64,000 bases of DNA from Streptomyces sp. NBC_01275 (lineage in GTDB: Bacteria; Actinomycetota; Actinomycetes; Streptomycetales; Streptomycetaceae). Below the pieces are notes generated by a model. That model worked only from the letters and a program-made list of their open reading frames with translations. It was not told the origin of the DNA and did no database searches. Of the stretch, positions 1-64,000 are shown one piece after another; position 1 is the first letter of the stretch; the number at the start of each line of letters is the position of its first letter. The position numbers were made by a program, and so were the translations under genes. The stretch covers positions 9,114,001-9,178,000 of the forward strand of contig NZ_JAPEOZ010000001.1 in assembly GCF_026340655.1 (NCBI RefSeq). Reading direction: 5' to 3'.

Positions 1-2
1 TG

Positions 3-863
3 GTCACGGGAGCGGCCGGGATGCTCGGCCGCGACACCGTCGAGGAGCTGACCCGGCGCGGCGCGGACGTGACGGGCCTCGACCACGCCGGCCTGGACGT
101 CGCCCGACCCGACTCGGTGGCCCGGGCGCTGGCCGCGCACCGCCCCGACCTGGTCGTCAACTGCGCCGCCTACACGGCCGTCGACGACGCAGAGAGCGAC
201 GAGGCCCGCGCCCTGCGCGTCAACGGCGACGGCCCCCGGCTGCTCGCCCGCGCCTGCGCCGCCCACGGCGCGCGCCTCGTCCACGTCTCCACCGACTACG
301 TCTTCGACGGCGCCGCCCGCGGCGCCCCCTACCCCGAGGACCATCCCCCGGCCCCCCGCACGGCCTACGGCCGCACCAAGCTCGCCGGCGAGCGAGCCGT
401 CCTCACCGTCCTCCCGCACACGTCCGCGGTCCTGCGCACGGCCTGGCTCTACGGCGTCCACGGCCGCAGTTTCGTGCGCACGATGCTCGACCTGGAGGCC
501 CGCCGCGACACCGTCGACGTCGTCGACGACCAGCGCGGCCAGCCCACCTGGAGCGCGGACGTCGCCGCCCGCATCGCCGACCTCGGGCCGCTCGAAGGCC
601 GGGGCGCGACCGGCGTCTTCCACGCCACCGCGGCCGGTGACGCCACCTGGTACGAGCTGGCCCGCGAGGTGTTCCGCGGCATCGGCGCCGACCCGGACCG
701 GGTACGCCCCACCGGCGGCGACGCCTTCCCCCGCCCCGCGCCCCGCCCGGCGTACAGCGTCCTCGGGCACGCCCGCTGGCGGGAGACCGGTCTGCCGCCG
801 CTGCGGGACTGGCGCACCGCCCTGCACGAAGCCCTGCCGCTGATCCGCAAGGAAGCCCTCTAA
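3..863 (+). CDS. rmlD: dTDP-4-dehydrorhamnose reductase (RmlD), 5' truncated by window
   Basis: This enzyme reduces dTDP-4-keto-L-rhamnose to dTDP-L-rhamnose with NAD(P)H, the last step of the RmlABCD pathway in the cytoplasm. The frame is open from the window edge and reads VTGAAGMLGRD, the NAD(P)-binding TGxxGxxG turn, so the internal ATG at 21 is not the true start and a few N-terminal residues lie outside the window. Further family marks are VVNCAAYTAVDDAE, VSTDYVFDG, and the catalytic YxxxK as AYGRTKLAGE. The visible length of about 286 residues is nearly the full family size. A methyltransferase follows 12 bases downstream on the same strand, and rmlC lies convergent to them, so this is the edge of a deoxysugar or cell-surface glycan cluster. 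RmlA and RmlB are not in the window and may lie to the left. Confidence 0.93.
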   Translation, partial: VTGAAGMLGRDTVEELTRRGADVTGLDHAGLDVARPDSVARALAAHRPDLVVNCAAYTAVDDAESDEARALRVNGDGPRLLARACAAHGARLVHVSTDYVFDGAARGAPYPEDHPPAPRTAYGRTKLAGERAVLTVLPHTSAVLRTAWLYGVHGRSFVRTMLDLEARRDTVDVVDDQRGQPTWSADVAARIADLGPLEGRGATGVFHATAAGDATWYELAREVFRGIGADPDRVRPTGGDAFPRPAPRPAYSVLGHARWRETGLPPLRDWRTALHEALPLIRKEAL

Positions 864-875
864 AGGAGCCCGTCC

Positions 876-1679
876 GTGAAACGCCATGAGTTCCTGCGGG
901 AACTGCACAAGGTCACCGCCAACCGCACCTACCTGGAGATCGGCGTCAACGACGGCCGCAGCCTGCGGCTGTCCCGCGTCCCCAGCATCGCCGTGGACCC
1001 CGCGTTCAAGGTGACCTCGGAGATCCGCTGCGACGTCCACCTGGTGAAGGCCACCAGCGACGACTTCTTCGCCCGCCCCGACCCCCTCGCCCACCTCAGG
1101 GGCGGCCGCAACCCGCTGCGCAACCTCGCCCGCGGCCGCCATCCGCTGGGCCACTGGCGCCGTACGACGCTCGACCTGTCGTTCATCGACGGCATGCACC
1201 TGTTCGAGTACGCGCTGCGCGACTTCGTCAACGTCGAGCGGCACTCCGACTGGGCGAGCGTGATCGTCCTGGACGACATGCTGCCCCGCAGCGTCGACGA
1301 GGCCGCCCGCGACCGCCACACCACCGCCTGGACCGGCGACGTCTACAAGATCACCGAGATCCTCGAACGCCACCGCCCGGACCTCGTCACCGTCCTGGTC
1401 GACACGCAGCCCACCGGCCAGCTCCTCGTCTTCGGCGCGAACCCGCGCAACACCGTGCTGCACGAGAAGTACGAGGAGATCGTCGCCGAGTACGACGTGC
1501 CCGACCCGCAGAAGGTCCCCGAGACGGTCCTGGACCGGGTGCGCACGGTGGACCCGCAGGCCCTGCTGGACGCGGGCTTCTGGCGGCCCCTCGTGCGGGC
1601 CCGCAACCGCGGCCTGAACCGCTCCCGGGGCTGGGAGCCGCTGCGCGGCGCGCTGCAACAGGCACTCCTCAGCCGCTGA
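876..1679 (+). CDS. class I SAM-dependent methyltransferase-like protein (Methyltransf_24 type)
   Basis: The 267-residue cytoplasmic protein carries a SAM-binding motif I as YLEIGVNDGRSL (about residues 19-30) and the downstream DLSFIDGMHLFEYALRD and VIVLDDMLP strands typical of Methyltransf_24 proteins found in sugar and surface-polysaccharide clusters. The acceptor is unknown; a sugar or glycan hydroxyl is the natural guess from the neighbours RmlD, RmlC and a GT2. The GTG start at 876 is preceded by a strong ribosome binding site, aaaggag, at good spacing. The gap to rmlD is only 12 bases, so the two are probably co-transcribed. The C-terminal third (about residues 190-267) is basic and looks family specific. 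Confidence 0.85.
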   Translation: MKRHEFLRELHKVTANRTYLEIGVNDGRSLRLSRVPSIAVDPAFKVTSEIRCDVHLVKATSDDFFARPDPLAHLRGGRNPLRNLARGRHPLGHWRRTTLDLSFIDGMHLFEYALRDFVNVERHSDWASVIVLDDMLPRSVDEAARDRHTTAWTGDVYKITEILERHRPDLVTVLVDTQPTGQLLVFGANPRNTVLHEKYEEIVAEYDVPDPQKVPETVLDRVRTVDPQALLDAGFWRPLVRARNRGLNRSRGWEPLRGALQQALLSR

Positions 1680-1685
1680 CCCCCG

Positions 1686-2285
1686 TCAGCCGCTGACGCG
1701 CAGCCGCGCGTAACGGTCCAGGCAGGAGGCGTACGACGGCAGCAGCCCCGACGCCTCCGCCTCGGCCAGCGACGGCGCCCGCGCGTCCTTCGGGGACAGC
1801 ACCGGCTCCACGCCCCGCGGCCAGGCGATCCCCAGTCCGGGGTCGAGCGGATGCACCGTGTGCTCGCGCTCGGGCGCGTACCCGGTCGAGCACAGGTAGA
1901 CCACGGTGGCGTCGTCGGTCAGGGCCAGGAAGGCGTGGCCGAGCCCCTCGGCGAGGAACACGGCATGCCGGGCGTCGTCGTCCAGCCGGACCGCCACCCA
2001 GCGTCCGAACCCGGGCGAGCCCACCCGCAGGTCGACGGCCACGTCCAGCACCGCGCCCCGCACACAGGTGACGTACTTGGACTGGCCCGGCGGCACGTCG
2101 GCGAAGTGCACCCCGCGCAGCACGCCCCGGCGCGAGACGGAGCAGTTGGCCTGGGCGAGCCCCAGGCCGTGGTCGGCGACCTCGCGCAGCTCCGCCTCGC
2201 GATACCACTCGTGGAAGCTGCCCCGCTCGTCGGGGAACACCTCGGGCTCCAGCACCCAGGCCCCGTCGATCTCCAGCTGCCGCAT
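1686..2285 (-). CDS. rmlC: dTDP-4-dehydrorhamnose 3,5-epimerase family protein (RmlC-like)
   Basis: The 199-residue cupin epimerase has the RmlC hallmarks: IDGAWVLEPEVFPDERGSF near the N-terminus, QANCSVSRRGVLRGVHF around residue 46 with the catalytic His, then KYVTCVRGAVLDVAVDLR and FLAEGLGHAFLAL. RmlC converts dTDP-4-keto-6-deoxyglucose to dTDP-4-keto-L-rhamnose. It starts only 4 bases after the GT2 gene on the minus strand, so it is the second gene of a two-gene transcript, convergent to rmlD. A strict RmlC and a related sugar epimerase (such as EvaD-like) cannot be separated by eye; rmlD nearby favours RmlC. Confidence 0.9.
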   Translation of the reverse strand: MRQLEIDGAWVLEPEVFPDERGSFHEWYREAELREVADHGLGLAQANCSVSRRGVLRGVHFADVPPGQSKYVTCVRGAVLDVAVDLRVGSPGFGRWVAVRLDDDARHAVFLAEGLGHAFLALTDDATVVYLCSTGYAPEREHTVHPLDPGLGIAWPRGVEPVLSPKDARAPSLAEAEASGLLPSYASCLDRYARLRVSG

Positions 2286-2289
2286 GCCG

Positions 2290-4221
2290 TCACTCCCTTC
2301 GTGCCATGATCCTGCCGAGCATCCGGTGCACGGCGCGCCGCGCTCTGCGGGCGAGCCGTCGGGCGCCGCCGGGGCGGGGCGCCGGGACCGGGCGGACGCC
2401 GTCCGCGCCGACGCGCAGGGCGACGGGAAGCGGGTGGAAGCGTGCCCCGTCCCCGTCCGGGGTGAGACAGAGCGCCGTCAGCCAGGTCCGGCCGGTCAGG
2501 TCCCCGACCGGGAGCAGGGCCTCCAGCCGGCCGCCCGGGGAGAGCGCCGCGAACACCTCGCGGGAGCTCCCCGACTTCGCCGCGGTCAGTCGCAGCAGAA
2601 CGTCGGCGGCCTCGGGCACGTACAGGGGCAGGACGGCGCGGATCCGGTCCCCGGCGACGGTGAACTCCCCGGGGGTCAGCCGGCCCAGACCGAGCCGTTT
2701 GCCCGCGCGCCCGACGTCCAGCGCGAGGCCGGCGTGCCGGTCGGTCCAGTACGGGAGCACCACCCGGCCCGCGACGAGCCCGGCGTGCGGGGCGGGCCGG
2801 TCGTGCCGGGGCGCCGGGCCCAGCCGCAGCTCCTTGGTCCAGCCGCCGAGGCCGACGCGGACGTAGACGTCCCACAGGCCGTCGCCGGGCGGGCTGCCGC
2901 TCACGGCCGTCGCGGGGTCCACGGCGGCCGTCGCCCGCAGCACCAGCCGCACCCGGCTGCCGTCGCCGGCCGGCACCGTCTCGCGGACGACCTCCACCGG
3001 CTGGAAGTACTGGGCGGAGCTGGCGCGGTCCCGCAGCAGCAGGTCCGGCACGGCCCGGCCGAACCGGCCCACGGTGTCCTCGCCCAGCCACCGCACCGCC
3101 TCGGCGACGTCCCGTGGCGGCCACTGCGGGGAGCCCCCGGCTGCCGGGAACGTCATCGGCCCGCCGTCGTGGGTGAGTTCGGCGGCGAAGGCGATCCGCA
3201 GCGCGCCGTCGCGCCACTCGACGCCCTCCGGGTCCACGGCGAGCCCGACGCCCGCCTCCCACTCCGCGAACGCGACGACGTCGTCGTAGCGCCCGTCGGC
3301 GGCCAGCGCGGCGACCACCCGCTGGGTGGGCTGGAGCGGCGCGGCCACCCCCGGCCCGAAGCGCTCGACGACGACCCCGTGGATCTCCTCGAACAGCTCC
3401 CTGCGGTAGTCCTCGGGCAGTTTCAGGAAACGTCTGCCGCGCAGCCGCTCGACCATCTCCACGCGCAGCCAGCGCCGGAACAGCCGGTCGCGCACCGGGC
3501 CCGGCTCGGTGTACCGCTCGACGACGTCGAGGGCCTCGCGCAGGTTCTTGAAGTACCCGACCGGGTCGAAGCGCTGGAAGCCGGCGTTCGCGTCGTCGTC
3601 GCGCCGGACGTGGTAGTAGCAGACGTAGTCGCTGAGGACGGCGACGTTGTCCGCGCGCAGATAGGCCTCCGTGACGAAGACATGGTCCTCGAGGCGGCGC
3701 CGGCCCTCGGGGAAGCGCAGGCCGGTGCGGTCCAGGAACGCCCGGCGGACCATCTTGTGCGGGGTGAGGCTGTCGATGAGCGGCGCGTTCTCCACGGTGG
3801 CGCGGGGGCGGTTGGTCCGGAACAGCTCCACCGGCACCGAGCGGCCCCGGCCGGCCATCTTGCCCACGACCACGTCGGCGTCATGGGCGATCCCGTAGGC
3901 GTACATCCGCTCCAGGGCCTCGTCGCCGAGGTGGTCGTCGTTGTCGACGAACATCACGAACTCGCCCCGGGAGGCGTCGATGCCGACGTTGCGGGGCCGG
4001 CCCGACCAGCCGGAGTTCTCCTGGTGGACGACCCGCACCCGGGGGTCCTCGGCGGCGAGCGCGTCGAGGCGGGCCGGGGTGGCGTCCGTGGAGCCGTCGT
4101 CGACGAAGATCACTTCGTACTCGTCCGGCGGCAGCGACTGGCGCAGCAGCGAGGCGATGCAGTCCTCGATGTAGGGACCGGGGTTGTAGACGGGGACGAT
4201 GACGCTGACCTTGACCGGCAT
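2290..4221 (-). CDS. family 2 glycosyltransferase with long C-terminal extension
   Basis: The 643-residue protein begins with a classical GT-A domain: VSVIVPVYNPGPYIEDCIASL at residues 5-25, VIFVDDGSTDATP near 38, and the metal-binding DNDD in FVMFVDNDDHLGD near 92. This domain ends at about residue 230-300. The remaining C-terminal half is not an obvious catalytic domain; it contains beta-rich stretches, as in several actinobacterial GT2 enzymes of cell-surface glycan clusters. It should transfer a sugar from a nucleotide sugar to a surface glycan on the cytoplasmic face. It is the first gene of a transcript with rmlC (4-base gap). The acceptor and the sugar are unknown. Confidence 0.88.
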   Translation of the reverse strand: MPVKVSVIVPVYNPGPYIEDCIASLLRQSLPPDEYEVIFVDDGSTDATPARLDALAAEDPRVRVVHQENSGWSGRPRNVGIDASRGEFVMFVDNDDHLGDEALERMYAYGIAHDADVVVGKMAGRGRSVPVELFRTNRPRATVENAPLIDSLTPHKMVRRAFLDRTGLRFPEGRRRLEDHVFVTEAYLRADNVAVLSDYVCYYHVRRDDDANAGFQRFDPVGYFKNLREALDVVERYTEPGPVRDRLFRRWLRVEMVERLRGRRFLKLPEDYRRELFEEIHGVVVERFGPGVAAPLQPTQRVVAALAADGRYDDVVAFAEWEAGVGLAVDPEGVEWRDGALRIAFAAELTHDGGPMTFPAAGGSPQWPPRDVAEAVRWLGEDTVGRFGRAVPDLLLRDRASSAQYFQPVEVVRETVPAGDGSRVRLVLRATAAVDPATAVSGSPPGDGLWDVYVRVGLGGWTKELRLGPAPRHDRPAPHAGLVAGRVVLPYWTDRHAGLALDVGRAGKRLGLGRLTPGEFTVAGDRIRAVLPLYVPEAADVLLRLTAAKSGSSREVFAALSPGGRLEALLPVGDLTGRTWLTALCLTPDGDGARFHPLPVALRVGADGVRPVPAPRPGGARRLARRARRAVHRMLGRIMARRE

Positions 4222-4358
4222 CGGGCTCCTGGCCCCCCTTTGGGATCTTTGCCGTGTGGCGGGTGCGCCTGGCCCGATGCTAACCCCGCCGTCGGCGGCG
4301 CACCTGTCGTGCCGAGCGGCAGGGGGGGTGCGCGGGGCGGCCGAGGGGCGGGGCCGGT

Positions 4359-4640
4359 GGCAGGGGGGGTGTGTCGGGCGGTGGGGGGAGTGTGCGGGGT
4401 GGCAGGGGGGTGTGTCGGGCGGTGGGGGGAGTGTGCGGGGTGGCAGGGGGGTGTGTCGGGCGGTGGGGGGAGTGTGCGGGGTGGCAGGGGGGTGTGTCGG
4501 GCGGTGGGGGGAGTGTGCGGGGTGGCAGGGGGGTGTGTCGGGCGGTGGGGGGAGTACGCCGGGTGGAAGCGGGATGCGCCGGGTGGCAGGGGGTTGTGTC
4601 GGGCCGTAGGGGGACCGTGTCGGGAGGCAGAAGGGTGCGG
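4359..4640. repeat. G-rich 41-bp tandem repeat filling the 4222-4694 intergenic gap
   Basis: Copies of a 41-bp unit beginning tgtgtcgggcggtgggggga start at 4370, 4411, 4452, 4493 and 4534, so the period is exactly 41. The first four are almost identical. The fifth diverges halfway, and further degenerate pieces run to about 4640. The plus strand is nearly free of A and has many runs of four to seven G, which would favour G-quadruplexes. Because 41 is not a multiple of three and the unit has no stop in several frames, long open frames appear on both strands, but they are low-complexity artefacts. The array lies between the divergent starts of the GT2 gene (minus) and the phosphoesterase (plus). 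Confidence 0.93.
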
Positions 4641-4694
4641 CGCGGCGACCCGCAGGCCGCGCCGGGGCGGGCCGCCCCGCCGTAGGCTGACGCC

Positions 4695-5195
4695 GTGCGT
4701 CTGCTCCTCATGTCCGACACCCATCTGCCCCGGCGCGCCAAGGACCTCCCGCCCCCGCTGCTCGACGCGACGGGGCAGGCCGACGTCGTGATCCACGCCG
4801 GGGACTGGGTCGACACGGCGACGCTCGACCTGCTGGAGAGCCGCAGCGCTCGCCTGATCGGCGTGTACGGCAACAACGACGGCCCCGAGCTGCGCGCCCG
4901 GCTCCCCGAGGTCGCGTACGCCGACCTCGGCGGACTGCGTTTCGGCGTCGTCCACGAGACGGGCCCGGCCCAGGGCCGCGAGGCCCGCTGCGCCGCCCGC
5001 TTCCCCGACCTCGACGTCCTCGTCTTCGGCCACAGCCACATCCCCTGGGACACCACCGCCCCCGGCGGTCTGCGCCTGCTCAACCCCGGCTCCCCGACCG
5101 ACCGCCGTCGCCAGCCGCACTGCACCTACCTGACCGCCACGGCGACCGACGGCAGCCTCACGGACGTACTCCTGCACCGCCTGCCGACCCGCTGA
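4695..5195 (+). CDS. metallophosphoesterase, YfcE/MJ0936 type
   Basis: The 166-residue protein is a small calcineurin-like phosphodiesterase. Metal ligands are visible in order: SDTHLP near residue 7, HAGDWVD near 35, YGNNDG near 58, VVHETG near 80, and FGHSHIP near 112 with NPGSP following. This is the whole family fold without extra domains. YfcE-type enzymes hydrolyse phosphodiesters with Mn2+, but the cellular substrate is unknown. The GTG start at 4695 begins directly at the first beta strand (VRLLLMSDTH). Its 3' end overlaps the convergent xdhC gene by 38 bases. Confidence 0.88.
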   Translation: MRLLLMSDTHLPRRAKDLPPPLLDATGQADVVIHAGDWVDTATLDLLESRSARLIGVYGNNDGPELRARLPEVAYADLGGLRFGVVHETGPAQGREARCAARFPDLDVLVFGHSHIPWDTTAPGGLRLLNPGSPTDRRRQPHCTYLTATATDGSLTDVLLHRLPTR

Positions 5196-6312
5196 GCCCG
5201 CTTCCCGCGGCGGCGTCCGGCCGGTGGATCGCCCCCGTCGCCGCCGTCAGCGGGGCGCCGGTGCCGCCCCAGCGCAGGGCGATGATCTCGGCGGCCACCG
5301 ACACGGCCACCTCCTCCGGAGTACGGGCCCCCAGGTCGAGCCCGACCGGAGAGCGCAGCCGGGACAGCTCGGCGTCCGTGAGCCCGGCCTCGACGAGCCG
5401 CGCGCGGCGGTCGTCGTGGGTACGGCGGCTGCCCATCGCCCCGATGTACGCGGCCGGCCGGCGCAGCGCCTCCTGAAGCAGCGGCACATCGAACTTCGGG
5501 TCGTGGGTGACCACGCAGATCACCGTGCGTTCGTCGGTGTCCGTGCCCCGCAGATAGCGGTGCGGCCAGTCCACGACCACCTCGACGCCGGCCGGGAACC
5601 GGGCGGCCGTGGCGAACGCCGGCCGGGCGTCGCACACAGTGACCCGGTAGCCGAGGAAGTCGCCGATCCGGGCCACCGCGGCCGCGTAGTCGATGGCCCC
5701 GAACACCAGCAAGCGCGGCGGCGGCGCGAACGCCTGCAGGAACACCGAGACCGCGTCCTCGCGCCGCTGTCCGCGCGGCCCGTAGTGCCGTACGCCCGTG
5801 GCGCCGACGGCGAGTCCGCCGCGCGCGTCGGCCGTCACCGCCGCGTCCAGACCCGGCGCGCCCAGGGTGCCGGAGGTCCGCTCCGGCCAGACCGCGAGCG
5901 TCGCCCCGTGCGGTGCGGGTCCGTCGGTCACCGTCGCCACGGTCACCGGCTCGCCCGCGGCGACCGCCTCGGCGACCTGCCCGAAGGAGGGATCGAGGCC
6001 GGGGGACACGGGACGCACCAGCAGCGTGATCTCACCGCCGCACGTCAGCCCCACCGCGAACGCGTCCTCGTCGCTGTAGCCGAAGGTCTCCAGCCGCGCC
6101 CGTCCGCTCGCTGCGACCTCCCGGGCCAGCTCGAACACCGCGCCCTCCACACAGCCCCCCGACACACTGCCGACGACCTCGCCGTCCGGCCCCACCGCCA
6201 TGGCCGCGCCCGGACCGCGCGGCGCGCTGCCGCCGACGGCGACCACGGTCGCGAGCCCGAACGGCGCACCGGCCGCGTACCAGCCGGCGAGCGCCGGGAG
6301 AAGGTCACGCAC
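5158..6312 (-). CDS. xdhC: XdhC/CoxI family molybdoenzyme maturation protein
   Basis: The 384-residue protein joins an N-terminal CoxI-type domain (about residues 10-80, with SVSGGCVEGAVFELA) to a C-terminal Rossmann-like XdhC domain (about residues 200-345, with LLVFGAIDYAAAVARIGDFLGY, CVVTHDPKFDVPLL and YIGAMGSRRTHDDR). XdhC proteins bind molybdenum cofactor and promote its sulfuration and insertion into xanthine dehydrogenase-type enzymes. No molybdenum hydroxylase subunit is in the window, so the partner must be elsewhere. The upstream region carries five 13-bp tandem repeats. The 3' end overlaps the phosphoesterase gene. Confidence 0.9.
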   Translation of the reverse strand: MRDLLPALAGWYAAGAPFGLATVVAVGGSAPRGPGAAMAVGPDGEVVGSVSGGCVEGAVFELAREVAASGRARLETFGYSDEDAFAVGLTCGGEITLLVRPVSPGLDPSFGQVAEAVAAGEPVTVATVTDGPAPHGATLAVWPERTSGTLGAPGLDAAVTADARGGLAVGATGVRHYGPRGQRREDAVSVFLQAFAPPPRLLVFGAIDYAAAVARIGDFLGYRVTVCDARPAFATAARFPAGVEVVVDWPHRYLRGTDTDERTVICVVTHDPKFDVPLLQEALRRPAAYIGAMGSRRTHDDRRARLVEAGLTDAELSRLRSPVGLDLGARTPEEVAVSVAAEIIALRWGGTGAPLTAATGAIHRPDAAAGSGLSGSAGGAGVRP

Positions 6313-6373
6313 GGTCCGCTCCCTTCCGGTCGCCGGAGATCGACCGTCCTGGCCGACCGTCCGGGTCGGCAGA

Positions 6374-6438
6374 CCTGATCGGCAGACCTGATCTACGGGC
6401 CTGATCGACGTGCCTGATCGACGTGCCTGATCTACGGG
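6374..6438. repeat. five tandem 13-bp repeats upstream of xdhC
   Basis: Units start at 6374, 6387, 6400, 6413 and 6426, each beginning cctgatc and each exactly 13 bases. The second and fifth are identical (cctgatctacggg), and the third and fourth are identical (cctgatcgacgtg). They lie 62 to 126 bases upstream of the xdhC start, on the upstream side of that minus-strand gene. The rest of the 6313-6647 gap shows only the GH5 promoter region. The array could be an iteron-like protein binding site or neutral slippage. Confidence 0.9.
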
Positions 6439-6592
6439 CCTCTTCGCACGTTAATCCGTCGCCGCCCGGCCCGCCGCTCTGCTGCCCGGCGACACGGAGA
6501 GTGACTCGGCTGCACCGCAAGGAGCGCCTGTTGAAGGTGACGGGCCGAGTGAACACGTGAGGTGAACCACTGAGACGGAAAAGATGAAACTT

Positions 6593-6643
6593 ACTCATGA
6601 GTCACGTGGTATTGACTGAGTCCGGAAATCGCCAGACTGTAGT
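6593..6643 (+). promoter_or_regulatory. possible promoter and palindrome before the GH5 gene
   Basis: A 10-bp perfect palindrome, actcatgagt, sits at 6593-6602. A TTGACT element follows at 6612-6617 and a TGTAGT element at 6638-6643. The 20-base spacing is longer than ideal. Transcription would begin at or next to the ATG at 6648, so a leaderless mRNA is possible, which would explain why no ribosome binding site is visible. Confidence 0.35.
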
Positions 6644-6647
6644 GGAC

Positions 6648-8510
6648 ATGCCGAATTTCCGGGCTCGTCTGCTCGCTGTTCTGGTCGTCCTCTGCGGACT
6701 CTGCGGGTTCTTGACTGCGGCGAGCGCGCCGTCCGTCGCCGCCGCCGCCTTCACCGACTCCCTCTCCTTCGACGGCACCCCCCTCACCGTGTCCGGCGGC
6801 CGTTTCGTCGACGCGGGCGGCCGCGAGGTCGTGCTGCGCGGCTACAACGTCTCCGGCGAGACCAAACTGGCCGAGAACAGCGGCCTGCCCTTCGCCTCGG
6901 TCGCCGACGCCAAGAAGTCGGCGACCGCCCTGCGCGCCCTCGGCGGCGGCAACTCTGTCCGCTTCCTGCTCTCCTGGGCCTACGCCGAACCGGTGAAGGG
7001 CCAGGTCGACACCGCCTACCTGGCCGCGGCGACCGCACAGATGCGCGCCTTCCTCGACGCGGGCATCCGGGTCTACCCCGACTTCCACCAGGACCTCTAC
7101 TCCCGCTACCTGTTCAACTCGGGCAGCTGGTACACCGGCGACGGCGCCCCCGCGTGGGCGGTGGCACTGGGCGGCTACTCCGCCGAGTCCTGCGGCATCT
7201 GCTTCGTCTGGGGGCAGAACATCACCCAGAACGGCGCGGTGAAGGCCGCCCAGTACGACTTCTGGCACAACAACTACGGCCTCCAGGACTACTTCCTCGC
7301 CACGGCCCAGAAGACCATGGCGTACATCAAGGCCAACCTCACCACCGAGGAGTTCAACGGCGTCCTGGGCTTCGACCCCTACAACGAGCCCTACGCCGGC
7401 ACCTACGACTCCGGCCAGGCCAGCCGCACCTGGGAACAGAACCTGCTGTGGCCCTTCTACGTGAAGTTCCGGGCCCGTATGGACGCGGCCGGCTGGACCG
7501 ACAAGCCCGCCTTGGTCGAGCCGAACCTCTTCTGGAACGGCAACGTCAGCAAGGAGGAGGGAGGCCTGCTCGACGCGGGCACCCTCGGCTCCCGGTACGT
7601 CTTCAACACCCACTTCTACGACCAGAAGGCCATCTCCGGCATCCTGATGTGGGGCAACGCCGCGGACGGCCAGTACGTCAGTGACTTCGGCACCGTCCGC
7701 GACCGGGCCTCGGCGGCCGGGACGACGGCGATCGTCAGCGAGTTCGGTCATCCCCTGAACGGCAGCACCGCCGGCAAGGCGCCGACCGTGCTGAAGGCGA
7801 TGTACCAGGCCCTCGACTCCCGGGTGAAGGGCGCGAGTTGGTGGTCGACGCCCGCTGCCTCGGGCCCGGTCCTGTCCGGTTCGCAGTGGCAGTGGGACAT
7901 CTACAACGGCCGCCACCACGAGTTGATGAACGGCAACGCCGACAAGGTGCAGACCTCCGGCGACGGCTGGAACGACGAGGACCTCTCCGCCGTACGCCTC
8001 GACGACAGCGGCACGGCGACGCTCCGTCAGGACGCCCGTCTCCTCGACCGGATCTACCCGTCCGCCACCGCCGGCACGACCGTCGCCTTCACCTACGAGG
8101 ACCGCTCCCGCGACGGCTCCACCACCCTCACCTGGAACCCGGTGCCCAGCACCCTGCCCAACACCGCCCAGCTCGTCGGCTCCGGGCAGTACAGCGTGCT
8201 GGTGTGGCGCTCCAACGGCGCCACCGCGCCCACCGAGCTCCATCTGCCCGCGTCCTTCCCGACCGCCTCGACCACGGTCGTCTCCGACCTCGGCACGGTC
8301 TACGGCCCCCCGGCCTACACGACCTCCACGAAGATCGCCGCGGCCGCTGAACCGGGCGGCACGGGCAGCCGTCGGCTGTTGCTCAGCACGACGGACTCCG
8401 GTGCGGTGCACTACGCGCTGGTGACCAACGGCGCGACCTCCCCGTCCGCGACCCTGCTGGCCGCGGCCCGCAGCGAGCTGGCGGCGTGGGTGGCCTCGAA
8501 GGTGGGCTGA
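6648..8510 (+). CDS. secreted GH5 glycosidase, endoglycoceramidase-like
   Basis: From the ATG at 6648 the protein is 620 residues and opens with a clear signal peptide (NFRARLLAVLVVLCGLCGF, ending near AAA at about residue 34). The catalytic module shows the endoglycoceramidase hallmark PDFHQDLYSRY, the acid/base Glu in GFDPYNEP (about residue 247) and the nucleophile Glu in VSEFGHP (about residue 365). A beta-sandwich-like C-terminal part follows (about residues 450-600). Endoglycoceramidases release whole glycans from glycosphingolipids; related bacterial GH5 enzymes act on other glycosides, so the lipid substrate is not certain. An in-frame ATG at 6597 would add 17 residues before the signal peptide and fits poorly. 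The gene is monocistronic, with a strong hairpin downstream. Confidence 0.88.
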   Translation: MPNFRARLLAVLVVLCGLCGFLTAASAPSVAAAAFTDSLSFDGTPLTVSGGRFVDAGGREVVLRGYNVSGETKLAENSGLPFASVADAKKSATALRALGGGNSVRFLLSWAYAEPVKGQVDTAYLAAATAQMRAFLDAGIRVYPDFHQDLYSRYLFNSGSWYTGDGAPAWAVALGGYSAESCGICFVWGQNITQNGAVKAAQYDFWHNNYGLQDYFLATAQKTMAYIKANLTTEEFNGVLGFDPYNEPYAGTYDSGQASRTWEQNLLWPFYVKFRARMDAAGWTDKPALVEPNLFWNGNVSKEEGGLLDAGTLGSRYVFNTHFYDQKAISGILMWGNAADGQYVSDFGTVRDRASAAGTTAIVSEFGHPLNGSTAGKAPTVLKAMYQALDSRVKGASWWSTPAASGPVLSGSQWQWDIYNGRHHELMNGNADKVQTSGDGWNDEDLSAVRLDDSGTATLRQDARLLDRIYPSATAGTTVAFTYEDRSRDGSTTLTWNPVPSTLPNTAQLVGSGQYSVLVWRSNGATAPTELHLPASFPTASTTVVSDLGTVYGPPAYTTSTKIAAAAEPGGTGSRRLLLSTTDSGAVHYALVTNGATSPSATLLAAARSELAAWVASKVG

Positions 8511-8529
8511 CCGGCCGGAAGCAGAGAAA

Positions 8530-8562
8530 GGTGGGCGGCGGGCTCCTTGCCCGCCACCCACC
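8530..8562. terminator. hairpin between convergent genes
   Basis: A 13-bp stem with a single mismatch (ggtgggcggcggg pairing with cccgccacccacc) closes a 7-base loop. It lies in the 68-base gap between the GH5 stop and the stop of the minus-strand beta-propeller gene, so it can serve both directions. There is no T-run, as is common for Streptomyces. Confidence 0.75.
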
Positions 8563-8578
8563 GTCGGTTCGGCCCCCG

Positions 8579-9835
8579 TCAGCTGCCGGTTCCGGTCCAG
8601 TCCGCGGCGACATGGCCGAGGCGGACCCGCTGCGGGTGGTCGCCCACCGGGATGGACAGGACCTTCTGGCCGGTGGCGAAGTCGATCGCCGTGACCTGGT
8701 CGGCGCCGCTCTCGGAGATCACGCAGTCCTTCCCGTCACCGCTGACCGTGGCCCAGTACGGCTTGGACGCGGGGACGAGCGGTCCCTCCTGGAGGGTGGC
8801 GCGGTCCACGACGGTCGCGTAGTCGTCCATCGTGCCCGCGACGCACAGCTTGGTGCCGTCCGGCTTCATCGAGATGCCGTGGTGGCGCGAGTCGTTGACG
8901 AACGTGGTGCGGTCGTCGCTGGTCGCCGGGTTCTTCGGCAGCGTCTTCGTCCGGGTGATGCGGTCCGTGGCCAGGTCGTACTCGAAGAAGCCGTTGAAGA
9001 ACGACACCTGGAAGTACAGCTTGGACTCGTCCGGCGAGAAGACGGCCGGGCGCACGGCGTCCGAGTAGTCGGTGAGGCCGATCGCGTCCAGCTTGTCCCG
9101 CATGTCGATGATCTTGACCTGCTTGTACGTGGTCGCGTCGACGACGGTGATGTGCCGGTCGCCCTTCGTGAAGTCCTGCCACGGGGCGTCCTGCGAGGTG
9201 TTCACGTCGCCGATCGCCATGTTGTAGATGTACTTGCCGTCCTTGGTGAAGATGTTCTCGTGCGGCTTGTCGCCGGTTTTGAACGAGCCGAGCTGCTTGC
9301 CGGTGAGGATGTCCAGGACGTGCACGGTGTTCGAGATCGACGCGGAGACCGCGACCCGGGTGCCGTCGGGGGAGACGGCCATGTGGTCGGAGCGGTAACC
9401 GGACACCGGGAAGCGCCAGTTGATGGCCCCGGTGGCCAGGTTGATCGAGACCACGTCGGCGAAGCTGGGCCGGGAGACGACCACCGACGTGCCGTCCGGC
9501 GTGGAGTACATGTCGTCGACGAACTGGTCGTGGCCCTCGCCGACGCCGTTGCGGATGGCCTGGAAGTAGATCCACTTGATCGGGTCGGCGTTGATCTCCG
9601 CCATCCGGGCGGCCTTGTCGGGTATCACGTTGATCCGGCCGATCTTCGCGAAGTCACCGGTGGACTTGATGACGTCCGAGGTGCCCTCCCAGTTGTTGCC
9701 CACGAACATCACCTCGCGCAGCGCGGCGGCGTTCGAGGCGTCGGACGCGGCACTGGCGACGGCCGCGGGGGCGGTGACGGTCAGGACGAGGGCGGCGGCT
9801 ACGGAGCAAAGGTGCCTGGATCTGAAGGCAGCCAT
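8579..9835 (-). CDS. secreted beta-propeller protein, YncE-like
   Basis: The 418-residue protein has a signal peptide (residues 1 to about 29, with LCSVAAALVLTVTAPAAVAS) and then repeated blades of the YncE/WD40-like type: DDMYSTPDGTSVVVSRP, DHMAVSPDGTRVAVSAS, ENIFTKDGKYIYNMA, PAVFSPDESKLYFQVS and GISMKPDGTKLCVAG. Each blade has an SPDG-type turn. Such propellers are usually binding or scaffold proteins in the cell envelope or medium; no catalytic residues can be named. The ATG at 9835 is preceded by ggagag. The gene is divergent from a TetR regulator with two palindromes between them, so it is probably that regulator's target. Confidence 0.82.
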   Translation of the reverse strand: MAAFRSRHLCSVAAALVLTVTAPAAVASAASDASNAAALREVMFVGNNWEGTSDVIKSTGDFAKIGRINVIPDKAARMAEINADPIKWIYFQAIRNGVGEGHDQFVDDMYSTPDGTSVVVSRPSFADVVSINLATGAINWRFPVSGYRSDHMAVSPDGTRVAVSASISNTVHVLDILTGKQLGSFKTGDKPHENIFTKDGKYIYNMAIGDVNTSQDAPWQDFTKGDRHITVVDATTYKQVKIIDMRDKLDAIGLTDYSDAVRPAVFSPDESKLYFQVSFFNGFFEYDLATDRITRTKTLPKNPATSDDRTTFVNDSRHHGISMKPDGTKLCVAGTMDDYATVVDRATLQEGPLVPASKPYWATVSGDGKDCVISESGADQVTAIDFATGQKVLSIPVGDHPQRVRLGHVAADWTGTGS

Positions 9836-9893
9836 GACTGCTCTCTCCTCTGGAGTGGCGAAAAGTGGGGGCTGGGCGAGCGGCCCGTCCGAA

Positions 9894-9936
9894 TCTGAAC
9901 ACGACCGCGTTCAGAATGGACTTACTGGAAAGTAAG
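9894..9936. promoter_or_regulatory. two palindromes between the propeller gene and its divergent TetR gene
   Basis: A 7-bp inverted repeat, tctgaac, 8 bases, gttcaga, occupies 9894-9915. A second, cttact, ggaa, agtaag, occupies 9921-9936. Both are perfect. They lie 59 to 101 bases upstream of the minus-strand gene and 81 to 123 bases upstream of the TetR start, as expected for a TetR-type operator. Confidence 0.6.
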
Positions 9937-10016
9937 GAAGGGGTGCCCTTCGCCACAAGAGTCCGTACACGACAAAATTGGCGGCGGGGGGAGCACGGAA
10001 CGACGAGGGAGGGTCA

Positions 10017-10682
10017 GTGACGGGCAGGCTCAGGCCGCCGACCGGCCGGTACGGCGGCAAGACCGCGACCGAGCGGCAGATCGAGCGGCGCGGCAGATTT
10101 CTGGACGCGGCGCTGCAACTGTTCGGGGACGCCCCCGGCTACCGCGGCACGACGGTCGCCTCGCTCAGCGAGGCGGCCGCCCTCTCCACCCGCCAGTTCT
10201 ACGAGGAGTTCCGCACCCTCGAGGACGTGCTGGCGGCGCTGCACCTCCAGGTCAACGACTGGGCCGAGGAAGCGGTCCTGGCCGCCTTCGCCGAGGCGAC
10301 GGACCTGCCGCTGGCCGAGCGGGTCACCGCGATCTTCCGCGCCTACGCCGGCAACGTCACCGGGGACCCGCGCCGCATCCGCATCACCTTCGTCGAGATC
10401 GTCGGCGTCAGCCCACGGCTGGAGGAGCAGCGGCTGGCCCGCCGCGCCCGCTGGGTCGAGCTGATCTGCGCCGAGGCGACGGCGGCCGCGTCCCGCGGCG
10501 AGGCGGCCCCCCGCGACTACCGCCTCGCGGCCACGGCCTTCATCGGCAGCGTCAACGGCCTCCTGCACGACTGGAGCGCCGGCTGGGTCGAGGCGACCCT
10601 GGACGAGGCCGTGGACGAACTGGTCCGGCAACTCCTGGGGATCCTGCGCCCCGCGGGGTGGAGTCCAGCGGCGCCCGAGTGA
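10017..10682 (+). CDS. TetR/AcrR family transcriptional regulator
   Basis: The 221-residue protein has an N-terminal TetR helix-turn-helix: RRGRFLDAALQLFG, then GTTVASLSEAAALSTRQFYEEFRTLEDVL (residues about 24-66). The rest is the helical ligand-binding and dimerisation part. The start is set at the GTG at 10017 because it is preceded by gagggagg; an ATG in frame at 9978 has no such site. It is divergent from the secreted beta-propeller gene, and the gap contains two palindromes. It probably represses that gene and itself. The inducer is unknown. Confidence 0.88.
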   Translation: MTGRLRPPTGRYGGKTATERQIERRGRFLDAALQLFGDAPGYRGTTVASLSEAAALSTRQFYEEFRTLEDVLAALHLQVNDWAEEAVLAAFAEATDLPLAERVTAIFRAYAGNVTGDPRRIRITFVEIVGVSPRLEEQRLARRARWVELICAEATAAASRGEAAPRDYRLAATAFIGSVNGLLHDWSAGWVEATLDEAVDELVRQLLGILRPAGWSPAAPE

Positions 10683-10767
10683 CGGGGTCGGGAGTCCGTG
10701 GCTGCGAAGGGCAGGGATTGCTTCTTGCCGTCACCCCGCCGCCCCACCGTCACCCGCCGCCCTCCCG

Positions 10768-12009
10768 TCACCCCAGCCGCCCCACCGCCTCCACGACGCG
10801 CCCCACCCCGTCCTCCGCCCGCACCCGAACCCCCAACTCCCGCGCCCGCTCCCGGAAGGCGATCTCGTGCGTCGCCCGTGTCAGTGCCGCGGCCAGCGTC
10901 TCGGCCGTCAGGGCCCGTAGCGGAAGCACTCCGGGGGCCACGCCCAGGGTGACCAGGCGGTCGGCCCAGAAGCCCTCGTCGAACTGGATCGGGATCGGGA
11001 CCGCGGGCACTCCCGCGCGGACCCCGGCCGCCGTCGTGCCCGCGCCGCAGTGGTGGATCACAGCCGCGGTCTCGGGGAAGAGCAGGGCGTGCGGGACCTC
11101 GTCGACGGTCAGCATGTCGTCGCCGTCGGCCGCCAGTCCCGCCCAGCCGCGCTGGATGACCCCGCGCAGCCCGGCCCGCCGCAGTCCCGCCACGATCTCG
11201 GCGCTCAGCCGCCCCGGGTCGGGCACCGTGGCGCTGCCCAGGCCCACGAAGACCGGCGGCGGCCCCGCGTCCAGGAAGTCCCGCACCTCGGACGGGAGCC
11301 GGCTGGCGCGGTCGTACGGCCACCAGTAGCCGGTGACGTCCAGACCCGCCCGCCAGTCCCGGGGCCGGGGCACCACCAGCGGGCTGAACCCGTGCAGGAC
11401 CGGCCAGTCGCGTTCCCGCGCCCGCAGCCCGGCGCCCGGACGGCGTACGGGGGGCAGCCCCAGCCGGGTGCGGACCGCCGGCAGCGCCGGGGCGAAGATC
11501 TGCTCGACGGCCAGGGCGACGCCGTGCCCGGCGAGCCGGTTGCCGACCGTTCCCCAGGAGCCGCCCCCGAGCATCGGCGGCGCGAACTCCCGGGTCGGGG
11601 CGACGGGTTGGAGGTAGAGTCCGACGCTCGGCAGGGACAGCCCCTCGGCGACGGCGTGCCCCAGCGGCGCCAGCGAGGCGGACAGCAGCAGGACGTCGCT
11701 GGTGCGGGCGGCGGTCACCAGGTCGTCGGTCATGGTCCCGACCAGCGCCCGCGCCATCCGCGCCACCCGCAGCAGCTTGCCCGGGCCGGTGCTGCTGCGG
11801 TGCAGCCCCCGGCCCCGCTCGGACTCCAGCTCCGCCCGCGGGTCGACGGGCAGGGCGTGGAAGCCCACCCCCGAGCCGCTCACCAGCGGCGCGAACCGCT
11901 CGTGGGTGACCAGGGTGACCTCGTGGCCGGCGCGCACGAGAGCGTGCCCCAGCCCGGTGAAGGGGGCGACGTCGCCCCGGGAGCCCGCTGTCATGATCGC
12001 CACTCGCAC
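10768..12009 (-). CDS. GT1 (UGT/MGT-type) glycosyltransferase
   Basis: The 413-residue protein is a GT-B fold enzyme. The N-terminus MRVAIMTAGSRGDVAPFTGLG matches UGT80/vancomycin-type glycosyltransferases. The C-terminal nucleotide-sugar site appears as PVFVGLGSATVPDPGRL and AVIHHCGAGTTAAGVRAGVP (about residues 340-360). Relatives glycosylate sterols, macrolides and other small lipophilic molecules in the cytoplasm. No biosynthetic cluster surrounds it, so it may be a housekeeping detoxification or sterol/hopanoid-type transferase. The GTG start at 12009 lacks a strong ribosome binding site but starts at the first beta strand. Confidence 0.88.
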   Translation of the reverse strand: MRVAIMTAGSRGDVAPFTGLGHALVRAGHEVTLVTHERFAPLVSGSGVGFHALPVDPRAELESERGRGLHRSSTGPGKLLRVARMARALVGTMTDDLVTAARTSDVLLLSASLAPLGHAVAEGLSLPSVGLYLQPVAPTREFAPPMLGGGSWGTVGNRLAGHGVALAVEQIFAPALPAVRTRLGLPPVRRPGAGLRARERDWPVLHGFSPLVVPRPRDWRAGLDVTGYWWPYDRASRLPSEVRDFLDAGPPPVFVGLGSATVPDPGRLSAEIVAGLRRAGLRGVIQRGWAGLAADGDDMLTVDEVPHALLFPETAAVIHHCGAGTTAAGVRAGVPAVPIPIQFDEGFWADRLVTLGVAPGVLPLRALTAETLAAALTRATHEIAFRERARELGVRVRAEDGVGRVVEAVGRLG

Positions 12010-12112
12010 GACGGACAGTATGGCGGCGTCCGGTCCGGTACGGGGTCAACGACCCTGTAAATGCAGCCACTTGAGTCACGGCACGCGATTCCCGCTGCTT
12101 CTGTCACAGGCG

Positions 12113-12141
12113 TTGACTTCACTCACCGGTAGCTCTACGTT
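12113..12141 (+). promoter_or_regulatory. promoter for the alpha-galactosidase gene
   Basis: TTGACT at 12113-12118 and TACGTT at 12136-12141 are separated by 17 bases, the optimal spacing for a housekeeping sigma factor. The start codon lies 65 bases further on. Confidence 0.6.
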
Positions 12142-12180
12142 CGGCGCGCAAAACACGTTCGGTTCGCCGACATACGTTCG
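12137..12180 (+). promoter_or_regulatory. three ACGTTCG direct repeats at the alpha-galactosidase promoter
   Basis: The heptamer acgttcg occurs at 12137-12143, 12155-12161 and 12174-12180. The steps of 18 and 19 bases are close to two helical turns. The first overlaps the -10 element and the others lie in the leader. This is the layout of a regulator array. Confidence 0.45.
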
Positions 12181-12206
12181 AGATTTCGAATTTCCGGAGC
12201 CGCCGC

Positions 12207-14165
12207 ATGCTTCCCCCACAGCGTCCCCGCCTCGTCCGGCGTTGCAGAGCCGCCGCCGTACGGGTCCTCGTCATGGTGCTGACCGCGACCGCCGCCCTGC
12301 TGTTCGCCCAGCCGGGCCCGGCCCAGGCCGCGACCTCACGTCAGATCGCCGTGCCGAGCGCCCCGATGGGCTGGGCGTCCTGGAACAGCTTCGCCGCCAA
12401 GATCGACTACAACGTCATCAAGCAGCAGGTCGACGCGTTCGTCGCCGCGGGCCTGCCGGCGGCCGGGTACCAGTACATCAACATCGACGAGGGCTGGTGG
12501 CAGGGCACCCGCGACAGCGCGGGCAACATCACCGTCGACACGGCCGAGTGGCCCGGCGGCATGAGCGCCATCGCCGACTACATCCACAGCAAGGGCCTCA
12601 AGGCCGGCATCTACACGGACGCCGGCAAGGACGGCTGCGGCTACTACTACCCCACCGGCCGTCCGGCCGCCCCGGGCAGCGGCAGCGAGGGCCACTACGA
12701 GCAGGACATGCTTCAGTTCTCCCAGTGGGGCTTCGACTTCGTGAAGGTCGACTGGTGCGGCGGCGACGCCGAGGGCCTCGACGCGCCGACGGCGTACACC
12801 GCGATCAGCGGCGCCGTCACCAAGGCGGCGGCCGCCACAGGCCGCCCGCTGACCCTCTCGATCTGCAACTGGGGCTACCAGAACACCTGGAACTGGGCCC
12901 CGGGCCTGGCCCCCATGTACCGGACCAGCACCGACATCATCTACTACGGCAACAACCCGTCGATGACGAACCTGCTGTCCAACTTCGACCAGGGCCTGCA
13001 CCCCACCTCCCAGCACACCGGCTACTACAACGACCCGGACATGCTGATGGTCGGCATGACCGGCTTCACCGCCGCCCAGAACCGCACCCACATGAACCTG
13101 TGGGCCATGTCCGGCGCGCCCCTCCTCGCCGGCAACGACCTCAGCACGATGACCACGGAGACGGCCGGCATCCTCAAGAACCCCGAGGTCATCGCCGTGG
13201 ACCAGGACGCGCGCGGCCTCCAGGGCGTCAGGGTCGCCGAGGACGCCACCGGGCTGCAGGTGTACGGCAAGGTGCTCGCCGGCTCCGGCAAGCGCGCGGT
13301 CGTCCTACTCAACCGGACCTCCGCCGCCCAGAACATCACCGTCCGCTGGTCCGACCTCGGCCTGACGAACGCCTCCGCGACCGTCCGTGACCTGTGGGCC
13401 CGCGCCGACGTCGGCTCGTACGGCACGAGCTACACCGCGAACGTCCCCGCGGGCGGCTCGGTGATGCTCACCGTCACCGGCGGCGCCGAGGCGTCGGGCA
13501 GCACGTACACCGGCACGTCGAGCTTCTCCGGCGTGGTCGCCGGCAGCACCGGCCTGAAGGTCGTCGACGTCGCCTACACCAACACCGCCGCCACCGCCCG
13601 TACCGCGACCCTCAAGGTCAACGGCCAGACGGCGACCACGGTCTCCTTCCCGCCGACCGGGTCCGCGCAGGGCACGATCAGCCTCCAGGTCGCCCTGTCG
13701 AAGGGCTCGTCGAACACCTTGGCCTTCACCGGCGCCCCGACCCTCGCCGACATCACCGTCAAGCCCCTGCCGGGCATGAACGGCGCCCTGGTCGTCGGCA
13801 CACAGTCCGGCCGCTGCCTGGACCTGTTCAACAGCACCATCGCCAAAGGCACTCAGGCCGAGCTGTGGGACTGCAACGGCGGCTCCAACCAGGCCTGGAC
13901 GTACACCTCCCGCAAGGAACTGGTGGTGTACGGCAACAAGTGCCTGGACGCCTACAACCTGGGCACGACCAACGGCACGAAGGTCGTGATCTGGGACTGC
14001 AACGGCCAGAACAACCAGAAGTGGAACGTCAACAGCGACGGCACGATCACCAACGTCAACGCGGGGCTGTGCCTGGACGCCAGCGGCGCGGGCACGGCCA
14101 ACCGCACCCCGATGGTCCTGTGGACCTGCGCCGGCGCCGACAACCAGAAGTGGACGCTGACCTGA
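12207..14165 (+). CDS. secreted GH27 alpha-galactosidase with CBM35-like and ricin-type lectin modules
   Basis: The 652-residue enzyme has a signal peptide (about residues 1-42, twin-arginine-like RRCRAAAVRV start, ending PAQAA). The GH27 catalytic barrel begins with PMGWASWNSF. The nucleophile is the Asp in FVKVDWCGGD (residue 182) and the acid/base lies in NDPDMLMVG (residues 275-283). A beta domain follows to about residue 425, then a CBM35-like module (about 427-525, with YTGTSSFSGV and GSSNTLAF), then a ricin B-type beta-trefoil (about 530-652) with repeated QxW motifs: NQAWTY, NQKWNV, NQKWTL. It should remove terminal alpha-D-galactose from plant galactosides outside the cell. The gene stands alone, with its own promoter and terminator. 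Confidence 0.92.
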   Translation: MLPPQRPRLVRRCRAAAVRVLVMVLTATAALLFAQPGPAQAATSRQIAVPSAPMGWASWNSFAAKIDYNVIKQQVDAFVAAGLPAAGYQYINIDEGWWQGTRDSAGNITVDTAEWPGGMSAIADYIHSKGLKAGIYTDAGKDGCGYYYPTGRPAAPGSGSEGHYEQDMLQFSQWGFDFVKVDWCGGDAEGLDAPTAYTAISGAVTKAAAATGRPLTLSICNWGYQNTWNWAPGLAPMYRTSTDIIYYGNNPSMTNLLSNFDQGLHPTSQHTGYYNDPDMLMVGMTGFTAAQNRTHMNLWAMSGAPLLAGNDLSTMTTETAGILKNPEVIAVDQDARGLQGVRVAEDATGLQVYGKVLAGSGKRAVVLLNRTSAAQNITVRWSDLGLTNASATVRDLWARADVGSYGTSYTANVPAGGSVMLTVTGGAEASGSTYTGTSSFSGVVAGSTGLKVVDVAYTNTAATARTATLKVNGQTATTVSFPPTGSAQGTISLQVALSKGSSNTLAFTGAPTLADITVKPLPGMNGALVVGTQSGRCLDLFNSTIAKGTQAELWDCNGGSNQAWTYTSRKELVVYGNKCLDAYNLGTTNGTKVVIWDCNGQNNQKWNVNSDGTITNVNAGLCLDASGAGTANRTPMVLWTCAGADNQKWTLT

Positions 14166-14183
14166 CCGTCAGAACGCCTCGCA

Positions 14184-14220
14184 GCGCGTCCCGCCGTTCA
14201 TGACGACCGGCGGGACGCGC
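14184..14220 (+). terminator. terminator of the alpha-galactosidase gene
   Basis: A perfect 13-bp stem (gcgcgtcccgccg with cggcgggacgcgc) and an 11-base loop start 18 bases after the stop codon. I see nothing else in the 14221-14421 stretch. Confidence 0.8.
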
Positions 14221-14421
14221 CCGTCCGGTGGCGTGGGCGGTGGCGTGCCGCATGCAGTGCCGTCCGCACCAGCGCGGCGGACGCGCGCCGGCCTGCCGCC
14301 GAGGTCGGCACGGGCAGCAGCCGTCGGGCCGGGCGCGACCGCCCGAGCCGTGCCCGGACCGAGAAGTTCCAGGTCAGGCGGGAGGAGGCCTGGACCCCGG
14401 CGAACCTCCTCCCGGCGCGCC

Positions 14422-14787
14422 TTACTCGTCCCATGCCTGGATCAGGATCTGTTCGACGATCTTGCCGTCGCGCAGCGTGACCATCGACTCGGCGAGGACG
14501 CGCACCCCGTCCGCGTACTGGCAGGACTCGCTGTAGGCGGCCCGGTCGCCCTGCACGATGCACTCCTCCAGCTTGTGCGTCATGTCCCGGCTGTAGACGT
14601 CCTCGAGCATCTGTGCGATCTCGTCCCGGCCGTGCAGGACCTTGGGACTGCTGGGCTGGGTGTTGTGGTCGACGACGCGCAGTTCCGCGTCGTCCGCGTA
14701 GAGCGACAGCAATGCCGTCGCGGTGTGTCCTTCTACGCCCCTGCGTAGGGTCTCGGTGTCGAAGGCGGAGCCTGCCGCGGTGCCCAT
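14422..14787 (-). CDS. SnoaL-like/NTF2-fold protein
   Basis: The 121-residue protein fits a single NTF2-like cone: GVEGHTATALLSLYADDAELRVVDHN at the start, an HGRDEIAQMLEDVYSRD helix in the middle, and DRAAYSESCQYADGVRVLAES and DGKIVEQILIQAWDE at the end. Members of this group are small ligand-binding proteins or enzymes such as polyketide cyclases and steroid isomerases. Key catalytic residues cannot be assigned, so no reaction is proposed. The gene stands alone on the minus strand. The ATG at 14787 is preceded by gaggagg at suitable spacing. Confidence 0.8.
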   Translation of the reverse strand: MGTAAGSAFDTETLRRGVEGHTATALLSLYADDAELRVVDHNTQPSSPKVLHGRDEIAQMLEDVYSRDMTHKLEECIVQGDRAAYSESCQYADGVRVLAESMVTLRDGKIVEQILIQAWDE

Positions 14788-14958
14788 GATGACCTCCTCG
14801 GAGGGTCGCGGACCGAGGGGAGCCGATCCGCCCGGCCCTCACCTTCGAGACTCCTCCGCCGCACCGGCCTCGGCAAGCGCAGCCGACGCGATCCGCCTGT
14901 CGGGTGAGCGGCGGCGCCCGACCGTGTCCACGACGGCCTCCGGCGCGTTGCTGAGGGC

Positions 14959-15255
14959 ATGATCTCCACTCGACGCATCGTCGCCATCGCCGCTCTCGCC
15001 GCCGGGGTCACGGGCCTCGCCGCGCCCCTGGCGAGCGCGGCCGAAGCCCCGGACGGCAAGCTGCACCCGCTGACCATGCTGGACTCCCTCGCCGCGAGCG
15101 AACTGCCCGCGGGGCGCCAGGGAGAGCTCCCCAAGGTCTCCCAGCAGCTGTCCGAGGTGAAGAAGGTGAACCAGCTCGAGAAGCTGAGCGAGCTGCACCA
15201 GATCACCGACCTCGCCGCCCCCGTCACCGGGCTGCTGCCCGCCGTCGAGGCCTGA
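14959..15255 (+). CDS. small secreted protein of unknown function
   Basis: This 98-residue product has a textbook signal peptide (residues 1-27, TRRIVAIAALAAGVTGLAAP, cleavage after ASA). The mature part of about 70 residues is rich in Leu, Lys and Glu with heptad-like spacing, for example VSQQLSEVKKVNQLEKLSEL, and so is probably helical. No cysteine is present in the mature protein. Similar short secreted proteins are common in Streptomyces, but I cannot name a function. A very strong terminator hairpin follows 18 bases after the stop. Confidence 0.75.
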   Translation: MISTRRIVAIAALAAGVTGLAAPLASAAEAPDGKLHPLTMLDSLAASELPAGRQGELPKVSQQLSEVKKVNQLEKLSELHQITDLAAPVTGLLPAVEA

Positions 15256-15273
15256 GCGGCACCGGCTCGACCC

Positions 15274-15308
15274 CTGGGGCCGCCCGGACGACGTCCGGGC
15301 GGCCCCAG
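15274..15308 (+). terminator. strong terminator hairpin
   Basis: A perfect 16-bp stem (ctggggccgcccggac with gtccgggcggccccag) and a 3-base loop follow the small secreted protein. The minus-strand ABC gene ends 54 bases away, so the hairpin probably stops both transcripts. Confidence 0.85.
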
Positions 15309-15362
15309 TCGTGTGTCGGCGTGGTGGGACTTGTGCGGCGGCGAAATCGACCGCCCGACGGT

Positions 15363-17165
15363 TCACTCGACCGTAGCGAGGAACTGCGTCGCCGCCAGCT
15401 CCGCGTAGAGCGGATCGCCCGCCACGAGCTCACGGTGCGTGCCCACCGCCCGCACCCGGCCCGCGTCCATGACGACGATCCGGTCGGCCGTGGTGACCGT
15501 CGACAGCCGGTGGGCGACGACGAGGACGGTGGTCGTCCGGGCGACGTCGGCGACCGTGTCGCGCAGGGCCGCCTCGTTCACGGCGTCCAGCTGCGAGGTC
15601 GCCTCGTCGAGCAGGAGGAGCCGCGGATGGCGCAGCAGCGCCCGGGCGATGGCCACCCGCTGCCGCTCGCCGCCGGACAGCTTGGTCCCGCGGTGCCCGA
15701 CCAGCGTCTCCAGCCCCTGCGGCAACCGGCCGACCAGGCCGTCCAGGCGGGTCGTCTTCAGCACCCGCCGTACGGCGTCGTCGTCCGCGTCCGCGTTCCC
15801 CAGCAGCAGGTTGTCGCGCAGCGAGCCCGACAGCACGGGAGCGTCCTGCTCCACATAGCCGATGGCGGACCGCAGCGCGGACAGCTCCCAGTCGGCGAGG
15901 TCGCGGCCGTCCAGGGCGATCGTGCCGGACTCGGGGTCGTAGAACCGCTCGATGAGGGAGAACACCGTGGTCTTGCCCGCGCCGGACGGGCCGACGAACG
16001 CGGTCAGGCCCCGGGCGGGCACGGCGAACGTCACCCCGTGGTGGACGTACGGCAGATCGTCGGCGTACCGGAAGCGGACGTCGGAGAAGGCGAGCGAGGC
16101 CGGTTCGGCGGCCGGCGAGGGCAGCGGCGCGGCGCCGGTCACCGGCTCGGCGGGCAGCCCCAGCGCCTCCTGGATCCGGCTCAGCGCGGCCGCGCCCGTC
16201 TGGTACTGGGTGATCGCGCCGACCACCTGCTGGATCGGCGACATCAGATAGAAGACGTACAGCAGGAACGCCACCAGCGTGCCGATGTCGATCGCGCCCG
16301 TGGCGACCCGCGCCCCGCCCACCGCGAGCACCGTGATGAACGCGGTCTGCATCGCCAGCCCCGCCGTGTTGCCCGCGGCCGCCGCCCACTTGGCGGCGCG
16401 CACGCTCTGCCGCCACGACTCCTCGGCCGCCGCATGCAGCGTCGCCTCCTCGCGGCGCTCGGCGCCCGACGCCTTCACCGTGCGCAGGGCGCCGAGCACC
16501 CGCTCCAGCGACGCCCCCATCACGCCCACCGCGTCCTGCGCCCGGCGACTGGCCCGGTTGATGCGCGGCACGATCACCCCGAGGACCGTGCCCGCGCCCA
16601 GCACCACCGCCAGCGTGACCCCCAGCAGCACCGGGTCCACCAGCCCCATCATCACCACGGTCGCGGCGAACGTGAGCCCGCCGGCGCCGAGCCCGACCAG
16701 GGAGTCGGTGGTGACCTCGCGCAACAGGGTGGTGTCGGAGGTGATGCGGGCCATCAGGTCGCCGGGCTCGCTGCGGTCCACGGCACTGATCCGCAGCCGC
16801 AGCAGATACGACGACAGCGCCCGCCGCGCGCCGAGCACCACCGACTCCGCGGTGCGCCGCAGCACATACGAACCCAGCGCGCCCACCGCCGTGTTGGCGA
16901 CGACCAGCGCCGTCAGCAACAGCAACGCGCCGGTTATCGCACGGTCATGACTCAGATCGTCGATCAACCCCCGCGCCACGAGCGGCAGAAGCAGTCCGGT
17001 CGCCCCGGTGACCAGCGAGAGCACGGCCCCTGCCAGCAGGGCCCAGCGGTGCGGCCGTACGTAGTCGAGCAGCAGCCGCCACGGGGGCTGTACGGCGGCG
17101 GTCTCTGCGTTGCTCAACGGGGGCTCCTGGGGGCTCGGGCGGAGCCCCCAGGCTACGTCGGCCAC
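15363..17165 (-). CDS. ABC exporter, fused permease and ATPase
   Basis: The 600-residue half-transporter has an N-terminal six-helix ABC membrane domain (about residues 30-320; helices such as [20 protein letters not shown] and [18 protein letters not shown]) and a C-terminal ATPase. The Walker A is GPSGAGKTT (about residue 392), the Q-loop YVEQDAP, the signature [15 protein letters not shown], Walker [13 protein letters not shown] and the switch His VVAHRLSTV. It should work as a homodimer, or with a partner encoded elsewhere, exporting a lipid, peptide or drug. Nothing nearby identifies the substrate. The start at 17165 could be a little too early; an in-frame ATG-free alternative is not obvious. 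Confidence 0.92.
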
Positions 17166-17287
17166 CGTCGGGTGTGGCCGGAACCACGTGTTCAGGGCGG
17201 TCGGCGGCCCTGCCTCGCGTGCCCTTACCGATCAGTCACACGTAGGGTCGGAGCGGGACGACGACCGCCGACGAAAGGGGCAGCGCC

Positions 17288-18376
17288 ATGCCGCAGGAAG
17301 TACGCGGAGTGATCGCGCCGGGCAAGAACGAACCGGTGCGGGTGGAGACGATCGTGGTGCCGGACCCGGGGCCGGGCGAGGCCGTGGTGCAGGTGCAGGC
17401 CTGCGGGGTCTGCCACACCGACCTGCACTACAAGCAGGGCGGCATCAACGACGAGTTCCCGTTCCTGCTCGGGCATGAGGCGGCCGGCGTCGTGGAGTCG
17501 GTCGGGGAGGGCGTCACGGACGTCGCGCCCGGCGACTTCGTGATCCTGAACTGGCGCGCGGTGTGCGGTCAGTGTCGGGCCTGTCTGCGCGGGAAGCCCT
17601 GGTACTGCTTCGACACGCACAACGCCAAGCAGCGGATGACGCTCGCCTCGAGTGGCCAGGAGCTGTCCCCGGCCCTCGGCATCGGCGCGTTCGCGGAGAA
17701 GACGCTGGTCGCGGCCGGCCAGTGCACGAAGGTCGACCCGTCGGTGTCCGCCGCGGTGGCCGGGCTGCTGGGCTGCGGCGTGATGGCGGGCATCGGCGCC
17801 GCCATCAACACGGGCAACGTCGGCCGGGGCGACACGGTCGCCGTGATCGGCTGCGGCGGGGTCGGCGACGCGGCCGTGGCCGGGGCGAACCTGGCCGGCG
17901 CGGCGAAGATCATCGCCGTGGACATCGACGACCGCAAGCTGCAGACGGCGCGGGCGATGGGCGCGACGCACACCGTGAACTCCAAGGAGACCGACGCGGT
18001 CGAGGCGATCCGCGAGCTGACCGGCGGCTTCGGCGCGGACGTCGTCATCGAGGCGGTCGGCCGCCCGGAGACGTACAAGCAGGCGTTCTACGCCCGCGAC
18101 CTCGCCGGCACGGTCGTCCTCGTCGGCGTCCCCACCCCGGACATGAAGCTCGAACTCCCGCTCATCGACGTCTTCGGGCGCGGCGGAGCGCTGAAGTCGT
18201 CCTGGTACGGCGACTGCCTGCCCTCCCGTGACTTCCCGATGCTGATCGACCTGCATCTGCAAGGCCGCCTGGACCTGGGCGCGTTCGTCACCGAGACCAT
18301 TCGACTCGACGAGGTGGAGAAGGCGTTCGAGCGGATGCACCACGGCGACGTGCTGCGCTCGGTGGTGGTGCTGTGA
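17288..18376 (+). CDS. mscR: S-(hydroxymethyl)mycothiol dehydrogenase
   Basis: This 362-residue zinc-dependent alcohol dehydrogenase oxidises the formaldehyde adduct of mycothiol with NAD+. Catalytic zinc ligands are in [13 protein letters not shown] (residues about 38-50) and GHEAAG (about 62), and the structural zinc site is [15 protein letters not shown] (about 91-105). The NAD-binding turn is [12 protein letters not shown] (about 182-193). Length and the [14 protein letters not shown] segment match actinobacterial MscR rather than glutathione-dependent FrmA. The ATG at 17288 has aaagggg upstream. The stop shares one base with the start of the next gene, so the pair is translationally coupled. 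Confidence 0.93.
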
Positions 18377-19005
18377 TGGCCGCCCGCATCGAACGCCTCG
18401 TCACCTCCGGCCAGTTCAGCCTCGACGGCGGCACCTGGGACGTCGACAACAACGTCTGGATCGTCGGCGACGACCACGAGGCGATCGTCATCGACGCCGC
18501 CCATGACGCCGCCGCCATCGCCGAGGCCGTCGGGGACCGCCGGCTGACCGCCATCGTGTGCACCCACGCCCACAACGACCACATCGACGCGGCCCCCGCC
18601 CTCGCCGACCTCACGGGCGCGACCATCTGGCTGCACCCCGACGACCTGCCGCTGTGGAAGCTCACCCACCCGGACCGCGAGCCCGACGCCCATCTGGCCG
18701 ACGGCCAGGTCATCGAGGCCGCCGGCGCCGACCTGACCGTCCTGCACACCCCCGGGCACGCGCCCGGCGCGGTCTGCCTGTACGACCCCGGGCTCGGCGT
18801 GCTCTTCACCGGCGACACCCTCTTCCAGGGCGGTCCCGGCGCCACCGGCCGCTCCTACTCCCACTTCCCGACGATCATCGCCTCCCTCAAGGACCGGCTG
18901 CTCGGCCTGCCGCCCGAGACGAAGGTCCTCACCGGCCACGGCGACCCCACGACCATCGGCGCGGAGGCGCCCCACCTGGAGGAGTGGATCGCCCGGGGTC
19001 ACTGA
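18376..19005 (+). CDS. metallo-beta-lactamase fold hydrolase of the mycothiol formaldehyde pathway
   Basis: The protein is 209 residues from the ATG at 18376 (a GTG one codon earlier is also possible). It has the MBL metal-binding series THAHNDHID (HxHxDH) near residue 62, HTPGHAPGAV near 127, FTGDTLF near 147 and LTGHGDPT near 187. Its one-base overlap with mscR, a pairing conserved in actinobacteria, suggests that it hydrolyses the S-formyl-mycothiol made by MscR, in the manner of glyoxalase II. That role is inferred from context. Confidence 0.88.
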   Translation: MAARIERLVTSGQFSLDGGTWDVDNNVWIVGDDHEAIVIDAAHDAAAIAEAVGDRRLTAIVCTHAHNDHIDAAPALADLTGATIWLHPDDLPLWKLTHPDREPDAHLADGQVIEAAGADLTVLHTPGHAPGAVCLYDPGLGVLFTGDTLFQGGPGATGRSYSHFPTIIASLKDRLLGLPPETKVLTGHGDPTTIGAEAPHLEEWIARGH

Positions 19006-19121
19006 CCCCGACGGGCCCGCCCGAATAGACGACAGAAGACGTCCGGTTTCCGGGGCACCCTCGAAGAGGGAACACCACAGCGCGGCGCGGGACGGCGCCC
19101 GCACGGAAACGGGAGCCGGAC

Positions 19122-20045
19122 ATGTCGAATGCAGCGCAGCCGCTCAAGGGCAAGGTGGCGCTCGTCGCGGGCGCGACGCGCGGCGCGGGACGCGGGATCG
19201 CGGTGGAACTCGGCGCGGCGGGCGCCACCGTCTACGTCACCGGACGCAGCACCCGCGCCCACCGCTCCGAATACGACCGCCCCGAGACGATCGAGGACAC
19301 CGCCGACCTGGTCACCGCGGCGGGCGGCCACGGCATCGCCGTACCCGCCGACCACCTCGACCCGGCGCAGGTCCGCGCCCTCGTCGACCGCGTCGCCGAC
19401 GAACAGGGCCGCCTCGACGTCCTCGTCAACGACATCTGGGGCGGCGAGAAGCTCTTCGAGTGGGACGCCACCGTCTGGGAGCACGACCTCGACAACGGCC
19501 TGCGCATGCTGCGCCTCGCCGTCGAGACGCATGCGATCACCAGTCACCACGCCCTCCCGCTCCTGCTGCGTCACCCCGGCGGCCTGGTCGTCGAGATGAC
19601 CGACGGAACGGCCGAGTACAACCGCGACACCTACCGCGTGAACTTCTTCTACGACCTCGCCAAGGCGTCCGTCCTGCGGATGGCCTTCGCCCTCGCCCAC
19701 GAGATCGGCCCGCGCGGCGCCACCGCCGTCGCGCTCACCCCCGGCTGGCTGCGCTCGGAGCTGATGCTCGACCAGTTCGGCGTACGGGAGGACAACTGGC
19801 GCGACGCCCTCGAACGCGTCCCGCACTTCGCCATCTCCGAGACGCCCCGCTACGTCGGCCGCGCCGTCGCCGCCCTCGCCGCCGACCCCGACGTGGCCCG
19901 CCTCAACGGCCGCTCCCTCTCCAGCGGAGGACTCGCCCCCGAGTACGGCTTCACCGACCTCGACGGCAGCCGCCCGGACGCCTGGCGGTACCTCGTCGAG
20001 GTGCAGGACGTGGGCAAGCCGGCGAACACGACGGGCTATCGCTGA
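19122..20045 (+). CDS. SDR family NAD(P)-dependent oxidoreductase
   Basis: The 307-residue protein is a short-chain dehydrogenase. The cofactor-binding turn is an unusual VAGATRGAGRGIA (residues about 14-26), followed by YVTGRSTRAH. The usual NNAG strand is replaced by VLVNDIWGGE (about 105-114), and the active-site Tyr and Lys are in FYDLAKAS (about 176-183). The region ALTPGWLRSELM and the C-terminal YGFTDLDGSRPD are typical of a large group of uncharacterised bacterial SDRs. The substrate is not known. It lies after the mycothiol pair with a 116-base gap, so co-transcription is possible but not shown. Confidence 0.88.
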   Translation: MSNAAQPLKGKVALVAGATRGAGRGIAVELGAAGATVYVTGRSTRAHRSEYDRPETIEDTADLVTAAGGHGIAVPADHLDPAQVRALVDRVADEQGRLDVLVNDIWGGEKLFEWDATVWEHDLDNGLRMLRLAVETHAITSHHALPLLLRHPGGLVVEMTDGTAEYNRDTYRVNFFYDLAKASVLRMAFALAHEIGPRGATAVALTPGWLRSELMLDQFGVREDNWRDALERVPHFAISETPRYVGRAVAALAADPDVARLNGRSLSSGGLAPEYGFTDLDGSRPDAWRYLVEVQDVGKPANTTGYR

Positions 20046-20134
20046 CAGTTCCTCAGTTCCTCGTAGCGATGCTTAACAGATCATGTAGATCTTTTCACTT
20101 GTCCTGCGGGGATGTCCTCGGGCAGCGTTCCTGT

Positions 20135-21412
20135 GTGCAGATCCCCTCGAAACCCGACTCGCCCTGGCGGGTCCCCGACTTCCGCGTCCTGTTCTCCGCC
20201 ACCGCCCTGAGCCAACTCGGCACCAACGTCAGCTATGTCGCCGTACCCCTGATCGCCGTGGCCGCGCTCGACGCGACGCCGGGCCAGGTCGGCGCCCTGG
20301 CCACGCTCAGCACGCTGGCGTTCCTGCTCATCGGGCTGCCGGCCGGGGCCTGGGTGGACCGGATGCGGCAGCGGCGGCTGCTCGTCTGCGCCGACCTGGC
20401 CCGCGCCGCGCTGTTCGCCTCGGTCCCGCTCGCCTGGTGGCTCGACGCGCTCACCCTCGGCCAGCTGTACGCGGTGGTGCTGCTCAACGGCGCCGCGACC
20501 GTGTTCTTCGACGTCGGCTCGCAGAGCGTCCTTCCCCAACTGGTCGGCCGCGGAGCCCTCGTCCAGGCGAACGCCGCCGTGGTCAGCCTGATGGCCGCGA
20601 GCAACGTCGCGGGACGCGGCGCGGGCGGCGGTCTCGTCCAACTGCTCACCGCGCCCGTCGCCGTGCTCTGCGCGGCGGTCGCCCACCTCGCCTCGGCGCT
20701 CCAACTCCTCGCGGTCCGGCGCCGGGAGACCGAGCGGGGCCCGGCCCCGGTGCAGGGACTGCGGGCTCAGATCGCCGAAGGCGTACGACACGTCCTCGGA
20801 AACCGCGAACTGCGCGCCCTCGCCCTCACCGCCGCCGTCAGCAACCTCGGCTCGCAGATCGTCAACACCATGCTGCCGATCCTCTTCGTCCGAGAACTGG
20901 GCCTGCCTGCCGGTGCGTTGGGCCTGTACTGGGGAGCGGGCGGCCTCGGCCTCCTGCTCGGCGCCCGTCTCGCCCGCCCGCTCGCCGCCCGTCTCGGATT
21001 CGGCCGCACCCTCGCCGTCGCCGGGCTCGTCCTGGCCCCGGCCGCACTCCTGGCGCCCCTCAACGGGCGCGGCCCATGGCTGTGGATCGCGGGAGCGGGC
21101 TGGGTGCTGGCCATGTTCAAGATCGGCGTGGACAACGTCCTGGGAGTGACCTTGCGCCAGCGCATGACCCCCGACGACCTGCTCGGCCGGATGAACGCCA
21201 CCTTCCGCTTCGTGCTGACGGGAGCGCTTGCCGTCGGGGCCGCCGTGTCCGGCCTGCTCGGTGAACTGGTCGGCGTGCGGGCCACGTTGTGGGTGGGCGC
21301 GGCCCTGCTCGCGGTGGCGTTCCTGCCGGTGTTCCTCTCCCCGGTTCGTACCCGCCGTGAACTACCGCGACAGCAGGCGACCATGACGGTCAGTCGGACA
21401 GCGCCTCGGTGA
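20135..21412 (+). CDS. MFS transporter (enterobactin-exporter-like)
   Basis: From the GTG at 20135 the protein is 425 residues with 12 predicted helices. Family marks are WRVPDFRVLFSATALSQLG in helix 1, the A-loop GAWVDRMRQRRLLVCADL between helices 2 and 3, and FFDVGSQSVLPQLV after helix 4. This signature is that of the MFS_3 group of drug and siderophore exporters. A start at the ATG at 20069 is possible but would add 22 residues without a ribosome binding site. The open frame extends far upstream over the SDR gene, but that part is a shadow. The last 23 bases overlap the convergent decarboxylase gene. Confidence 0.88.
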   Translation: MQIPSKPDSPWRVPDFRVLFSATALSQLGTNVSYVAVPLIAVAALDATPGQVGALATLSTLAFLLIGLPAGAWVDRMRQRRLLVCADLARAALFASVPLAWWLDALTLGQLYAVVLLNGAATVFFDVGSQSVLPQLVGRGALVQANAAVVSLMAASNVAGRGAGGGLVQLLTAPVAVLCAAVAHLASALQLLAVRRRETERGPAPVQGLRAQIAEGVRHVLGNRELRALALTAAVSNLGSQIVNTMLPILFVRELGLPAGALGLYWGAGGLGLLLGARLARPLAARLGFGRTLAVAGLVLAPAALLAPLNGRGPWLWIAGAGWVLAMFKIGVDNVLGVTLRQRMTPDDLLGRMNATFRFVLTGALAVGAAVSGLLGELVGVRATLWVGAALLAVAFLPVFLSPVRTRRELPRQQATMTVSRTAPR

Positions 21413-22778
21413 GCGCGGCGAGCACACGTTCCGTGTCCGCCTCGGACGTACGCCAGTTGCTGAACGCCGCCCGCAGCCCGGGCACACCGCCGTACACCGT
21501 CGGCGTCAGGAAGGCCTCCCCGGTCGCTGCGACGGCGTCGGCCAGTGCGGCCACCCGCTCCGGGGTCGGGTCCTCGGCGAGGGTGAAGCAGACGACGTTC
21601 AGCCGGACCGGGGCCAGCAGCCGCAGCCTGTCCAGCGCGCCGACGCCCTCGCCGAGCCGGGCCGCCAGCGCCACGTTCCGCTCGACGATCTCACGATGCC
21701 CGGCCCGCCCGTACGCCACCAGGGAGAACCAGGCCGGCAGGGCGCGCAGCCGACGGGAGTTCTCCGGAGTGAGATGAAGGAAGTCGGGCTCGCCGGAGGG
21801 CGGACCGAGATACGGCGCGGCGTTGTGGAAGACCCGCACCTGGAGGTCGCGGCGGCGGGTGAACTGGACGGCCGCGTCGTAGGGCACGTTGAGCCACTTG
21901 TGCAGGTCCACGCAGACCGAGTCGGCCGCGTCGAGCCCGTCGACGAGGTGCGCATGGGCGGGGGAGAGGGCGGCGAAGCCGCCGAACGCCGCGTCCACGT
22001 GCAGCCAGAAGCCGTACCGCTCCTTGAGGGCGGCGATCGCCCGCAGGTCGTCGAAGTCGACGGTGTCGACCGTTCCGGCGTTGGCCACGACGATCGCCGG
22101 CCGCCCGTCCAGCGCTGCCAGCGCCGCCTCCAGCGCGTCGACGTCCACGGCCTCCCGGCCGGGGAGCACGGGCACGAGCCGCAGCCGGTCCCGGCCGACG
22201 CCCAGCACGGACAGCGCCTTGGCGACACTGGAGTGCGGGCAGCCGGAGAGCACCTCCACCGGCCCCAGCGCGGCCGCCCCCGCCCGGGACACGTCCACGC
22301 CCAGCCGCTCGCCCACCCACTCCCGGGCGACCGCGAGCCCCACCGTGGTGGACACCGTCGCACCGGTCACGAACGCCCCCGAGTGCGCCTCGCCCAGCCC
22401 GAACAGCTCCCGCAGCCAGGCCACCGTCTCCCGCTCCAGCGCCGTCGCCCAGGAACCGGCGGCCCCGGAGACGTTCTGGTCGAACGCGCTCGTCAGCCAG
22501 TCACCGGCGACCGACGCGGGCGTCGCGCCGCCCGTGACGAAGCCGAGATAGCGCGGCCCGGCCGAGCCGGAGAAACCCGGGGCCCAACGCTCGGCGAACC
22601 GCGCGAGAGCGCCCTTCGCCCCGGCCCCCTCGCCGGGGAGGCTCTCCCGCCCGGGCGCTCTGTCGAGGCCGACCACCGGCCGGTCGGACACGCCCGTCAC
22701 CTCGCGGGCGGCGAAGTCGCGGGCGGACTGCAGGAGTTCGGGAAGCCGGGAGAGGTCGTCGGCGAGGATGCGGTGCAT
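21390..22778 (-). CDS. group II PLP-dependent decarboxylase (aromatic amino acid type)
   Basis: The 462-residue enzyme is of the DDC/TDC/glutamate decarboxylase family. The internal aldimine Lys is in SVCVDLHKWLNVPYD (about residue 294); the PLP-stacking region and FWLHVDAAFGG (about 255) precede it; GFVTGGATPASVAGDW near residue 90 is the substrate-binding segment. It should convert an aromatic or related amino acid to its amine, but the precise substrate cannot be read. It is divergent from a MocR-type regulator, itself PLP-binding, with only 62 bases between them and a clear operator-like repeat, so it is probably controlled by it. Confidence 0.9.
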   Translation of the reverse strand: MHRILADDLSRLPELLQSARDFAAREVTGVSDRPVVGLDRAPGRESLPGEGAGAKGALARFAERWAPGFSGSAGPRYLGFVTGGATPASVAGDWLTSAFDQNVSGAAGSWATALERETVAWLRELFGLGEAHSGAFVTGATVSTTVGLAVAREWVGERLGVDVSRAGAAALGPVEVLSGCPHSSVAKALSVLGVGRDRLRLVPVLPGREAVDVDALEAALAALDGRPAIVVANAGTVDTVDFDDLRAIAALKERYGFWLHVDAAFGGFAALSPAHAHLVDGLDAADSVCVDLHKWLNVPYDAAVQFTRRRDLQVRVFHNAAPYLGPPSGEPDFLHLTPENSRRLRALPAWFSLVAYGRAGHREIVERNVALAARLGEGVGALDRLRLLAPVRLNVVCFTLAEDPTPERVAALADAVAATGEAFLTPTVYGGVPGLRAAFSNWRTSEADTERVLAALTEALSD

Positions 22779-22812
22779 ACGGGGCAGCCTAGGGCCGGGG
22801 TGAAGGGCAGCG

Positions 22813-22839
22813 ACTGGTCCACTTGAGCGAAACTGGACC
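22813..22839. promoter_or_regulatory. likely MocR operator
   Basis: Half-sites actggtcc (22813-22820) and actggacc (22832-22839) are 19 bases apart. They read as direct repeats of ACTGGWCC, and their GGTCC/GGACC cores also form an inverted pair. The site ends immediately before the MocR ATG and fills most of the gap to the divergent decarboxylase gene. MocR dimers commonly bind such paired half-sites. Confidence 0.6.
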
Positions 22840-22840
22840 G

Positions 22841-24232
22841 ATGATGAGTGGTTTCGTCTCCGCCCTCGGCCCCTGGCACGAACGCCCCGGAACCCTGTCC
22901 CGGTCCCTCGCCGACGCCGTGCGCGAGGCCGTCGTCGACGGCCGGCTGCCGCCCGGCGCCCGGCTGCCCTCCGAACGGGAACTCGCCCGCACCCTGCGCC
23001 TCAGCCGCGGCACCGTCGTCACCGCCCTCACCCTGCTGCGCGACGACGGCTGGCTGCACACCCGGCACGGCAGCGGCAGCGCCGTACGGCTGCCCGCCCG
23101 GCTCACCGAACGCACCACCCCCTGGTCCCAGGACCGGGGCGGAACGGGCGACGCCGGACTCGACCTCACCCTCGCCGTCACCGCCGCCCCGCACGACGCC
23201 TACCTCGCCGCCCTGACCCGCGCCGCCGCACGCAGCGCCGCCCTCCTCGTCGACGCGGGCGTCGCCACCGCCGGACTGCCCCGCCTACGTGAGCTCCTCG
23301 CCGACCGCTGCACCCGCACCGGCCTGCCGACCCGCCCCGAGCAGATCCTCGTCACCTCGGGCGCGCAGGCCGCCCTCACCCTGCTCCTGGACTGCCTGCA
23401 CACCGACCGCCGCCGCCCGGTCGCTGTGGAGAGCCCGACCTACCCAGGCGCCCTCGCCGTCCTGCGCCGCCGCCGCACCCGACTGCTGCCCGTGCCCGTG
23501 TCCGCGCGCCACGGCTGGGACACCGAGCGTCTCGCGCACGCCGCGCACACCCGGGGCGCCCGACTGGCCTATCTGATCCCGGACTTCCAGAACCCCACCG
23601 GCGCCCACATGACCGCCGCGACGCGCACGGAGATCGCCCGCCTCCCGCTCACGGTGATCGCCGACGAGACGATGCGCGACCTGGACCTGCGCACCCCGCC
23701 CGGCGCCGAACCCCACCTCGCCGGACCCGGCGTGATCCAGATCGGCTCGGCGAGCAAGACCGTGTGGAGCGGCCTGCGGGTCGGCTGGATCCGGGCCGGC
23801 GCCGACCTCGTACGACAGCTGCGCGGCAACCCCCTCCAGGCCCAGTTGTCCCCACCGCCTCTGGAACAGCTCATCGCCTGCGAACTGCTGGGCGACGGAC
23901 CCGGCTTCGACGAGGTGCTCGCCGACCGGCGTGCCCGGCTGCGCGCCCAGCGCGACCATCTGGCCGCGATGCTGGACGGGACCGGCTGGACGTACACGCT
24001 CCCCGACGGCGGGCTGACCCTGTGGCTGCACCTGGGGACGGCCACACGGGCCGCCGACCTCGTGGCCCGGGCCGCGAGGCGCGGCCTGGCCGTGACCCCG
24101 GGCCCCCACTTCGCCCCCGACCGCACGACCCTCGCCCACCACCTCCGCCTGCCCTTCACCGCCACCCCCGACGTGCTGACCCGCGCCGTGGACCTACTGC
24201 GCGAGTGCGTCGTGGAACCGCCCGAGCAGTGA
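22841..24232 (+). CDS. MocR/PdxR-type transcriptional regulator
   Basis: This 463-residue protein joins an N-terminal GntR winged helix (residues about 18-83: LADAVREAVVDGRLPPG, LPSERELARTLRLSRGTVV, HGSGSAV) to a fold-type I aminotransferase domain. The PLP Lys is in SASKTVWSGLRVGW (about residue 307), with IPDFQNPTGAHM upstream. MocR regulators sense PLP or a PLP-amino acid adduct. The ATG pair at 22841/22844 is preferred over the upstream TTG at 22823 because the operator-like repeat would otherwise lie within the gene. The 3' end overlaps the convergent LysR gene by 39 bases. The divergent decarboxylase is the obvious target. Confidence 0.92.
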   Translation: MMSGFVSALGPWHERPGTLSRSLADAVREAVVDGRLPPGARLPSERELARTLRLSRGTVVTALTLLRDDGWLHTRHGSGSAVRLPARLTERTTPWSQDRGGTGDAGLDLTLAVTAAPHDAYLAALTRAAARSAALLVDAGVATAGLPRLRELLADRCTRTGLPTRPEQILVTSGAQAALTLLLDCLHTDRRRPVAVESPTYPGALAVLRRRRTRLLPVPVSARHGWDTERLAHAAHTRGARLAYLIPDFQNPTGAHMTAATRTEIARLPLTVIADETMRDLDLRTPPGAEPHLAGPGVIQIGSASKTVWSGLRVGWIRAGADLVRQLRGNPLQAQLSPPPLEQLIACELLGDGPGFDEVLADRRARLRAQRDHLAAMLDGTGWTYTLPDGGLTLWLHLGTATRAADLVARAARRGLAVTPGPHFAPDRTTLAHHLRLPFTATPDVLTRAVDLLRECVVEPPEQ

Positions 24233-25084
24233 CCGGGCCGCCGGGCCGACCGGCCCGTCCGTCCGCCAGACCAGGGCCACCCGGCCACGTGCCCGGGGAT
24301 CGTCGATGCGTAGCGCCCGCAGTCCGAAGGCCGTTGGCAGCCCCGGGACCACCGCGACCCCGAGGCCCCGCGCGGCCAGCCGGAGCAGCGTGTCCGGGGC
24401 CGCCGCCTCGAAGGCGATCCGGGGCCGGAACCCCGCCTCGGCGCACAGCCGGTCCAGCACCCCACGCACCCCGGTCCCGCACGGCAGGCTGATCAGCGGG
24501 TACGCGGCCAGTGCGGCGAGCGGGACCGCCCTACCCCCGGCGGAGGCGAGCGGATGGTCCTGCGCCACCGCCGCGTAGAGGGGCTCGTCCGCCACGATCC
24601 GCACGCCCGTGCCGGGCGGGGGCTCCTCGGCGGCGAGGCCGGCCAGGACGAGGTCGAGTTCCCCGCGGTGCAGCGCGGCCAGCATCCGGTCCGAGGTGTC
24701 CTCGGTGAGGGTGATCTCCACCTGGGGGTGCGCCGTGTGGAAGTCGGCCAGCAGACCCGGAACGTCGACGGGGTGCGCGGCGGCGAACGGCACCATGCCG
24801 ATCCGCACGCGTCCCCGCAGCAGCCCCGTGTACTCCTCCGCCGTCCGCCGCACCCCCTCGACCGCCGCCAACGCGGCCCGCGCGTACGGCAGAAGGGCCG
24901 CGCCGACCTCCGTCGGCCGCACCCTCCGCCCGGAACGGTCCAGCAGGGGTTGCCCCAACTCCCGCTCGAGACGGCGGATCTGCGCGCTCACCCCGGGCTG
25001 CGCCAGATGGAGCCGGGCCGCGGCCCGGGTGAAGCCCTCCTCCTCGACGACCGTGACGAAGCACAGCAGCTGCCTCAACTCCAT
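24194..25084 (-). CDS. LysR family transcriptional regulator
   Basis: The 296-residue protein starts with the LysR winged helix (MELRQLLCFVTVVEEEGFTR, then AAARLHLAQPGVSAQIRRLE, residues 1-60) and continues with a periplasmic-binding-like effector domain (about 90-290; RVRIGMVPFAAAHPVDVPG, ISLPCGTGVRG). LysR proteins usually regulate a divergent neighbour. Here the divergent gene is the maleylpyruvate-isomerase-family protein at 25155, 70 bases away, making that the best target guess. The effector is unknown. Confidence 0.9.
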   Translation of the reverse strand: MELRQLLCFVTVVEEEGFTRAAARLHLAQPGVSAQIRRLERELGQPLLDRSGRRVRPTEVGAALLPYARAALAAVEGVRRTAEEYTGLLRGRVRIGMVPFAAAHPVDVPGLLADFHTAHPQVEITLTEDTSDRMLAALHRGELDLVLAGLAAEEPPPGTGVRIVADEPLYAAVAQDHPLASAGGRAVPLAALAAYPLISLPCGTGVRGVLDRLCAEAGFRPRIAFEAAAPDTLLRLAARGLGVAVVPGLPTAFGLRALRIDDPRARGRVALVWRTDGPVGPAARSLLGRFHDALAQ

Positions 25085-25154
25085 AACAGATCATGCTAGT
25101 TGGGAGACGAACCTGTTCTTGGACTTATGAACCGGCCGTCAAGATCCTGGACGT

Positions 25155-25796
25155 ATGACCACGGGACGCACACATGAGGACGCCCTCGCCGCCGCCATCG
25201 CCGCCGAACGCCGTGACCTGGCCGACCTGTTCGACACCCTCTCCCCGGACCAGTGGGACGCGCCCAGCCTGTGCGCGGGATGGCGGGTGCGGGACGTGGT
25301 GGCCCACATGTCGACGGGGTTCCGGTATCCGACCCGCCGCATGCTGTGGGAACTGGCCAGGTCCGGCGGCCGGGTGAACCGGATGGCGGACCGGGTCGCC
25401 CGCGCGGACGCGGCCGCCCACCCGGCCGGGCGGCTGTCCGGCTTCCTGCGCGAGCACGCGCACCACCCGTGGAAGCCGCCGGTGGGCGGCCGCCCGGCGG
25501 CCCTGGCCCACGACGTCGTGCACGGCCTGGACGTCACGGTCGCCCTCGGCGTCGAGCGCCCCGTCCCCGAGGAGCGGCTGCGCCCGGCCCTGGCCACGAT
25601 CGACCCGCGGGCCTTCCGCTTCTTCGGCGTCGACCTCGCGGGCGTCCGGCTGCAGGCCGTCGACCTCGACTGGACCTTCGGCGCCGGAGCACCCCTGTGC
25701 GGGAGTGCCCAGGACCTTCTGCTGGTCGCCTATGGTCGTAAGCTGCCCGTCGGCCGGTTGGACGGACAGGAAGTTCACCGTTTTGTCACAGCCTGA
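25155..25796 (+). CDS. maleylpyruvate isomerase family protein (mycothiol-dependent/DinB-like)
   Basis: The 213-residue protein has the MDMPI N-terminal four-helix signature: DLADLFDTLSPDQWDAPSLC, then AGWRVRDVVAHMSTGFRYP (residues about 17-57), with the conserved His in VVAHM and a second in LAHDVVHGLDVTVALG (about 117-132). The actinobacterial family contains mycothiol-dependent maleylpyruvate isomerase and many uncharacterised thiol transferases or epoxide/heavy metal detoxification proteins. No gentisate pathway genes lie nearby, so a maleylpyruvate role is doubtful. It is divergent from a LysR regulator. Confidence 0.82.
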   Translation: MTTGRTHEDALAAAIAAERRDLADLFDTLSPDQWDAPSLCAGWRVRDVVAHMSTGFRYPTRRMLWELARSGGRVNRMADRVARADAAAHPAGRLSGFLREHAHHPWKPPVGGRPAALAHDVVHGLDVTVALGVERPVPEERLRPALATIDPRAFRFFGVDLAGVRLQAVDLDWTFGAGAPLCGSAQDLLLVAYGRKLPVGRLDGQEVHRFVTA

Positions 25797-25899
25797 GCCG
25801 CCCTACAACCGATATCCCCGCACATCGGTCTAGGTTGACGAGATCGCCGTAGCGGTGTCAGGAATGTGACCGCGCCAGGAAGCCAGGAAGAGGGCACCC

Positions 25900-26595
25900 A
25901 TGGGGGACATACGCAGACGAGGAGCCGTCGTGCTCGGGGTCACGGGGCTGGTGGCTCCGTTGACGCTCGCGCTGGGCGCCGCGCCGGCGCAGGCCGCGAG
26001 CTGCACCACGCAGGCCGGGCCGTACCAGAAGCAGGTGGAGAAGTTCCTCGGGCGGCCGGTGGACGGCAGGCAGTCCACCGCCGACTGCAAGGCCATCCAG
26101 GCCTTCCAGACCAAGCACGGCATCACGCCGAACATCGGCTACGCGGGATCCGTCACGTGGGGTGTGATGGATCTCATGAACAAGCAGAAGGCGGTGGGCA
26201 GCACTCCCAACCGGGACGGCCGCTGTCCGACCAACAAGGGCCGCATCGCCTGCGTCAACCTCACCCTCCAGCTCAGCTGGATCCAGGACGGCAGCAGGCT
26301 GGTCTACGGGCCGGTGCCGGTCCGCACGGGCCGCGACGGGTACGAGACCCGCACCGGCCTGAAGAAGATCTACTGGCGTGACATCGACCACGTCTCGTCG
26401 ATCTACAACGTGTCCATGCCCTACAGCCAGTTCTTCGACGGCGGCCAGGCCTTCCACTCGGTCGGCCTCAGCATGTGGAACCCGCCGGGCTCGCACGGCT
26501 GCGTCAACATGACCACGACGACCGCCAAGAAGTACTGGTCACTGCTGAAGAACGGCGACGACGTCTTCGTCTACGGCCGCAAGCCGGGCACCTGA
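25900..26595 (+). CDS. secreted L,D-transpeptidase (YkuD) with peptidoglycan-binding domain
   Basis: The 231-residue protein has a signal peptide (residues 1 to about 36; RRRGAVVLGVTGLVAPLTLA, ending AQAAS), possibly exported by the Tat route. Residues about 38-95 resemble a peptidoglycan-binding module (QKQVEKFLGRPVDG, CKAIQAFQTKHGI). The YkuD domain follows, with the active-site Cys in PPGSHGCVNMTT (about residue 203) and the conserved His in FHSVGLSMW (about 187). L,D-transpeptidases make 3-3 cross-links or anchor proteins on peptidoglycan outside the membrane. The ATG has cccatggggg context and aggaagagggcacc upstream. Confidence 0.92.
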   Translation: MGDIRRRGAVVLGVTGLVAPLTLALGAAPAQAASCTTQAGPYQKQVEKFLGRPVDGRQSTADCKAIQAFQTKHGITPNIGYAGSVTWGVMDLMNKQKAVGSTPNRDGRCPTNKGRIACVNLTLQLSWIQDGSRLVYGPVPVRTGRDGYETRTGLKKIYWRDIDHVSSIYNVSMPYSQFFDGGQAFHSVGLSMWNPPGSHGCVNMTTTTAKKYWSLLKNGDDVFVYGRKPGT

Positions 26596-26794
26596 CAGTC
26601 GCCCGCCGAAGGGCCCCCGAGGGGCGGGGCGAGGGCGGGGGAGGGCTGCACGAGGGCGGGGCGGCCGGGCCGTGCGCGGCGAACTCACCGGCCGTCCTTG
26701 ACAGATGGACGTGATCAGTAACACTGTCCGATTTATCCCTTTAGCTCGTGATTACTCACGGCCCCTTCACCTCCGACATCGTAAGATTCACACC

Positions 26795-26971
26795 ATGTCC
26801 ACCACTGTTGAATCCCTCTCCGAGCGATCGGCTGCGGAGGTCAACGAGGAGATCCGGGCCCTGTGGCTCCGGTCGGGCGGGACACTGAGCGTCGAGCAGC
26901 GCGAGGAGTACCAGCGGCTCGTCCTGGAGTGGGCCGCCGCCCCGTCGCCGCAGCCGATGAACGCGGCCTGA
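26795..26971 (+). CDS. small conserved-looking hypothetical protein
   Basis: The 58-residue product, from the ATG at 26795, is MSTTVESLSERSAAEVNEE at its start and ends QPMNAA. It is acidic in its first half and predicted to be two helices (AAEVNEEIRALWLRSGG and SVEQREEYQRLVLEWA). No signal peptide, cysteine or membrane segment is present. The open frame continues 30 codons upstream, but that part is AT-rich promoter-like DNA. An excellent intrinsic terminator follows at 27050. A TTGACA element lies at 26698-26703. Function is unknown. Confidence 0.65.
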   Translation: MSTTVESLSERSAAEVNEEIRALWLRSGGTLSVEQREEYQRLVLEWAAAPSPQPMNAA

Positions 26972-27049
26972 CCCTCCCCGAGGACCGCCGGCCTCCGCCG
27001 TCGAGCCTCGTGCACCGAGTTTTGTGCATCGACCCTCCACCGCCGAACC

Positions 27050-27074
27050 GGGCACCCAGATCGGGTGCCCTTTT
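27050..27074 (+). terminator. intrinsic terminator with T-run
   Basis: An 8-bp stem (gggcaccc with gggtgccc), a 5-base loop and four T form a canonical terminator 79 bases after the small gene at 26795. Confidence 0.85.
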
Positions 27075-27121
27075 CGCTGTCCGGGCCCGGCCGCCGCCGA
27101 CTCCGTCCGGGCCCGCCTCGC

Positions 27122-28516
27122 TCACCCCCAGGTCGCCGAGTAGTACTGTCGGTAGGCCTTGCGGTCCTGCTCGGCGCGGATGTAGCGGGTCGCGACGAGG
27201 CCGACCAGGCTGCCGCCGATGACGAGCAGACCCGGGCCGATGTTGTTGGGATCGGTGAGCCGGGACGCGAGCGTCTCCGTGACGGTGCCCGCCACCGGAG
27301 CCGTCGAGCCCGGCGAGGTGGAGCCCGGGGCGATCGCCGCCTGGGTGGGCGACGAGGACGGCTGGGGAGCCTCGGACGCCGTGCCCGAGGAGCCCTGACC
27401 GGCGTTGTCGGACGGCGCGGCCACGATCAGCTGCACGTTGAGCGCGGCGAGCGCCCGCGTCACCGGCTGGAAGAACGTCGTGCCGCCCGTCGTGCAGTCG
27501 CCGCTGCCGCCGGAGGTCACCCCGATCGCGAGGCCCTCGGAGAACATCGGCCCGCCGCTGTCCCCGGGCTCGGCGCACACATTGGTCTCGATGAGCCCGC
27601 TGACGGTGCCCTCCGGGTAGTTCACCGTGGCGTCCAGCCCGGTGACCTGGCCGTCGTGCAGCCCGCTGGTGCTGCCGCTGCGGAACACCCGCAGGCCGAC
27701 GGACGCGTCGCCGGTGCCCGTGATCCGTACGCCCTTGCCGTCGCCGACGGCGACCACGTCGGCCCCGTCGCCGGCCTTGCCGCTCGCGTACTGCACCAGG
27801 GAGAAGTCGCTCCCGGGGAAGTTCGAGTTGATCGTGTTGCCGACCTGCTGCTTGGCCTGGTTGTCCGCGAACCAGATCGAGCCGGTGGGCCCGCAGTGCC
27901 CGGCGGTGAGGATGAAGTCGTTCGTCCCGTTGGTCACGTTGAAGCCCGCCGAACAGCGTCCGCCGGTCGACAGGATCGGCAGGGCGGCGTTGAGGCGTGT
28001 GGTGAAGGCGCCTGTGGTGCGCTCCATGCGGACGAAGCTGCCGATGCCCGTCGCCGTCTTCGTCAGCTCCGCCCAGTCGGCGGCCGACACGGTGCTGTCC
28101 GCCTGCACGACGACCTGGTTGGACTGGTAGTCCATGACCCAGGCGGTGCCGGGCACCCGCGGCGCCGAACGCAGCGTCGCCGCGGCCGACTTGAGCTCGT
28201 TCATGCTGTGCGAGACGACCTTCGCCTGGGCGCCCGACGTACGGACCAGGGCGGCCGTCTGCTCGTCGGTGACCGCGACGACCGGCTGCCCGTCGGCGTT
28301 GATCCAGGTGCCCGCCGTACGCGAGGTGCCGAGCTTCTTGACCAGGGCCGCACCGGGGTTGGTGGCGACGGACTCCGCCGAGTCGCGTGTCGTCGCCGCG
28401 GCGGACGGCTCACTTGCCATGGCAGCCTGCGTGACCATGGCTCCTCCCAGGAGGAGTCCGCCGACGGCCGCCAGCCGTGTCGCTCGCCGGACGGTCCGTC
28501 GTCGTACGTGCCTCAT
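27122..28516 (-). CDS. S1 family serine protease, streptogrisin-like, with C-terminal membrane anchor
   Basis: The 464-residue preproprotease has a long signal peptide (about residues 1-35), a pro-region, and a chymotrypsin-fold domain. The triad is the His of LTAGHCG (about residue 213), the Asp of GSDFSLVQY (about 245) and the Ser of CAEPGDSGGPMF (about 322). Unlike secreted streptogrisins it continues into a Ser/Thr/Pro-rich linker (about 370-415), a hydrophobic segment GPGLLVIGGSLVGLVATRYI (427-446) and a charged 18-residue tail. It should therefore be tethered to the outer face of the membrane. The gene is on its own downstream of DUF3800; a 14-bp palindrome lies about 105 bases upstream of its start. 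Confidence 0.9.
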   Translation of the reverse strand: MRHVRRRTVRRATRLAAVGGLLLGGAMVTQAAMASEPSAAATTRDSAESVATNPGAALVKKLGTSRTAGTWINADGQPVVAVTDEQTAALVRTSGAQAKVVSHSMNELKSAAATLRSAPRVPGTAWVMDYQSNQVVVQADSTVSAADWAELTKTATGIGSFVRMERTTGAFTTRLNAALPILSTGGRCSAGFNVTNGTNDFILTAGHCGPTGSIWFADNQAKQQVGNTINSNFPGSDFSLVQYASGKAGDGADVVAVGDGKGVRITGTGDASVGLRVFRSGSTSGLHDGQVTGLDATVNYPEGTVSGLIETNVCAEPGDSGGPMFSEGLAIGVTSGGSGDCTTGGTTFFQPVTRALAALNVQLIVAAPSDNAGQGSSGTASEAPQPSSSPTQAAIAPGSTSPGSTAPVAGTVTETLASRLTDPNNIGPGLLVIGGSLVGLVATRYIRAEQDRKAYRQYYSATWG

Positions 28517-28622
28517 GCTTGGCTCCCGAAACCCCGAACGCGCGGCCTCAACACCGCGGGGCCCTCCGGTCGTTGAGTGCCCTCACCTCCATACGTGCAG
28601 GGACGCCGTCGTGTTCACCCAG

Positions 28623-28636
28623 GAGGTGATCACCTC
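28623..28636. promoter_or_regulatory. 14-bp perfect palindrome upstream of the protease gene
   Basis: gaggtgatcacctc is a perfect palindrome. It overlaps the stop codon of the DUF3800 gene and lies 107 bases before the protease start, an operator-like position. It might alternatively be a chance feature of coding sequence. Confidence 0.4.
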
Positions 28637-29708
28637 AGCTTTCTCCTACGGAGGTCGGTGCGAGCCGGGACGGCGGGTCGTCGTCGGGCGGGCCGAGACG
28701 CTCCCAGCTGCGGGCGTCGCCCCATACGGCCGTCGTGCCGGTGTAGGGGCGCAGCAGTGCGGAGAGGGCGGGGTCGCCGCGGCCGTTCAGCTCGTCGGAG
28801 GCGATCTTGCGGGCGATCCCGGCGAGGAAGTCGGCGAGCTGCACCCGAGGGTCGTCGCGGGCGACGACGAGCCGGAGCCCGGCGAGCGCGATGCCCCGCC
28901 GGCGTGCCGCGTCCTCGATCCAGGCGATCCGCTCCGGGGTGAGCAGGTTCTGCCGGTCGTGCGCGAGCCGGACGGGGCGTCCGCCGACGCTCCAGTGGGC
29001 CGCGGTGTGCAGCACGGAGGAGAGAAGCGGATTGAGGAGCGGGAGCAGTACGAACGGCCCGCCCCGAATTCCGGCCCGGTACGCCAGCGCGCGGGACCGT
29101 TCCGCCGAGAGCCGGGTCAGAATGCCGGCCGCATCCGTCCTGGGATAGCGCTTCCGGAGGGTATCGACCGTGTGGAGGAAATCCGCGACGGGCGCGTCCG
29201 AGGCGTCGCCGGTGCGCATGCGCAGCAATTGGTTGGCCGCCTCCAGGAACTCCCGCCATTCTTCTTCCGCGAAGGTCCGCCGCCCTTTCCGAAAGAGGGT
29301 GAGGGCCGCTTGCGGATCGTCCAGCAGCAGGTCGACGGTCCGGTCCACGACGAAGAACGTCTTCTCGACCAGATGCACGTAGGCCTGCCCGTACAGCGGT
29401 CCGGAGGGGGAGAGCAGCCATTCCAGGACCGCCCGGTGCTTCTCGCGCAGCAGATGGTTCGCCTTGTACTCCTCGGCGGGCGAACGGATGCGGTCGCGGA
29501 TCTCCCGCACCTGGTCTGCCGCGGATTCCATGGACAGCAGCACACTCGCGTGCGCGAACACATCGGTGTTCCCGCCGGTGAGATTCTCCCCGTCCGAACC
29601 CGACTCGTCACAGGCGACCTCCGCGATCCCCGTCGCGTCCGTTCCCACCGTGTCCGCAATTCCCGTCGCGTCCTCCACGAATGTCCCGTTCAGGTGATCC
29701 CAGGTCAC
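28635..29708 (-). CDS. DUF3800 domain protein
   Basis: The 357-residue protein carries the two DUF3800 hallmarks: an N-terminal [11 protein letters not shown] (about residues 30-40) and a C-terminal [17 protein letters not shown] (about 302-318). The DESG and QLADF acidic residues sit as in an RNase H-like fold, so a nuclease role is suspected for the family, but none is proven. The middle (about 60-250) is helical. The GTG at 29708, with aggggg upstream, is preferred; the frame continues to 29933, but that would cross the divergent aminotransferase. DUF3800 genes are often in variable or defence-related loci; no defence partner is visible here. Confidence 0.8.
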
Positions 29709-29733
29709 ACCGCAGCCCCCTATCTTGTGCCCC

Positions 29734-30912
29734 ATGACCAGGATCTCGCACGAACCGTCCGGTGAACCGAATCCCCTCCGCTTCCTCACCCTCGACCGTC
29801 TCCGATGTCGTACGAGCATGAAATGGCGCAGGTATCCGGCGGACGTGCTGCCCCTGTGGGTCGCGGAGATGGACGTGCCGCTCGCCGGGCCCGTGGTCCG
29901 GGCCGTCGCCGACGCCCTCGCGCTCGGCGACACCGGCTATCCGGAGGGCGCCGGCTACGCGGAGGCGCTGGCCGCCTTCGCCGCCGAGCGGTGGGGATGG
30001 CACGGGCTCGCCGTGGAGCGCACCGCGATCGTGCCCGACGTGATGCTCGGCGTCGTGGAGATGCTCAAGCTGGTGACCGGGCCGGGCGACCCGGTGATCG
30101 TCAACCCGCCCGTGTACCCGCCCTTCTTCCCGTTCGTCACCCATCTGGACCGGCGGATCGCCGAGGCGCCGCTCGGCGTGGACGGACGGCTCGACCTCGA
30201 TGTTCTGGAGCGGGCCTACCGGCGGGCCGTCGAGGGCGGCGGCCGGGCCGCGCATCTGCTGTGCAGCCCGCACAACCCGACCGGCGCCGTGCACACCGCG
30301 CAGGAGCTGACCGCCGTCGCCGCCCTCGCCGAGCGGTACGGCGTGCGGGTGGTCGCCGACGAGATCCACGCGCCGCTCACCGCCGTGGGAGTCGACTTCG
30401 TGCCCTGGCTGAGCGTGCCCGGCGCGGAGCGCGGCCTGTCGCTGATGTCGGCGTCCAAGGCGTGGAACCTGGCCGGCCTCAAGGCCGCCGTCGCCGTCGC
30501 GGGCCCCGAGGCCGCCGCCGATCTGGCCCTGCTCCCCGAAGAGGTCGGCCACGGCCCCAGTCATGTGGGCGTGCTCGCGCACACCGCCGCCCTGCGCGAC
30601 GGCACGCCCTGGCTGGACGCCCTGCTGACCGGCCTCGACGACAACCGGCGGCTGCTCTCGCAGCTGTTGGCCGAGCGGTTGCCCGGTGTCCTGCACCGGC
30701 CGGGCGAGGCCACCTACCTCGCCTGGCTCGACTGCCGGGCGCTGGGTCTCGGGGACGATCCGGCCGAGGTCTTCCTGGAGCGCGGGCGGGTGGCGCTGAG
30801 CTCCGGACCGGAGTTCGGCACGGGCGGGGCCGGGCACGTACGCCTGAATCTGGCCACCTCGCCGGAGATCCTCACCGAAGGGGTGCGCCGGATGGCGAGT
30901 GCCGTGCGCTGA
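29734..30912 (+). CDS. MalY/PatB-type PLP-dependent C-S lyase or aminotransferase
   Basis: The 392-residue enzyme is a fold-type I PLP protein of the MalY/PatB group, beta C-S lyases that release ammonia, pyruvate and a thiol from cystathionine or cysteine conjugates. Early hallmarks are [19 protein letters not shown] and DTGYPEG; then [21 protein letters not shown] and the PLP Lys in [15 protein letters not shown] (about residue 241); an Arg substrate anchor is in the C-terminal HVRLNLATS. The ATG at 29734 is chosen over a TTG at 29725. It is divergent from the DUF3800 gene with 25 bases between the chosen starts, which leaves little room for separate promoters. Confidence 0.9.
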
Positions 30913-30978
30913 GCGCCCTCCGCTGGGGGATCGCCGACGTCGCCGCCCGGCCGTCGCCCGCCGACGGGCGGTCGCCGC

Positions 30979-31391
30979 ATGAGCACCCCCGCGACCCGTA
31001 TCCGCGAACTCGTCGTCGCCCCCATCGCCTTCTCCGATCCGCCGCTGCTCAACTCGGGCGGCGTGCACGAGCCCCTCGCCCTGCGTGTGATCCTCCAACT
31101 CGTCCTGGAGGACGGCACGGTGGGCCTCGGCGAGGCGACGGGCGGCGAGACCCGCCTGGAACGACTTCACCCCGCCGCCCTTGCCGTCGTAGGGCTGGAC
31201 GTCTTCGACACCACGGCCGTCTGAGCCGCCCTGCTGCCGACCGTGCCCAGCTCCCACGAACGCGGCTGGACCACGACGCCCTCGACCGGCTGCACAGCCG
31301 CTACCTCGGCTCCGGGATGCGGGGCCGGGACGACACCGGGTACATGCGGCGCGTCCAGCCGGACTACCAGCTGAAGGTGCCCCGGTGGTGA
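30979..31391 (+). pseudogene. glucarate dehydratase remnant (internal deletion and frameshift)
   Basis: The first part (30979-31224) encodes IRELVVAPIAFSDPPLLNSG, GVHEPLALRVILQLVLEDG and VGLGEATGGE, the N-terminal capping domain of glucarate dehydratase. It ends in a stop soon after VVGLDVFDT. About 40 bases further on, in another frame, 31263-31391 encodes LDHDALDRLHSRYLGSGMRG then RDDTGYMRRVQPDYQL and PRW, the C-terminal tail of the same family. The intervening 300 or so residues, including the enolase-superfamily barrel with the metal ligands and catalytic Lys/His, are missing. A full-length enzyme is about 420-450 residues. No product is expected to be active. Confidence 0.8.
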
Positions 31392-31428
31392 CCGGCTTCG
31401 AGGCCCGGCCGCTGCCTAGACTGCGCAC

Positions 31429-31809
31429 ATGGACGACACATCGCTCGACCGGCTGGCAGCGGGCAAGTACCTGCTGATCACCAGCTATCGCAAGAACGGA
31501 ACCGGGGTCGCCACCCCTGTGTGGGTGGTGCGCGACGGGGAGACGCTCGGCGTGTGGACGGTCGCCGACTCCTGGAAGGTGAAGCGGATCCGGGCCCGCG
31601 CCGACGTCCTCGTCGGCCCCTGCGACGTACGCGGCAACCCGACCGGCGAGCAGGTCCCGGCCACCGCCGAGATCTGCGACCCGGCCACCACCGCCCACTA
31701 CCGCACGCTCCTCGCCCGCAAGTACGGCCTCTTCGGCCGCCTCACGCTCCTCGGCAGCCGACTGCGCCGGGGCCGGGACGGAACGCTCGGGATCCGCGTC
31801 ACGCTGTGA
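31429..31809 (+). CDS. PPOX class F420-dependent oxidoreductase
   Basis: This 126-residue split-barrel flavin/deazaflavin-binding protein belongs to the Rv2061/TIGR03666-type PPOX group: LAAGKYLLITSYRKNGTGVA near the N-terminus, TPVWVVRDGETLGVWTVAD, SWKVKRIRARADVLVGPCD and a C-terminal LARKYGLFGRLTLLGSRLRR. Enzymes of this size use reduced F420 rather than FMN in actinomycetes; the electron acceptor is unknown. The ATG at 31429 is the natural start. A strong hairpin lies right after the stop. Confidence 0.87.
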   Translation: MDDTSLDRLAAGKYLLITSYRKNGTGVATPVWVVRDGETLGVWTVADSWKVKRIRARADVLVGPCDVRGNPTGEQVPATAEICDPATTAHYRTLLARKYGLFGRLTLLGSRLRRGRDGTLGIRVTL

Positions 31810-31824
31810 GCACGGAGAGACAAA

Positions 31825-31854
31825 GGGGGCACGGACCGTGCGGTCCATGCCCCC
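31825..31854. terminator. bidirectional terminator hairpin
   Basis: A 13-bp stem with one mismatch (gggggcacggacc with ggtccatgccccc) and a 4-base loop lies between the convergent F420 enzyme and the large secreted protein gene. Confidence 0.8.
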
Positions 31855-31884
31855 TCGGGTTGTGCGGGTGACGACTCGTGCGGG

Positions 31885-34659
31885 TCAGGGCGTGTCCACG
31901 ACCGTCCCCGTCAGCACCGGCTGGTCCGGCAGCGGCTCGGCCTCGAAGTCGGTCAGAGCCAGGCGCGTCGACTCGGCCGGCTCGACCACCTGGTCCTTCA
32001 CCGTCGGCACCGTGAAGTCGGCGGCCGTGCTCCCGGCCGGGAGGGCCACCCACACCCACAGGTTAGCCTCGGACAGCGGGCGCTCCGGGTCGGGCAGGTC
32101 ACCGGAGTTGTCCTGCAGCCACTGCGGGTCCACGTCCTTGGTGGACAGCTCCGCGCCCTCGGTGACCGGGAGTAGCCGGACCGGCTGCCAGATGTCCACG
32201 TCGGCGGTCTCGGAGAGGGTGATCCGCCAGGTCAGCGACTCGCCCTCGGTCACCCGGTCGGCGACGGGCGTCAGGGTGACCTTCGGCGCCGGGTCGTCGT
32301 TCTGCGCGGTGACCCCGCCTCGGTAGGAGCCGACGACCGCGCCCCGCACGGCCTTCGCGAGCAGGTCGTGCTGCAGGTCGTCGCCGTAGCGCGTGTCGCC
32401 CTTCACCTCGACCGGTACGTCGATCGGGGTGGCCCCGGGCCGAACCGTGAGCACTTTCTCCCTGGCCGCGCCGGTCGCCGGGTCGACGACGTAGAAGCGG
32501 ACCTTGCCGCTGGCGTGTCCGGAGACCTGGACCGGGATGTGGTAGGTGCGGGTGCCGGAGTCGCCCTCCTTGACCGTGAGGCGGCCGATGTCGACGCGCG
32601 GCAGCGCCGCCGCCTTCACCGCGGGGGTGCCGGGGGCCCAGCCCCAGGCGTCCATGAACCAGGCCTGGCCGGATCCCGAACGCGGGGTCAGCTCAAGGGA
32701 CTTGACGTGCTTGAGGTCGAGCCCGGCGTGGGTGGCGGCGGCCAGCGGGACCCGTAGTTCGCGGGCCCAGTAGGAGGCGGTGCGGTCGGAGCCCGGCAGC
32801 CCGTCGACCTTGATCTGTCCGAGTTCGGCGCGGCGGCCGGCGGAGTCGGTGACGGTCACGTCCAGCTTGGTGCCGGTGGTGTTCGGCGGCACGAAGACGC
32901 GCAGCGCGAGGCTCTTGGCCCCGGAGAGGGAGACGGGAGCGGTGGAGGTGATCTTCGCCGGAGTGCCCGGCGCGGACCACTTCAGCGCGACCGCGTTCGT
33001 GCCGGTGTCCGTCTCCAGGTCCCACCACCCGAAGTGCGGGGACCTCCCCAGGGCGTTGTCGCCCAGACAGGCCTTGGCCGGGTCGGGGTCCGACCAGCAC
33101 ACCCGGCCGCCGGTCACCTTCACCCCGCCGTTCAGCAGGAAGCCTCCCGTACGGCGGGCGCCGACGGCGTGCGTCAGGACGCGGGCCGGGTCGGCGGAGG
33201 GGGCGCGCTTGCCCGAGCCGTCGAGCAGCGGGCGCACCCGGTCGTCACCGGCGACGAACAGCCGGGCCGCGGCGGCGATGTAGGTCGCGCCGGCCGTGTG
33301 CTGCTGGTCGGCGGTCAGCCGGGTGGGGGCGCCGGTGGAGCAGACCGGGTCGGGCTGCGGGTCGTCCGGGTCCTCCCAGAAGTCGTCGAAGGACGGCGCC
33401 ACGGCCTTGCCCGGCGTCCACTCGGTGTTGAAGAAGTTGTGGTTGGCGCCGACCACGTAGACCGCGCTGTGCAGGGCGGCGCCCTTGCTGACGCCACGCG
33501 TCCCGTCGAGGTACGTCTCGCCCTCGAGGTCGGAGACGTCGCCGTCGCAGCCGGGCAGGATGGTCGCGGACGGCACGTCGGCGACCGGATTCTGGCCGAA
33601 GATCGTCGGTCCGATGAGGACGGTGCCGCGGATCTTCCAGCGGACCGGGCCCCGGTAGCCGTCCTGCGCGGCGGGCGGCGGGTAGAGGCTGTCCATGGCG
33701 GCCCGGTTGACGCCCTCGCCGCCGCGCGAGTGACCGACGAGCAGGACCCGGGAGAGGTCGGCCTTCGTCGCGTCGGGCACCGCCGTGGGGGCGTGGCTCG
33801 GGTGGGCGGCCCAGTCGGCCCACTGGGCGAGGTGCCGGCGCACCAGCGAGGAGCGCGCCTGTGCGCCGGCGTCGTCGACGTTCGCGTCCTGGCCGTTGAT
33901 GCCGTTGGCGGAGATCGACACCGTGACGTAGCCCTGGGAGGCGAGGAGCTTCTGGTCCTGCAGATAGCCCTGGTAGCTCGGGATCGACTTCATGCCGGCC
34001 GGGCAGGGCCAGGAGATGTCGAGGTCGTCGCTGCCCGGCTGGTAGCAGGTGGTGTGGCGGCCGTGCAGGAACAGTGCGAGCGGCCGCTTCCCGGTGGCGC
34101 CCTTGGGTGCGACGACGACGGCCCTCATCTCCACCGGCTCGGGGAAGTCGGGCAGCTTCACCGGGTCGAGGGAGTACTCGCCGGTGGCGGTGCGGTACGA
34201 GCCCGGCTTGCCGGGGTCCACGGAGTTGGCCGGGAGCCGAGCCGGGGGCTGCGCGGCTTCGGCCGGTGAATTCCTGCTGCTTTTGCGCGAGTCGTCGGCG
34301 GCCGCGTCCAACCGCCGTCCGGAAGCGCGTACTTGCAGGTCGTCGAGGGACGCGCCGGGGTCCAGGGCGAGCCGGAACGTGCGGCCGTCCTTCGCCGCCT
34401 TCGGTACGCCGAGCAGCCGGCCGCCCGCGTGGAACTCGACGCGGGCGTCGCCCACCGGCACCCGTGTGGCCGACCGCCAGACCAGCTCGCGGTCGGCGCC
34501 CTCCCCGGTGACGCGCCAGCCCTTCGGCAGTGTGCTGTCGGCGGTCGCCGCGGGCGGCTTTGCCTGGGGCGGTTGTTGGGCCTGGGCCAGTCCCGGTGAG
34601 CCCGCAAGGGCCGCGAGCACGGCCACGGCGGTGACACCTATGCGCCGGGCACGGATCAA
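31885..34659 (-). CDS. large secreted protein with alpha/beta-hydrolase domain and Calx-beta-like C-terminus
   Basis: The start is placed at the TTG at 34659 because it follows gaggagggg at ideal spacing and directly precedes a signal peptide (IRARRIGVTAVAVLAALAG, ending AQAQ). The 924-residue product then has a Pro-rich stretch, and an alpha/beta-hydrolase region (about residues 175-470) with LALFLHGRHTTC and the nucleophile elbow VLLVGHSRGGEG. A carbohydrate-binding-like beta region follows (about 520-700), then two Calx-beta-like segments, recognisable as LTVKEGDSGTRTYHIPVQVS and VTEGESLTWRITLSETADV. It is exported and probably acts on an ester or lipid outside the cell; the substrate is unknown. 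An upstream frame to 34782 is open but lacks a start signal. Confidence 0.85.
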   Translation of the reverse strand: MIRARRIGVTAVAVLAALAGSPGLAQAQQPPQAKPPAATADSTLPKGWRVTGEGADRELVWRSATRVPVGDARVEFHAGGRLLGVPKAAKDGRTFRLALDPGASLDDLQVRASGRRLDAAADDSRKSSRNSPAEAAQPPARLPANSVDPGKPGSYRTATGEYSLDPVKLPDFPEPVEMRAVVVAPKGATGKRPLALFLHGRHTTCYQPGSDDLDISWPCPAGMKSIPSYQGYLQDQKLLASQGYVTVSISANGINGQDANVDDAGAQARSSLVRRHLAQWADWAAHPSHAPTAVPDATKADLSRVLLVGHSRGGEGVNRAAMDSLYPPPAAQDGYRGPVRWKIRGTVLIGPTIFGQNPVADVPSATILPGCDGDVSDLEGETYLDGTRGVSKGAALHSAVYVVGANHNFFNTEWTPGKAVAPSFDDFWEDPDDPQPDPVCSTGAPTRLTADQQHTAGATYIAAAARLFVAGDDRVRPLLDGSGKRAPSADPARVLTHAVGARRTGGFLLNGGVKVTGGRVCWSDPDPAKACLGDNALGRSPHFGWWDLETDTGTNAVALKWSAPGTPAKITSTAPVSLSGAKSLALRVFVPPNTTGTKLDVTVTDSAGRRAELGQIKVDGLPGSDRTASYWARELRVPLAAATHAGLDLKHVKSLELTPRSGSGQAWFMDAWGWAPGTPAVKAAALPRVDIGRLTVKEGDSGTRTYHIPVQVSGHASGKVRFYVVDPATGAAREKVLTVRPGATPIDVPVEVKGDTRYGDDLQHDLLAKAVRGAVVGSYRGGVTAQNDDPAPKVTLTPVADRVTEGESLTWRITLSETADVDIWQPVRLLPVTEGAELSTKDVDPQWLQDNSGDLPDPERPLSEANLWVWVALPAGSTAADFTVPTVKDQVVEPAESTRLALTDFEAEPLPDQPVLTGTVVDTP

Positions 34660-34793
34660 GGGTCCCCTCCTCGTACGTAGGAGTGTGGGCGCCCGTCCGA
34701 AGCGGGAGCCCTTCACGCCACGAAGGAAGCGAAAAGGGACCTGTGGGTTGCCTGTGCCGCAGGAGTCTGCCCGTGCGCACAAGAATCAGGCCA

Positions 34794-34809
34794 CGGGGGA
34801 CTGCCCCCG
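34794..34809 (-). terminator. small terminator-like hairpin after the DUF35 gene
   Basis: cggggg and cccccg pair around a 4-base loop, 12 bases past the stop of the minus-strand DUF35 gene. It is short, without a T-run. The remainder of 34660-34821 is presumably the promoter region of the secreted protein; I could not place a clear -35/-10. Confidence 0.4.
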
Positions 34810-34821
34810 AAACCATGCTGT

Positions 34822-35235
34822 CTAGTGCCAGGCCCGGTAAGGCTCTTCGAGCAGTTGGAAGACCGGCTCGCCCCGCACCGGGTCCTTCACCGTGGACAGC
34901 CGGACGCGGTCGCCGCTGTGGACGCCGATGAGCGGCCCCATGACCCGGCCGCGCACCACGAACCCCTCGGCCATCTCGACCAGCGACACATTGCGCGCGG
35001 AAGGGGTGTTGCGGTGCACCACCGTGGCGTGGCGGACCGTGCCCGTGCCCGCGCTGCGCTCCGTGGAGAGGTCGCTGCCCTGGCAGACCGGACAGAGCAG
35101 GCGGTGGTACATGGCGGTCCCGCACCAGTTGCAGCGCTGGAAGAGGATCGTCTCCGTGTCCGGGCTCTGGCGGTCGAGCAGGCCCGCCGTGGAGCCGGCT
35201 GCCCGCTGAACGGCGCTTCCTGAGTGGTGGTACAC
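34822..35235 (-). CDS. Zn-ribbon/OB-fold protein, DUF35 family
   Basis: The 137-residue protein has a rubredoxin-like zinc ribbon, CNWCGTAMYHRLLCPVCQG (about residues 36-54), followed by an OB-fold (GTVRHATVVHRNTP, FVVRGRVMGPLIGVHSGDRV). DUF35 proteins usually partner thiolase-like enzymes in acyl-CoA, sterol or ketone-body metabolism. The GTG at 35235 is chosen because agggag lies 5' of it. A further in-frame start at 35316 would place 27 unrelated residues in front and absorb the operator. No thiolase is next to it. A perfect palindrome shared with the neighbouring TetR gene lies in its upstream region. Confidence 0.82.
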   Translation of the reverse strand: MYHHSGSAVQRAAGSTAGLLDRQSPDTETILFQRCNWCGTAMYHRLLCPVCQGSDLSTERSAGTGTVRHATVVHRNTPSARNVSLVEMAEGFVVRGRVMGPLIGVHSGDRVRLSTVKDPVRGEPVFQLLEEPYRAWH

Positions 35236-35310
35236 GCTGGTCAACTCCCTGCGCTCGGGCGGAATCCCACGTGCGCGGTTCGCCGTGCCACCGCGCACGG
35301 CCACAGCGTA

Positions 35311-35325
35311 TGGCACTCAGTGCCA
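35311..35325. promoter_or_regulatory. perfect palindrome upstream of the DUF35 gene
   Basis: tggcactcagtgcca is a perfect 15-bp palindrome 76 bases upstream of the DUF35 start. A partial copy, aaaggcactg, follows at 35331. Its left part, tggcactcagt, recurs at 36158 before the TetR gene, suggesting a shared operator. Confidence 0.6.
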
Positions 35326-35360
35326 CGCGTAAAGGCACTGCGTACCCATAATTTCGGGAC

Positions 35361-36125
35361 TCAGCCCCGTCCCAGCGTCGTCTCGATCTCCTGCACCACC
35401 CGCCACAGCGGCGCCCCGCGCCGGGACACGACCACGACGACGTCACCGTCGGCGCCCACCGCGCCGGGGTCCTCGACGATCGCGGGCCGCACCTCGGCCG
35501 GAGGCGTGGACGCGGGCGACGCCGTCGGCGCCGTCGGCGTCCCGAACGCCGACTGCACGTATCCCAGCGCGTGGTCCACCGTCGCGCTCGCGTCGCCGCG
35601 TCCGTCCGAACGCAGCCAGGAACGCAGGGCGTTGTTGTGGGCGGCGACCACGGCGGCCGCGATCACGTCGGCGCGGAGGCTGCCGTCGCGCCGACCGGCG
35701 TAGCGGGTGCGCAGATACGCGGCGAGGGCGCGCTCGTAGCGCCAGACCACCGACAACTCATAGGCGCGCAGCCCGGGGACCTGCTTGGTGAGCCGGTAGC
35801 GCTGCACGGAGAAGGAGGGGTTCTCGGCGTACATGAGGAGCACGAGCCGGGCCGCGTCGCACACCCGTCGCACCGGCTCGTGGGCCGGGTCGCTCAGGGC
35901 GAGGAAGGCGGTCATGTCGGCCAGGCACCGCTCGTGGTCGGGGAAGACCACGTCCTCCTTGGAGGGGAAGTAGCGGAAGAAGGACCGCCGGCCGACGCCC
36001 GCGAGGGCGACGATGTCGTCGACGGTGGTCTGCTCGTAGCCCCGCTCCAGGAACAACTGGAAGGCCGCCGCGACCAGGGCGTCCCGCATGGGGGGCTTCG
36101 CCTCCGCCTTGTGAGTGGAGCTCAT
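35361..36125 (-). CDS. TetR family transcriptional regulator
   Basis: From the ATG at 36125 the protein is 254 residues. The DNA-binding part is MRDALVAAAFQLFLERGYEQ, then TTVDDIVALAGVGRRSFFRYF (about residues 13-54), followed by PSKEDVVFPDHERCL. The C-terminal third (about 190-254) is an unusual tail containing an Ala/Pro/Thr-rich linker and VVVVVSRRGAPLWRVVQEIE. A larger frame runs upstream to 36779, but it crosses folD and is a shadow. Nearly identical palindromic elements lie before this gene and before DUF35, so this regulator probably controls both. Confidence 0.9.
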   Translation of the reverse strand: MSSTHKAEAKPPMRDALVAAAFQLFLERGYEQTTVDDIVALAGVGRRSFFRYFPSKEDVVFPDHERCLADMTAFLALSDPAHEPVRRVCDAARLVLLMYAENPSFSVQRYRLTKQVPGLRAYELSVVWRYERALAAYLRTRYAGRRDGSLRADVIAAAVVAAHNNALRSWLRSDGRGDASATVDHALGYVQSAFGTPTAPTASPASTPPAEVRPAIVEDPGAVGADGDVVVVVSRRGAPLWRVVQEIETTLGRG

Positions 36126-36158
36126 GGTCGCCGAACGTAGCACTCGACCGACGACGAT

Positions 36159-36194
36159 GGCACTCAGTTCCCTCTTCAGGGGGAACCGAGTGCC
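36159..36194. promoter_or_regulatory. long palindrome upstream of the TetR gene
   Basis: Arms ggcactcagttccc (36159-36172) and gggaaccgagtgcc (36181-36194) match with one mismatch across an 8-base spacer. The site lies 34 bases upstream of the TetR start, between it and the folD stop. It is the expected place for self-regulation. Confidence 0.6.
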
Positions 36195-36202
36195 CTGAGA
36201 GG

Positions 36203-37051
36203 TCAGAACCGCTCGGCCGCCTCGACGACGTTCGTCAGCAGCATGGCCCGGGTCATCGGGCCCACCCCGCCGATCGGCGGCGCGAACGAGCCGGCGACGT
36301 CGCCGACGTCCGGGTGGACGTCGCCGAGGACGCCCTCGACCGTGCGGGTCAGGCCCACCGAGAGCACGGTCGCGCCCGGCTTGATCCAGTCCGGCGTGAC
36401 CAGGTGCGCCACACCCGCCGCGGCCACGACCACATCGGCCACGCGCGCGTGCGCGGCGGTGTCCTGGGTGGCCTCGTGGCAGAGGGTCACCGTGGCGTGC
36501 TCGGTGCTGCGGGTCAGCATCAGACCCAGCGGACGGCCCACCGTCACCCCGCAGCCGATGACGCAGAACTGCTGCCCGGTGATCGGTACGAGGTTGCGCC
36601 GCAGCAGGTCGATGATGCCGCGCGGGGTGCACGGCAGCGGGGCCGGGATGCCCAGCACCAGCCGGCCCAGGTTCGTCGGGTGGAGCCCGTCGGCGTCCTT
36701 GACCGGGTCGATCAGCTCCAGCACGGCGTGCGTGTCGATGTGGGCGGGCAGCGGGAGCTGCACGATGAAGCCGGTGCACGCAGGGTCGGCGTTCAGCCGC
36801 AGCACGGCGGCCTCCACGTCGGCCTGCGAGGCGTCGGCGGGCAGCTCCACCCGGATCGACGCGATGCCGACCTGCGCGCAGTCGCGGTGCTTGCCGCCCA
36901 CGTAGGAACGGCTGCCCGGGTCGTCGCCGACGAGGATCGTGCCCAGCCCCGGCGCGATGCCGCGGTCCTTGAGCGCCTGGACCCGGAGGGCGAGTTCGCT
37001 CTTGATGTCGGCCGCGGCGGCCTTGCCGTCGAGAAGTGTTGCGGTGGTCAC
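36203..37051 (-). CDS. folD: methylenetetrahydrofolate dehydrogenase/cyclohydrolase
   Basis: The bifunctional enzyme interconverts 5,10-methylene-THF and 10-formyl-THF with NADP. The GTG at 37051 gives 282 residues, the usual size. Active-site features: [12 protein letters not shown] (catalytic Tyr and Lys, about residues 50-58), [10 protein letters not shown] (about 95), GLHPTNLG, and the NADP-binding [14 protein letters not shown] (about 158-171). The C-terminus [12 protein letters not shown] closes the fold. The Lys of the classical YVxxKxK motif is present, but the second Lys is Arg-like (KHRD), as in other actinobacterial FolD. The open frame continues to 37231 but has no start signal there. 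Confidence 0.95.
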
Positions 37052-37259
37052 GGGAGTCGACGAGCCCTTCAGGAGAAGACGACGGTCCGGGAACCGGCCC
37101 TGCGACCCGCTCCCCGGCATCTCATCGTACGACCCGCGCGTCCCTCGCCCCGCCGCGCGTCCCACCGGCCCCCGGCCGGTGGGCGGGCCCGCCCACCGGA
37201 GGCCCCGCCTGCCGGCGTAACCTTTCTGCACCGCTCGTCACCCCCGCGAGGAGACCCGC

Positions 37260-38087
37260 ATGCCCGCCGCCCGCCCCCGCCTCCTCTACGTCACCGACCT
37301 GGCGTACCCGGCCCGCGGGCGCCGCTACGGCGACGAGGACGTCCTGCTCGCCTCCCGGCTCCGCGCCGACTTCGACCTGGCCCTGTGCCATCCCCTGGAC
37401 GCGGCCGCGCTGATGGACGCCTTCGACGGCGTCGTCGTCCGCAACAGCGGACCCGTCCTCGGCTACCAGGAGGAGTACGACGCCTTCCGCGAGCGCGCGC
37501 TCCAGGACGGCGTACGCGTCTACAACCCGCTCACCGGCCGCGCCGACATGGCCGGCAAGCAGTACCTCCTCGATCTGAGCGCCGCGGACTACCCGGTCAT
37601 CCCGACCGTCGACCGCGCCGACGACCTGCACCGCCTGCCCGAGTCCGACCGCTATGTGGTCAAGCCCAAGCTCGGCGCCGACTCCATAGGCCTGCGGATC
37701 GTCGCCCCCGACGCGCTGCCCGCCCTGGCCGACGGCACGGTCCTCGTCCAGCCCTGCGTCGACTTCGCGTACGAGGTCTCCTTCTACTTCGTCGACCACG
37801 ACTTCCAGTACGCCCTGTACGCCCCGCACCCCGACCGCCGCTGGGAGCTCCAGCCCTACGCGCCGACCGGGCGGGACCTGGAGTTCGCCCGGCGCTTCGT
37901 CGACTGGAACGGCCTCGCGCACGGCATCCAGCGCGTCGACGCCTGCCGCGCCCCCGGCGGCGAGCTGCTGCTGGTGGAGCTGGAGGACCTCAACCCGTAT
38001 CTGTCCCTGGACGCCCTCGACGACAGCGGGCGGGACGCCTTCGTCGCCGCGACGACCCGCTCCCTGCACCGGTTCCTCGCCGGCTGA
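37260..38087 (+). CDS. ATP-grasp family protein of unknown function
   Basis: The 275-residue protein has an N-terminal Rossmann-like part (RLLYVTDLAYPARGRRYGDE, residues 6-25) and an ATP-grasp region: AGKQYLLDLSA (about 99), the Lys strand RYVVKPKLGADSIGLRIV (about 131-148), TVLVQPCVDFAYEV (about 161) and LLLVELEDLNPYLS (about 236-249), whose acidic residues would bind Mg-ATP. Such enzymes ligate a carboxylate to an amine or thiol. No peptide substrate or partner enzyme is next to it. The downstream gene is a peptidoglycan-binding membrane protein 57 bases away, which may mean a link to the cell envelope. Confidence 0.8.
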   Translation: MPAARPRLLYVTDLAYPARGRRYGDEDVLLASRLRADFDLALCHPLDAAALMDAFDGVVVRNSGPVLGYQEEYDAFRERALQDGVRVYNPLTGRADMAGKQYLLDLSAADYPVIPTVDRADDLHRLPESDRYVVKPKLGADSIGLRIVAPDALPALADGTVLVQPCVDFAYEVSFYFVDHDFQYALYAPHPDRRWELQPYAPTGRDLEFARRFVDWNGLAHGIQRVDACRAPGGELLLVELEDLNPYLSLDALDDSGRDAFVAATTRSLHRFLAG

Positions 38088-38144
38088 ACCCCGCCGCCGG
38101 CGCGCGCGTATCTCTCCCCGGGGACACGGACGGAGGGAGACAGC

Positions 38145-38918
38145 GTGCCGACACCGGCCGAAGGGGGACAGCCGCACGAGCGGCCGGTCCTGGAGCCCAT
38201 CGTGGTCCTGCGGCCGCGCAGCACCGACGCGCTCGCGGAGCTGTTCCGCGAGATGACCGAGGACACCGCCGCCTCCTACGAGGAGGTGGAGCTGCCGCGC
38301 GCACCGGACGGCGTCGAGGCCGACACCGCGGAACTCCCGCCGGTGCCGGCCGGCGGGGAGGGCCGGGCCTGGGACCACACCGGGTCCGGGAAGCCGCGCC
38401 CCGCCCGGTCGCGGTCCGGGCCGGTGGGGAAGGGCGCGCGCACCCGATCCGCACCCGCGCGGGAACGCGTTCCATCCGGTTCCGGTTCCGGTTCCGGTTC
38501 CGGCTCCGGTTCGGGGCACCGCCGTGCCGCCGTCACGATCGCCGTGGCCGCGGCGGCGCTCGTCGGCTTCGCCTGCGCCCTGCTGCTGCCGGGCCGGGGC
38601 GGCGAAGCGGCCGCCCAGACGATCCCCTCGACCCCCGCCCCGACCGCCAGCGCCACACCGTCCGCCGAACCCTCCGCCGACCCGGACGGCGCCGGCGTCC
38701 TGCGCGAGGGCGACAGCGGCCCCGAGGTGAAGGACCTCCAGCAGCGCCTGCTGCGCATCCCGAACGTGTACGACCAGGGGGCCACTGACGGGACGTACGG
38801 CACCGCCCTCACCGAGGCCGTCGCCCGCTTCCAGGTCTGGTACGGGGTGCGCGGAGACGAGAGCGGCGTCTACGGCGACGACACACGGCAGTCCCTGGAG
38901 TCGCGCACCAGCGGCTGA
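38145..38918 (+). CDS. single-pass membrane protein with extracellular peptidoglycan-binding domain
   Basis: The 257-residue protein has a disordered cytoplasmic N-terminus of about 125 residues, ending in a Gly-Ser repeat (111-124), then one membrane helix (about 128-149, RAAVTIAVAAAALVGFACAL), a Ser/Thr/Pro-rich linker (about 155-190) and a PG_binding_1 domain (about 193-254: LREGDSGPEVKDLQQRLL, GTYGTALTEAVARFQ). The topology is N-in, C-out. It may carry a cytoplasmic signal to or from the wall, but no enzyme domain is present. The GTG at 38145 follows ggagggag. The Gly-Ser repeat is encoded by a hexanucleotide microsatellite. Confidence 0.82.
   Translation: MPTPAEGGQPHERPVLEPIVVLRPRSTDALAELFREMTEDTAASYEEVELPRAPDGVEADTAELPPVPAGGEGRAWDHTGSGKPRPARSRSGPVGKGARTRSAPARERVPSGSGSGSGSGSGSGHRRAAVTIAVAAAALVGFACALLLPGRGGEAAAQTIPSTPAPTASATPSAEPSADPDGAGVLREGDSGPEVKDLQQRLLRIPNVYDQGATDGTYGTALTEAVARFQVWYGVRGDESGVYGDDTRQSLESRTSG
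38475..38510 (+). repeat. hexanucleotide microsatellite inside the peptidoglycan-binding gene
   Basis: Six consecutive hexamers (five tccggt and one tccggc) encode a Gly-Ser run in the cytoplasmic linker. Because the unit is six bases, gain or loss of copies changes the linker length by two residues without a frameshift. Confidence 0.9.
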
Positions 38919-39030
38919 CCCGGTAACGCCTTGGAAAAACAACGGGCGGTCGACAGTGTGTCGGGTGTCACAATGAGCGGCGGGTCGGCGCGCGTTCGGC
39001 GCCTCGGCCCGCCGAGCCGAAAGCCGTCCC

Positions 39031-39129
39031 ATGAACGCCTCCCGCATACCCGGCCTGGTGCTGCCCGTCGTCTTCCTGCTGGCCCTGGTCGCCGGGGCGT
39101 TCTGGTACTGGCGACACCGCGACGACTGA
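39031..39129 (+). CDS. possible 32-residue single-helix membrane protein
   Basis: The frame from the ATG at 39031 reads MNASRIPGLVLPVVFLLALV and ends in FWYWRHRDD. It is one hydrophobic helix of about 18 residues with a basic/acidic cytoplasmic end. Small one-helix proteins of this kind are common in actinomycetes but hard to verify. No ribosome binding site stands out. It is 112 bases beyond the peptidoglycan-binding gene. A 21-bp direct repeat starts near its end. Confidence 0.4.
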   Translation: MNASRIPGLVLPVVFLLALVAGAFWYWRHRDD

Positions 39130-39193
39130 GCCCTGCCCGGACGGGTGCCCCGGACCAGGACGACCGCCTCTGACCGCGACGACTGAGCCCTGC
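39116..39193. repeat. two copies of a 21-bp direct repeat
   Basis: The 21-bp sequence beginning accgcgacgactgagccctg occurs at 39116-39136 and again at 39173-39193, 57 bases apart. It includes the stop of the small membrane protein frame and runs to the end of the phosphatase gene. The repeat suggests a local duplication. Confidence 0.75.
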
Positions 39194-41571
39194 TACCCGG
39201 CGTTCGGCGGGACCTGGACGTCGAGTACGCACACGTCGTCGCGTCCCTCCGGCTCCAGCACCGTGCCGAGCAGCCGGTCCAGCGCGGCCGGCGCGGCCCG
39301 GCCGCTGCGCTCGGCGGCGCGGGCCAGCCGCTCCAGGCCCCGGTCGATGCTCTCGCCGGGCCGCTCGACCAGGCCGTCGGTGTACAGCACGAGCCGGTCT
39401 CCGGGTTCGAGGCGGAACTCGGCCTCCTCATAGCGAGGGGTGTCGCTCGCGCCGAGCAGCATCCCCACGGGCCGCTCCAGATAGCGCGCCCGGCCCGCGC
39501 GCAGCAGCAGCGGCGGCGGATGGCCCGCCTGCGCCCACACCAGCCGCCGCTCGCGGGAGCTGTAGCGGGCCAGGACCATGGTCGCCGTGCCGTGCGGATC
39601 GCGGGAGTGCAGCAGCAGGGCGTTGAGTCGGGTGAGCGCGCCGGTCAGCGAGGAACCCGTGATGACCATGCCCTTGGCGGTGAACCGCAGCAGGGCCATC
39701 GCGGCGACGGCGTCCATGCCGTGGCCGGCGACGTCGCCCACCACGAACAGGGCGTCCCCGTCGGGCAGTTCGATGGCGCTGAACCAGTCGCCGCCCACGT
39801 TGAGCCCCGACTGCGCGGGCAGATAGACGATGTCCACGCGCAGCCCGGCCAGCCGGACGGGCTGCTTGGGCAGGGGCAGCAGCGCGTCCTGGAGACGGGC
39901 GGCCACCGTCCGCTCGGCCTGCAGCACCCCGTGCTGGGTGACCATCGCCCGCTCGCTGGCGACGAGGGCGAGTTCGGCGTTGCGCTGCGCGGTGAGGTCC
40001 TGGAGGAAGCCGTGCACCTCGATGGGCGTGCCGTCGACGTCCGACAGCGTCTCGGCGACCGCCCGCAGATGCCGGATCCCGTCCCGGGTGGCGATCCGGA
40101 ACGGCATGTCGCACGGCTGCCCGTCGCGCATCAGCCGCCCGACGGCGCGGGCCAGCGCGGGCACGTCCTCGGGCAGCGCGAGGGCGGGCAGCCGGGGCAG
40201 CGGGACGGGGCCCTGCGCGGGGTCGCGGTCGAGGATGGCGAAGACCTGGGAGGACCAGTTGCGTTCGCCGGTGAGCAGGTTCCAGGTGGCCCAGCCGAGT
40301 TTGCCCAGCCGCTGCACGTCCGCCAGCCGCTGCTCCTGCCGGTCCGAGGGATCGTGCTGGACCCAGCTCACGACCAGCCCGTCGCCGAGGCGGGCGGCCC
40401 GCGCCGAGTACGTGGACAGTTCGCCGACCCCGTCCACGACCTGCTGCCGGGCGAACGGCTCGCTCTCGTAGGGCTCGTCGTCGGCCAGCGCCTCCAGGCA
40501 GCCCTGCCACAGCGGCTCGTCCGCGACCTCCGGCCAGCACTCCAGGAAGCGCAGTCCGAGCAGCTCGCGGCCGCCGCGGCCGACGGCGTCGGAGGTCCCG
40601 CCGGTGGCCGCGTCGATGCGGAAGTCCTCGACGGCTCCCGACGCGGAGCGCAGCGGGGTCAGGACGAGCGCGGCGACCGGCAGCCGGTCGAACACGGTCT
40701 GCACGGCGTCCGCGAGCGTGCCGACGGAATCGTCCGGCCGGGCGCCGAACGTCCGCAGCGGGCCCGCGCACAGCCGGGCGACCGCCAGCAGATGCGTGCG
40801 CACCGCGGGGGTGAACGGGCCTTCGCGGCGGCGCAGGACGCCGAGGACGACGTCGGCCGACTCCCCGGTCACCACCGGCAGCCAGGCGCGGGAGCGCCAG
40901 GTCGAGGGCGGGTCGCCGATCAGCGGATGGCGCAGGGCGTCCTCGGCCGGGTTCTCCAGCCAGTGCGCCCGACCGGAGTCGAGGGCGTCCACCGCGGCGA
41001 TCCCGGTGAGCGGCGGCACCCGGCTCCACTGGCCGGCCAGCACGTCGTCGACGCCCGCGTGCCCGATCAGCTCCAGCCCGCCGGCGGGCCGCCGGGCGTA
41101 GATCATCAGTGCGTCGGCGTCCACGCCGGGGGCGAGCCGGTCCAGCAGGCAGCGGGCGAGGTCCTGCGGGGAGCCCACCCGCACGAGGGCCCGGCCGAGC
41201 AGGCCGAGGGCGTCGGCGTCGGGCTCCTGCGGGGTCGCGGCGGGTGCGGCTTCCGGGGCGGCGGCCGGGGACGGCACCCGCTCCGGGGCGGTGCGGGGCG
41301 GCCGGGCGAGGTCGCCGAGCGTGATCCAGCACTCCTCGAGGAGCGTTCGCCGCGCGCTGTCCGCCCGCCGCTGCAACTCCTCCTGGGCGGCCTCCGGGGC
41401 GCAGCCGAGCCGCGCCATCACCGCGCCCTTGGCCCGCTCCAGCACGGTCGAGGTGGCCGCCAGGTCCTGGAGCCGGTCCAGCTCGGCACGCTGGCGCGCC
41501 ACCACCCGGGTCAGTGCGGCCAGGTCGGGCAAGGAACCGGGCTCCGCGGGCAGCGCGGGTTCGCTCGTCAC
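39193..41571 (-). CDS. multi-sensor SpoIIE-family protein phosphatase with ANTAR, GAF and PAS domains
   Basis: From the GTG at 41571 the protein is 792 residues; the frame could begin six codons earlier. An ANTAR-like coiled region opens it (about 15-95, VLERAKGAVMARLGCAPEAA). A GAF-like domain (about 115-280) and two PAS-like segments (about 290-420 and 425-540; KLGWATWNLLTGERNWSSQ) follow. The SpoIIE/PP2C phosphatase covers about 555-790, with VGGDWFSAIELPDG and VVGDVAGHGMDAVAAMALLR containing metal-binding Asp and Gly residues, and LVLYTDGLVERPGE. Such proteins dephosphorylate anti-anti-sigma factors. No STAS or anti-sigma gene lies next to it. ANTAR normally binds RNA, so this N-terminus is notable in a phosphatase. 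Confidence 0.9.
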   Translation of the reverse strand: MTSEPALPAEPGSLPDLAALTRVVARQRAELDRLQDLAATSTVLERAKGAVMARLGCAPEAAQEELQRRADSARRTLLEECWITLGDLARPPRTAPERVPSPAAAPEAAPAATPQEPDADALGLLGRALVRVGSPQDLARCLLDRLAPGVDADALMIYARRPAGGLELIGHAGVDDVLAGQWSRVPPLTGIAAVDALDSGRAHWLENPAEDALRHPLIGDPPSTWRSRAWLPVVTGESADVVLGVLRRREGPFTPAVRTHLLAVARLCAGPLRTFGARPDDSVGTLADAVQTVFDRLPVAALVLTPLRSASGAVEDFRIDAATGGTSDAVGRGGRELLGLRFLECWPEVADEPLWQGCLEALADDEPYESEPFARQQVVDGVGELSTYSARAARLGDGLVVSWVQHDPSDRQEQRLADVQRLGKLGWATWNLLTGERNWSSQVFAILDRDPAQGPVPLPRLPALALPEDVPALARAVGRLMRDGQPCDMPFRIATRDGIRHLRAVAETLSDVDGTPIEVHGFLQDLTAQRNAELALVASERAMVTQHGVLQAERTVAARLQDALLPLPKQPVRLAGLRVDIVYLPAQSGLNVGGDWFSAIELPDGDALFVVGDVAGHGMDAVAAMALLRFTAKGMVITGSSLTGALTRLNALLLHSRDPHGTATMVLARYSSRERRLVWAQAGHPPPLLLRAGRARYLERPVGMLLGASDTPRYEEAEFRLEPGDRLVLYTDGLVERPGESIDRGLERLARAAERSGRAAPAALDRLLGTVLEPEGRDDVCVLDVQVPPNAG

Positions 41572-41673
41572 GCCTTGAGCATCGCACACGGCCCGGGATG
41601 CGATCGTCGTCTTGCCGAACGCCCCCTGCCAGGGGCGACGCCCGTCCGCGACCGGCGGAGCGGGGCCCGCGGT

Positions 41674-42054
41674 TCAGCGACCCTGACTCTGCTCCACCAG
41701 GGCCTGGGTGACGGCGCGGACGCTGCGGGCGATGTGCTGCAGCTGCATGACCTCGGCCGCGTACAGCTTGATCGTGTGCTCGATGACCGACTCGGGCAGT
41801 CCCAGCCGGGGCAGATCGGCCCGGGCGGTCTGCAGGGCCGTGCGGGCCACCCTGACCTCCTGCTGGACCTGGAGCTGCGCGTGGCGGGCCAGGAGCACCG
41901 GGTGGCGCAGCAGCGCGGGGTAGCTCGCGTAGCGCGCGGGCACCAGCTCGCGCAGCCACTTGGCGGCCGATCGCTCCCAGTCGTAGCTTCCGGGCGTCTT
42001 GACCTGGCACGGCCAGTCCGGGCTGATGCGCGTCGTCGTCAGGGTCATGATCAT
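41674..42054 (-). CDS. conserved-looking hypothetical protein, helical
   Basis: The 126-residue product is mostly predicted alpha-helix (WERSAAKWLRELVPARYAS, HAQLQVQQEVRVARTALQTA, VIEHTIKLYAAEVMQLQHIA). It has no signal peptide, membrane segment or metal motif. An aromatic N-terminal segment (SPDWPCQVKTPGSYDW) carries the only cysteine. I do not recognise a named family. The ATG at 42054 is preceded by cggaagcg. Its leader is long and structured, with a 13-bp hairpin and an AT-rich promoter-like zone about 200 bases upstream. Confidence 0.75.
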   Translation of the reverse strand: MIMTLTTTRISPDWPCQVKTPGSYDWERSAAKWLRELVPARYASYPALLRHPVLLARHAQLQVQQEVRVARTALQTARADLPRLGLPESVIEHTIKLYAAEVMQLQHIARSVRAVTQALVEQSQGR

Positions 42055-42097
42055 CGCTTCCGGTGTGCGGAGTCGGGACGGGTGGTCCGACGTTTGT

Positions 42098-42131
42098 GGC
42101 GGCCCCGGTCCAGGGGATGACCGGGGCCGCC
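42098..42131 (-). promoter_or_regulatory. strong hairpin in the leader of the 126-residue protein gene
   Basis: A perfect 13-bp GC stem (ggcggccccggtc with gaccggggccgcc) around an 8-base loop lies 44 to 77 bases upstream of the start at 42054. No gene ends there, so it belongs to the leader and may act as an attenuator. Confidence 0.55.
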
Positions 42132-42239
42132 GCGGGCGCTCGCGCTAGCGATGCCCCGGACGCCCTGAGCGCCGACGCGGGTAGGGGACGGCGGCTTCGG
42201 ACGCCCGTACAGGAGCCCTCGCGGGCGGGTGCGGCCGTG

Positions 42240-42276
42240 AGCAGTATTTATATATGCCGTCGCCTTTGCAAGACGT
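42240..42276 (-). promoter_or_regulatory. AT-rich promoter-like segment
   Basis: On the minus strand TTGCAA is followed after 17 bases by AATACT inside an unusually AT-rich patch (catatataaatact). It would serve the 126-residue protein gene about 200 bases downstream. Confidence 0.45.
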
Positions 42277-42295
42277 ATGAAAACATTCATGCGTG

Positions 42296-42325
42296 AAATG
42301 CACAGAATGATCCCTCTGTGCATTT
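42296..42325. terminator. AT-containing hairpin after the RpiR gene
   Basis: An 11-bp perfect stem (aaatgcacaga with tctgtgcattt) and an 8-base loop lies 65 bases past the RpiR stop, and just upstream of the promoter-like patch. It can terminate rpiR transcription or be an operator. Next to it, atgaa-aaca-ttcat (42278-42291) is a second small inverted repeat. The stretch 42326-42389 is a G-rich, low-complexity gagga repeat and holds no gene. Confidence 0.5.
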
Positions 42326-42389
42326 TCGGAGGAGGGGGGAGGACGGGGAGGACGGGAGGACGAGGAGCGGGAAGAGGAGGGGCGGCCGG

Positions 42390-43313
42390 TCATTCGCGCA
42401 GGAAGAACTGGTGCTGCTCGGCGATCTGCTCGTACTCCTCCAGCCGGGCCTGGGTGCGCTCGGGGCCCGCGTCGGTCATGGCCTGGAGCAGCGCGGCGGC
42501 CATCACCCCGGGCGCCGCGTAGGAGTCGAAGACCAGGCGGGAGCCGGTGCCGGTGGCGAAGGTGACGTCGGCCTCGTCGGCCACCGGGCCCAGCGCCAGA
42601 TCGGTCACCAGCGCGACCTTCAGACCGGCGCTGCGCGCGACCCGTACCGCCGTCAGCGTCTCCTGCGCGTGCCGGGGCATCGAGAACGCCAGCACCCAGG
42701 TCCCGCCCGCCTCCCGCGACTGCAGCAGCGCGTCGTAGGCGACGCTGCCGCCCCGGGTCACCAGCCGTACGTCGGGATGGACCCGGCGGGCGGCGTAGGC
42801 GAAGTACTCGGCCAGCGAGGCGGAGATGCGCAGCCCCAGGATGGTCAGCGGAGTCGACTTCGACAGTCTGCGGCCCACGTCGATGACCTGATCGGGGTCG
42901 GCGAAGTCGCGGCGCAGGTTCTCCAGGTTCTCGATCTCCGCGTCGACCGCCGCCTGGAGCTCGTTGCTCCGGTTCGCCTCGTCCGCCACAGGTCCCCCGG
43001 CCAGCGTGCCGAGCGCGATCGACTGGAGCTTCTCCCGCAGCGCGGGGTAGCCGCTGAAGCCGACCGCGGCGGCGAACCTGGTCACCGACGGCTGGCTGAC
43101 CCCGACCCGTTCGGCGAGGTCGGTGATCGACAGGAACGCCGCCTCGGTGATGTGCTCGATCAGATACTGGGCGATCCGTCGTTGCCCCGGGGACAGACGG
43201 GGCCCGTCGAAGAGCGCCCTGAGCCGGGACGTCGGGGACAGCTCCGCCTCCGGAGCGGTCTTGCCCGAGGTGATCGCGGACGCCTGTGCGCGTGCCTGCT
43301 GAGGCGATGGCAC
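42390..43313 (-). CDS. MurR/RpiR family transcriptional regulator
   Basis: The 307-residue protein has an N-terminal RpiR helix-turn-helix (about residues 30-105; RRIAQYLIEHITEAAFLSI, LAERVGVSQPSVTRFAAAVG) and a C-terminal SIS sugar-phosphate-binding domain (about 140-270; TILGLRISASLAEYFAYA, MPRHAQETLTAVRVARSAG). The GTG at 43313 follows aaaggagg. RpiR regulators of this group respond to sugar phosphates such as N-acetylmuramate-6-P or glucosamine-P. The only sugar kinase near it is the BadF-type kinase at 47279, which may supply the ligand; this is inferred. Confidence 0.9.
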   Translation of the reverse strand: MPSPQQARAQASAITSGKTAPEAELSPTSRLRALFDGPRLSPGQRRIAQYLIEHITEAAFLSITDLAERVGVSQPSVTRFAAAVGFSGYPALREKLQSIALGTLAGGPVADEANRSNELQAAVDAEIENLENLRRDFADPDQVIDVGRRLSKSTPLTILGLRISASLAEYFAYAARRVHPDVRLVTRGGSVAYDALLQSREAGGTWVLAFSMPRHAQETLTAVRVARSAGLKVALVTDLALGPVADEADVTFATGTGSRLVFDSYAAPGVMAAALLQAMTDAGPERTQARLEEYEQIAEQHQFFLRE

Positions 43314-43413
43314 CGGTGCGCCTCCTTTGTCTCCCACGCAGCTCAACATAGCTCACGGCCCGTGGCGGTCAGGGGGGTGCGAGAGCACGCCGGACACGCC
43401 CGTCGCCTGCGGT

Positions 43414-45141
43414 TCACCGCCGGTAGAGGGTGATCGAATGCCCGACCTCGTCGACGGCCCGGCTGGAGTCGATGAGCTGCGCCAGCCGCCCCCTGGCCTT
43501 GGCCGCGGCCGAGTCCGACACGACCAGCAGCCCGCGCACCTCGTCCAGGGGCGCCCGTCGGGGATCGGAGGCGTGGATGCCGTAGTACGACGGCACCCCG
43601 CTGCCCTTGTAGACCAGCCACACCCGCTCGCCCGGGTACCGCTCCCGCAGCCGGTCGGCCAGCCTCCCGAGGTCCTGGCCCCAGTCCACGTTGGAGTCGT
43701 GCAGCCGCAGATGCGTCTGCGCGGGCCCGCCGAACGCCTCGTTGGAGTACGGCAGGTAGTACGGGTACGTCCGCAGCGAGCTGACCGCGACGAACGCCAC
43801 CAGCGCCCCCGTCACCGCCGTCACCCACCGCCGTCGCACCGTCAGGACGCACCCCGCGGCCACCGCGAGGAACATCGGCAGGAACACGGCGTACCGCGTC
43901 CCGAAGTCCCGCGACCCGGTCATCGCCGCCGCCAGCAGCACACCGGCCGGGAGCAGCACGTACGGCGCCGCGGGCCGCAGCCGCCCTACCGTCACCAGCG
44001 CGACGGCCCCGGCGCTCCACAGCGCGAGCATGCCCAGCGGGGTCTTCACCGTCAGGGCGACCGGCAGGTAGTACCAGTGCGAGCCGGTGTACACGTGCCC
44101 GAACAGGAAGCCCTGCCACGGCTGGTTCTCCAGCCCGAACTGGATCCGCATGCCGTCCCGGTAGGACTCCGGGAACGGCAGGACGTCGACCAGGAGCCCG
44201 CGCAGCCCGTGCACCACGGGGGCCTGCGCCTGCTGCGGATCCCAGCTCAGCCGGGGATCGACCACCAGATACGACGCCCAGACGACGGCCACGGCGGCCG
44301 CCGCGACGACGGCCGCCCCCAGCAGGGCCCTGCGCCACCGCTTCGGCCACAGCGACAGCACGGCCAGGGCCAGCAGCACGGGCACCGCGGGCAGCGCGCT
44401 CATCTTGGTGGCGAGCCCCGCGCCGAGCGCCGCCCCGGCGAGCGGCAGCCACAGCCGCGGCCGGTCGCCGCGGGCCCGCCACAGCAGCCACGCCGATGTC
44501 AGCACAAAGCCCGCCGCCGGGACGTCCAGCGTCGCCAGCGAGCCGTGCGCGACGACGTCGGGGGAGAAGGCGTACAGGGCGAGGGCGGTCAGCGCCGGGG
44601 CGGGCCCGGCGAGGTCGCGGGCGAAGGCGAACACCACCAGGCCGAACAGCAGCGTCAGCACGATCACCGGCAGCCGCGCCCACAGCATCAGCCGCCAGGG
44701 GTCGTTGCCCGACTCGTACAGCAGCCGCCGGCCCGCCGCTCCCTGGTCGTCGGGGAGGTCGGCGGTCCCCCGGGGATCGGCCAGCGCCACCCCGACGGCC
44801 ACGACGAGCTTGCCCAGCGGCGGGTGCTCGGGGTTGAGGCGGACGCGGTGCTCGTGCAGATACTCCGCGGCCGCGGCCACGTAGACGGGTTCGTCGATGG
44901 TCGGGGTCTGCTGCACCGCCGTCGTGACCATCGCGGCCGCCATCTGGGCGAGCAGCACGACCGTCAGCAGCGGGACCAGCCACGCACGGCGGGCACGCGG
45001 GGGCGACTGGGCCGCCCGGGCAGGAGGAACGGGCTTGAGGACCGTGTGCAGTTCGCGCGCCATCATCCGCACCGCGGTGACACCGGCCGCGCGGGGGCGG
45101 GAGCGATGCGGAGCGGCGGCCTCATGGGCCCCACTCTGCAC
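43414..45141 (-). CDS. GT39-type (PMT) integral membrane glycosyltransferase
   Basis: The 575-residue protein has about ten hydrophobic segments and the GT39/ArnT pattern: PTIDEPVYVAAAAEYLHEHR and VRLNPEHPPLGKLVVAVGVA in the first extracytoplasmic loop (with DE as the catalytic acidic pair), and later long membrane stretches such as VLLALAVLSLWPKRW. It should transfer mannose or another sugar from a polyprenyl-phosphate donor to a protein or lipid outside the membrane. It lies 21 bases downstream of the PAP2 phosphatase gene on the minus strand, so the two are one operon. An ATG pair at 45066 is a possible shorter start. Confidence 0.85.
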   Translation of the reverse strand: MQSGAHEAAAPHRSRPRAAGVTAVRMMARELHTVLKPVPPARAAQSPPRARRAWLVPLLTVVLLAQMAAAMVTTAVQQTPTIDEPVYVAAAAEYLHEHRVRLNPEHPPLGKLVVAVGVALADPRGTADLPDDQGAAGRRLLYESGNDPWRLMLWARLPVIVLTLLFGLVVFAFARDLAGPAPALTALALYAFSPDVVAHGSLATLDVPAAGFVLTSAWLLWRARGDRPRLWLPLAGAALGAGLATKMSALPAVPVLLALAVLSLWPKRWRRALLGAAVVAAAAVAVVWASYLVVDPRLSWDPQQAQAPVVHGLRGLLVDVLPFPESYRDGMRIQFGLENQPWQGFLFGHVYTGSHWYYLPVALTVKTPLGMLALWSAGAVALVTVGRLRPAAPYVLLPAGVLLAAAMTGSRDFGTRYAVFLPMFLAVAAGCVLTVRRRWVTAVTGALVAFVAVSSLRTYPYYLPYSNEAFGGPAQTHLRLHDSNVDWGQDLGRLADRLRERYPGERVWLVYKGSGVPSYYGIHASDPRRAPLDEVRGLLVVSDSAAAKARGRLAQLIDSSRAVDEVGHSITLYRR

Positions 45142-45162
45142 CAGCTCCCGCCACGGAGGGCG

Positions 45163-47079
45163 TTACCGCTTCAGGAGTCGTACCGACAGACCGTCCGCCG
45201 TGTACACAGGTACGGCCCGCAGCCGGTCGGAGTTCAGCTCCACCCGGTCGAACTGGCCGCGCAGCGCCGAGGCGTCGATCACCGGGACGGTCGTCCCCGC
45301 GGCCGGCGGCTGCTCGGAGTCCAGGCGCAGCGACAGCACCGCGCCCCGGTCGAGCCGGACCCGCCCGGACACGGTGAGGACGGGCCCGTGGTGCCCGCGC
45401 AGCGTCAGATCCAGCGTCGCGCCGGACTCCTGCGCCCACGCGCCGCGCACCCGCACCGGGGCGTCGGCGCGCAGCGTTCCGCCGGTCAGCCGCACATCGC
45501 CCTGACCGAGGGCGTTGGCGTGCCCGGCGACGAGCACGCCGTCCTCGAGCACCGTGCCGCCGTGGTAGCGGTTGTGCCCGGTCAGGGTGAGCGTGCCGGA
45601 GCCCCGCTTGGTCAGCCCGCCCTCGCCCTCGATGTCGTTGCGCCAGGCGTCGGCCGTGTGGAAGCCGCCCTTGGCCGCGTCCAGGGTGACGCTCACGTCG
45701 GACTCGAACGCGCCGTAACCGTCCGCCGCCGCGAACAGGTTGAGCCGGCCCCACTGCTCGAAGCCGTCCAGCAGGACGTACCCCGAGGGCAGCGCGGTCG
45801 TGCGCAGCACCGCGCGACGCTGCTCGGCGCTCAGATACGGCTGCCGGGTCTCCAGCAGCACCTCGGCGCCCTTGGGCACGGTGAGGGGGTCCTGCCGGCC
45901 GTGCCGGGTCAGCACATAGGTCAGCCGGGGCTCGACGGCGCGGGCGTTGGCCTCGCGGTCGGCGTAGGCGTCGCCGGCGTCGGAGTGCGCGTAGGAGTAC
46001 AGGGTGTCGGCCGTCGTGCCGGTCGCCTGCGTGAAGTAGGCGAGGGCCTGGGCGCGGGCGGCCGCCTTGAGGTCGGCGTTGGCCGGGTCGGCGAGCGTGG
46101 CCGCGGCCAGGGCGGTGGCCATGATGCGGCCGCCCAGGACGTCGACCGTGGAGTGCATGCCGGACATGATCCGGGTGTGGCTCAGCTCCAGGGCGCGCGT
46201 CACCAGCTCCTGGAAGCGCTCCGGCACGGCGTACGCGAACGCCAGCGACGCCAGGTGGAAGGCGTTGGTGTGCCCGCTGGGGAAGCCGCCGTCGTCGGCC
46301 GGGGAGGCGCCGCGCTGGCGCAGCAGCTGCGGGACCACGACGACCTTCGAGTCGTACACGGGGTAGCCGAGCGCGTCGGTCTTCCCGGTGTCGACGACCT
46401 GGCTGTCCTCGTTCATGCGCCACGGGCGCGGGTACTGGAAGGCGTACTTGCCGGGGTTGCCCGAGGCGTAGGGGCCGCGCACGGTGTCGACCAGCTTGGC
46501 GACCTGCCCGAGGTCCGAGGTGTACGAGCCCGCGCCGAGCGCGGAACCGGCCGGGGCGTCGGCGGGCACGGCGTCGCTGATCGTGGTCGCGGGCGTGGTG
46601 TCCGGCGCCGACGTGATCGACGTGACCGCCTTGGCGCCCGCCTTGTAGAGGCCGGCGAGCGGGCCCAGGCCGGCGATCATCGCGTAGCTCTGGTGCTGGC
46701 GGTCGTAGACGAACGCCTCCCTGCCCTGCGCCTCCGTGCGGGCGGTGGTGATCTTTATGGAGTAGCGCACGTTGGCCTGCAGGATCTCGGGCCGCAGCGG
46801 CGTACCGGTGTTCCACGCGGAACCCGTCTTCCACACCTGGGCGAAGCCGCCGAGCACCCGCACCACGGCGTTGGTCTCGGGCGTGAGGTTCGTCGTCAGG
46901 TTCGTCTTGTAGTCGTCGACGAACGGCAGCGGGCTCGTGGCGGCCTTGGCGTCGGCGGCGCCCAGCCAGGAGACCAGTGTCGGGGCGGCGACCAGGGCCG
47001 CCGAGCCCCCGAAGGAGACCTTGAGGAAGCGCCTCCTGTTCACGGCCGAGGGGGAGTGGGGCGCGGCGGGTGACGGCAT
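45163..47079 (-). CDS. secreted PAP2 acid phosphatase with C-terminal autotransporter-like beta repeat
   Basis: The 638-residue protein has a Tat-type signal peptide (NRRRFLKVSFGGSAALVAAP). The PAP2 site is complete: KYAFQYPRPW, FPSGHTNAFH and SHTRIMSGMHSTVDVLGG with the Lys/Arg, His and His-Asp residues in place (about 243-330). It is thus a lipid-phosphate or phosphoester phosphatase outside the membrane, distantly related to vanadium haloperoxidases. Unusually, residues about 500-545 carry a passenger-type repeat (GSGTLTLTGHNRYHGGTVLE, GVLVAGHANALGQGDVRLTG) seen mainly in Gram-negative autotransporters. It sits at the head of an operon with the GT39 gene, consistent with recycling of polyprenyl phosphate, but that link is inferred. 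Confidence 0.87.
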   Translation of the reverse strand: MPSPAAPHSPSAVNRRRFLKVSFGGSAALVAAPTLVSWLGAADAKAATSPLPFVDDYKTNLTTNLTPETNAVVRVLGGFAQVWKTGSAWNTGTPLRPEILQANVRYSIKITTARTEAQGREAFVYDRQHQSYAMIAGLGPLAGLYKAGAKAVTSITSAPDTTPATTISDAVPADAPAGSALGAGSYTSDLGQVAKLVDTVRGPYASGNPGKYAFQYPRPWRMNEDSQVVDTGKTDALGYPVYDSKVVVVPQLLRQRGASPADDGGFPSGHTNAFHLASLAFAYAVPERFQELVTRALELSHTRIMSGMHSTVDVLGGRIMATALAAATLADPANADLKAAARAQALAYFTQATGTTADTLYSYAHSDAGDAYADREANARAVEPRLTYVLTRHGRQDPLTVPKGAEVLLETRQPYLSAEQRRAVLRTTALPSGYVLLDGFEQWGRLNLFAAADGYGAFESDVSVTLDAAKGGFHTADAWRNDIEGEGGLTKRGSGTLTLTGHNRYHGGTVLEDGVLVAGHANALGQGDVRLTGGTLRADAPVRVRGAWAQESGATLDLTLRGHHGPVLTVSGRVRLDRGAVLSLRLDSEQPPAAGTTVPVIDASALRGQFDRVELNSDRLRAVPVYTADGLSVRLLKR

Positions 47080-47156
47080 GGGTGTGCCTCTCTTGAGTTC
47101 TTCGGCGGTGCGGCCAGAGGAAGGAGGTGCGATCGACTGCGGCCCATGAGCCTAGA

Positions 47157-47170
47157 GATGACTGATGACT
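47157..47170. promoter_or_regulatory. tandem gatgact repeat in the phosphatase upstream region
   Basis: The heptamer gatgact occurs twice in tandem (47157-47163, 47164-47170), 78 bases upstream of the phosphatase start. A related gatgat follows at 47181. The function is not known. I see nothing else firm in the gap 47080-47278. Confidence 0.3.
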
Positions 47171-47278
47171 TGTGGGCCGGATGATGCGTATGAGCGAAGA
47201 TCTACGGCCGGGTTGTGTCTCTTCCGCGATGGCCCGGCGGCCGGGGCATGTCTCCCGGGTGAACGGGTGGCGTGCGGT

Positions 47279-48184
47279 TCACAGCAGAGAACAGGCCAGT
47301 GCCACCGCGCCCTCGACCGGCGGCACCTCCAACCGCCGCGGGCGCGACCCGGGCAGCGCCTCGGCGAGCGCTTCGGCGAACGCCTCGTACAGCGCGGGCT
47401 GGTTGAGCACGGTGCCGCCCGCGACCACGACGTCGTCGACCGGCACCCCGCGGGCGGAGAGCCGGACGACGAGCGCGGCGAGAGCCGCACCGGCCTCCGC
47501 GATCACCTTGCGGGCGAGCGCGGAGCCGTCGGCGGCGGCCGTGAAGACGACGGGGGCACGGCGGCCCCACTCGGCGGAGACGTCCGAGGCGCCCTCCAGC
47601 GCCGCGCCGAGCGCCGGGACCTCCGGCACGTCGAACGCGGCGACGAGAGCGTGGGCGAGGGCGTCGGGGGCCTCGCCGCGGTCGTGCGCGGCCCACACGG
47701 CGCGGGCCGCCTCCCGGACCAGACCGGCGGCGCCGCCCTCGTCGCCGAGGACCGCGCCCCAGCCGCCCACCTGGACGGGATCGCCGTCGGGTGTGCGGCC
47801 CACCGCGACCGAGCCGGTGCCGGCGACCAGGCCGACCCCCTTGGCGAGTCCGGCGGCGGGGACGAGGAGTTCGGCGTCCCCTACTACGTGCGTGGGTACG
47901 CCCAGGAGTTCTCGGAGGGCGTCGCGGATGCCCGCGCACTGGCGTGGGGTCTCGCACGCGTGCCCGCCGACGGCGAGCGCGGCGGGCGGTGCGCCCTCGG
48001 GGAGCGCCTCATGGACGAGATCGGCCAGCCAGCGCGCGGCGGCGGCCGGGTCGTGCGGCCGCCAGCCGCCGCTGGCGCGGCGGTGGTCGGCCACGACACG
48101 TCCGCCCGTGAGGGCGCGGAGGTGGGTCTTGGTACCGCCCACGTCGACGCCGACCACGAGGGGGCGCGAGGAAGGGGAGTCCAA
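47279..48184 (-). CDS. BadF/BadG-type sugar kinase (N-acetylglucosamine kinase-like)
   Basis: The 301-residue ASKHA-fold protein has the phosphate-1 motif LVVGVDVGGTKTHLRAL (about residues 9-25), a later GTGSVAVGRTPDGDPVQVGG containing the Gly-rich adenosine turn (about 119-138), and VVVAGGTVLNQPALYEAF (about 253-270). This is the BcrAD_BadFG group to which actinobacterial and eukaryotic GlcNAc kinases belong. It should phosphorylate an amino or neutral sugar in the cytoplasm. Its minus-strand promoter at 48358-48386 is overlapped by a large inverted repeat, and the ROK regulator is divergent. The exact sugar is unknown. Confidence 0.85.
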   Translation of the reverse strand: MDSPSSRPLVVGVDVGGTKTHLRALTGGRVVADHRRASGGWRPHDPAAAARWLADLVHEALPEGAPPAALAVGGHACETPRQCAGIRDALRELLGVPTHVVGDAELLVPAAGLAKGVGLVAGTGSVAVGRTPDGDPVQVGGWGAVLGDEGGAAGLVREAARAVWAAHDRGEAPDALAHALVAAFDVPEVPALGAALEGASDVSAEWGRRAPVVFTAAADGSALARKVIAEAGAALAALVVRLSARGVPVDDVVVAGGTVLNQPALYEAFAEALAEALPGSRPRRLEVPPVEGAVALACSLL

Positions 48185-48348
48185 CGGATCCTCTTTCGTC
48201 GTTGTGCCAGGGCCCGATCCTGAATATCGGGCCCGGACTGCGACGGCGGGCGAACCGTGACCGGGAGAAGGCGAGTTGGCGCACTTGATGAACTAGGGAA
48301 GCCCCGGGACGGGCCTCTGGTGAAGCACGGCAGGCGAGTACCGTGAAG

Positions 48349-48386
48349 TTCGTTAGGAAGTTAACTAACGAAGTACAGTGCGTCAA
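48349..48386 (-). promoter_or_regulatory. kinase promoter overlapped by an 8+8 inverted repeat
   Basis: On the minus strand, TTGACG (48381-48386) and TAACTT (48358-48363) are separated by exactly 17 bases, an ideal promoter for the kinase. The inverted repeat ttcgttag (48349-48356), 8 bases, ctaacgaa (48365-48372) covers the -10 element and much of the spacer. A repressor bound there would block RNA polymerase. The ROK protein encoded 150 bases away is the natural candidate. The rest of the gap (48185-48527) shows no gene. Confidence 0.6.
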
Positions 48387-48527
48387 GAGTAATCGCGCCC
48401 TCGACCACCGGGAGGCCCCTGCGGGCCGTAGCGGGGCGGGAACGCGCGACGTCGGTGCATCCCATTTGCCGCAGCCCGCCGAGACGACCGGCCGGGCTCG
48501 CGGCCCGGTACCCGTGTGGGGGAAATT

Positions 48528-49673
48528 GTGGAACACGACGTGGCGGCGGCCCCCCGCCTGACCGAGAGTGCGAGCGCTGTATTCGCCGTGCTCGCCCAGG
48601 CGGGCAGCGCGACCCGGCCGCAGCTCGCGACCCTGGCGCGGCTGTCCAAGCCGACGGTGTCCGGCGCCGTGGCCGAACTCGAGGGCGCCCGGCTCGCCGC
48701 GCACTCCGGCACCGCCTCCAGCGGCACCGGCCGCTCCGCCGCCGTGTACCGTCTCGGGCCGGCCGCCGGAGCCGTCCTCGCCGTCGACCTCGGCCCCGCC
48801 CTGACCCGGGTGCGGGGCTGCGCCCTCGACGGCACCCTGCTCGCCGAGGCCACCACCGCCCGCGAGGACGCCGCCGACGCCGTACGCGAGGCGCTCGCCG
48901 CGCTGCCCGACGGTGTGCCGCTGCGCTCCATCGTCGTCGCCGTCGGCGACGTCGCCACGCGGGACGGGCGGGGCAGCGGTATGCGCCCCGCGACCGCCAA
49001 GGCGGGCCCGGTCTTCGACGCCGTGGCCGTCGCCCTGCCGCAGGGCGTCCCGGTGCACCTGGAGAACAACGTCAACTGCGCCGCGCTCGCCGAGCTGCAC
49101 GAGGGCGCCGCCCGGGGTCGGCACACCTTCGGCTATCTGCGGATCGGCGTGGGCATCGGTCTCGGCATCGTTGTCGGGGGCCAGGTGCTGCGCGGCGCGA
49201 ACGGCGCCGCCGGTGAGCTGTCCCGGCTGCCCTACCCCTGGGACGACGGCCGTGAGCCGCACCAGGAGGCCCTGGAGGAGTACATCGGCGCCCGCTCCCT
49301 GCTGCGCCGGGCCGCCGAGGCATGGCAGCGCGCGGACGGCCCGTGCCCCCGCACCACCGAGCGGCTCTTCGCCCTCGCCGGGGAGGGCGCGGCCACGGCC
49401 CGCGCCCTCGTCGGCCGGCACGCCACGGACGTGGGCCGCCTCGCCGCCGCCGTGACCGCCGTACTGGACCCCGGTCTGATCGTGCTGGGCGGCAGCACCG
49501 GCGCGGACCCGCAGCTCCTGCCCGGTGTGCGGGCCGAGCTGGCGCGGCTGAGCTGGCCCACCGACGTGGTCAGCAGCACGGTCGGGGACTCCGGCACCGT
49601 CACGGGCGCCGCACGGCTCGCGGTCGCCCGGGGAGTCCAAACCGTGACCGATGCCGCGGGGGCTAAGGATTGA
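48528..49673 (+). CDS. ROK family transcriptional regulator
   Basis: The GTG at 48528 follows ggggga at good spacing and gives 381 residues; an upstream GTG at 48516 is also in frame. The N-terminal winged helix is SATRPQLATLARLSKPTVSG (about residues 28-47), and the ROK domain follows with VLAVDLGPALTRVRGCALD (about 83), VHLENNVNCAALAELHEGAA (about 175), the YLRIGVGIGLGIVVGG ATP/sugar turn, and LIVLGGSTGADP. The CXCGxxGC zinc motif of classical ROK kinases is not present, as expected for a regulator. It lies just upstream of the import operon and divergent from the kinase, and probably represses both in the absence of the inducing sugar. Confidence 0.9.
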   Translation: MEHDVAAAPRLTESASAVFAVLAQAGSATRPQLATLARLSKPTVSGAVAELEGARLAAHSGTASSGTGRSAAVYRLGPAAGAVLAVDLGPALTRVRGCALDGTLLAEATTAREDAADAVREALAALPDGVPLRSIVVAVGDVATRDGRGSGMRPATAKAGPVFDAVAVALPQGVPVHLENNVNCAALAELHEGAARGRHTFGYLRIGVGIGLGIVVGGQVLRGANGAAGELSRLPYPWDDGREPHQEALEEYIGARSLLRRAAEAWQRADGPCPRTTERLFALAGEGAATARALVGRHATDVGRLAAAVTAVLDPGLIVLGGSTGADPQLLPGVRAELARLSWPTDVVSSTVGDSGTVTGAARLAVARGVQTVTDAAGAKD

Positions 49674-49713
49674 CGGCCTCCGACTCGGTCTGCCAATGTC
49701 CGGACAAGCGCTT
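49670..49713 (+). promoter_or_regulatory. promoter and palindromes before the sugar-binding protein gene
   Basis: TTGACG (49670-49675) and CAATGT (49694-49699) are 18 bases apart. They are followed by a 10-bp palindrome, tgtccggaca (49697-49706), and an 8-bp one, aagcgctt (49706-49713), which resembles LacI-type half-sites with a central CG. The gap continues to 49950 with no gene. Confidence 0.45.
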
Positions 49714-49950
49714 TCTAAGTCGGTCGGGACACCGGCTTGGGGTGAGCCTCCCAGCCCGTACACGACGTACGGCAACCGCACGAGGGCGTGCCCGTGCGGT
49801 GACGGCCAGGACGGCCGGGGATCTCGCCCCGCGTGGACGACGCGGCCGGGCGAGGCCGCGCCCCCGGAAAGCGAATTTCCTGCAAAATGCACCCGTGCCG
49901 CCTCGGTCGGCGCCGTGCTCCGTCCCCTACGACGAAACAAGGGATCGAAG

Positions 49951-51273
49951 ATGACCAATGTGGGTGTGCGGCGCTCCCGCCGACTCGGCCGCGGCGGCAT
50001 AGGCCGCCTGGTTCCCCTCGCTGCCGTGGCCACGGCAGGTGCCCTGCTGCTCTCCGCCTGCGGGTCGGGATCCGACTCGGGCGGGACCTCCAAGTCGCTG
50101 ACGTTCTGGATCTCCACGGTTCCGGGCCAGGACGCGGGCTGGAAGAAGATGGTGGCGCAGTACAAGAAGGAAACCGGCGTCAACGTCAAGCTCGTCAACA
50201 TCCCCTACGACGGCTACACGACGAAGCTGCACAACGCCGCGCAGGCGAACTCCCTGCCCGACGTGGCGGCCGTCCCGGCGCTGGACCCGATCTGGTCGAG
50301 CAAGCTGATCGACCTCAAGTCCATCGCCGACAACAAGACCAACAAGATCAACGCCAACTTCATCGCCAAGGACTCGTCCGGGAAGGTGCTGGCCATCCCC
50401 TCGGACGTCACCGCGTCCGGCCTGTACATCAACAAGTCGCTCTTCGAGAAGGCCGGCGTCTCCTTCCCGACCTCGCCCGACAAGACCTGGACCTGGACCG
50501 ACTTCATCAAGGCGGCGGACGAGGTCCGGGAGAAGGCCGGCGCCAAGTACTCCCTGACGTTCGACCAGTCGCCGTCCCGGCTCCGTGCCATGGTGTACGA
50601 GATGGGCGGGCAGTACGTCCACGCGGACTCCTCCGGCAAGTTCTCGGTGGACGCGGCGACCAAGAAGGCCGTGAACACCTTCGTCGGATGGAACGACGAC
50701 AAGACCATGCCGAAGTCGGTGTGGACCAGCGGCGCCGACCCGTCGGCCATGTTCCAGAGCGGTGACGTGGTCGCCTACTGGTCCGGCGTGTGGCAGGTTC
50801 CCGCCTTCGCGGAGAGCATCAAGAAGTTCGAGTGGGCGAGCGTCCCGACTCCGGCCCAGCCGGTGCAGGCCAGCGACGTCAACAGCGGCGGCATGACGGT
50901 GGGCTTCAACAACAACGCCGACGCGGCCACCGCCGCGACGAAGTTCCTGTCCTGGCTGTACGAGCCGGCCCACTACCAGGCGCTGTGCGAGGCGTCCGGG
51001 TTCCTGCCGGTCGAGAGCGGTCTGAACCCGAAGTACCCCTTCAAGTCCGCGGCGGCGCAGGCGGCGTTCAAGCTGTACAACGAGTCGATCCCGCTCTACG
51101 CCCCGATCTCGGGTTACTTCAACGGCGCGCAGACGAACTGGGTGCTGAAGGGCAAGAGCCTCACCGAGGACCCGACCAAGACGGAGCTCGGCAAGGCGAT
51201 CAACGGCCAGCAGTCGGCCGACAAGGCCCTGGAGAACATCGTGGCCGGCTACAACCAGCAGGTCGGCGGCTGA
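49951..51273 (+). CDS. CUT1 ABC transporter sugar-binding lipoprotein
   Basis: The start is the ATG at 49951; the frame upstream to 49651 is not coding. The 440-residue protein has a lipoprotein signal peptide with lipobox LLLSAC (Cys at residue 37), then an extracytoplasmic solute-binding fold: LTFWISTVPGQDAGWKKMVA, ALDPIWSSKLIDLKS, SGADPSAMFQSGDVVAYWSG and GFNNNADAATAATKFLSWLY. It captures an oligosaccharide and delivers it to the two permeases. Which sugar is unknown. It follows the ROK gene by 277 bases and precedes the permeases by 123 bases. Confidence 0.92.
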   Translation: MTNVGVRRSRRLGRGGIGRLVPLAAVATAGALLLSACGSGSDSGGTSKSLTFWISTVPGQDAGWKKMVAQYKKETGVNVKLVNIPYDGYTTKLHNAAQANSLPDVAAVPALDPIWSSKLIDLKSIADNKTNKINANFIAKDSSGKVLAIPSDVTASGLYINKSLFEKAGVSFPTSPDKTWTWTDFIKAADEVREKAGAKYSLTFDQSPSRLRAMVYEMGGQYVHADSSGKFSVDAATKKAVNTFVGWNDDKTMPKSVWTSGADPSAMFQSGDVVAYWSGVWQVPAFAESIKKFEWASVPTPAQPVQASDVNSGGMTVGFNNNADAATAATKFLSWLYEPAHYQALCEASGFLPVESGLNPKYPFKSAAAQAAFKLYNESIPLYAPISGYFNGAQTNWVLKGKSLTEDPTKTELGKAINGQQSADKALENIVAGYNQQVGG

Positions 51274-51396
51274 TCGTGGGCCAGAGGGCCGGGCGGCGGG
51301 GTCGAGACGCCGCCGCCCGGCCCTGGGCGCCCACGTGATGCCGGGCTGATGACCTGAGCCGACAGCAATCCATTCCACCAGCACGGAGTCAGGAAG

Positions 51397-52308
51397 ATGA
51401 CAAAACGCGCCTCGGACGTGTCCGCGAGCCCGCCCAGGAGACGCAGTAAGTACACGCTTGCGCCGCTCGTCCTCATCGCGGCCAATGTCGTGCTCTTCTC
51501 ACTGTTCTTCGTCTGGCCGGCGGTGATCGGGCTCGTCTACTCCTTCACGAACTACACGGGTGTGGGGGCGTTCCAGTTCATCGGACTGGACAACTACCAC
51601 AACCTGTTCGGGGACTCCACCTTCTACGACGCGCTGAGCCGGACGCTGCTGTACGCCGTGCTCTTCGTGCCGCTGAACTTCGCGGTCTCGCTGCTCACCG
51701 CGAACCTGCTGGTGAGCAAGCACGCCAAGGGTGCGTCGGTCGCCCGCGTCATCTTCTTCATCCCCTGGCTTCTGTCGCCCATCGTCGTGGGCGTCCTGTG
51801 GCGGTGGCTGTTCGGTGAGAACTTCGGACTGGTCAACTACGTCATCGAGAAGCTCGGCGGAAGTGCCGTTCCGTGGCAGTCGAACGCGGACCTGTCGTTG
51901 ATCGTGGTGGTGATGGCGGCATCCTGGGCCTGGACGGGGTTCTCGATGCTGTTGTTCATCGCGGCGATCAAGAACGTGCCGGTGTCGTACTACGAGGCGG
52001 CCTCGCTCGACGGCGCCGGCCCCTGGCGCCAGTTCTTCAGCATCACGCTGCCGAGCATCGCGCCCACCTCGTTCATCGTGATCCTGCTCAACACGATCAA
52101 CGCGATGAAGGAATACCCGGTGTTCGTCGCCCTCAACAACGGCGGACCCGGCACGTCGAACAACCTGCTTGTCCAGTACATCTACGAGACCGGCTTCAAA
52201 CGGGGCCAGATCGGCTACGCGAGCGCCGCGTCATTCGTGCTCATGCTCATCCTGATGGCCGTCGCGATCGTCCAGCTGATCGTCAACCGGCGGGTGGAGA
52301 ACCGATGA
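51397..52308 (+). CDS. CUT1 sugar ABC transporter permease 1
   Basis: The 303-residue protein has six membrane helices (VLIAANVVLFSLFFVWPAVI first), and the EAA loop YYEAASLDGAGPWRQFF near residue 198, which docks the ATPase. It is the MalF/UgpA-like partner. The ATG follows aggaag. Its stop overlaps the start of the second permease by 4 bases. No ATPase is encoded here, as is usual in Streptomyces, where a shared MsiK energises several importers. Confidence 0.93.
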   Translation: MTKRASDVSASPPRRRSKYTLAPLVLIAANVVLFSLFFVWPAVIGLVYSFTNYTGVGAFQFIGLDNYHNLFGDSTFYDALSRTLLYAVLFVPLNFAVSLLTANLLVSKHAKGASVARVIFFIPWLLSPIVVGVLWRWLFGENFGLVNYVIEKLGGSAVPWQSNADLSLIVVVMAASWAWTGFSMLLFIAAIKNVPVSYYEAASLDGAGPWRQFFSITLPSIAPTSFIVILLNTINAMKEYPVFVALNNGGPGTSNNLLVQYIYETGFKRGQIGYASAASFVLMLILMAVAIVQLIVNRRVENR

Positions 52309-53207
52309 CAACCACAGACATGCCACGCCCGGTCGACGCCGATCCCGGACGGCCCGCCTCCAAGAAGCGGCCCCGCGGGGCGGCCAGCGGCGGGCTCCGG
52401 CGGGCGGTGGCCCCGACGACACTGCTGTGGATCCTGGCGTGCCTGTACGGGTTGCCGGTGCTGTGGTTCATCCTCAGCTCCCTCAAGCCGGCCAGCGACC
52501 TGTTCTCCTATCCGCTGACGCTGGTTCCGCACAACCCCACCCTGTCGGGCTACCTGACCGCGTGGCGCAGTGCCAACTTCTCCCAGTACTTCGTCAACAC
52601 GGCCATCGTGTGCGTGATCACGACGGTCCTCACGGTGGGCGTCAGCTGCTGCACCGGGTACGCGCTGGCCAAGTACGACAACAAATGGCTCAAGGTCTTC
52701 TTCATCTGCATCCTGGCCACCACGATGCTCCCGTCCGAGGTCATGCTCGCCCCGGAGTTCCTGGTGGTCCGCAACCTCGGCCTCTACAACTCGTTCGCCG
52801 GCATCATCCTCCCGGCGGTGCTCACCGCGACCGGATGCTTCATGTTCCGCCAGTTCTTCCTGACGGTTCCCGACGAACTCGTGGAAGCCGCACGCATCGA
52901 CGGCGCCCGCGAACTGTCGATCTTCCTGCGGATCATGGTGCCGCTCTCCCGGCCCATCATGCTGACCCTCGCCATCCTGTCCTTCCAGTGGCGGTGGAAC
53001 GACTACATCTGGCCGCTGCTGATGCTCAACGACCCCAACAAGTTCACCGTGCAGATCGGCATCCAGAGCATCGTCGGCGCGCAGAACATCAACTGGTCGG
53101 TACTGCTCGGCGCATCGGTCATCTCCATGATCCCGCTGATCTTGATCTTCCTGGTCTTCCAGCGCTACGTCATGGGCGCCGACATCAATGCCGGACTGAA
53201 GGACTGA
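52305..53207 (+). CDS. CUT1 sugar ABC transporter permease 2
   Basis: The ATG at 52305 overlaps the stop of permease 1 by 4 bases; the longer frame beginning at 51873 is a shadow. The 300-residue protein is MalG-like, with six helices and the EAA loop LVEAARIDGARELSIFLRI near residue 190, and ends DINAGLKD, typical of this family. It ends 2 bases before the next gene. Confidence 0.93.
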   Translation: MTTTDMPRPVDADPGRPASKKRPRGAASGGLRRAVAPTTLLWILACLYGLPVLWFILSSLKPASDLFSYPLTLVPHNPTLSGYLTAWRSANFSQYFVNTAIVCVITTVLTVGVSCCTGYALAKYDNKWLKVFFICILATTMLPSEVMLAPEFLVVRNLGLYNSFAGIILPAVLTATGCFMFRQFFLTVPDELVEAARIDGARELSIFLRIMVPLSRPIMLTLAILSFQWRWNDYIWPLLMLNDPNKFTVQIGIQSIVGAQNINWSVLLGASVISMIPLILIFLVFQRYVMGADINAGLKD

Positions 53208-53209
53208 CC

Positions 53210-54928
53210 GTGCCCACCCCGCTCGACCACGAGTTCGTCCGCGCGGCGGCCCGTGCCGCCGACCGGCAGGCCGCCCCGCAGGCGGCCTGCCCCGACGAGG
53301 AACCCGCCGGGGCGACCCACCGCGCTCTGGCACGCCGGGTGAAGACTCTGGTCGCGGCGTACCGTTCCCCGGACTCGGCACTGCACGGCAGCGGGCAGGC
53401 CGTCGCCGCCGCGATGACCCATCTCCGCGCCCTGCGGGCCGCGCAGGCCACCACCGGCCTCTTCGCCGGCGGCGACAACGTGCAGTCACCGCCGGACTCC
53501 GCCTTCACCGTCAACGACGTGTGCGACGCGCACGTCCTCGCCGCCGCCGCGGGGCCGGAACTGCGCGAGGTCACGGCCGCGCTCGCCGAGATCGCCGGCG
53601 CCGCCTCCGGCAGTCTCCTGACGGGTGGGGTGCACACCCCGAACCACCGCTGGGAGCTGTGCGCGGCGCTGGCCCGGCTGCACCGGTCGTTCCCGGACGA
53701 CCGGCTGCTCGGCCGCGTCGAGGAGTGGCTCGCCGAGGGCGTCGACATCGACGCGGAGGGCCTGTACTCGGAACGCAGCGCCGTCTACGCGACCCACGTC
53801 TCCAACCCGTCGCTGATCCTGCTGGCCGAGGTCCTCGGCCGCGCCGACCTGCTCGACGCCGTCGAACGCAACCTCGCCACCACCCTGGACCTCATCAGGC
53901 CGGACGGCACGGTGGAGACCGTCCACTCGCGACGGCAGGACCAGAACCACCCGTTCCCGCTGGCGCCCTACCTGCCGCACTACCGGCTGCTCGCGATCCG
54001 CACCGGCCGGGGCGACTTCGCCCGGGCGGCGCGGCTGGCGGCCGCCGGCGGCATCGACGACCCCGACCTGCTCGCCCAGACCCTCCTCACCCCGGACCTG
54101 GGCCGCGCCCTGCCGGCCCCGGCCGCGCAGACACTTCCGCGCGACCGGTACCTCACCACCGCACGCCTCGCCGCACGCGCCTCCGCCACCGCGCACACGG
54201 TGGTGTACGGCGGCTCCGACGTGCCCGAGCACCGGCGCATCCGCTCGGGCCTCGCCTGCAATCCCACCTTCCTGCGTCTGTTCGCCGGCGACGCCGTCCT
54301 CGACGCGGTCCGTCTCTCGCGGGGGTTCTTCGACCTGGGCCCGTTCCGCGCCGCCGGCATGCAACGCCTCGCCGACAGCCGCCACCGGCTCACCGAGACC
54401 CTCACGGCCGCCTACTACCAGCCGCTTCCGACGGACCAGCGGCGGGACGACGGCGTCTACCGGCTGGTGGACGAGGGACGCTTCTCGGCCGCGATGGCCT
54501 TCCCGGACCGGCCTCGGGACGAGGTCTCACACACGACCCGCGTCGAGGTGGACCTGAGGGACGACGGCGCCGACCTGCGGATCGACATCAGCGGACCACG
54601 GGTGCCCTGGGCCCTCGAACTGACCTTCCGGCCGGGCGGCGTGCCAGAGGGCGCCGTACCGATCGGCGACGGACGCTGGTGCCTGACGACCGGGCCGATG
54701 ACCTACCGGGTCGGTGACGACGAGATCCGGGTCGAGGCCGACATCGAGGCAGGCGAACCGCTCGCCGGGCCGGACCGCAGCGACGTACTGCGGTACGACC
54801 CGGGTCAGGACTACACCGTGGCGGGCGGCACCGACGCGACGACCGGGAACCGCGTCTACATCGGTGGACATGGCCCGCACACACTGACCGTCGCACTGCA
54901 CGCCCGCCGGCCCGCACCCGTCGTGTGA
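53210..54928 (+). CDS. putative (alpha/alpha)-barrel carbohydrate-active enzyme, heparinase II/III-like
   Basis: The GTG at 53210, with aagga upstream, gives 572 residues. There is no signal peptide, so it is cytoplasmic. The N-terminal two-thirds is helical and repetitive, as in (alpha/alpha) toroids, with THRALARRVKTLVAAYR, HTPNHRWELCAALARLH, and DAEGLYSERSAVYATHVSNP, where Tyr, Glu, Arg and His cluster. A C-terminal beta-rich part follows (from about residue 440: TRVEVDLRDDGADLRIDIS). This resembles heparinase II/III or related lyases/hydrolases, but the family call is tentative. It is translated right after the permease gene, so it probably degrades the imported sugar. Confidence 0.75.
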   Translation: MPTPLDHEFVRAAARAADRQAAPQAACPDEEPAGATHRALARRVKTLVAAYRSPDSALHGSGQAVAAAMTHLRALRAAQATTGLFAGGDNVQSPPDSAFTVNDVCDAHVLAAAAGPELREVTAALAEIAGAASGSLLTGGVHTPNHRWELCAALARLHRSFPDDRLLGRVEEWLAEGVDIDAEGLYSERSAVYATHVSNPSLILLAEVLGRADLLDAVERNLATTLDLIRPDGTVETVHSRRQDQNHPFPLAPYLPHYRLLAIRTGRGDFARAARLAAAGGIDDPDLLAQTLLTPDLGRALPAPAAQTLPRDRYLTTARLAARASATAHTVVYGGSDVPEHRRIRSGLACNPTFLRLFAGDAVLDAVRLSRGFFDLGPFRAAGMQRLADSRHRLTETLTAAYYQPLPTDQRRDDGVYRLVDEGRFSAAMAFPDRPRDEVSHTTRVEVDLRDDGADLRIDISGPRVPWALELTFRPGGVPEGAVPIGDGRWCLTTGPMTYRVGDDEIRVEADIEAGEPLAGPDRSDVLRYDPGQDYTVAGGTDATTGNRVYIGGHGPHTLTVALHARRPAPVV

Positions 54929-54977
54929 CCCCGACGATCCACGCCATGGCCACCCCAGGCATGAAGGGTTGATCCCC

Positions 54978-56831
54978 GTGCACCTCACGCCCCCACCCCT
55001 GTACCTCACGCACCAGCGCGGCCCGCTGCACGACCTGCCGGACACAGCCGAGGCCTACGACGCGGTCCTCGCCGACGTCGCCGAGCAGGCCCTGGCCCGC
55101 CTCACGCCGGACGGCAGCCTCGAACACCCCGACTGCACGGACGACATCGGCGACACCTCCCTCGGCATCACCTCCCTCCTCGCCCTGGCCTGGGAGCGCA
55201 CCAAGGACCCGCGCCTGCCGGAGGCGGTCCGCCGCAGCCTCGCCTTCCACCTGGACCAGCGGGTCTACCGGGACGACAACCCCGGCTACCCCAACCTGAA
55301 GGTCCGCGGCTCGGGTCTGCCGTACGCCCGTTACGTCCTGGAAGCCGGCGCGCACCCCATCGGCGACTGGCCGAGCACGGCGTGGGCGCTGCTCCAGGCG
55401 GTGAACGTGCTCGACGCGGCGGACGGGCTGGTCGACGACGGCCGGCGCGCCGAACTGCTGGAGGTGGCGCACGGCTACTGGCGCTGGCTGACCGAGGCGA
55501 CCTTCTTCAACCCGCAGGAGGCCGGCAACCAGGCGATCGGCTGCGTCGTGGGCGGCCTGATGCTGGCCCGCCATCTGCCCCCGGACGAGGGCGGGCCGGT
55601 CCGGGCGCGGGCGCTGGAGCTGTACGCCGAGAAGATCCGCGCCCACCGGGTCCGCGACCGGGGCGCGCTGCTGCCGCCCGAGCACGGCGGCGCGTACGAC
55701 AACAACTACGGCCCGATCTCCCTGTCCTTCCTCGCCCAGGCCCACCGGGTCAGCGGCGAGGAGGTGTTCGCCGAGGACGGCGACGCGCTCGCCCGGTACA
55801 TCGACGCCCGCCTCACCGGCGGCGGCTTCGACAACGGCGGCCCCCGCTACAGCGAGCAGCACTCGGCCTTCGAGTCGGTGCTCGGCCTGCGGTACTTCGG
55901 CGCCCGGATCGGCTCCGACCTGGGCCGCTACCGGGGCGACAGCCGCTGGGCCCGGCACGCGGTCAAGCCGGACGGCGGGGTCGACGGCCACTTCGCGTGG
56001 ATGCTGGTCTGGCAGATCCAGGACACCACGCCCTGGACCCGCACACCCGCGAGCGGCTCCGCACGGCACCAGTTGCGCGCCGGCACGGTCTCGGTGGCCT
56101 TCGACGACCACCTGACCCCGGCGGTCGTCGAGGCGGCGGGCGCCTACTGGCTGGCGGCCGCCGTCAACCGCCAGCACGGCTTCGGACCCGTCACCGACGG
56201 CTTCCTGCTGTGCCGCCCCATGGGCGAGGTGCGCGTGCGCGACGTCCACGCCGACGGCCTGACGGCCAAGCTCGTCACCAAGCCGGTCGTCGGCCGCGAC
56301 CACGTCCTTCGTTATGTGCGCTCCCTGTACGTCACCGACGGCACGACCCTGTGGACCGCGGTCGCGGTCGAACGCCTCACCGGCACCCCGTACCTGCTGG
56401 CCGGCCTGCCGTACGCCGAGGACGACGGCGACCGGGTCCGGCGTATCGCGCGGGCGGCCGTGTCCTCGGCGGGCGCGGTGCGCCTGACCCACCCCGCGGC
56501 ACAGGGCGTGGAGTACTTCGACGCCCGCGCCGAACTCACCCAGGAACAGGCCGCCTTCGCCCTCGCCGCCGACCCGCGCGGCTACGGAAACCCCGACGAG
56601 GGCTGGCTCCACCTGGTCGGCTCCACGGCGCTGGAGGCGGACCCGATCGCGGACGCGCCGGACGACCTGCACGTCTTCGCGGTGCGCTACGGAACCGAGG
56701 AGCCGCTCACGGTGTCGGTGCGGCGGGACGCGGCGGGGCTGACCGTGCGGACGGACGCGTTCACGGCCGTCCTCGGCGGCGAAGACGCCTACGGAGAACC
56801 GGAGTTGACGCTGACCGCGGCCGACGCCTGA
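54978..56831 (+). CDS. putative (alpha/alpha)-barrel protein of unassigned family in the sugar operon
   Basis: The GTG at 54978 follows gaaggg; a TTG at 54969 is also in frame. The 617-residue product has no signal peptide. Residues about 10-330 look like an (alpha/alpha) barrel with many aromatic and acidic residues (TEATFFNPQEAGNQAIGC, LLPPEHGGAYDNNYGPISLS, FDNGGPRYSEQHSAFESVLG), and the C-terminal half is beta-rich. I do not recognise a named glycosidase or lyase family. It is the last gene of the import operon, 49 bases after the previous enzyme, and presumably acts on the same imported glycan. Confidence 0.75.
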   Translation: MHLTPPPLYLTHQRGPLHDLPDTAEAYDAVLADVAEQALARLTPDGSLEHPDCTDDIGDTSLGITSLLALAWERTKDPRLPEAVRRSLAFHLDQRVYRDDNPGYPNLKVRGSGLPYARYVLEAGAHPIGDWPSTAWALLQAVNVLDAADGLVDDGRRAELLEVAHGYWRWLTEATFFNPQEAGNQAIGCVVGGLMLARHLPPDEGGPVRARALELYAEKIRAHRVRDRGALLPPEHGGAYDNNYGPISLSFLAQAHRVSGEEVFAEDGDALARYIDARLTGGGFDNGGPRYSEQHSAFESVLGLRYFGARIGSDLGRYRGDSRWARHAVKPDGGVDGHFAWMLVWQIQDTTPWTRTPASGSARHQLRAGTVSVAFDDHLTPAVVEAAGAYWLAAAVNRQHGFGPVTDGFLLCRPMGEVRVRDVHADGLTAKLVTKPVVGRDHVLRYVRSLYVTDGTTLWTAVAVERLTGTPYLLAGLPYAEDDGDRVRRIARAAVSSAGAVRLTHPAAQGVEYFDARAELTQEQAAFALAADPRGYGNPDEGWLHLVGSTALEADPIADAPDDLHVFAVRYGTEEPLTVSVRRDAAGLTVRTDAFTAVLGGEDAYGEPELTLTAADA

Positions 56832-56834
56832 CGC

Positions 56835-57476
56835 TCACCCCGGGCGGATCACCAGGTCCGCCCGGTCCCGCGTCGTCGCCACCAGCTCGGCGTTGCGCTG
56901 GTCGGTCCGCAGCACCCACGCCACCGCCTCCTCGTGCGCCTTGCCGAACTCCTCGTGCCGGGCGACCAGTCGGCGCAAGCGCTCGTCCTCCGCCAGCTCA
57001 CAGAACCAGACCTCGTCCAGCGCGGCCCGCACCCGCGTCCACGCGCCGGCGCCGAGCAGGAGGTAGTTGCCCTCCGTCACGATCAGCCGGGCGGTCGGCG
57101 GCACCGGCACCGCGCCCGCGATCGGCTGTTCCAGCACCCGTTCGAAGCCGGGCGCGTACACGAGGTCGTCGCCGTCCCCTTCCTCTCGCAGCCGTCGGAG
57201 CAGGGCCGCGTACCCGGCCGCGTCGAAGGTGTCGGGCGCGCCCTTGCGGTCGCGGCGGCCGAGGCGGTCCAGCTCGGCGTCGGCGAGATGGAAGCCGTCC
57301 ATGGGGATGTGCGCGACCCACGGCTCCCCGGCGCCGTTCAACTCCCGTACCAGACGCTCGGCGAGGGTCGTCTTGCCCGCGCCGGGACTGCCGGCGATGC
57401 CGAGCAGCGCGCGTCGGCGGCCGTCCCCGGCGAGGGAGCGGGCGCGCAGGAGCAGATCGTCGAAGGTCAGTGACAC
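56835..57476 (-). CDS. nucleoside/nucleotide kinase family P-loop protein
   Basis: The 213-residue protein has a Walker A GIAGSPGAGKTTLAERLVRE (residues 26-45), IPMDGFHLADAELDRLG (about 59-75) and VTEGNYLLLGAGAWTRV (about 133-149). This matches the uridine kinase/phosphoribulokinase-like group annotated as nucleoside or nucleotide kinase, some of which phosphorylate fructose or other small substrates. It ends 3 bases from the convergent operon above, so it need not share its regulation. The substrate is unknown. Confidence 0.85.
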   Translation of the reverse strand: MSLTFDDLLLRARSLAGDGRRRALLGIAGSPGAGKTTLAERLVRELNGAGEPWVAHIPMDGFHLADAELDRLGRRDRKGAPDTFDAAGYAALLRRLREEGDGDDLVYAPGFERVLEQPIAGAVPVPPTARLIVTEGNYLLLGAGAWTRVRAALDEVWFCELAEDERLRRLVARHEEFGKAHEEAVAWVLRTDQRNAELVATTRDRADLVIRPG

Positions 57477-57601
57477 ACGACAGAGTCTGCCACCGCCGTC
57501 CCGGTCCGCCGTCCGCGAGCCCCGGTGCGCGCCGCCGGGAACCGGTGGGCCGTACAGGTGTTTCCCGGCCGCCGGGTGCAGGTAGGTAGGGGAGTGTCGG
57601 A

Positions 57602-58477
57602 GTGGGCATCGAGGGGAGTGGCATGGTGGGCACTGGGCACGACGGTCGGCCGGCGGACGCGTTCTTCACGCCGGGAGGCTCGTCCTTCAGCGACTTCCTG
57701 GCGGTGCACCGACCCGAACTGCTCCCGACGCGCCGCCCGTTCCCCGACGGCGTCCGGGCCGCCCCGGACCGGTTCCCGCACGGCACGACGGTGCTGGCCC
57801 TCGTCTACCGCGACGGCGTGCTGATCGCCGGCGACCGCCGGGCCACCATGGGCAACGTCATCGCCCAGCGCGACCTGGAGAAGGTGCACCCGGCCGACGA
57901 CCACACCGCCGTCGCCTTCGCCGGCACCGTCGGACTCGCCGTGGACATGGTGAAGCTGTACCAGGTGGAGCTGACGCACTTCGAGAAGGTCGAGGGCATC
58001 CCCATGACCCTCGGCGCGAAGGCGCGCCGGCTGGCCACGATGATCCGGCAGAACCTCGGCCAGGCCATGCAGGGCCTCGCCGTCGTCCCCCTCCTCGCGG
58101 GCTACGACACCACCGCGGCCCGGGGCGCCAGGGGCCGTATCTTCAGCTTCGACGTGGTCGGCGGGCTGTACGAGAAGTCGCCCTTCCACGCCGAGGGCTC
58201 CGGCTCCCCCTACGCCCACGGCGCGCTGAAGAAGCTGTACCGCGCCGACATGACCCGGCGCGAGGCGTCCCTGGCCGCCCTGCAGGCGCTGTACGACGCG
58301 GCCGACGACGACTCCGCCACCGGCGGGCCCGACATCAGCCGCCGGATCTTCCCGATCGTGTCCGTCATCACCGAGGACGGCTTCGAGCGGCTGCCCGAGG
58401 CGGAGACCGAGCAGCTCAGCCGCGAGATGGTCGAGCAGCGCCACACCAGGCCGGACGGGCCGAACGCCACCGCGTGA
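57602..58477 (+). CDS. prcB: 20S proteasome beta subunit (stand-alone copy)
   Basis: The 291-residue protein has a 61-residue propeptide ending PHG, and the mature chain begins TTVLALVYRDGVLIAGDRRA, so the nucleophile is Thr62. The conserved active-site Asp17 and Lys33 (mature numbering) are present (AGDRR and DLEKV), as are LPLLAGYD and the C-terminal YDAADDDSATGGPDISRRIF, which is diagnostic of actinobacterial PrcB. It should be a threonine protease active as a 7-mer ring with PrcA. Neither prcA nor pup lies next to it: its neighbours are a small kinase and an ArsR gene. The GTG at 57602 lies after ggag; an ATG at 57623 would shorten the propeptide by seven residues. Confidence 0.93.
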   Translation: MGIEGSGMVGTGHDGRPADAFFTPGGSSFSDFLAVHRPELLPTRRPFPDGVRAAPDRFPHGTTVLALVYRDGVLIAGDRRATMGNVIAQRDLEKVHPADDHTAVAFAGTVGLAVDMVKLYQVELTHFEKVEGIPMTLGAKARRLATMIRQNLGQAMQGLAVVPLLAGYDTTAARGARGRIFSFDVVGGLYEKSPFHAEGSGSPYAHGALKKLYRADMTRREASLAALQALYDAADDDSATGGPDISRRIFPIVSVITEDGFERLPEAETEQLSREMVEQRHTRPDGPNATA

Positions 58478-58486
58478 CACGACGGC

Positions 58487-59572
58487 TCAGTACTGCAGCG
58501 CCACCGCCACGTCCCGCCCGATCCGCTCGACCGCCGCGAGGTCCAGACCGTAGTGGACGTACCGGCCGTGGCGCTCCACGCGCACCAGGCCCAGGTCCCG
58601 CAGGACGCGCAGATGGCGGGAGACCTGCGGGCGGGTCATCGACAGCCGGGCGGCCAGGTCGGCGGTGGGCATCGCCTGGCGGGCGATCAGCCGGCACAGG
58701 CGGACCCGGCGGGGGTCGGTGAGCGCCAGCATGCGGCTGCGGGCGAGCGTGACGCCCACGTCCGGGGCCACCACGGGGAAGTGCACGACGGGCGGCAGGC
58801 CCGGCTCGTTCTTCACCAGCAGATGCGGGGCGCCGAACAGGGTGGGGATGAGGACGACCGGCGTACGCGCCGGGCTGACGACCGCGTGGTGCACCTTGTC
58901 GAAGACGACCCGCTCGGGTCCGCCCGCCGTGCCGCTGTCGACCCGGGCGCTGGAGGGGCTCAGCGCCGCCAGCGCCGCCGCCGGCCCCTCGTCCGCCAGA
59001 CGCCGGCGCACCTGGTGCGCGGCCCGGGCCAACACCGGCTCGGTGTCCGCCCACAGCGCGTCGAAGAAGACCCGCCGGCACAGGTCGACGAAGTCGGCGA
59101 TGTCCGCGCGCAACGCCCGCGGATCGCGCAACAGGTCCTCCGCGAGCCGCAGATGGGGCCCGGCGAGCCCCGACGCGGCCTGCCGCAGCGCGGCCGCCTG
59201 CGCCGGATCGCGCAGCACCCGGTCGAAGGCGAAGCCGTGGTAGCCGCTCACACAGGTGTACGCGGTGAGTTCGGCGAACCGGTCCAGCGGCAGCGCGCCC
59301 GGCGACGCCCCGTGGCCCGGCGGGGCCGAGGCGTCCAGGCCCGGGTAGAAGGCCCGCCAGCGCAGCGCCGTCCACAGCGGGGCGAACCGGCGCAACCCCG
59401 CCCGGAACCCGGGCGGCGCCGAGCCGGTCACCTGCTCGGCCCACGCGGAGCGGCCGGCGTGGTGGGCGTGCCCGGTCAGGACGTGCAGACACGCGGCCAG
59501 TTCCGCGAAGGGCGACACGGTGACGCTGAGGCGGCCGCGCACGGCGCCGTCCAGGACGATCACGACCGACAT
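58487..59572 (-). CDS. ArsR-type winged-helix regulator with DUF5937-like N-terminus
   Basis: The 361-residue protein is long for ArsR. A poorly characterised N-terminal region (about 15-250; ELAACLHVLTGHAHHAGRSA, ELTAYTCVSGYHGFAFDRV) precedes a C-terminal winged helix (about 270-350): MLALTDPRRVRLCRLIARQA, MPTADLAARLSMTRPQVSRH, LRVLRDLGLVRVERHGRYVHY. There is no metal-binding Cys pair, so metal sensing is unlikely. The gene is 28 bases downstream of the M20 gene on the same strand and may regulate the permease-M20 group. Confidence 0.88.
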   Translation of the reverse strand: MSVVIVLDGAVRGRLSVTVSPFAELAACLHVLTGHAHHAGRSAWAEQVTGSAPPGFRAGLRRFAPLWTALRWRAFYPGLDASAPPGHGASPGALPLDRFAELTAYTCVSGYHGFAFDRVLRDPAQAAALRQAASGLAGPHLRLAEDLLRDPRALRADIADFVDLCRRVFFDALWADTEPVLARAAHQVRRRLADEGPAAALAALSPSSARVDSGTAGGPERVVFDKVHHAVVSPARTPVVLIPTLFGAPHLLVKNEPGLPPVVHFPVVAPDVGVTLARSRMLALTDPRRVRLCRLIARQAMPTADLAARLSMTRPQVSRHLRVLRDLGLVRVERHGRYVHYGLDLAAVERIGRDVAVALQY

Positions 59573-59600
59573 GGTCGGGGAGTCTACGAAAGGCCCGGGG

Positions 59601-60788
59601 TCACCGGGCCGCCGCGCTCACGGCCCCGAACTCCGCGCGCACCTCGGCGAGCAGCTCCGGATCGGTGAGCAGGTCGGCGGCCACCTTGGCGAGCCCGGTC
59701 GCGGCGAGCTGGGCGCGGTCGTGCGCGAAGGGCGTCGCCGCCGCCTCCCGCATCGCCTCCGAGTGGGCGGGCGTACCGGCCTCGGCGATCTGGACGTACG
59801 GGTGGACGACCGGGAGGAGCTGGGAGAGGTTGCCGATGTCGGAGGAGCCGGCGGGCGCGTCCGGGGTGTCGGGCGCGATGTCCAGGCCCAGTGCGCGCAC
59901 GGCCGCGCCGAAGTGCGCGGCGAGCACCGGGTTGTCGCGGCGCTCCGCGTACAAGGGACCCGTCTCGGTCACCTCCGCCCGCGTCCCCGTCGCCAGCGCA
60001 GCGCCCTCGGCCGCGCTGCGCACCCGCTCGACCAGCGCCTCGGCCGCCGCGGTCGTACGGTCCCGCACGTACAGGTCGACCGCGGCGCGGGCGGGCACCA
60101 CGTTCGGGGCCTGGCCGCCGTCCGAGACGATGCCGTGCAGCCGGGCGGTCGGCGGCACGAACTGCCGCAGCGCGTCGATGGCGTGCAGGAACACCTGCAC
60201 GGCGGCGAGCGCGCTGCGCCCCTCCCAGGGCGACTTCGCCGCGTGCGCGCTGAGGCCTGCGAAGGCGACCCGCAAGTGGGCTGCGGCCAGGGCGTGTTGG
60301 GTGGTCACCGACCGGTCGGAGGGGTGGAACATCACCGCCGCGTCGACCCCGTCGAACACCCCCGCCTCGGCCAGCCGCACCTTCCCGGCCCCGCCCGTCT
60401 CCTCGCCGGGCGTGCCGATCACGGCGACCGTCCCCGGATGCCCGGGCAGCGCCCGCACCAGGCCGATCGCGGCCGCCGCGCCGCCCGCCCCGATCAGGTT
60501 GTGCCCGCAGCCGTGTCCGACGCCGGGCAGCGCGTCGTACTCCGCGAGGACGGCGACGTACGGTCCCGGCGCGCTGCCCTCGTGCACTGCCACGAACGCC
60601 GTGTCGAGCCCGCCGACGCCCGCCGACACCGTGAATCCCGACTCGATCAGCCAGTCGGTCAGCGCCTGTTGGGCGTGGTACTCGGCGAACTTCAGCTCCG
60701 GCCGGGCGTGGATGCCCAGACTCACCTCGTCCAACCGGGGGCGCAGCGCGGCGAGTTCGTCGGCCAGCATCTGAAGCGAAACGGTCAT
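59601..60788 (-). CDS. M20 family amidohydrolase (AbgB/hippurate hydrolase-like)
   Basis: The 395-residue zinc enzyme shows the M20 sites: ALPGVGHGCGHNLIG (about residues 87-101), IGTPGEETGGAGKVRLAEAG (about 124-143) with the catalytic Glu, MFHPSDR (about 152), and a dimerisation domain with LRVAFAGLSAHAAKSPWEGR. This subgroup deacylates N-acyl amino acids or aminobenzoyl conjugates. It lies in a minus-strand row behind an APC permease, which could import the substrate. The ATG at 60788 follows ggagg-like aagggagg. Confidence 0.9.
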   Translation of the reverse strand: MTVSLQMLADELAALRPRLDEVSLGIHARPELKFAEYHAQQALTDWLIESGFTVSAGVGGLDTAFVAVHEGSAPGPYVAVLAEYDALPGVGHGCGHNLIGAGGAAAAIGLVRALPGHPGTVAVIGTPGEETGGAGKVRLAEAGVFDGVDAAVMFHPSDRSVTTQHALAAAHLRVAFAGLSAHAAKSPWEGRSALAAVQVFLHAIDALRQFVPPTARLHGIVSDGGQAPNVVPARAAVDLYVRDRTTAAAEALVERVRSAAEGAALATGTRAEVTETGPLYAERRDNPVLAAHFGAAVRALGLDIAPDTPDAPAGSSDIGNLSQLLPVVHPYVQIAEAGTPAHSEAMREAAATPFAHDRAQLAATGLAKVAADLLTDPELLAEVRAEFGAVSAAAR

Positions 60789-60890
60789 GGGTCCTCCCTT
60801 GCCTGTGGTGACGCACCGTCACCTGGGACGAGCGTGCGCCCGCCGCGGCCGGCCGGACCGCCGGTTACCGCGGCCCAGGTAACCCGAGGC

Positions 60891-61850
60891 TCACTCGCGC
60901 ACGCCCCACTCCTTGCGCCAGCGGACGATCTGCTGTGCCGGATCCCCGGTGAGCGACCAGGGGGTGGGGGTGGCCCGGCGTCCCAGGACGCGCAGGAGGG
61001 GCGCCGCCACGTCCTCCGCGCCGGCCAGACACGCCGCGTGCGCCAGATGGCTGAGGTCGCGCAGCTCGCCGGGGGCCACGGCGTTCTCCCTGCGGCCCAT
61101 GATCCAGCGGTCCCAGGTGCGCCGGACGTCGCTGACCGCGCCGTCGTTGTTCCAGTGCTGACCCAGGCCCACCGGCGCGGACCGGCCCGGCGTCGCGTCG
61201 AGGGCGTGGCGGTACTCCTCGACGCGCGCGTACTGCACCAGCACCGGCAGCGGGCAGCCCCGCGGGGCCACGCCCGCCGCGTCGCGGGCGAAGTCGTACA
61301 TCAGGCCGTGCGAGCCGTGCCAGCGGGCGGAGTAGTAGTGCAGCACCTGGAGGTGGCCCTCCGCGCTGTAGGGGTCCCGCCGGTGCAACTCGTCCCACCA
61401 GCGCGCCAGTTCCTGCCGGCGCACCCCCGACGGGTACAGCCGGGCGACCGAGATCAGTGACACCCACGGCGTCGGGTCGTCCAGGTACGCCTCGGTGGCC
61501 GCCAGGCACGCCAGCACCGCGCCGTCGATCCGGTTCCGGTCGATCTGCGCGCCCCGGCCCGCGGCGATGGCCAGGTTGAACGCCCGGGCCGTCTCCGTGG
61601 CCGCGCGCAGCACCAGCGCGTCGCCGCTGTTCGGTTCGGCGGCCAGCCAGCTCTCCGCGGTCGAGCTGCCCGCGCAGGCCTGTGCCAGCAGCCGGACCCG
61701 GTGGCCCCGGGCGAGCCAGTCGGGGCCGGTCGTGAGCAACAGCTCCCGCAGGCCCCGCCAGCGGCCGATGACGATGTCGTGCCGGGCGGAGGAGAGGGCC
61801 TTGTCCCCGCAGTCGGGGTCGAAGTCGGGAGCGAAACGGTCTCGCGCCAT
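60891..61850 (-). CDS. hypothetical protein, helical repeat-like
   Basis: The ATG at 61850, 11 bases after the permease stop, gives 319 residues; the open frame extends far upstream as a shadow of the permease. It is rich in helices with TPR-like spacing (RWRGLRELLLTTGPDWLARG, ALVLRAATETARAFNLAIA, ELARWWDELHRRDPYSAEGH), has no signal peptide or membrane helix, and carries Trp-rich segments. Similar uncharacterised proteins exist in Streptomyces. The close spacing suggests co-transcription with the permease. Function is unknown. Confidence 0.8.
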   Translation of the reverse strand: MARDRFAPDFDPDCGDKALSSARHDIVIGRWRGLRELLLTTGPDWLARGHRVRLLAQACAGSSTAESWLAAEPNSGDALVLRAATETARAFNLAIAAGRGAQIDRNRIDGAVLACLAATEAYLDDPTPWVSLISVARLYPSGVRRQELARWWDELHRRDPYSAEGHLQVLHYYSARWHGSHGLMYDFARDAAGVAPRGCPLPVLVQYARVEEYRHALDATPGRSAPVGLGQHWNNDGAVSDVRRTWDRWIMGRRENAVAPGELRDLSHLAHAACLAGAEDVAAPLLRVLGRRATPTPWSLTGDPAQQIVRWRKEWGVRE

Positions 61851-61861
61851 CGGGTTCCCCC

Positions 61862-63334
61862 TCAGAAGTCGGTCGGGAGACCCTCGTAGGAGGTGGCGTG
61901 CGCGGCCGCGCGGCCGTCGGGCGCGTAGTCGGCCTCGACGGTCCGCGAGGCGTCCAGCCGGGCGGGCCGGTAGTAGTCGCTGCCCTGCCGCCAGTACCAG
62001 AGCATCGGCGCCAGGCCCGTCGCGAGTCCGCCGACGCCGATGGCGATCGCCGCGGAGTCCAGCTCGCCGAGCGACTCCACGAGGATCCAGAACATGAACA
62101 GAGCGCCGAACAGCGGCCACAGCCCGCCGAGGAGGAAGTCCGACGGCGACTTCAGCAGTGTCTTGCGGTAGGCGACGACCGCCGCCAGACCCGCGAGGCC
62201 GTAGTAGACCGCGATCTGCAGACCGATCGCCGAGATCGCGTCGGCGAGGATGTCGCCCACCGAGCCCAGCGCGTTGGAGGCGACGAACATCGCCAGCGCC
62301 ACCGCGCCGACCACCGCGATCGACACCCAGGGCGTGTTCCACGTGCGGTGCACCCGGCCCAGCGCGGATGGCATCGTACGGTCGCGGCCCATCGCGAACA
62401 GTGAGCGGGTGACCTGGATCAGGGTCGTCTCCAGCGTGGCGACGGTGGACAGCATCACGGCCACGATCAGCAGCTTGCCGCCCCACCCCGGCCACACCTC
62501 GTCGCCGAGCACCGCCAGCACGTTCGCGCCGTTGTCCTCGATCTGCTGCGAGGTGAGGATCACGTTCGCCGCGATGGTGAACACCTCGAACAGCAGGAAG
62601 ACGACGCCCACCCCGATCAGCCCGGCGAGACCGGTCGTGCGGCGGCTGTCGCGGGTCTCCTCGCTGAGGTTGCTGGTGACGTCCCAGCCCCAGTAGTAGA
62701 ACGCGGCGACCAGCGCGCCCGACGCGAACCCGGACACGCCGTCGAAGTGGCCGAAGCCGAGCCAGGACCAGTCGAACGGCAGCGAGGTGTCCGAGTGGAC
62801 GAGGGCGAGCACCGCGAACAGCGCGAGCACGGCCAGTTCCACGCCCGACATGACCAGCTGCGCGCGGACGGTGAGCCTCGCCCCGCCGAGCACCACCGCC
62901 AGCATCACCAGGAACCAGGCGGCGCCCACGAGGGTCGACAGCGCCGTGTCGTCGGCGAGCCCCTCGTCGAAGAGGGCGAGGGTCATCGACCCGGCGGGCA
63001 GGGACCCCGCCACCATGAAGAGGGTCGCCGAGACCACCAGCGCCCAGCCGCTGAGGAAGCCCAGGAACGGATGGAGGGTGCGCCCCACCCAGGAGTAGCT
63101 GGCCCCCGCGTTGACGTCGATCCGGCCGAGTCTGCTGAACGCCAGCGCGATGCCCAGCATCGGTATCGCGCAGTACAGCAGCGCCGCCGGGCCGGCCAGG
63201 CCCACCGCGCCGGCCAGGACCGCCGTGGTGGCGGCGATGGAGTACGCCGGTGCGCTGCCCGCGACCGCCATCACCACCGTGTCGAAGGTGCCCAGGACGT
63301 TCGCCTGCAGCCCTCTTCCGGTGCCGTTGCTCAT
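61862..63334 (-). CDS. APC family amino acid permease
   Basis: The 490-residue protein has about twelve membrane helices. Helix 1 is GTFDTVVMAVAGSAPAYSIA, with the broken Gly-rich segment expected for APC transporters; others include LIGVGVVFLLFEVFTIAANV and VSIAVVGAVALAMFVASNAL. Hydrophilic ends are short. It should import an amino acid or amine with a cation. It is the first gene of a minus-strand group with the unknown protein, the M20 amidohydrolase and the ArsR gene, so its substrate may be an N-acyl amino acid; that is inferred. The promoter is at 63462-63489. Confidence 0.92.
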   Translation of the reverse strand: MSNGTGRGLQANVLGTFDTVVMAVAGSAPAYSIAATTAVLAGAVGLAGPAALLYCAIPMLGIALAFSRLGRIDVNAGASYSWVGRTLHPFLGFLSGWALVVSATLFMVAGSLPAGSMTLALFDEGLADDTALSTLVGAAWFLVMLAVVLGGARLTVRAQLVMSGVELAVLALFAVLALVHSDTSLPFDWSWLGFGHFDGVSGFASGALVAAFYYWGWDVTSNLSEETRDSRRTTGLAGLIGVGVVFLLFEVFTIAANVILTSQQIEDNGANVLAVLGDEVWPGWGGKLLIVAVMLSTVATLETTLIQVTRSLFAMGRDRTMPSALGRVHRTWNTPWVSIAVVGAVALAMFVASNALGSVGDILADAISAIGLQIAVYYGLAGLAAVVAYRKTLLKSPSDFLLGGLWPLFGALFMFWILVESLGELDSAAIAIGVGGLATGLAPMLWYWRQGSDYYRPARLDASRTVEADYAPDGRAAAHATSYEGLPTDF

Positions 63335-63461
63335 GCTCGTGCTGCTTTCCGTCGTGCACGCGACCGGAGCGGGAACCGCCCGACGGCGTAGGGGGGGGTG
63401 GGGCGCACTGTTTCTGCGTTCGGCACTGCGTCAGCGGACGGTCACACCGAGTGTGCGAGTG

Positions 63462-63489
63462 ATGATAGCCCCAACTGTTGAGCTTTCAA
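63462..63489 (-). promoter_or_regulatory. promoter for the permease group
   Basis: On the minus strand, TTGAAA (63484-63489) and TATCAT (63462-63467) are 16 bases apart, both close to consensus, about 128 bases upstream of the permease start. The remaining gap (63335-63552) shows nothing else. Confidence 0.55.
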
Positions 63490-63552
63490 GATTGACGGGC
63501 GGGTAACGTGCGCCCGCCCGCAACTTCTCCCCCAGCCCAGGTCAGTCCCCGA

Positions 63553-64000
63553 TCAGTCCCCGATCCGGTCCAGTTGGCGCAGCCGGTTGGTGGCGTCCAG
63601 GGCCGCGACCTTGTACGACTCCGCCAGCGTCGGGTAGTTGAACACCGCGTCGACCAGATAGTCGACCGTGCCGCCGCAGCCCATCACGGACTGCCCGATG
63701 TGGATCAGCTCGGTCGCCCCGGTGCCGAAGCAGTGCACCCCGAGCAGCGTCCGGTCCACCGGAGAGACCAGCAGCTTCAGCATCCCGTGCGCGTCGCCGA
63801 TGATCTGCCCCCGGGCCAGCTCGCGGTAGCGCGCGACGCCCACCTCGAACGGCACCGAGTCCTCGGTGAGTTGATCCTCCGTACGGCCCACGAAGCTGAT
63901 CTCCGGGATGGTGTAGATGCCGATCGGCTGGAGCCGGTGCATCCCCCCGACCGGCTCGCCGAAGGCGTGGTAGGCGGCCGCCCGCCCCTGCTCCATCGCC
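63553..64000 (-). CDS. sthA: soluble pyridine nucleotide transhydrogenase, C-terminal part (cut by window)
   Basis: The visible 149 residues are the dimerisation domain of a class I flavoprotein disulfide reductase-like enzyme: [40 protein letters not shown] and [18 protein letters not shown]. The second is the usual IGQ helix with no catalytic Cys pair visible, and the HxxPTLAE-type tail is [20 protein letters not shown]. Together these match SthA/UdhA, which exchanges hydride between NADH and NADPH. The N-terminal FAD- and NAD-binding domains lie beyond the right edge. The frame is open to 64000. Confidence 0.9.

Follow-up and report, generated by a model that had tools for sequence, protein, structure and literature searches.

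A conserved Streptomyces import unit with two unnamed enzyme families of predicted or probable polysaccharide-lyase fold

A 64,000-nucleotide stretch of the Streptomyces sp. NBC_01275 genome (the window) contains, at 45163-56831, a conserved unit of a known kind in which two enzyme families are unnamed. When the best 80 of at least 478 loci encoding the first of these enzymes, A, were compared (51 from Streptomyces and 29 from other genera), gene order was conserved and 38 of the 51 Streptomyces loci carried the complete unit. In its predicted model enzyme A has the toroid plus beta-sheet fold of polysaccharide lyases, and enzyme B probably shares that fold. We propose, with a confidence that is evenly balanced, that the unit imports and degrades a uronic-acid oligosaccharide, one that would be linked to inositol at least in relatives.

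All of the genes reported by a sequence-only reading were found where it had placed them, with the kinase, ROK protein, binding protein and permeases scoring above their Pfam cut-offs. The kinase, a conserved NagK-like protein of the BadF/BcrAD type, is encoded on the reverse strand (47279-48184; PF01869, 67.6 bits against a cut-off of 31.5); the others lie on the forward strand, beginning with a ROK-family regulator (48516-49673; PF00480, 92.5 bits, cut-off 22.9) and a lipoprotein solute-binding protein (49951-51273; SBP_bac_8, 109.6 bits, and SBP_bac_1, 108.1 bits, in Pfam; lipobox LSAC recognized by eye). ABC permease 1 (51397-52308; PF00528, 69.9 bits) and ABC permease 2 (52305-53207; PF00528, 69.3 bits) share 4 bases, in agreement with the overlap noted previously, and are followed by enzymes A (53210-54928) and B (54978-56831), of 572 and 617 residues as reported. 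The listed membership stood but had left out a PAP2-superfamily phosphatase with a PATR repeat (45163-47079, reverse strand; 638 residues; PF01569, 53.4 bits, cut-off 27.2; PF12951, 37.8 bits, cut-off 27), whose gene follows the kinase gene at a distance of approximately 200 bases and in the same orientation. The PAP2 domain is above the Pfam cut-off and the N-terminus appears Tat-like by eye (RRRFLK). Homologues were present at 49 of the 51 Streptomyces loci, at 5 of the 29 other A loci and in none of 40 control windows; because it is conserved with the unit, the phosphatase was counted as a member.

The importer had been described as lacking an ATPase of its own, and this was borne out: of 139 matches to the UgpC-type model in the genome, none fell within 45163-56831, and one gene outside the unit scored above the curated cut-off. 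The genes thus have the MsiK-dependent CUT1 layout, in which a binding protein and two permeases without a local ATPase are accompanied by a UgpC/MsiK-type ATPase encoded elsewhere. The kinase reached 50.8 bits against the NagK equivalog (NagK_SO3507, NF046058; NCBIfam cut-off 370), matching only the broad BadF/BcrAD domain. The earlier picture of a ROK-linked, CUT1-type importer with a kinase and two enzymes devoid of a visible export signal was therefore supported.

Between the kinase and ROK genes lies a palindrome (48344-48377; arms 48344-48356 and 48365-48377, 85% complementary), the core of which, TTCGTTAGGAAGTTAACTAACGAA, occupies 48349-48372. All 67 distinct gaps between the kinase and ROK genes, drawn from 68 of 91 sequences (kinase and ROK above 60% identity, gap of 50 to 900 bases), contained this core or a near variant. 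Allowing up to 3 mismatches, the site was single in the genome and in the window, with no second copy upstream of the binding protein; its conservation and uniqueness suggest that it is likely the ROK operator. In the ROK protein itself the ROK domain scored above the cut-off, and an N-terminal MarR_2 match (20.3 bits) below the Pfam cut-off of 27. The palindrome had been described as an inverted repeat overlapping the kinase promoter; the repeat is present, but a consensus scan of 47000-57000, palindrome included, detected no sigma-70-like promoter. A stem-loop with 19-base arms (51285-51324, forward strand; arms 95% complementary) separates the binding protein from the first permease, and the 65 distinct intergenic sequences at this position, taken from relatives and from the window itself (binding protein and permease above 80% identity), had a median folding energy of -69.5 kcal/mol.

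Searches of Pfam and NCBIfam matched enzyme A to no family in either collection; enzyme B matched no Pfam family, and its sole NCBIfam match (E 0.12) was attributed to chance. The Heparinase II/III family profile PF07940 matched neither enzyme, no NCBIfam lyase model did so at E 1, and no lyase family model was found with alignment A1 (30 members; A homologues with internal stops at L067 and L068 excluded) or A2 (33 members), even at E 10. Single-sequence and profile searches of the PDB gave no relative of either enzyme; weak matches to an arginine repressor, a designed repeat protein, PSI-G and OspA were set aside as chance or low complexity. Profile-to-profile comparison yielded no match between A and B, nor, with shallow alignments of the PF07940 proteins of relatives, between these and either enzyme. 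That both enzymes lack a family match was thus as had been claimed; the suggestion of a possible new family had concerned only the second, yet A is equally unnamed at the sequence level. In the searches run, neither outcome named beforehand as refuting the earlier reading arose: the two enzymes were not both assigned to a characterised family, and synteny was kept.

The predicted model of enzyme A (pLDDT 87.7) has the two-domain toroid and antiparallel beta-sheet of polysaccharide lyases; its best Foldseek match had an E of 1.8e-11, and its best 40 whole-chain matches were all lyases. Enzyme B gave a weak model (pLDDT 71.9, pTM 0.54), from which the best Foldseek match, with E 2.1e-7, was to the PL15 alginate lyase 3a0o (TMq 0.34, rmsd 16.9), and its whole-chain structural alignments had an rmsd of 15 to 20 Å. 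The two had been called unassigned barrel enzymes. They remain without a family model, but the predicted fold is the known lyase toroid, clearly modeled in A and probable in B, and because of these predicted folds we refer to both as lyase-like enzymes.

A histidine of the beta domain is given as the third catalytic residue for PL12, PL15, PL17, PL21, PL35 and PL39 in PMC12088678, where the asparagine rows of Table 4, leaving aside PL8 and PL23, place tyrosine 53-57 residues after asparagine and histidine 130-166 after tyrosine. Conservation was assessed over distinct matches longer than 430 residues (114 for A and 62 for B) plus the window's own sequence of each. Enzyme A has invariant residues H142, N145-H146-R147-W148, E188, Y193, R241-Q245 and D337; N145-H146 and Y193 occurred in 115 of 115 sequences, with an asparagine-tyrosine spacing of 48, and no histidine of the beta domain was conserved at 80% or above in this set, leaving the lyase triad incomplete. 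The candidate residues in enzyme B are N184, Y240/Y244 and H400. N184 and Y240 (63 of 63 each, spacing 56) and H400 (62 of 63, 160 after Y240) have the spacing of the Asn/Tyr/His triad, as judged along the chain rather than by superposition; enzyme B is rich in conserved histidines, so that one at triad spacing could be due to chance.

Each of the two enzyme families occurred in about one fifth of 295 genomes sampled from the genus, and one extends beyond it to several further genera of actinobacteria. Enzyme B was found in no genus besides the window's own in a limited sample of 346 genomes of the phylum; among loci outside Streptomyces, all chosen for A, it was absent from the 29 named loci and from 10 in L117-L126. 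It also occurs beside the same ROK and kinase genes with a different importer and without A.

Outside Streptomyces, a GH38 alpha-mannosidase gene lies between permease and A at 12 of the 29 loci, and myo-inositol catabolism genes lie near the importer and A at 10 of the 29; neither adjoins A at any of the 51 Streptomyces loci. In Actinoplanes (L174) the inositol genes, A and the importer form one co-directional run, and at L155 the inositol genes are overlap-coupled with A. Genes for the arabinofuranosidase ArfA (7 loci), GH2 (8) and GH42 (5) were also found near A among the 29. Separately, one Microbacterium locus carries a gene for NPP1, presumably the protein family reported to bind plant GIPC sphingolipids. 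The same queries and thresholds returned nothing, for every query, in the 40 control windows of 20 kb taken at round coordinates from ten genomes, 32 of them from eight members of the same family as G343 and 8 from two Streptomyces genomes, with none from Actinoplanes, Micromonospora, Nonomuraea and others. The A loci are interrelated, with several close Microbacterium and Actinoplanes species, and were picked as best matches to A, and for this reason no p-value is given; the locus sets also overlap (L105, L126 and L170 are one place in one genome, with contigs of equal length and 100% identical neighbours, and L106 is L125), and some Streptomyces loci of two sets may come from the same genomes. 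With GH38 and inositol genes beside A at none of the 51 Streptomyces loci, and B at none of the 29 others, the window is tied to inositol solely by the importer type that it shares with those other loci and by A homologues that are about 50% identical.

We infer a pathway in which the chemical steps and their order, phosphatase export, repression and substrate identity are all deduced. The phosphatase, if exported as its Tat-like N-terminus suggests, would strip phosphate extracellularly; uptake of the glycan would then proceed through the lipoprotein and the two permeases, energized by a MsiK-type ATPase encoded elsewhere; enzymes A and B would split bonds adjoining uronic acid by beta-elimination inside the cell; and the NagK-like kinase would phosphorylate a released sugar. 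Acting at the single palindrome, the ROK protein may keep both transcription units repressed until a sugar signal is received. Against this reading stand the missing beta-domain histidine of A and its asparagine-tyrosine spacing of 48, outside 53-57, as well as the weak model of B, the empty profile comparisons, the distribution of inositol genes, GH38 and B described above, and the relatedness of the loci, their selection as the best 80 of at least 478, and the narrow origin of the controls. In addition, a search of the genome for PF07470, the model of GH88 and GH105, came up empty; enzymes of this kind usually take the next step after a lyase.

One alternative is that A and B have a lyase fold but act as glycoside hydrolases or uronyl epimerases; with lyases filling the top 40 whole-chain matches of A, and with the toroid asparagine, histidine and tyrosine invariant, we regard this as improbable. 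It is very unlikely that the enzyme B gene is dispensable or decaying, with importer and A forming the working unit: by hand count, 8 of 69 B-matching genomes have fragments only, and 9 of the 51 Streptomyces A loci lack a B match at 50% identity in addition to its absence from the 29 elsewhere, but 61 of the 69 carry a near-full-length copy (one with an insertion), the three candidate residues are conserved in the 63 aligned sequences, and B persists beside the same ROK and kinase where A is absent.

Two further alternatives concern the substrate. Enzymes with the fold predicted for A generally act on uronic acids, and this, with the absence of GH38 beside A in Streptomyces, makes a mannosyl-inositol lacking uronic acid, derived from fungal MIPC, actinobacterial PIM or a GPI anchor, quite unlikely, even though GH38 and inositol genes accompany A at 12 and 10 of the 29 other loci and mannosyl-IPC is described as typical of fungi (PMC9113257). 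An oligosaccharide containing uronic acid but no inositol (for example a fragment of arabinogalactan or gum, or one resembling glycosaminoglycan), with the inositol genes being neighbours for other reasons, would accord with the ArfA, GH2 and GH42 genes, with the lack of inositol genes beside the Streptomyces loci, and with a reported gum arabic lyase that cuts rhamnose off glucuronate (PMC8377490, PMC10951650); the co-directional run at L174, the coupling at L155 and the empty controls argue against it, and we consider it unlikely.

Within the inositol-linked uronic-acid reading, we tentatively raise the possibility, itself doubtful, that the loci are a pathway for consuming the glycan head group that GIPC sphingolipids of plants carry. 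In PMC8099651 this head group consists of GlcNAc (Man in Arabidopsis leaves) on GlcA on inositol phosphate, with outer Man, Gal and Ara in larger series; in the outer plasma-membrane leaflet of plants GIPCs are described as the predominant lipid (PMC7980081), and a protein family is reported to bind them (PMC6743777). Genes could be fitted to each piece: PAP2 to the phosphate, arabinofuranosidase and beta-galactosidases to outer Ara and Gal, GH38 to alpha-Man, the heparinase-III-like enzyme A to cleavage of HexNAc- or Hex-1,4-GlcA, the NagK-like kinase, and iol genes to inositol. The fitting genes are scattered over loci, the full set being in no single one, and a literature search covering few subscription journals found no bacterium using the GIPC head group.

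Should the lyase reading be correct, the two families would extend the uronate-lyase fold to intracellular work on small glycans brought in by an importer; should the inositol reading be correct, soil and plant-associated bacteria would have a route to use inositol glycolipids. With a single operator, an importer and two enzymes, the idea is directly testable in laboratory Streptomyces.

Among known systems, the actinobacterial myo-inositol catabolism operon (iolB, C, D, E, G) lies close to A and this type of importer, or is joined to them, at certain loci of Actinoplanes, Microbacterium and Micromonospora, but adjoins them at none of the 51 Streptomyces loci; to our knowledge A, the importer, GH38 and PAP2 are outside the described inositol pathway. 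L-rhamnose-alpha-1,4-D-glucuronate lyases, which act on gum substrates and include PL27 as well as a second family, showed no sequence match to A or B, and we know of no importer or inositol link for them. The second family is PL42 (PMC10951650). Heparinase III (PL12), the GAGases (PL35), PL33, and the PL15/PL17 oligo-alginate and exo-heparin lyases have the two-domain fold predicted for A and probable for B, and the toroid asparagine and tyrosine are shared by both, B also having a histidine at the beta-domain spacing. The window's enzymes differ from these lyases in showing about 10% identity in structural matches and no family-model match, in lacking a signal peptide (by eye) and lying behind an importer, and, for A, in the absence of the beta-domain histidine. 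Streptomyces CUT1 importers of the DasABC-MsiK type, as described in PMC6167110, are alike in pairing a lipoprotein with two permeases and an ATPase encoded elsewhere, whereas the importer genes of the window precede two lyase-like enzymes.

The coordinates that the sequence-only reading had given for the genes of the sugar-import unit were borne out in the window, which covers positions 9114001-9178000 of the 10.4 Mb genome. The BadF-type kinase (47279-48184, minus strand; PF01869), the ROK protein, the lipoprotein binding protein and both permeases matched above the Pfam cut-off; enzymes A (53210-54928) and B (54978-56831) had no Pfam match at E values up to 1. Against NCBIfam, A was unmatched and B gave a single chance match (E 0.12), and when 30 A relatives and 33 B relatives were scanned with E values up to 10, weak, unrelated matches were all that appeared. 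Protein searches (E 0.001 or better) recovered at least 1218 relatives of A and at least 477 of B, both lower bounds from 8000 scored candidates each; among the 120 matches listed for each enzyme, relatives were named 'hypothetical', 'putative' or uncharacterised, and one UniRef entry (P0189) was labelled 'Heparinase'. Organism names, where given for these relatives, were Streptomyces, apart from one entry of 'Actinobacteria bacterium'.

Within a sample of 295 Streptomyces genomes, B was matched in 69 and A in 63. Hand counts placed B near full length in 61 of its 69 genomes, one with an insertion, and in fragments only in eight; A was near full length at 80% identity or more in 50 of its 63, the remaining matches being a paralogue at 40-43% identity in 11 genomes and parts only in two. 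Both enzymes occurred together in 36 genomes. Where loci were compared, the A and B genes overlap or stand no more than about 110 bases apart. Fragments of B (G193, G431, G440, G446, G477, G478, G622 and G628) lay, in several genomes, directly behind a near-full-length A.

A scan of named genomes, confined to the 80 best-matching A loci out of no fewer than 478, included 51 from Streptomyces, some of which end at contig edges. Thirty-eight of these carried the kinase, ROK, binding protein, both permeases, A, B and a nucleoside-kinase gene once each, in the order and on the strands seen in the window. B was matched at 50% identity in 42 of the 51 and had no match in nine, and a stricter length test for B was passed at 38. 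The nucleoside/nucleotide kinase-family gene (56835-57476, minus strand; NF006743, 311 bits vs a cut-off of 227) is the usual, convergent neighbour downstream of B, present at 50/51 Streptomyces loci and retained also at loci without B. A PAP2-family phosphatase gene with a Tat-like start (45163-47079) follows downstream of the BadF-type kinase and shares its strand; homologues of the phosphatase occur at 49/51. For the sequence-only reading, which described a ROK regulator, an importer without an ATPase, two unassigned enzymes and a kinase, the observation was confirmed and the interpretation supported in part; the conserved unit is larger than it reported. Also in the window are a PMT-type mannosyltransferase-like gene beside the phosphatase (43414-45141, minus strand; PF02366, 58 bits) and a proteasome-subunit-family gene near the unit (57602-58477, plus strand; PF00227, 130 bits).

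Every one of the 67 distinct kinase-ROK gaps examined holds the 24-bp palindrome TTCGTTAGGAARTTAACTAACGAA or a variant close to it. With up to 3 mismatches allowed, the whole genome has one site for the palindrome and none for its reversed control pattern. This is as expected for a ROK operator acting on both divergent units, at which the regulator would bind. Between the binding-protein gene and the permease gene lies a strong stem-loop (51285-51324), which may serve as a stabiliser of the binding-protein message; across 65 distinct sequences, this gap had a median folding energy of -69.5 kcal/mol (range -81.7 to -30.2).

Elsewhere A and B part company. A second locus type, in which ROK and B are retained, the importer is different (28-38% identity) and A is absent, was found at eight of nine loci retrieved for B from genomes without window-type A (L078-L086), and at L096 and L100; phosphatase and kinase are also retained where the stretch reaches. 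At L082, no importer adjoins B. At these loci the importer and A are swapped for another importer without A in the same chromosomal place, the operator being mostly retained, like the phosphatase and kinase. The window's importer accompanies B without A at L097, and A is present without B at L103 and L104. Taken with the swapped-importer loci, these indicate that A goes with the window-type importer and B with the regulator and kinase. Paralogues of A within Streptomyces, about 40% identical to it, accompany another importer. Those at L067-L077 lie with that importer in a separate gene cluster, in examples together with DUF6807, a cupin, Gfo/Idh/MocA oxidoreductases and a membrane protein resembling MusI; two of them in one alignment of A homologues (A1) have, by eye, Tat-like N-termini.

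Outside Streptomyces, 29 A loci were compared, from Microbacterium, Phytoactinopolyspora, Tessaracoccus, Actinoplanes, Leifsonia, Nonomuraea, Micromonospora and one unplaced actinomycete. The window's importer type adjoins A in 28 of them, with permeases 54-78% identical to the window's, and a GH38 alpha-mannosidase gene occurs in 12, always between permease 2 and A. Both iolC and iolD were found in seven loci, at least two of iolB, C, D, E and G in ten, the Gfo/Idh/MocA oxidoreductase GFO3 in 12, a PAP2 homologue in five and a BadF kinase in three; GH38, iol genes, GFO3, PAP2 and BadF kinase were each found in 0/40 control windows, which were drawn from few genera, the A loci themselves being related to each other. 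Ten loci from genomes of a single family (L117-L126, nine genomes, at least one locus shared with the 29) had GH38 in six, BadF kinase in five and iolD in two. One example each of iolB, iolC, iolD and iolG scored above the NCBIfam cut-off, and the iolE-like gene below. In Actinoplanes (L174), iolC, a Cgl0159-like gene, iolB, iolD, an iolE-like gene, iolG, DUF6807, A, the binding protein, both permeases, a PAP2-type gene and an oxidoreductase run in one direction with small gaps, permease 2 and the PAP2 gene being fused in the reading-frame call; in Microbacterium (L155), A overlaps a Cgl0159-like gene, followed by iolE-like and iolG genes. In Microbacterium suaedae (L105, L126, L170), the A homologue has an NPP1-domain gene on one side, and genes for Gfo/Idh/MocA and DUF993 proteins on the other. 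The inositol link for the Streptomyces units is indirect; iol genes and GH38 adjoined A at 0/51 Streptomyces loci, and three IolD genes over the cut-off and three GH38 genes lie elsewhere in the window's genome.

In the rows of PMC12088678, Table 4, that list Asn, the neutralising Asn stands 53-57 residues before Tyr and His 130-166 after it, by our own subtraction and leaving aside the deviating PL8 and PL23. B carries N184, Y240 (or Y244) and H400, spaced by 56 and 160 residues, with N184 and Y240 in 63/63 sequences and H400 in 62/63; this spacing could be chance, because B has many other conserved histidines. The predicted lyase fold of B comes from a weak model. In A, N145-H146 and Y193, 48 apart, are invariant in 115/115 sequences, as are H142, R147, W148, E188, R189, R241-Q245 and D337; comparable Asn and Tyr motifs were seen by eye in PF07940 proteins of relatives. 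A is thus lyase-like both by predicted fold and in that half of the active site which the toroid supplies; it fails the canonical triad, since the 115 sequences hold no conserved beta-domain His, and we file A in no PL family. Lyase activity of both enzymes is thus far a prediction.

Heparinase III, which cleaves a GlcNAc-alpha1,4-GlcA bond like that in the GIPC head group described below, ranks first, jointly with others, among the VIA matches of A. The predicted fold says uronic acid, and the neighbourhood says inositol, alpha-mannose and sometimes phosphate, arabinose and galactose. All of these are contained in the head group of the GIPC class of plant sphingolipids as outlined in PMC8099651 and PMC9113257: GlcNAc(alpha1-4)GlcA(alpha1-2)inositol-phosphate, with Man-GlcA in Arabidopsis, and mannose, galactose and arabinose in series E. 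With regard to the NPP1-domain gene of M. suaedae, NLP proteins are reported to bind plant GIPC lipids (PMC6743777). That the GIPC head group is the unit's substrate is a tentative proposal, which we consider rather unlikely; among the papers listed by literature searches, none dealt with bacterial use of GIPC glycans, itself weak evidence of absence. The wider reading, of a uronate oligosaccharide, two lyase-fold enzymes and an inositol link, has an even chance of being right; a weak point regarding an unsaturated product is that no PF07470 (GH88-type) enzyme was found in the window's genome. The system is of a known kind, comprising a regulator, an importer and intracellular enzymes, within which it offers two unnamed enzyme families and a testable substrate proposal.
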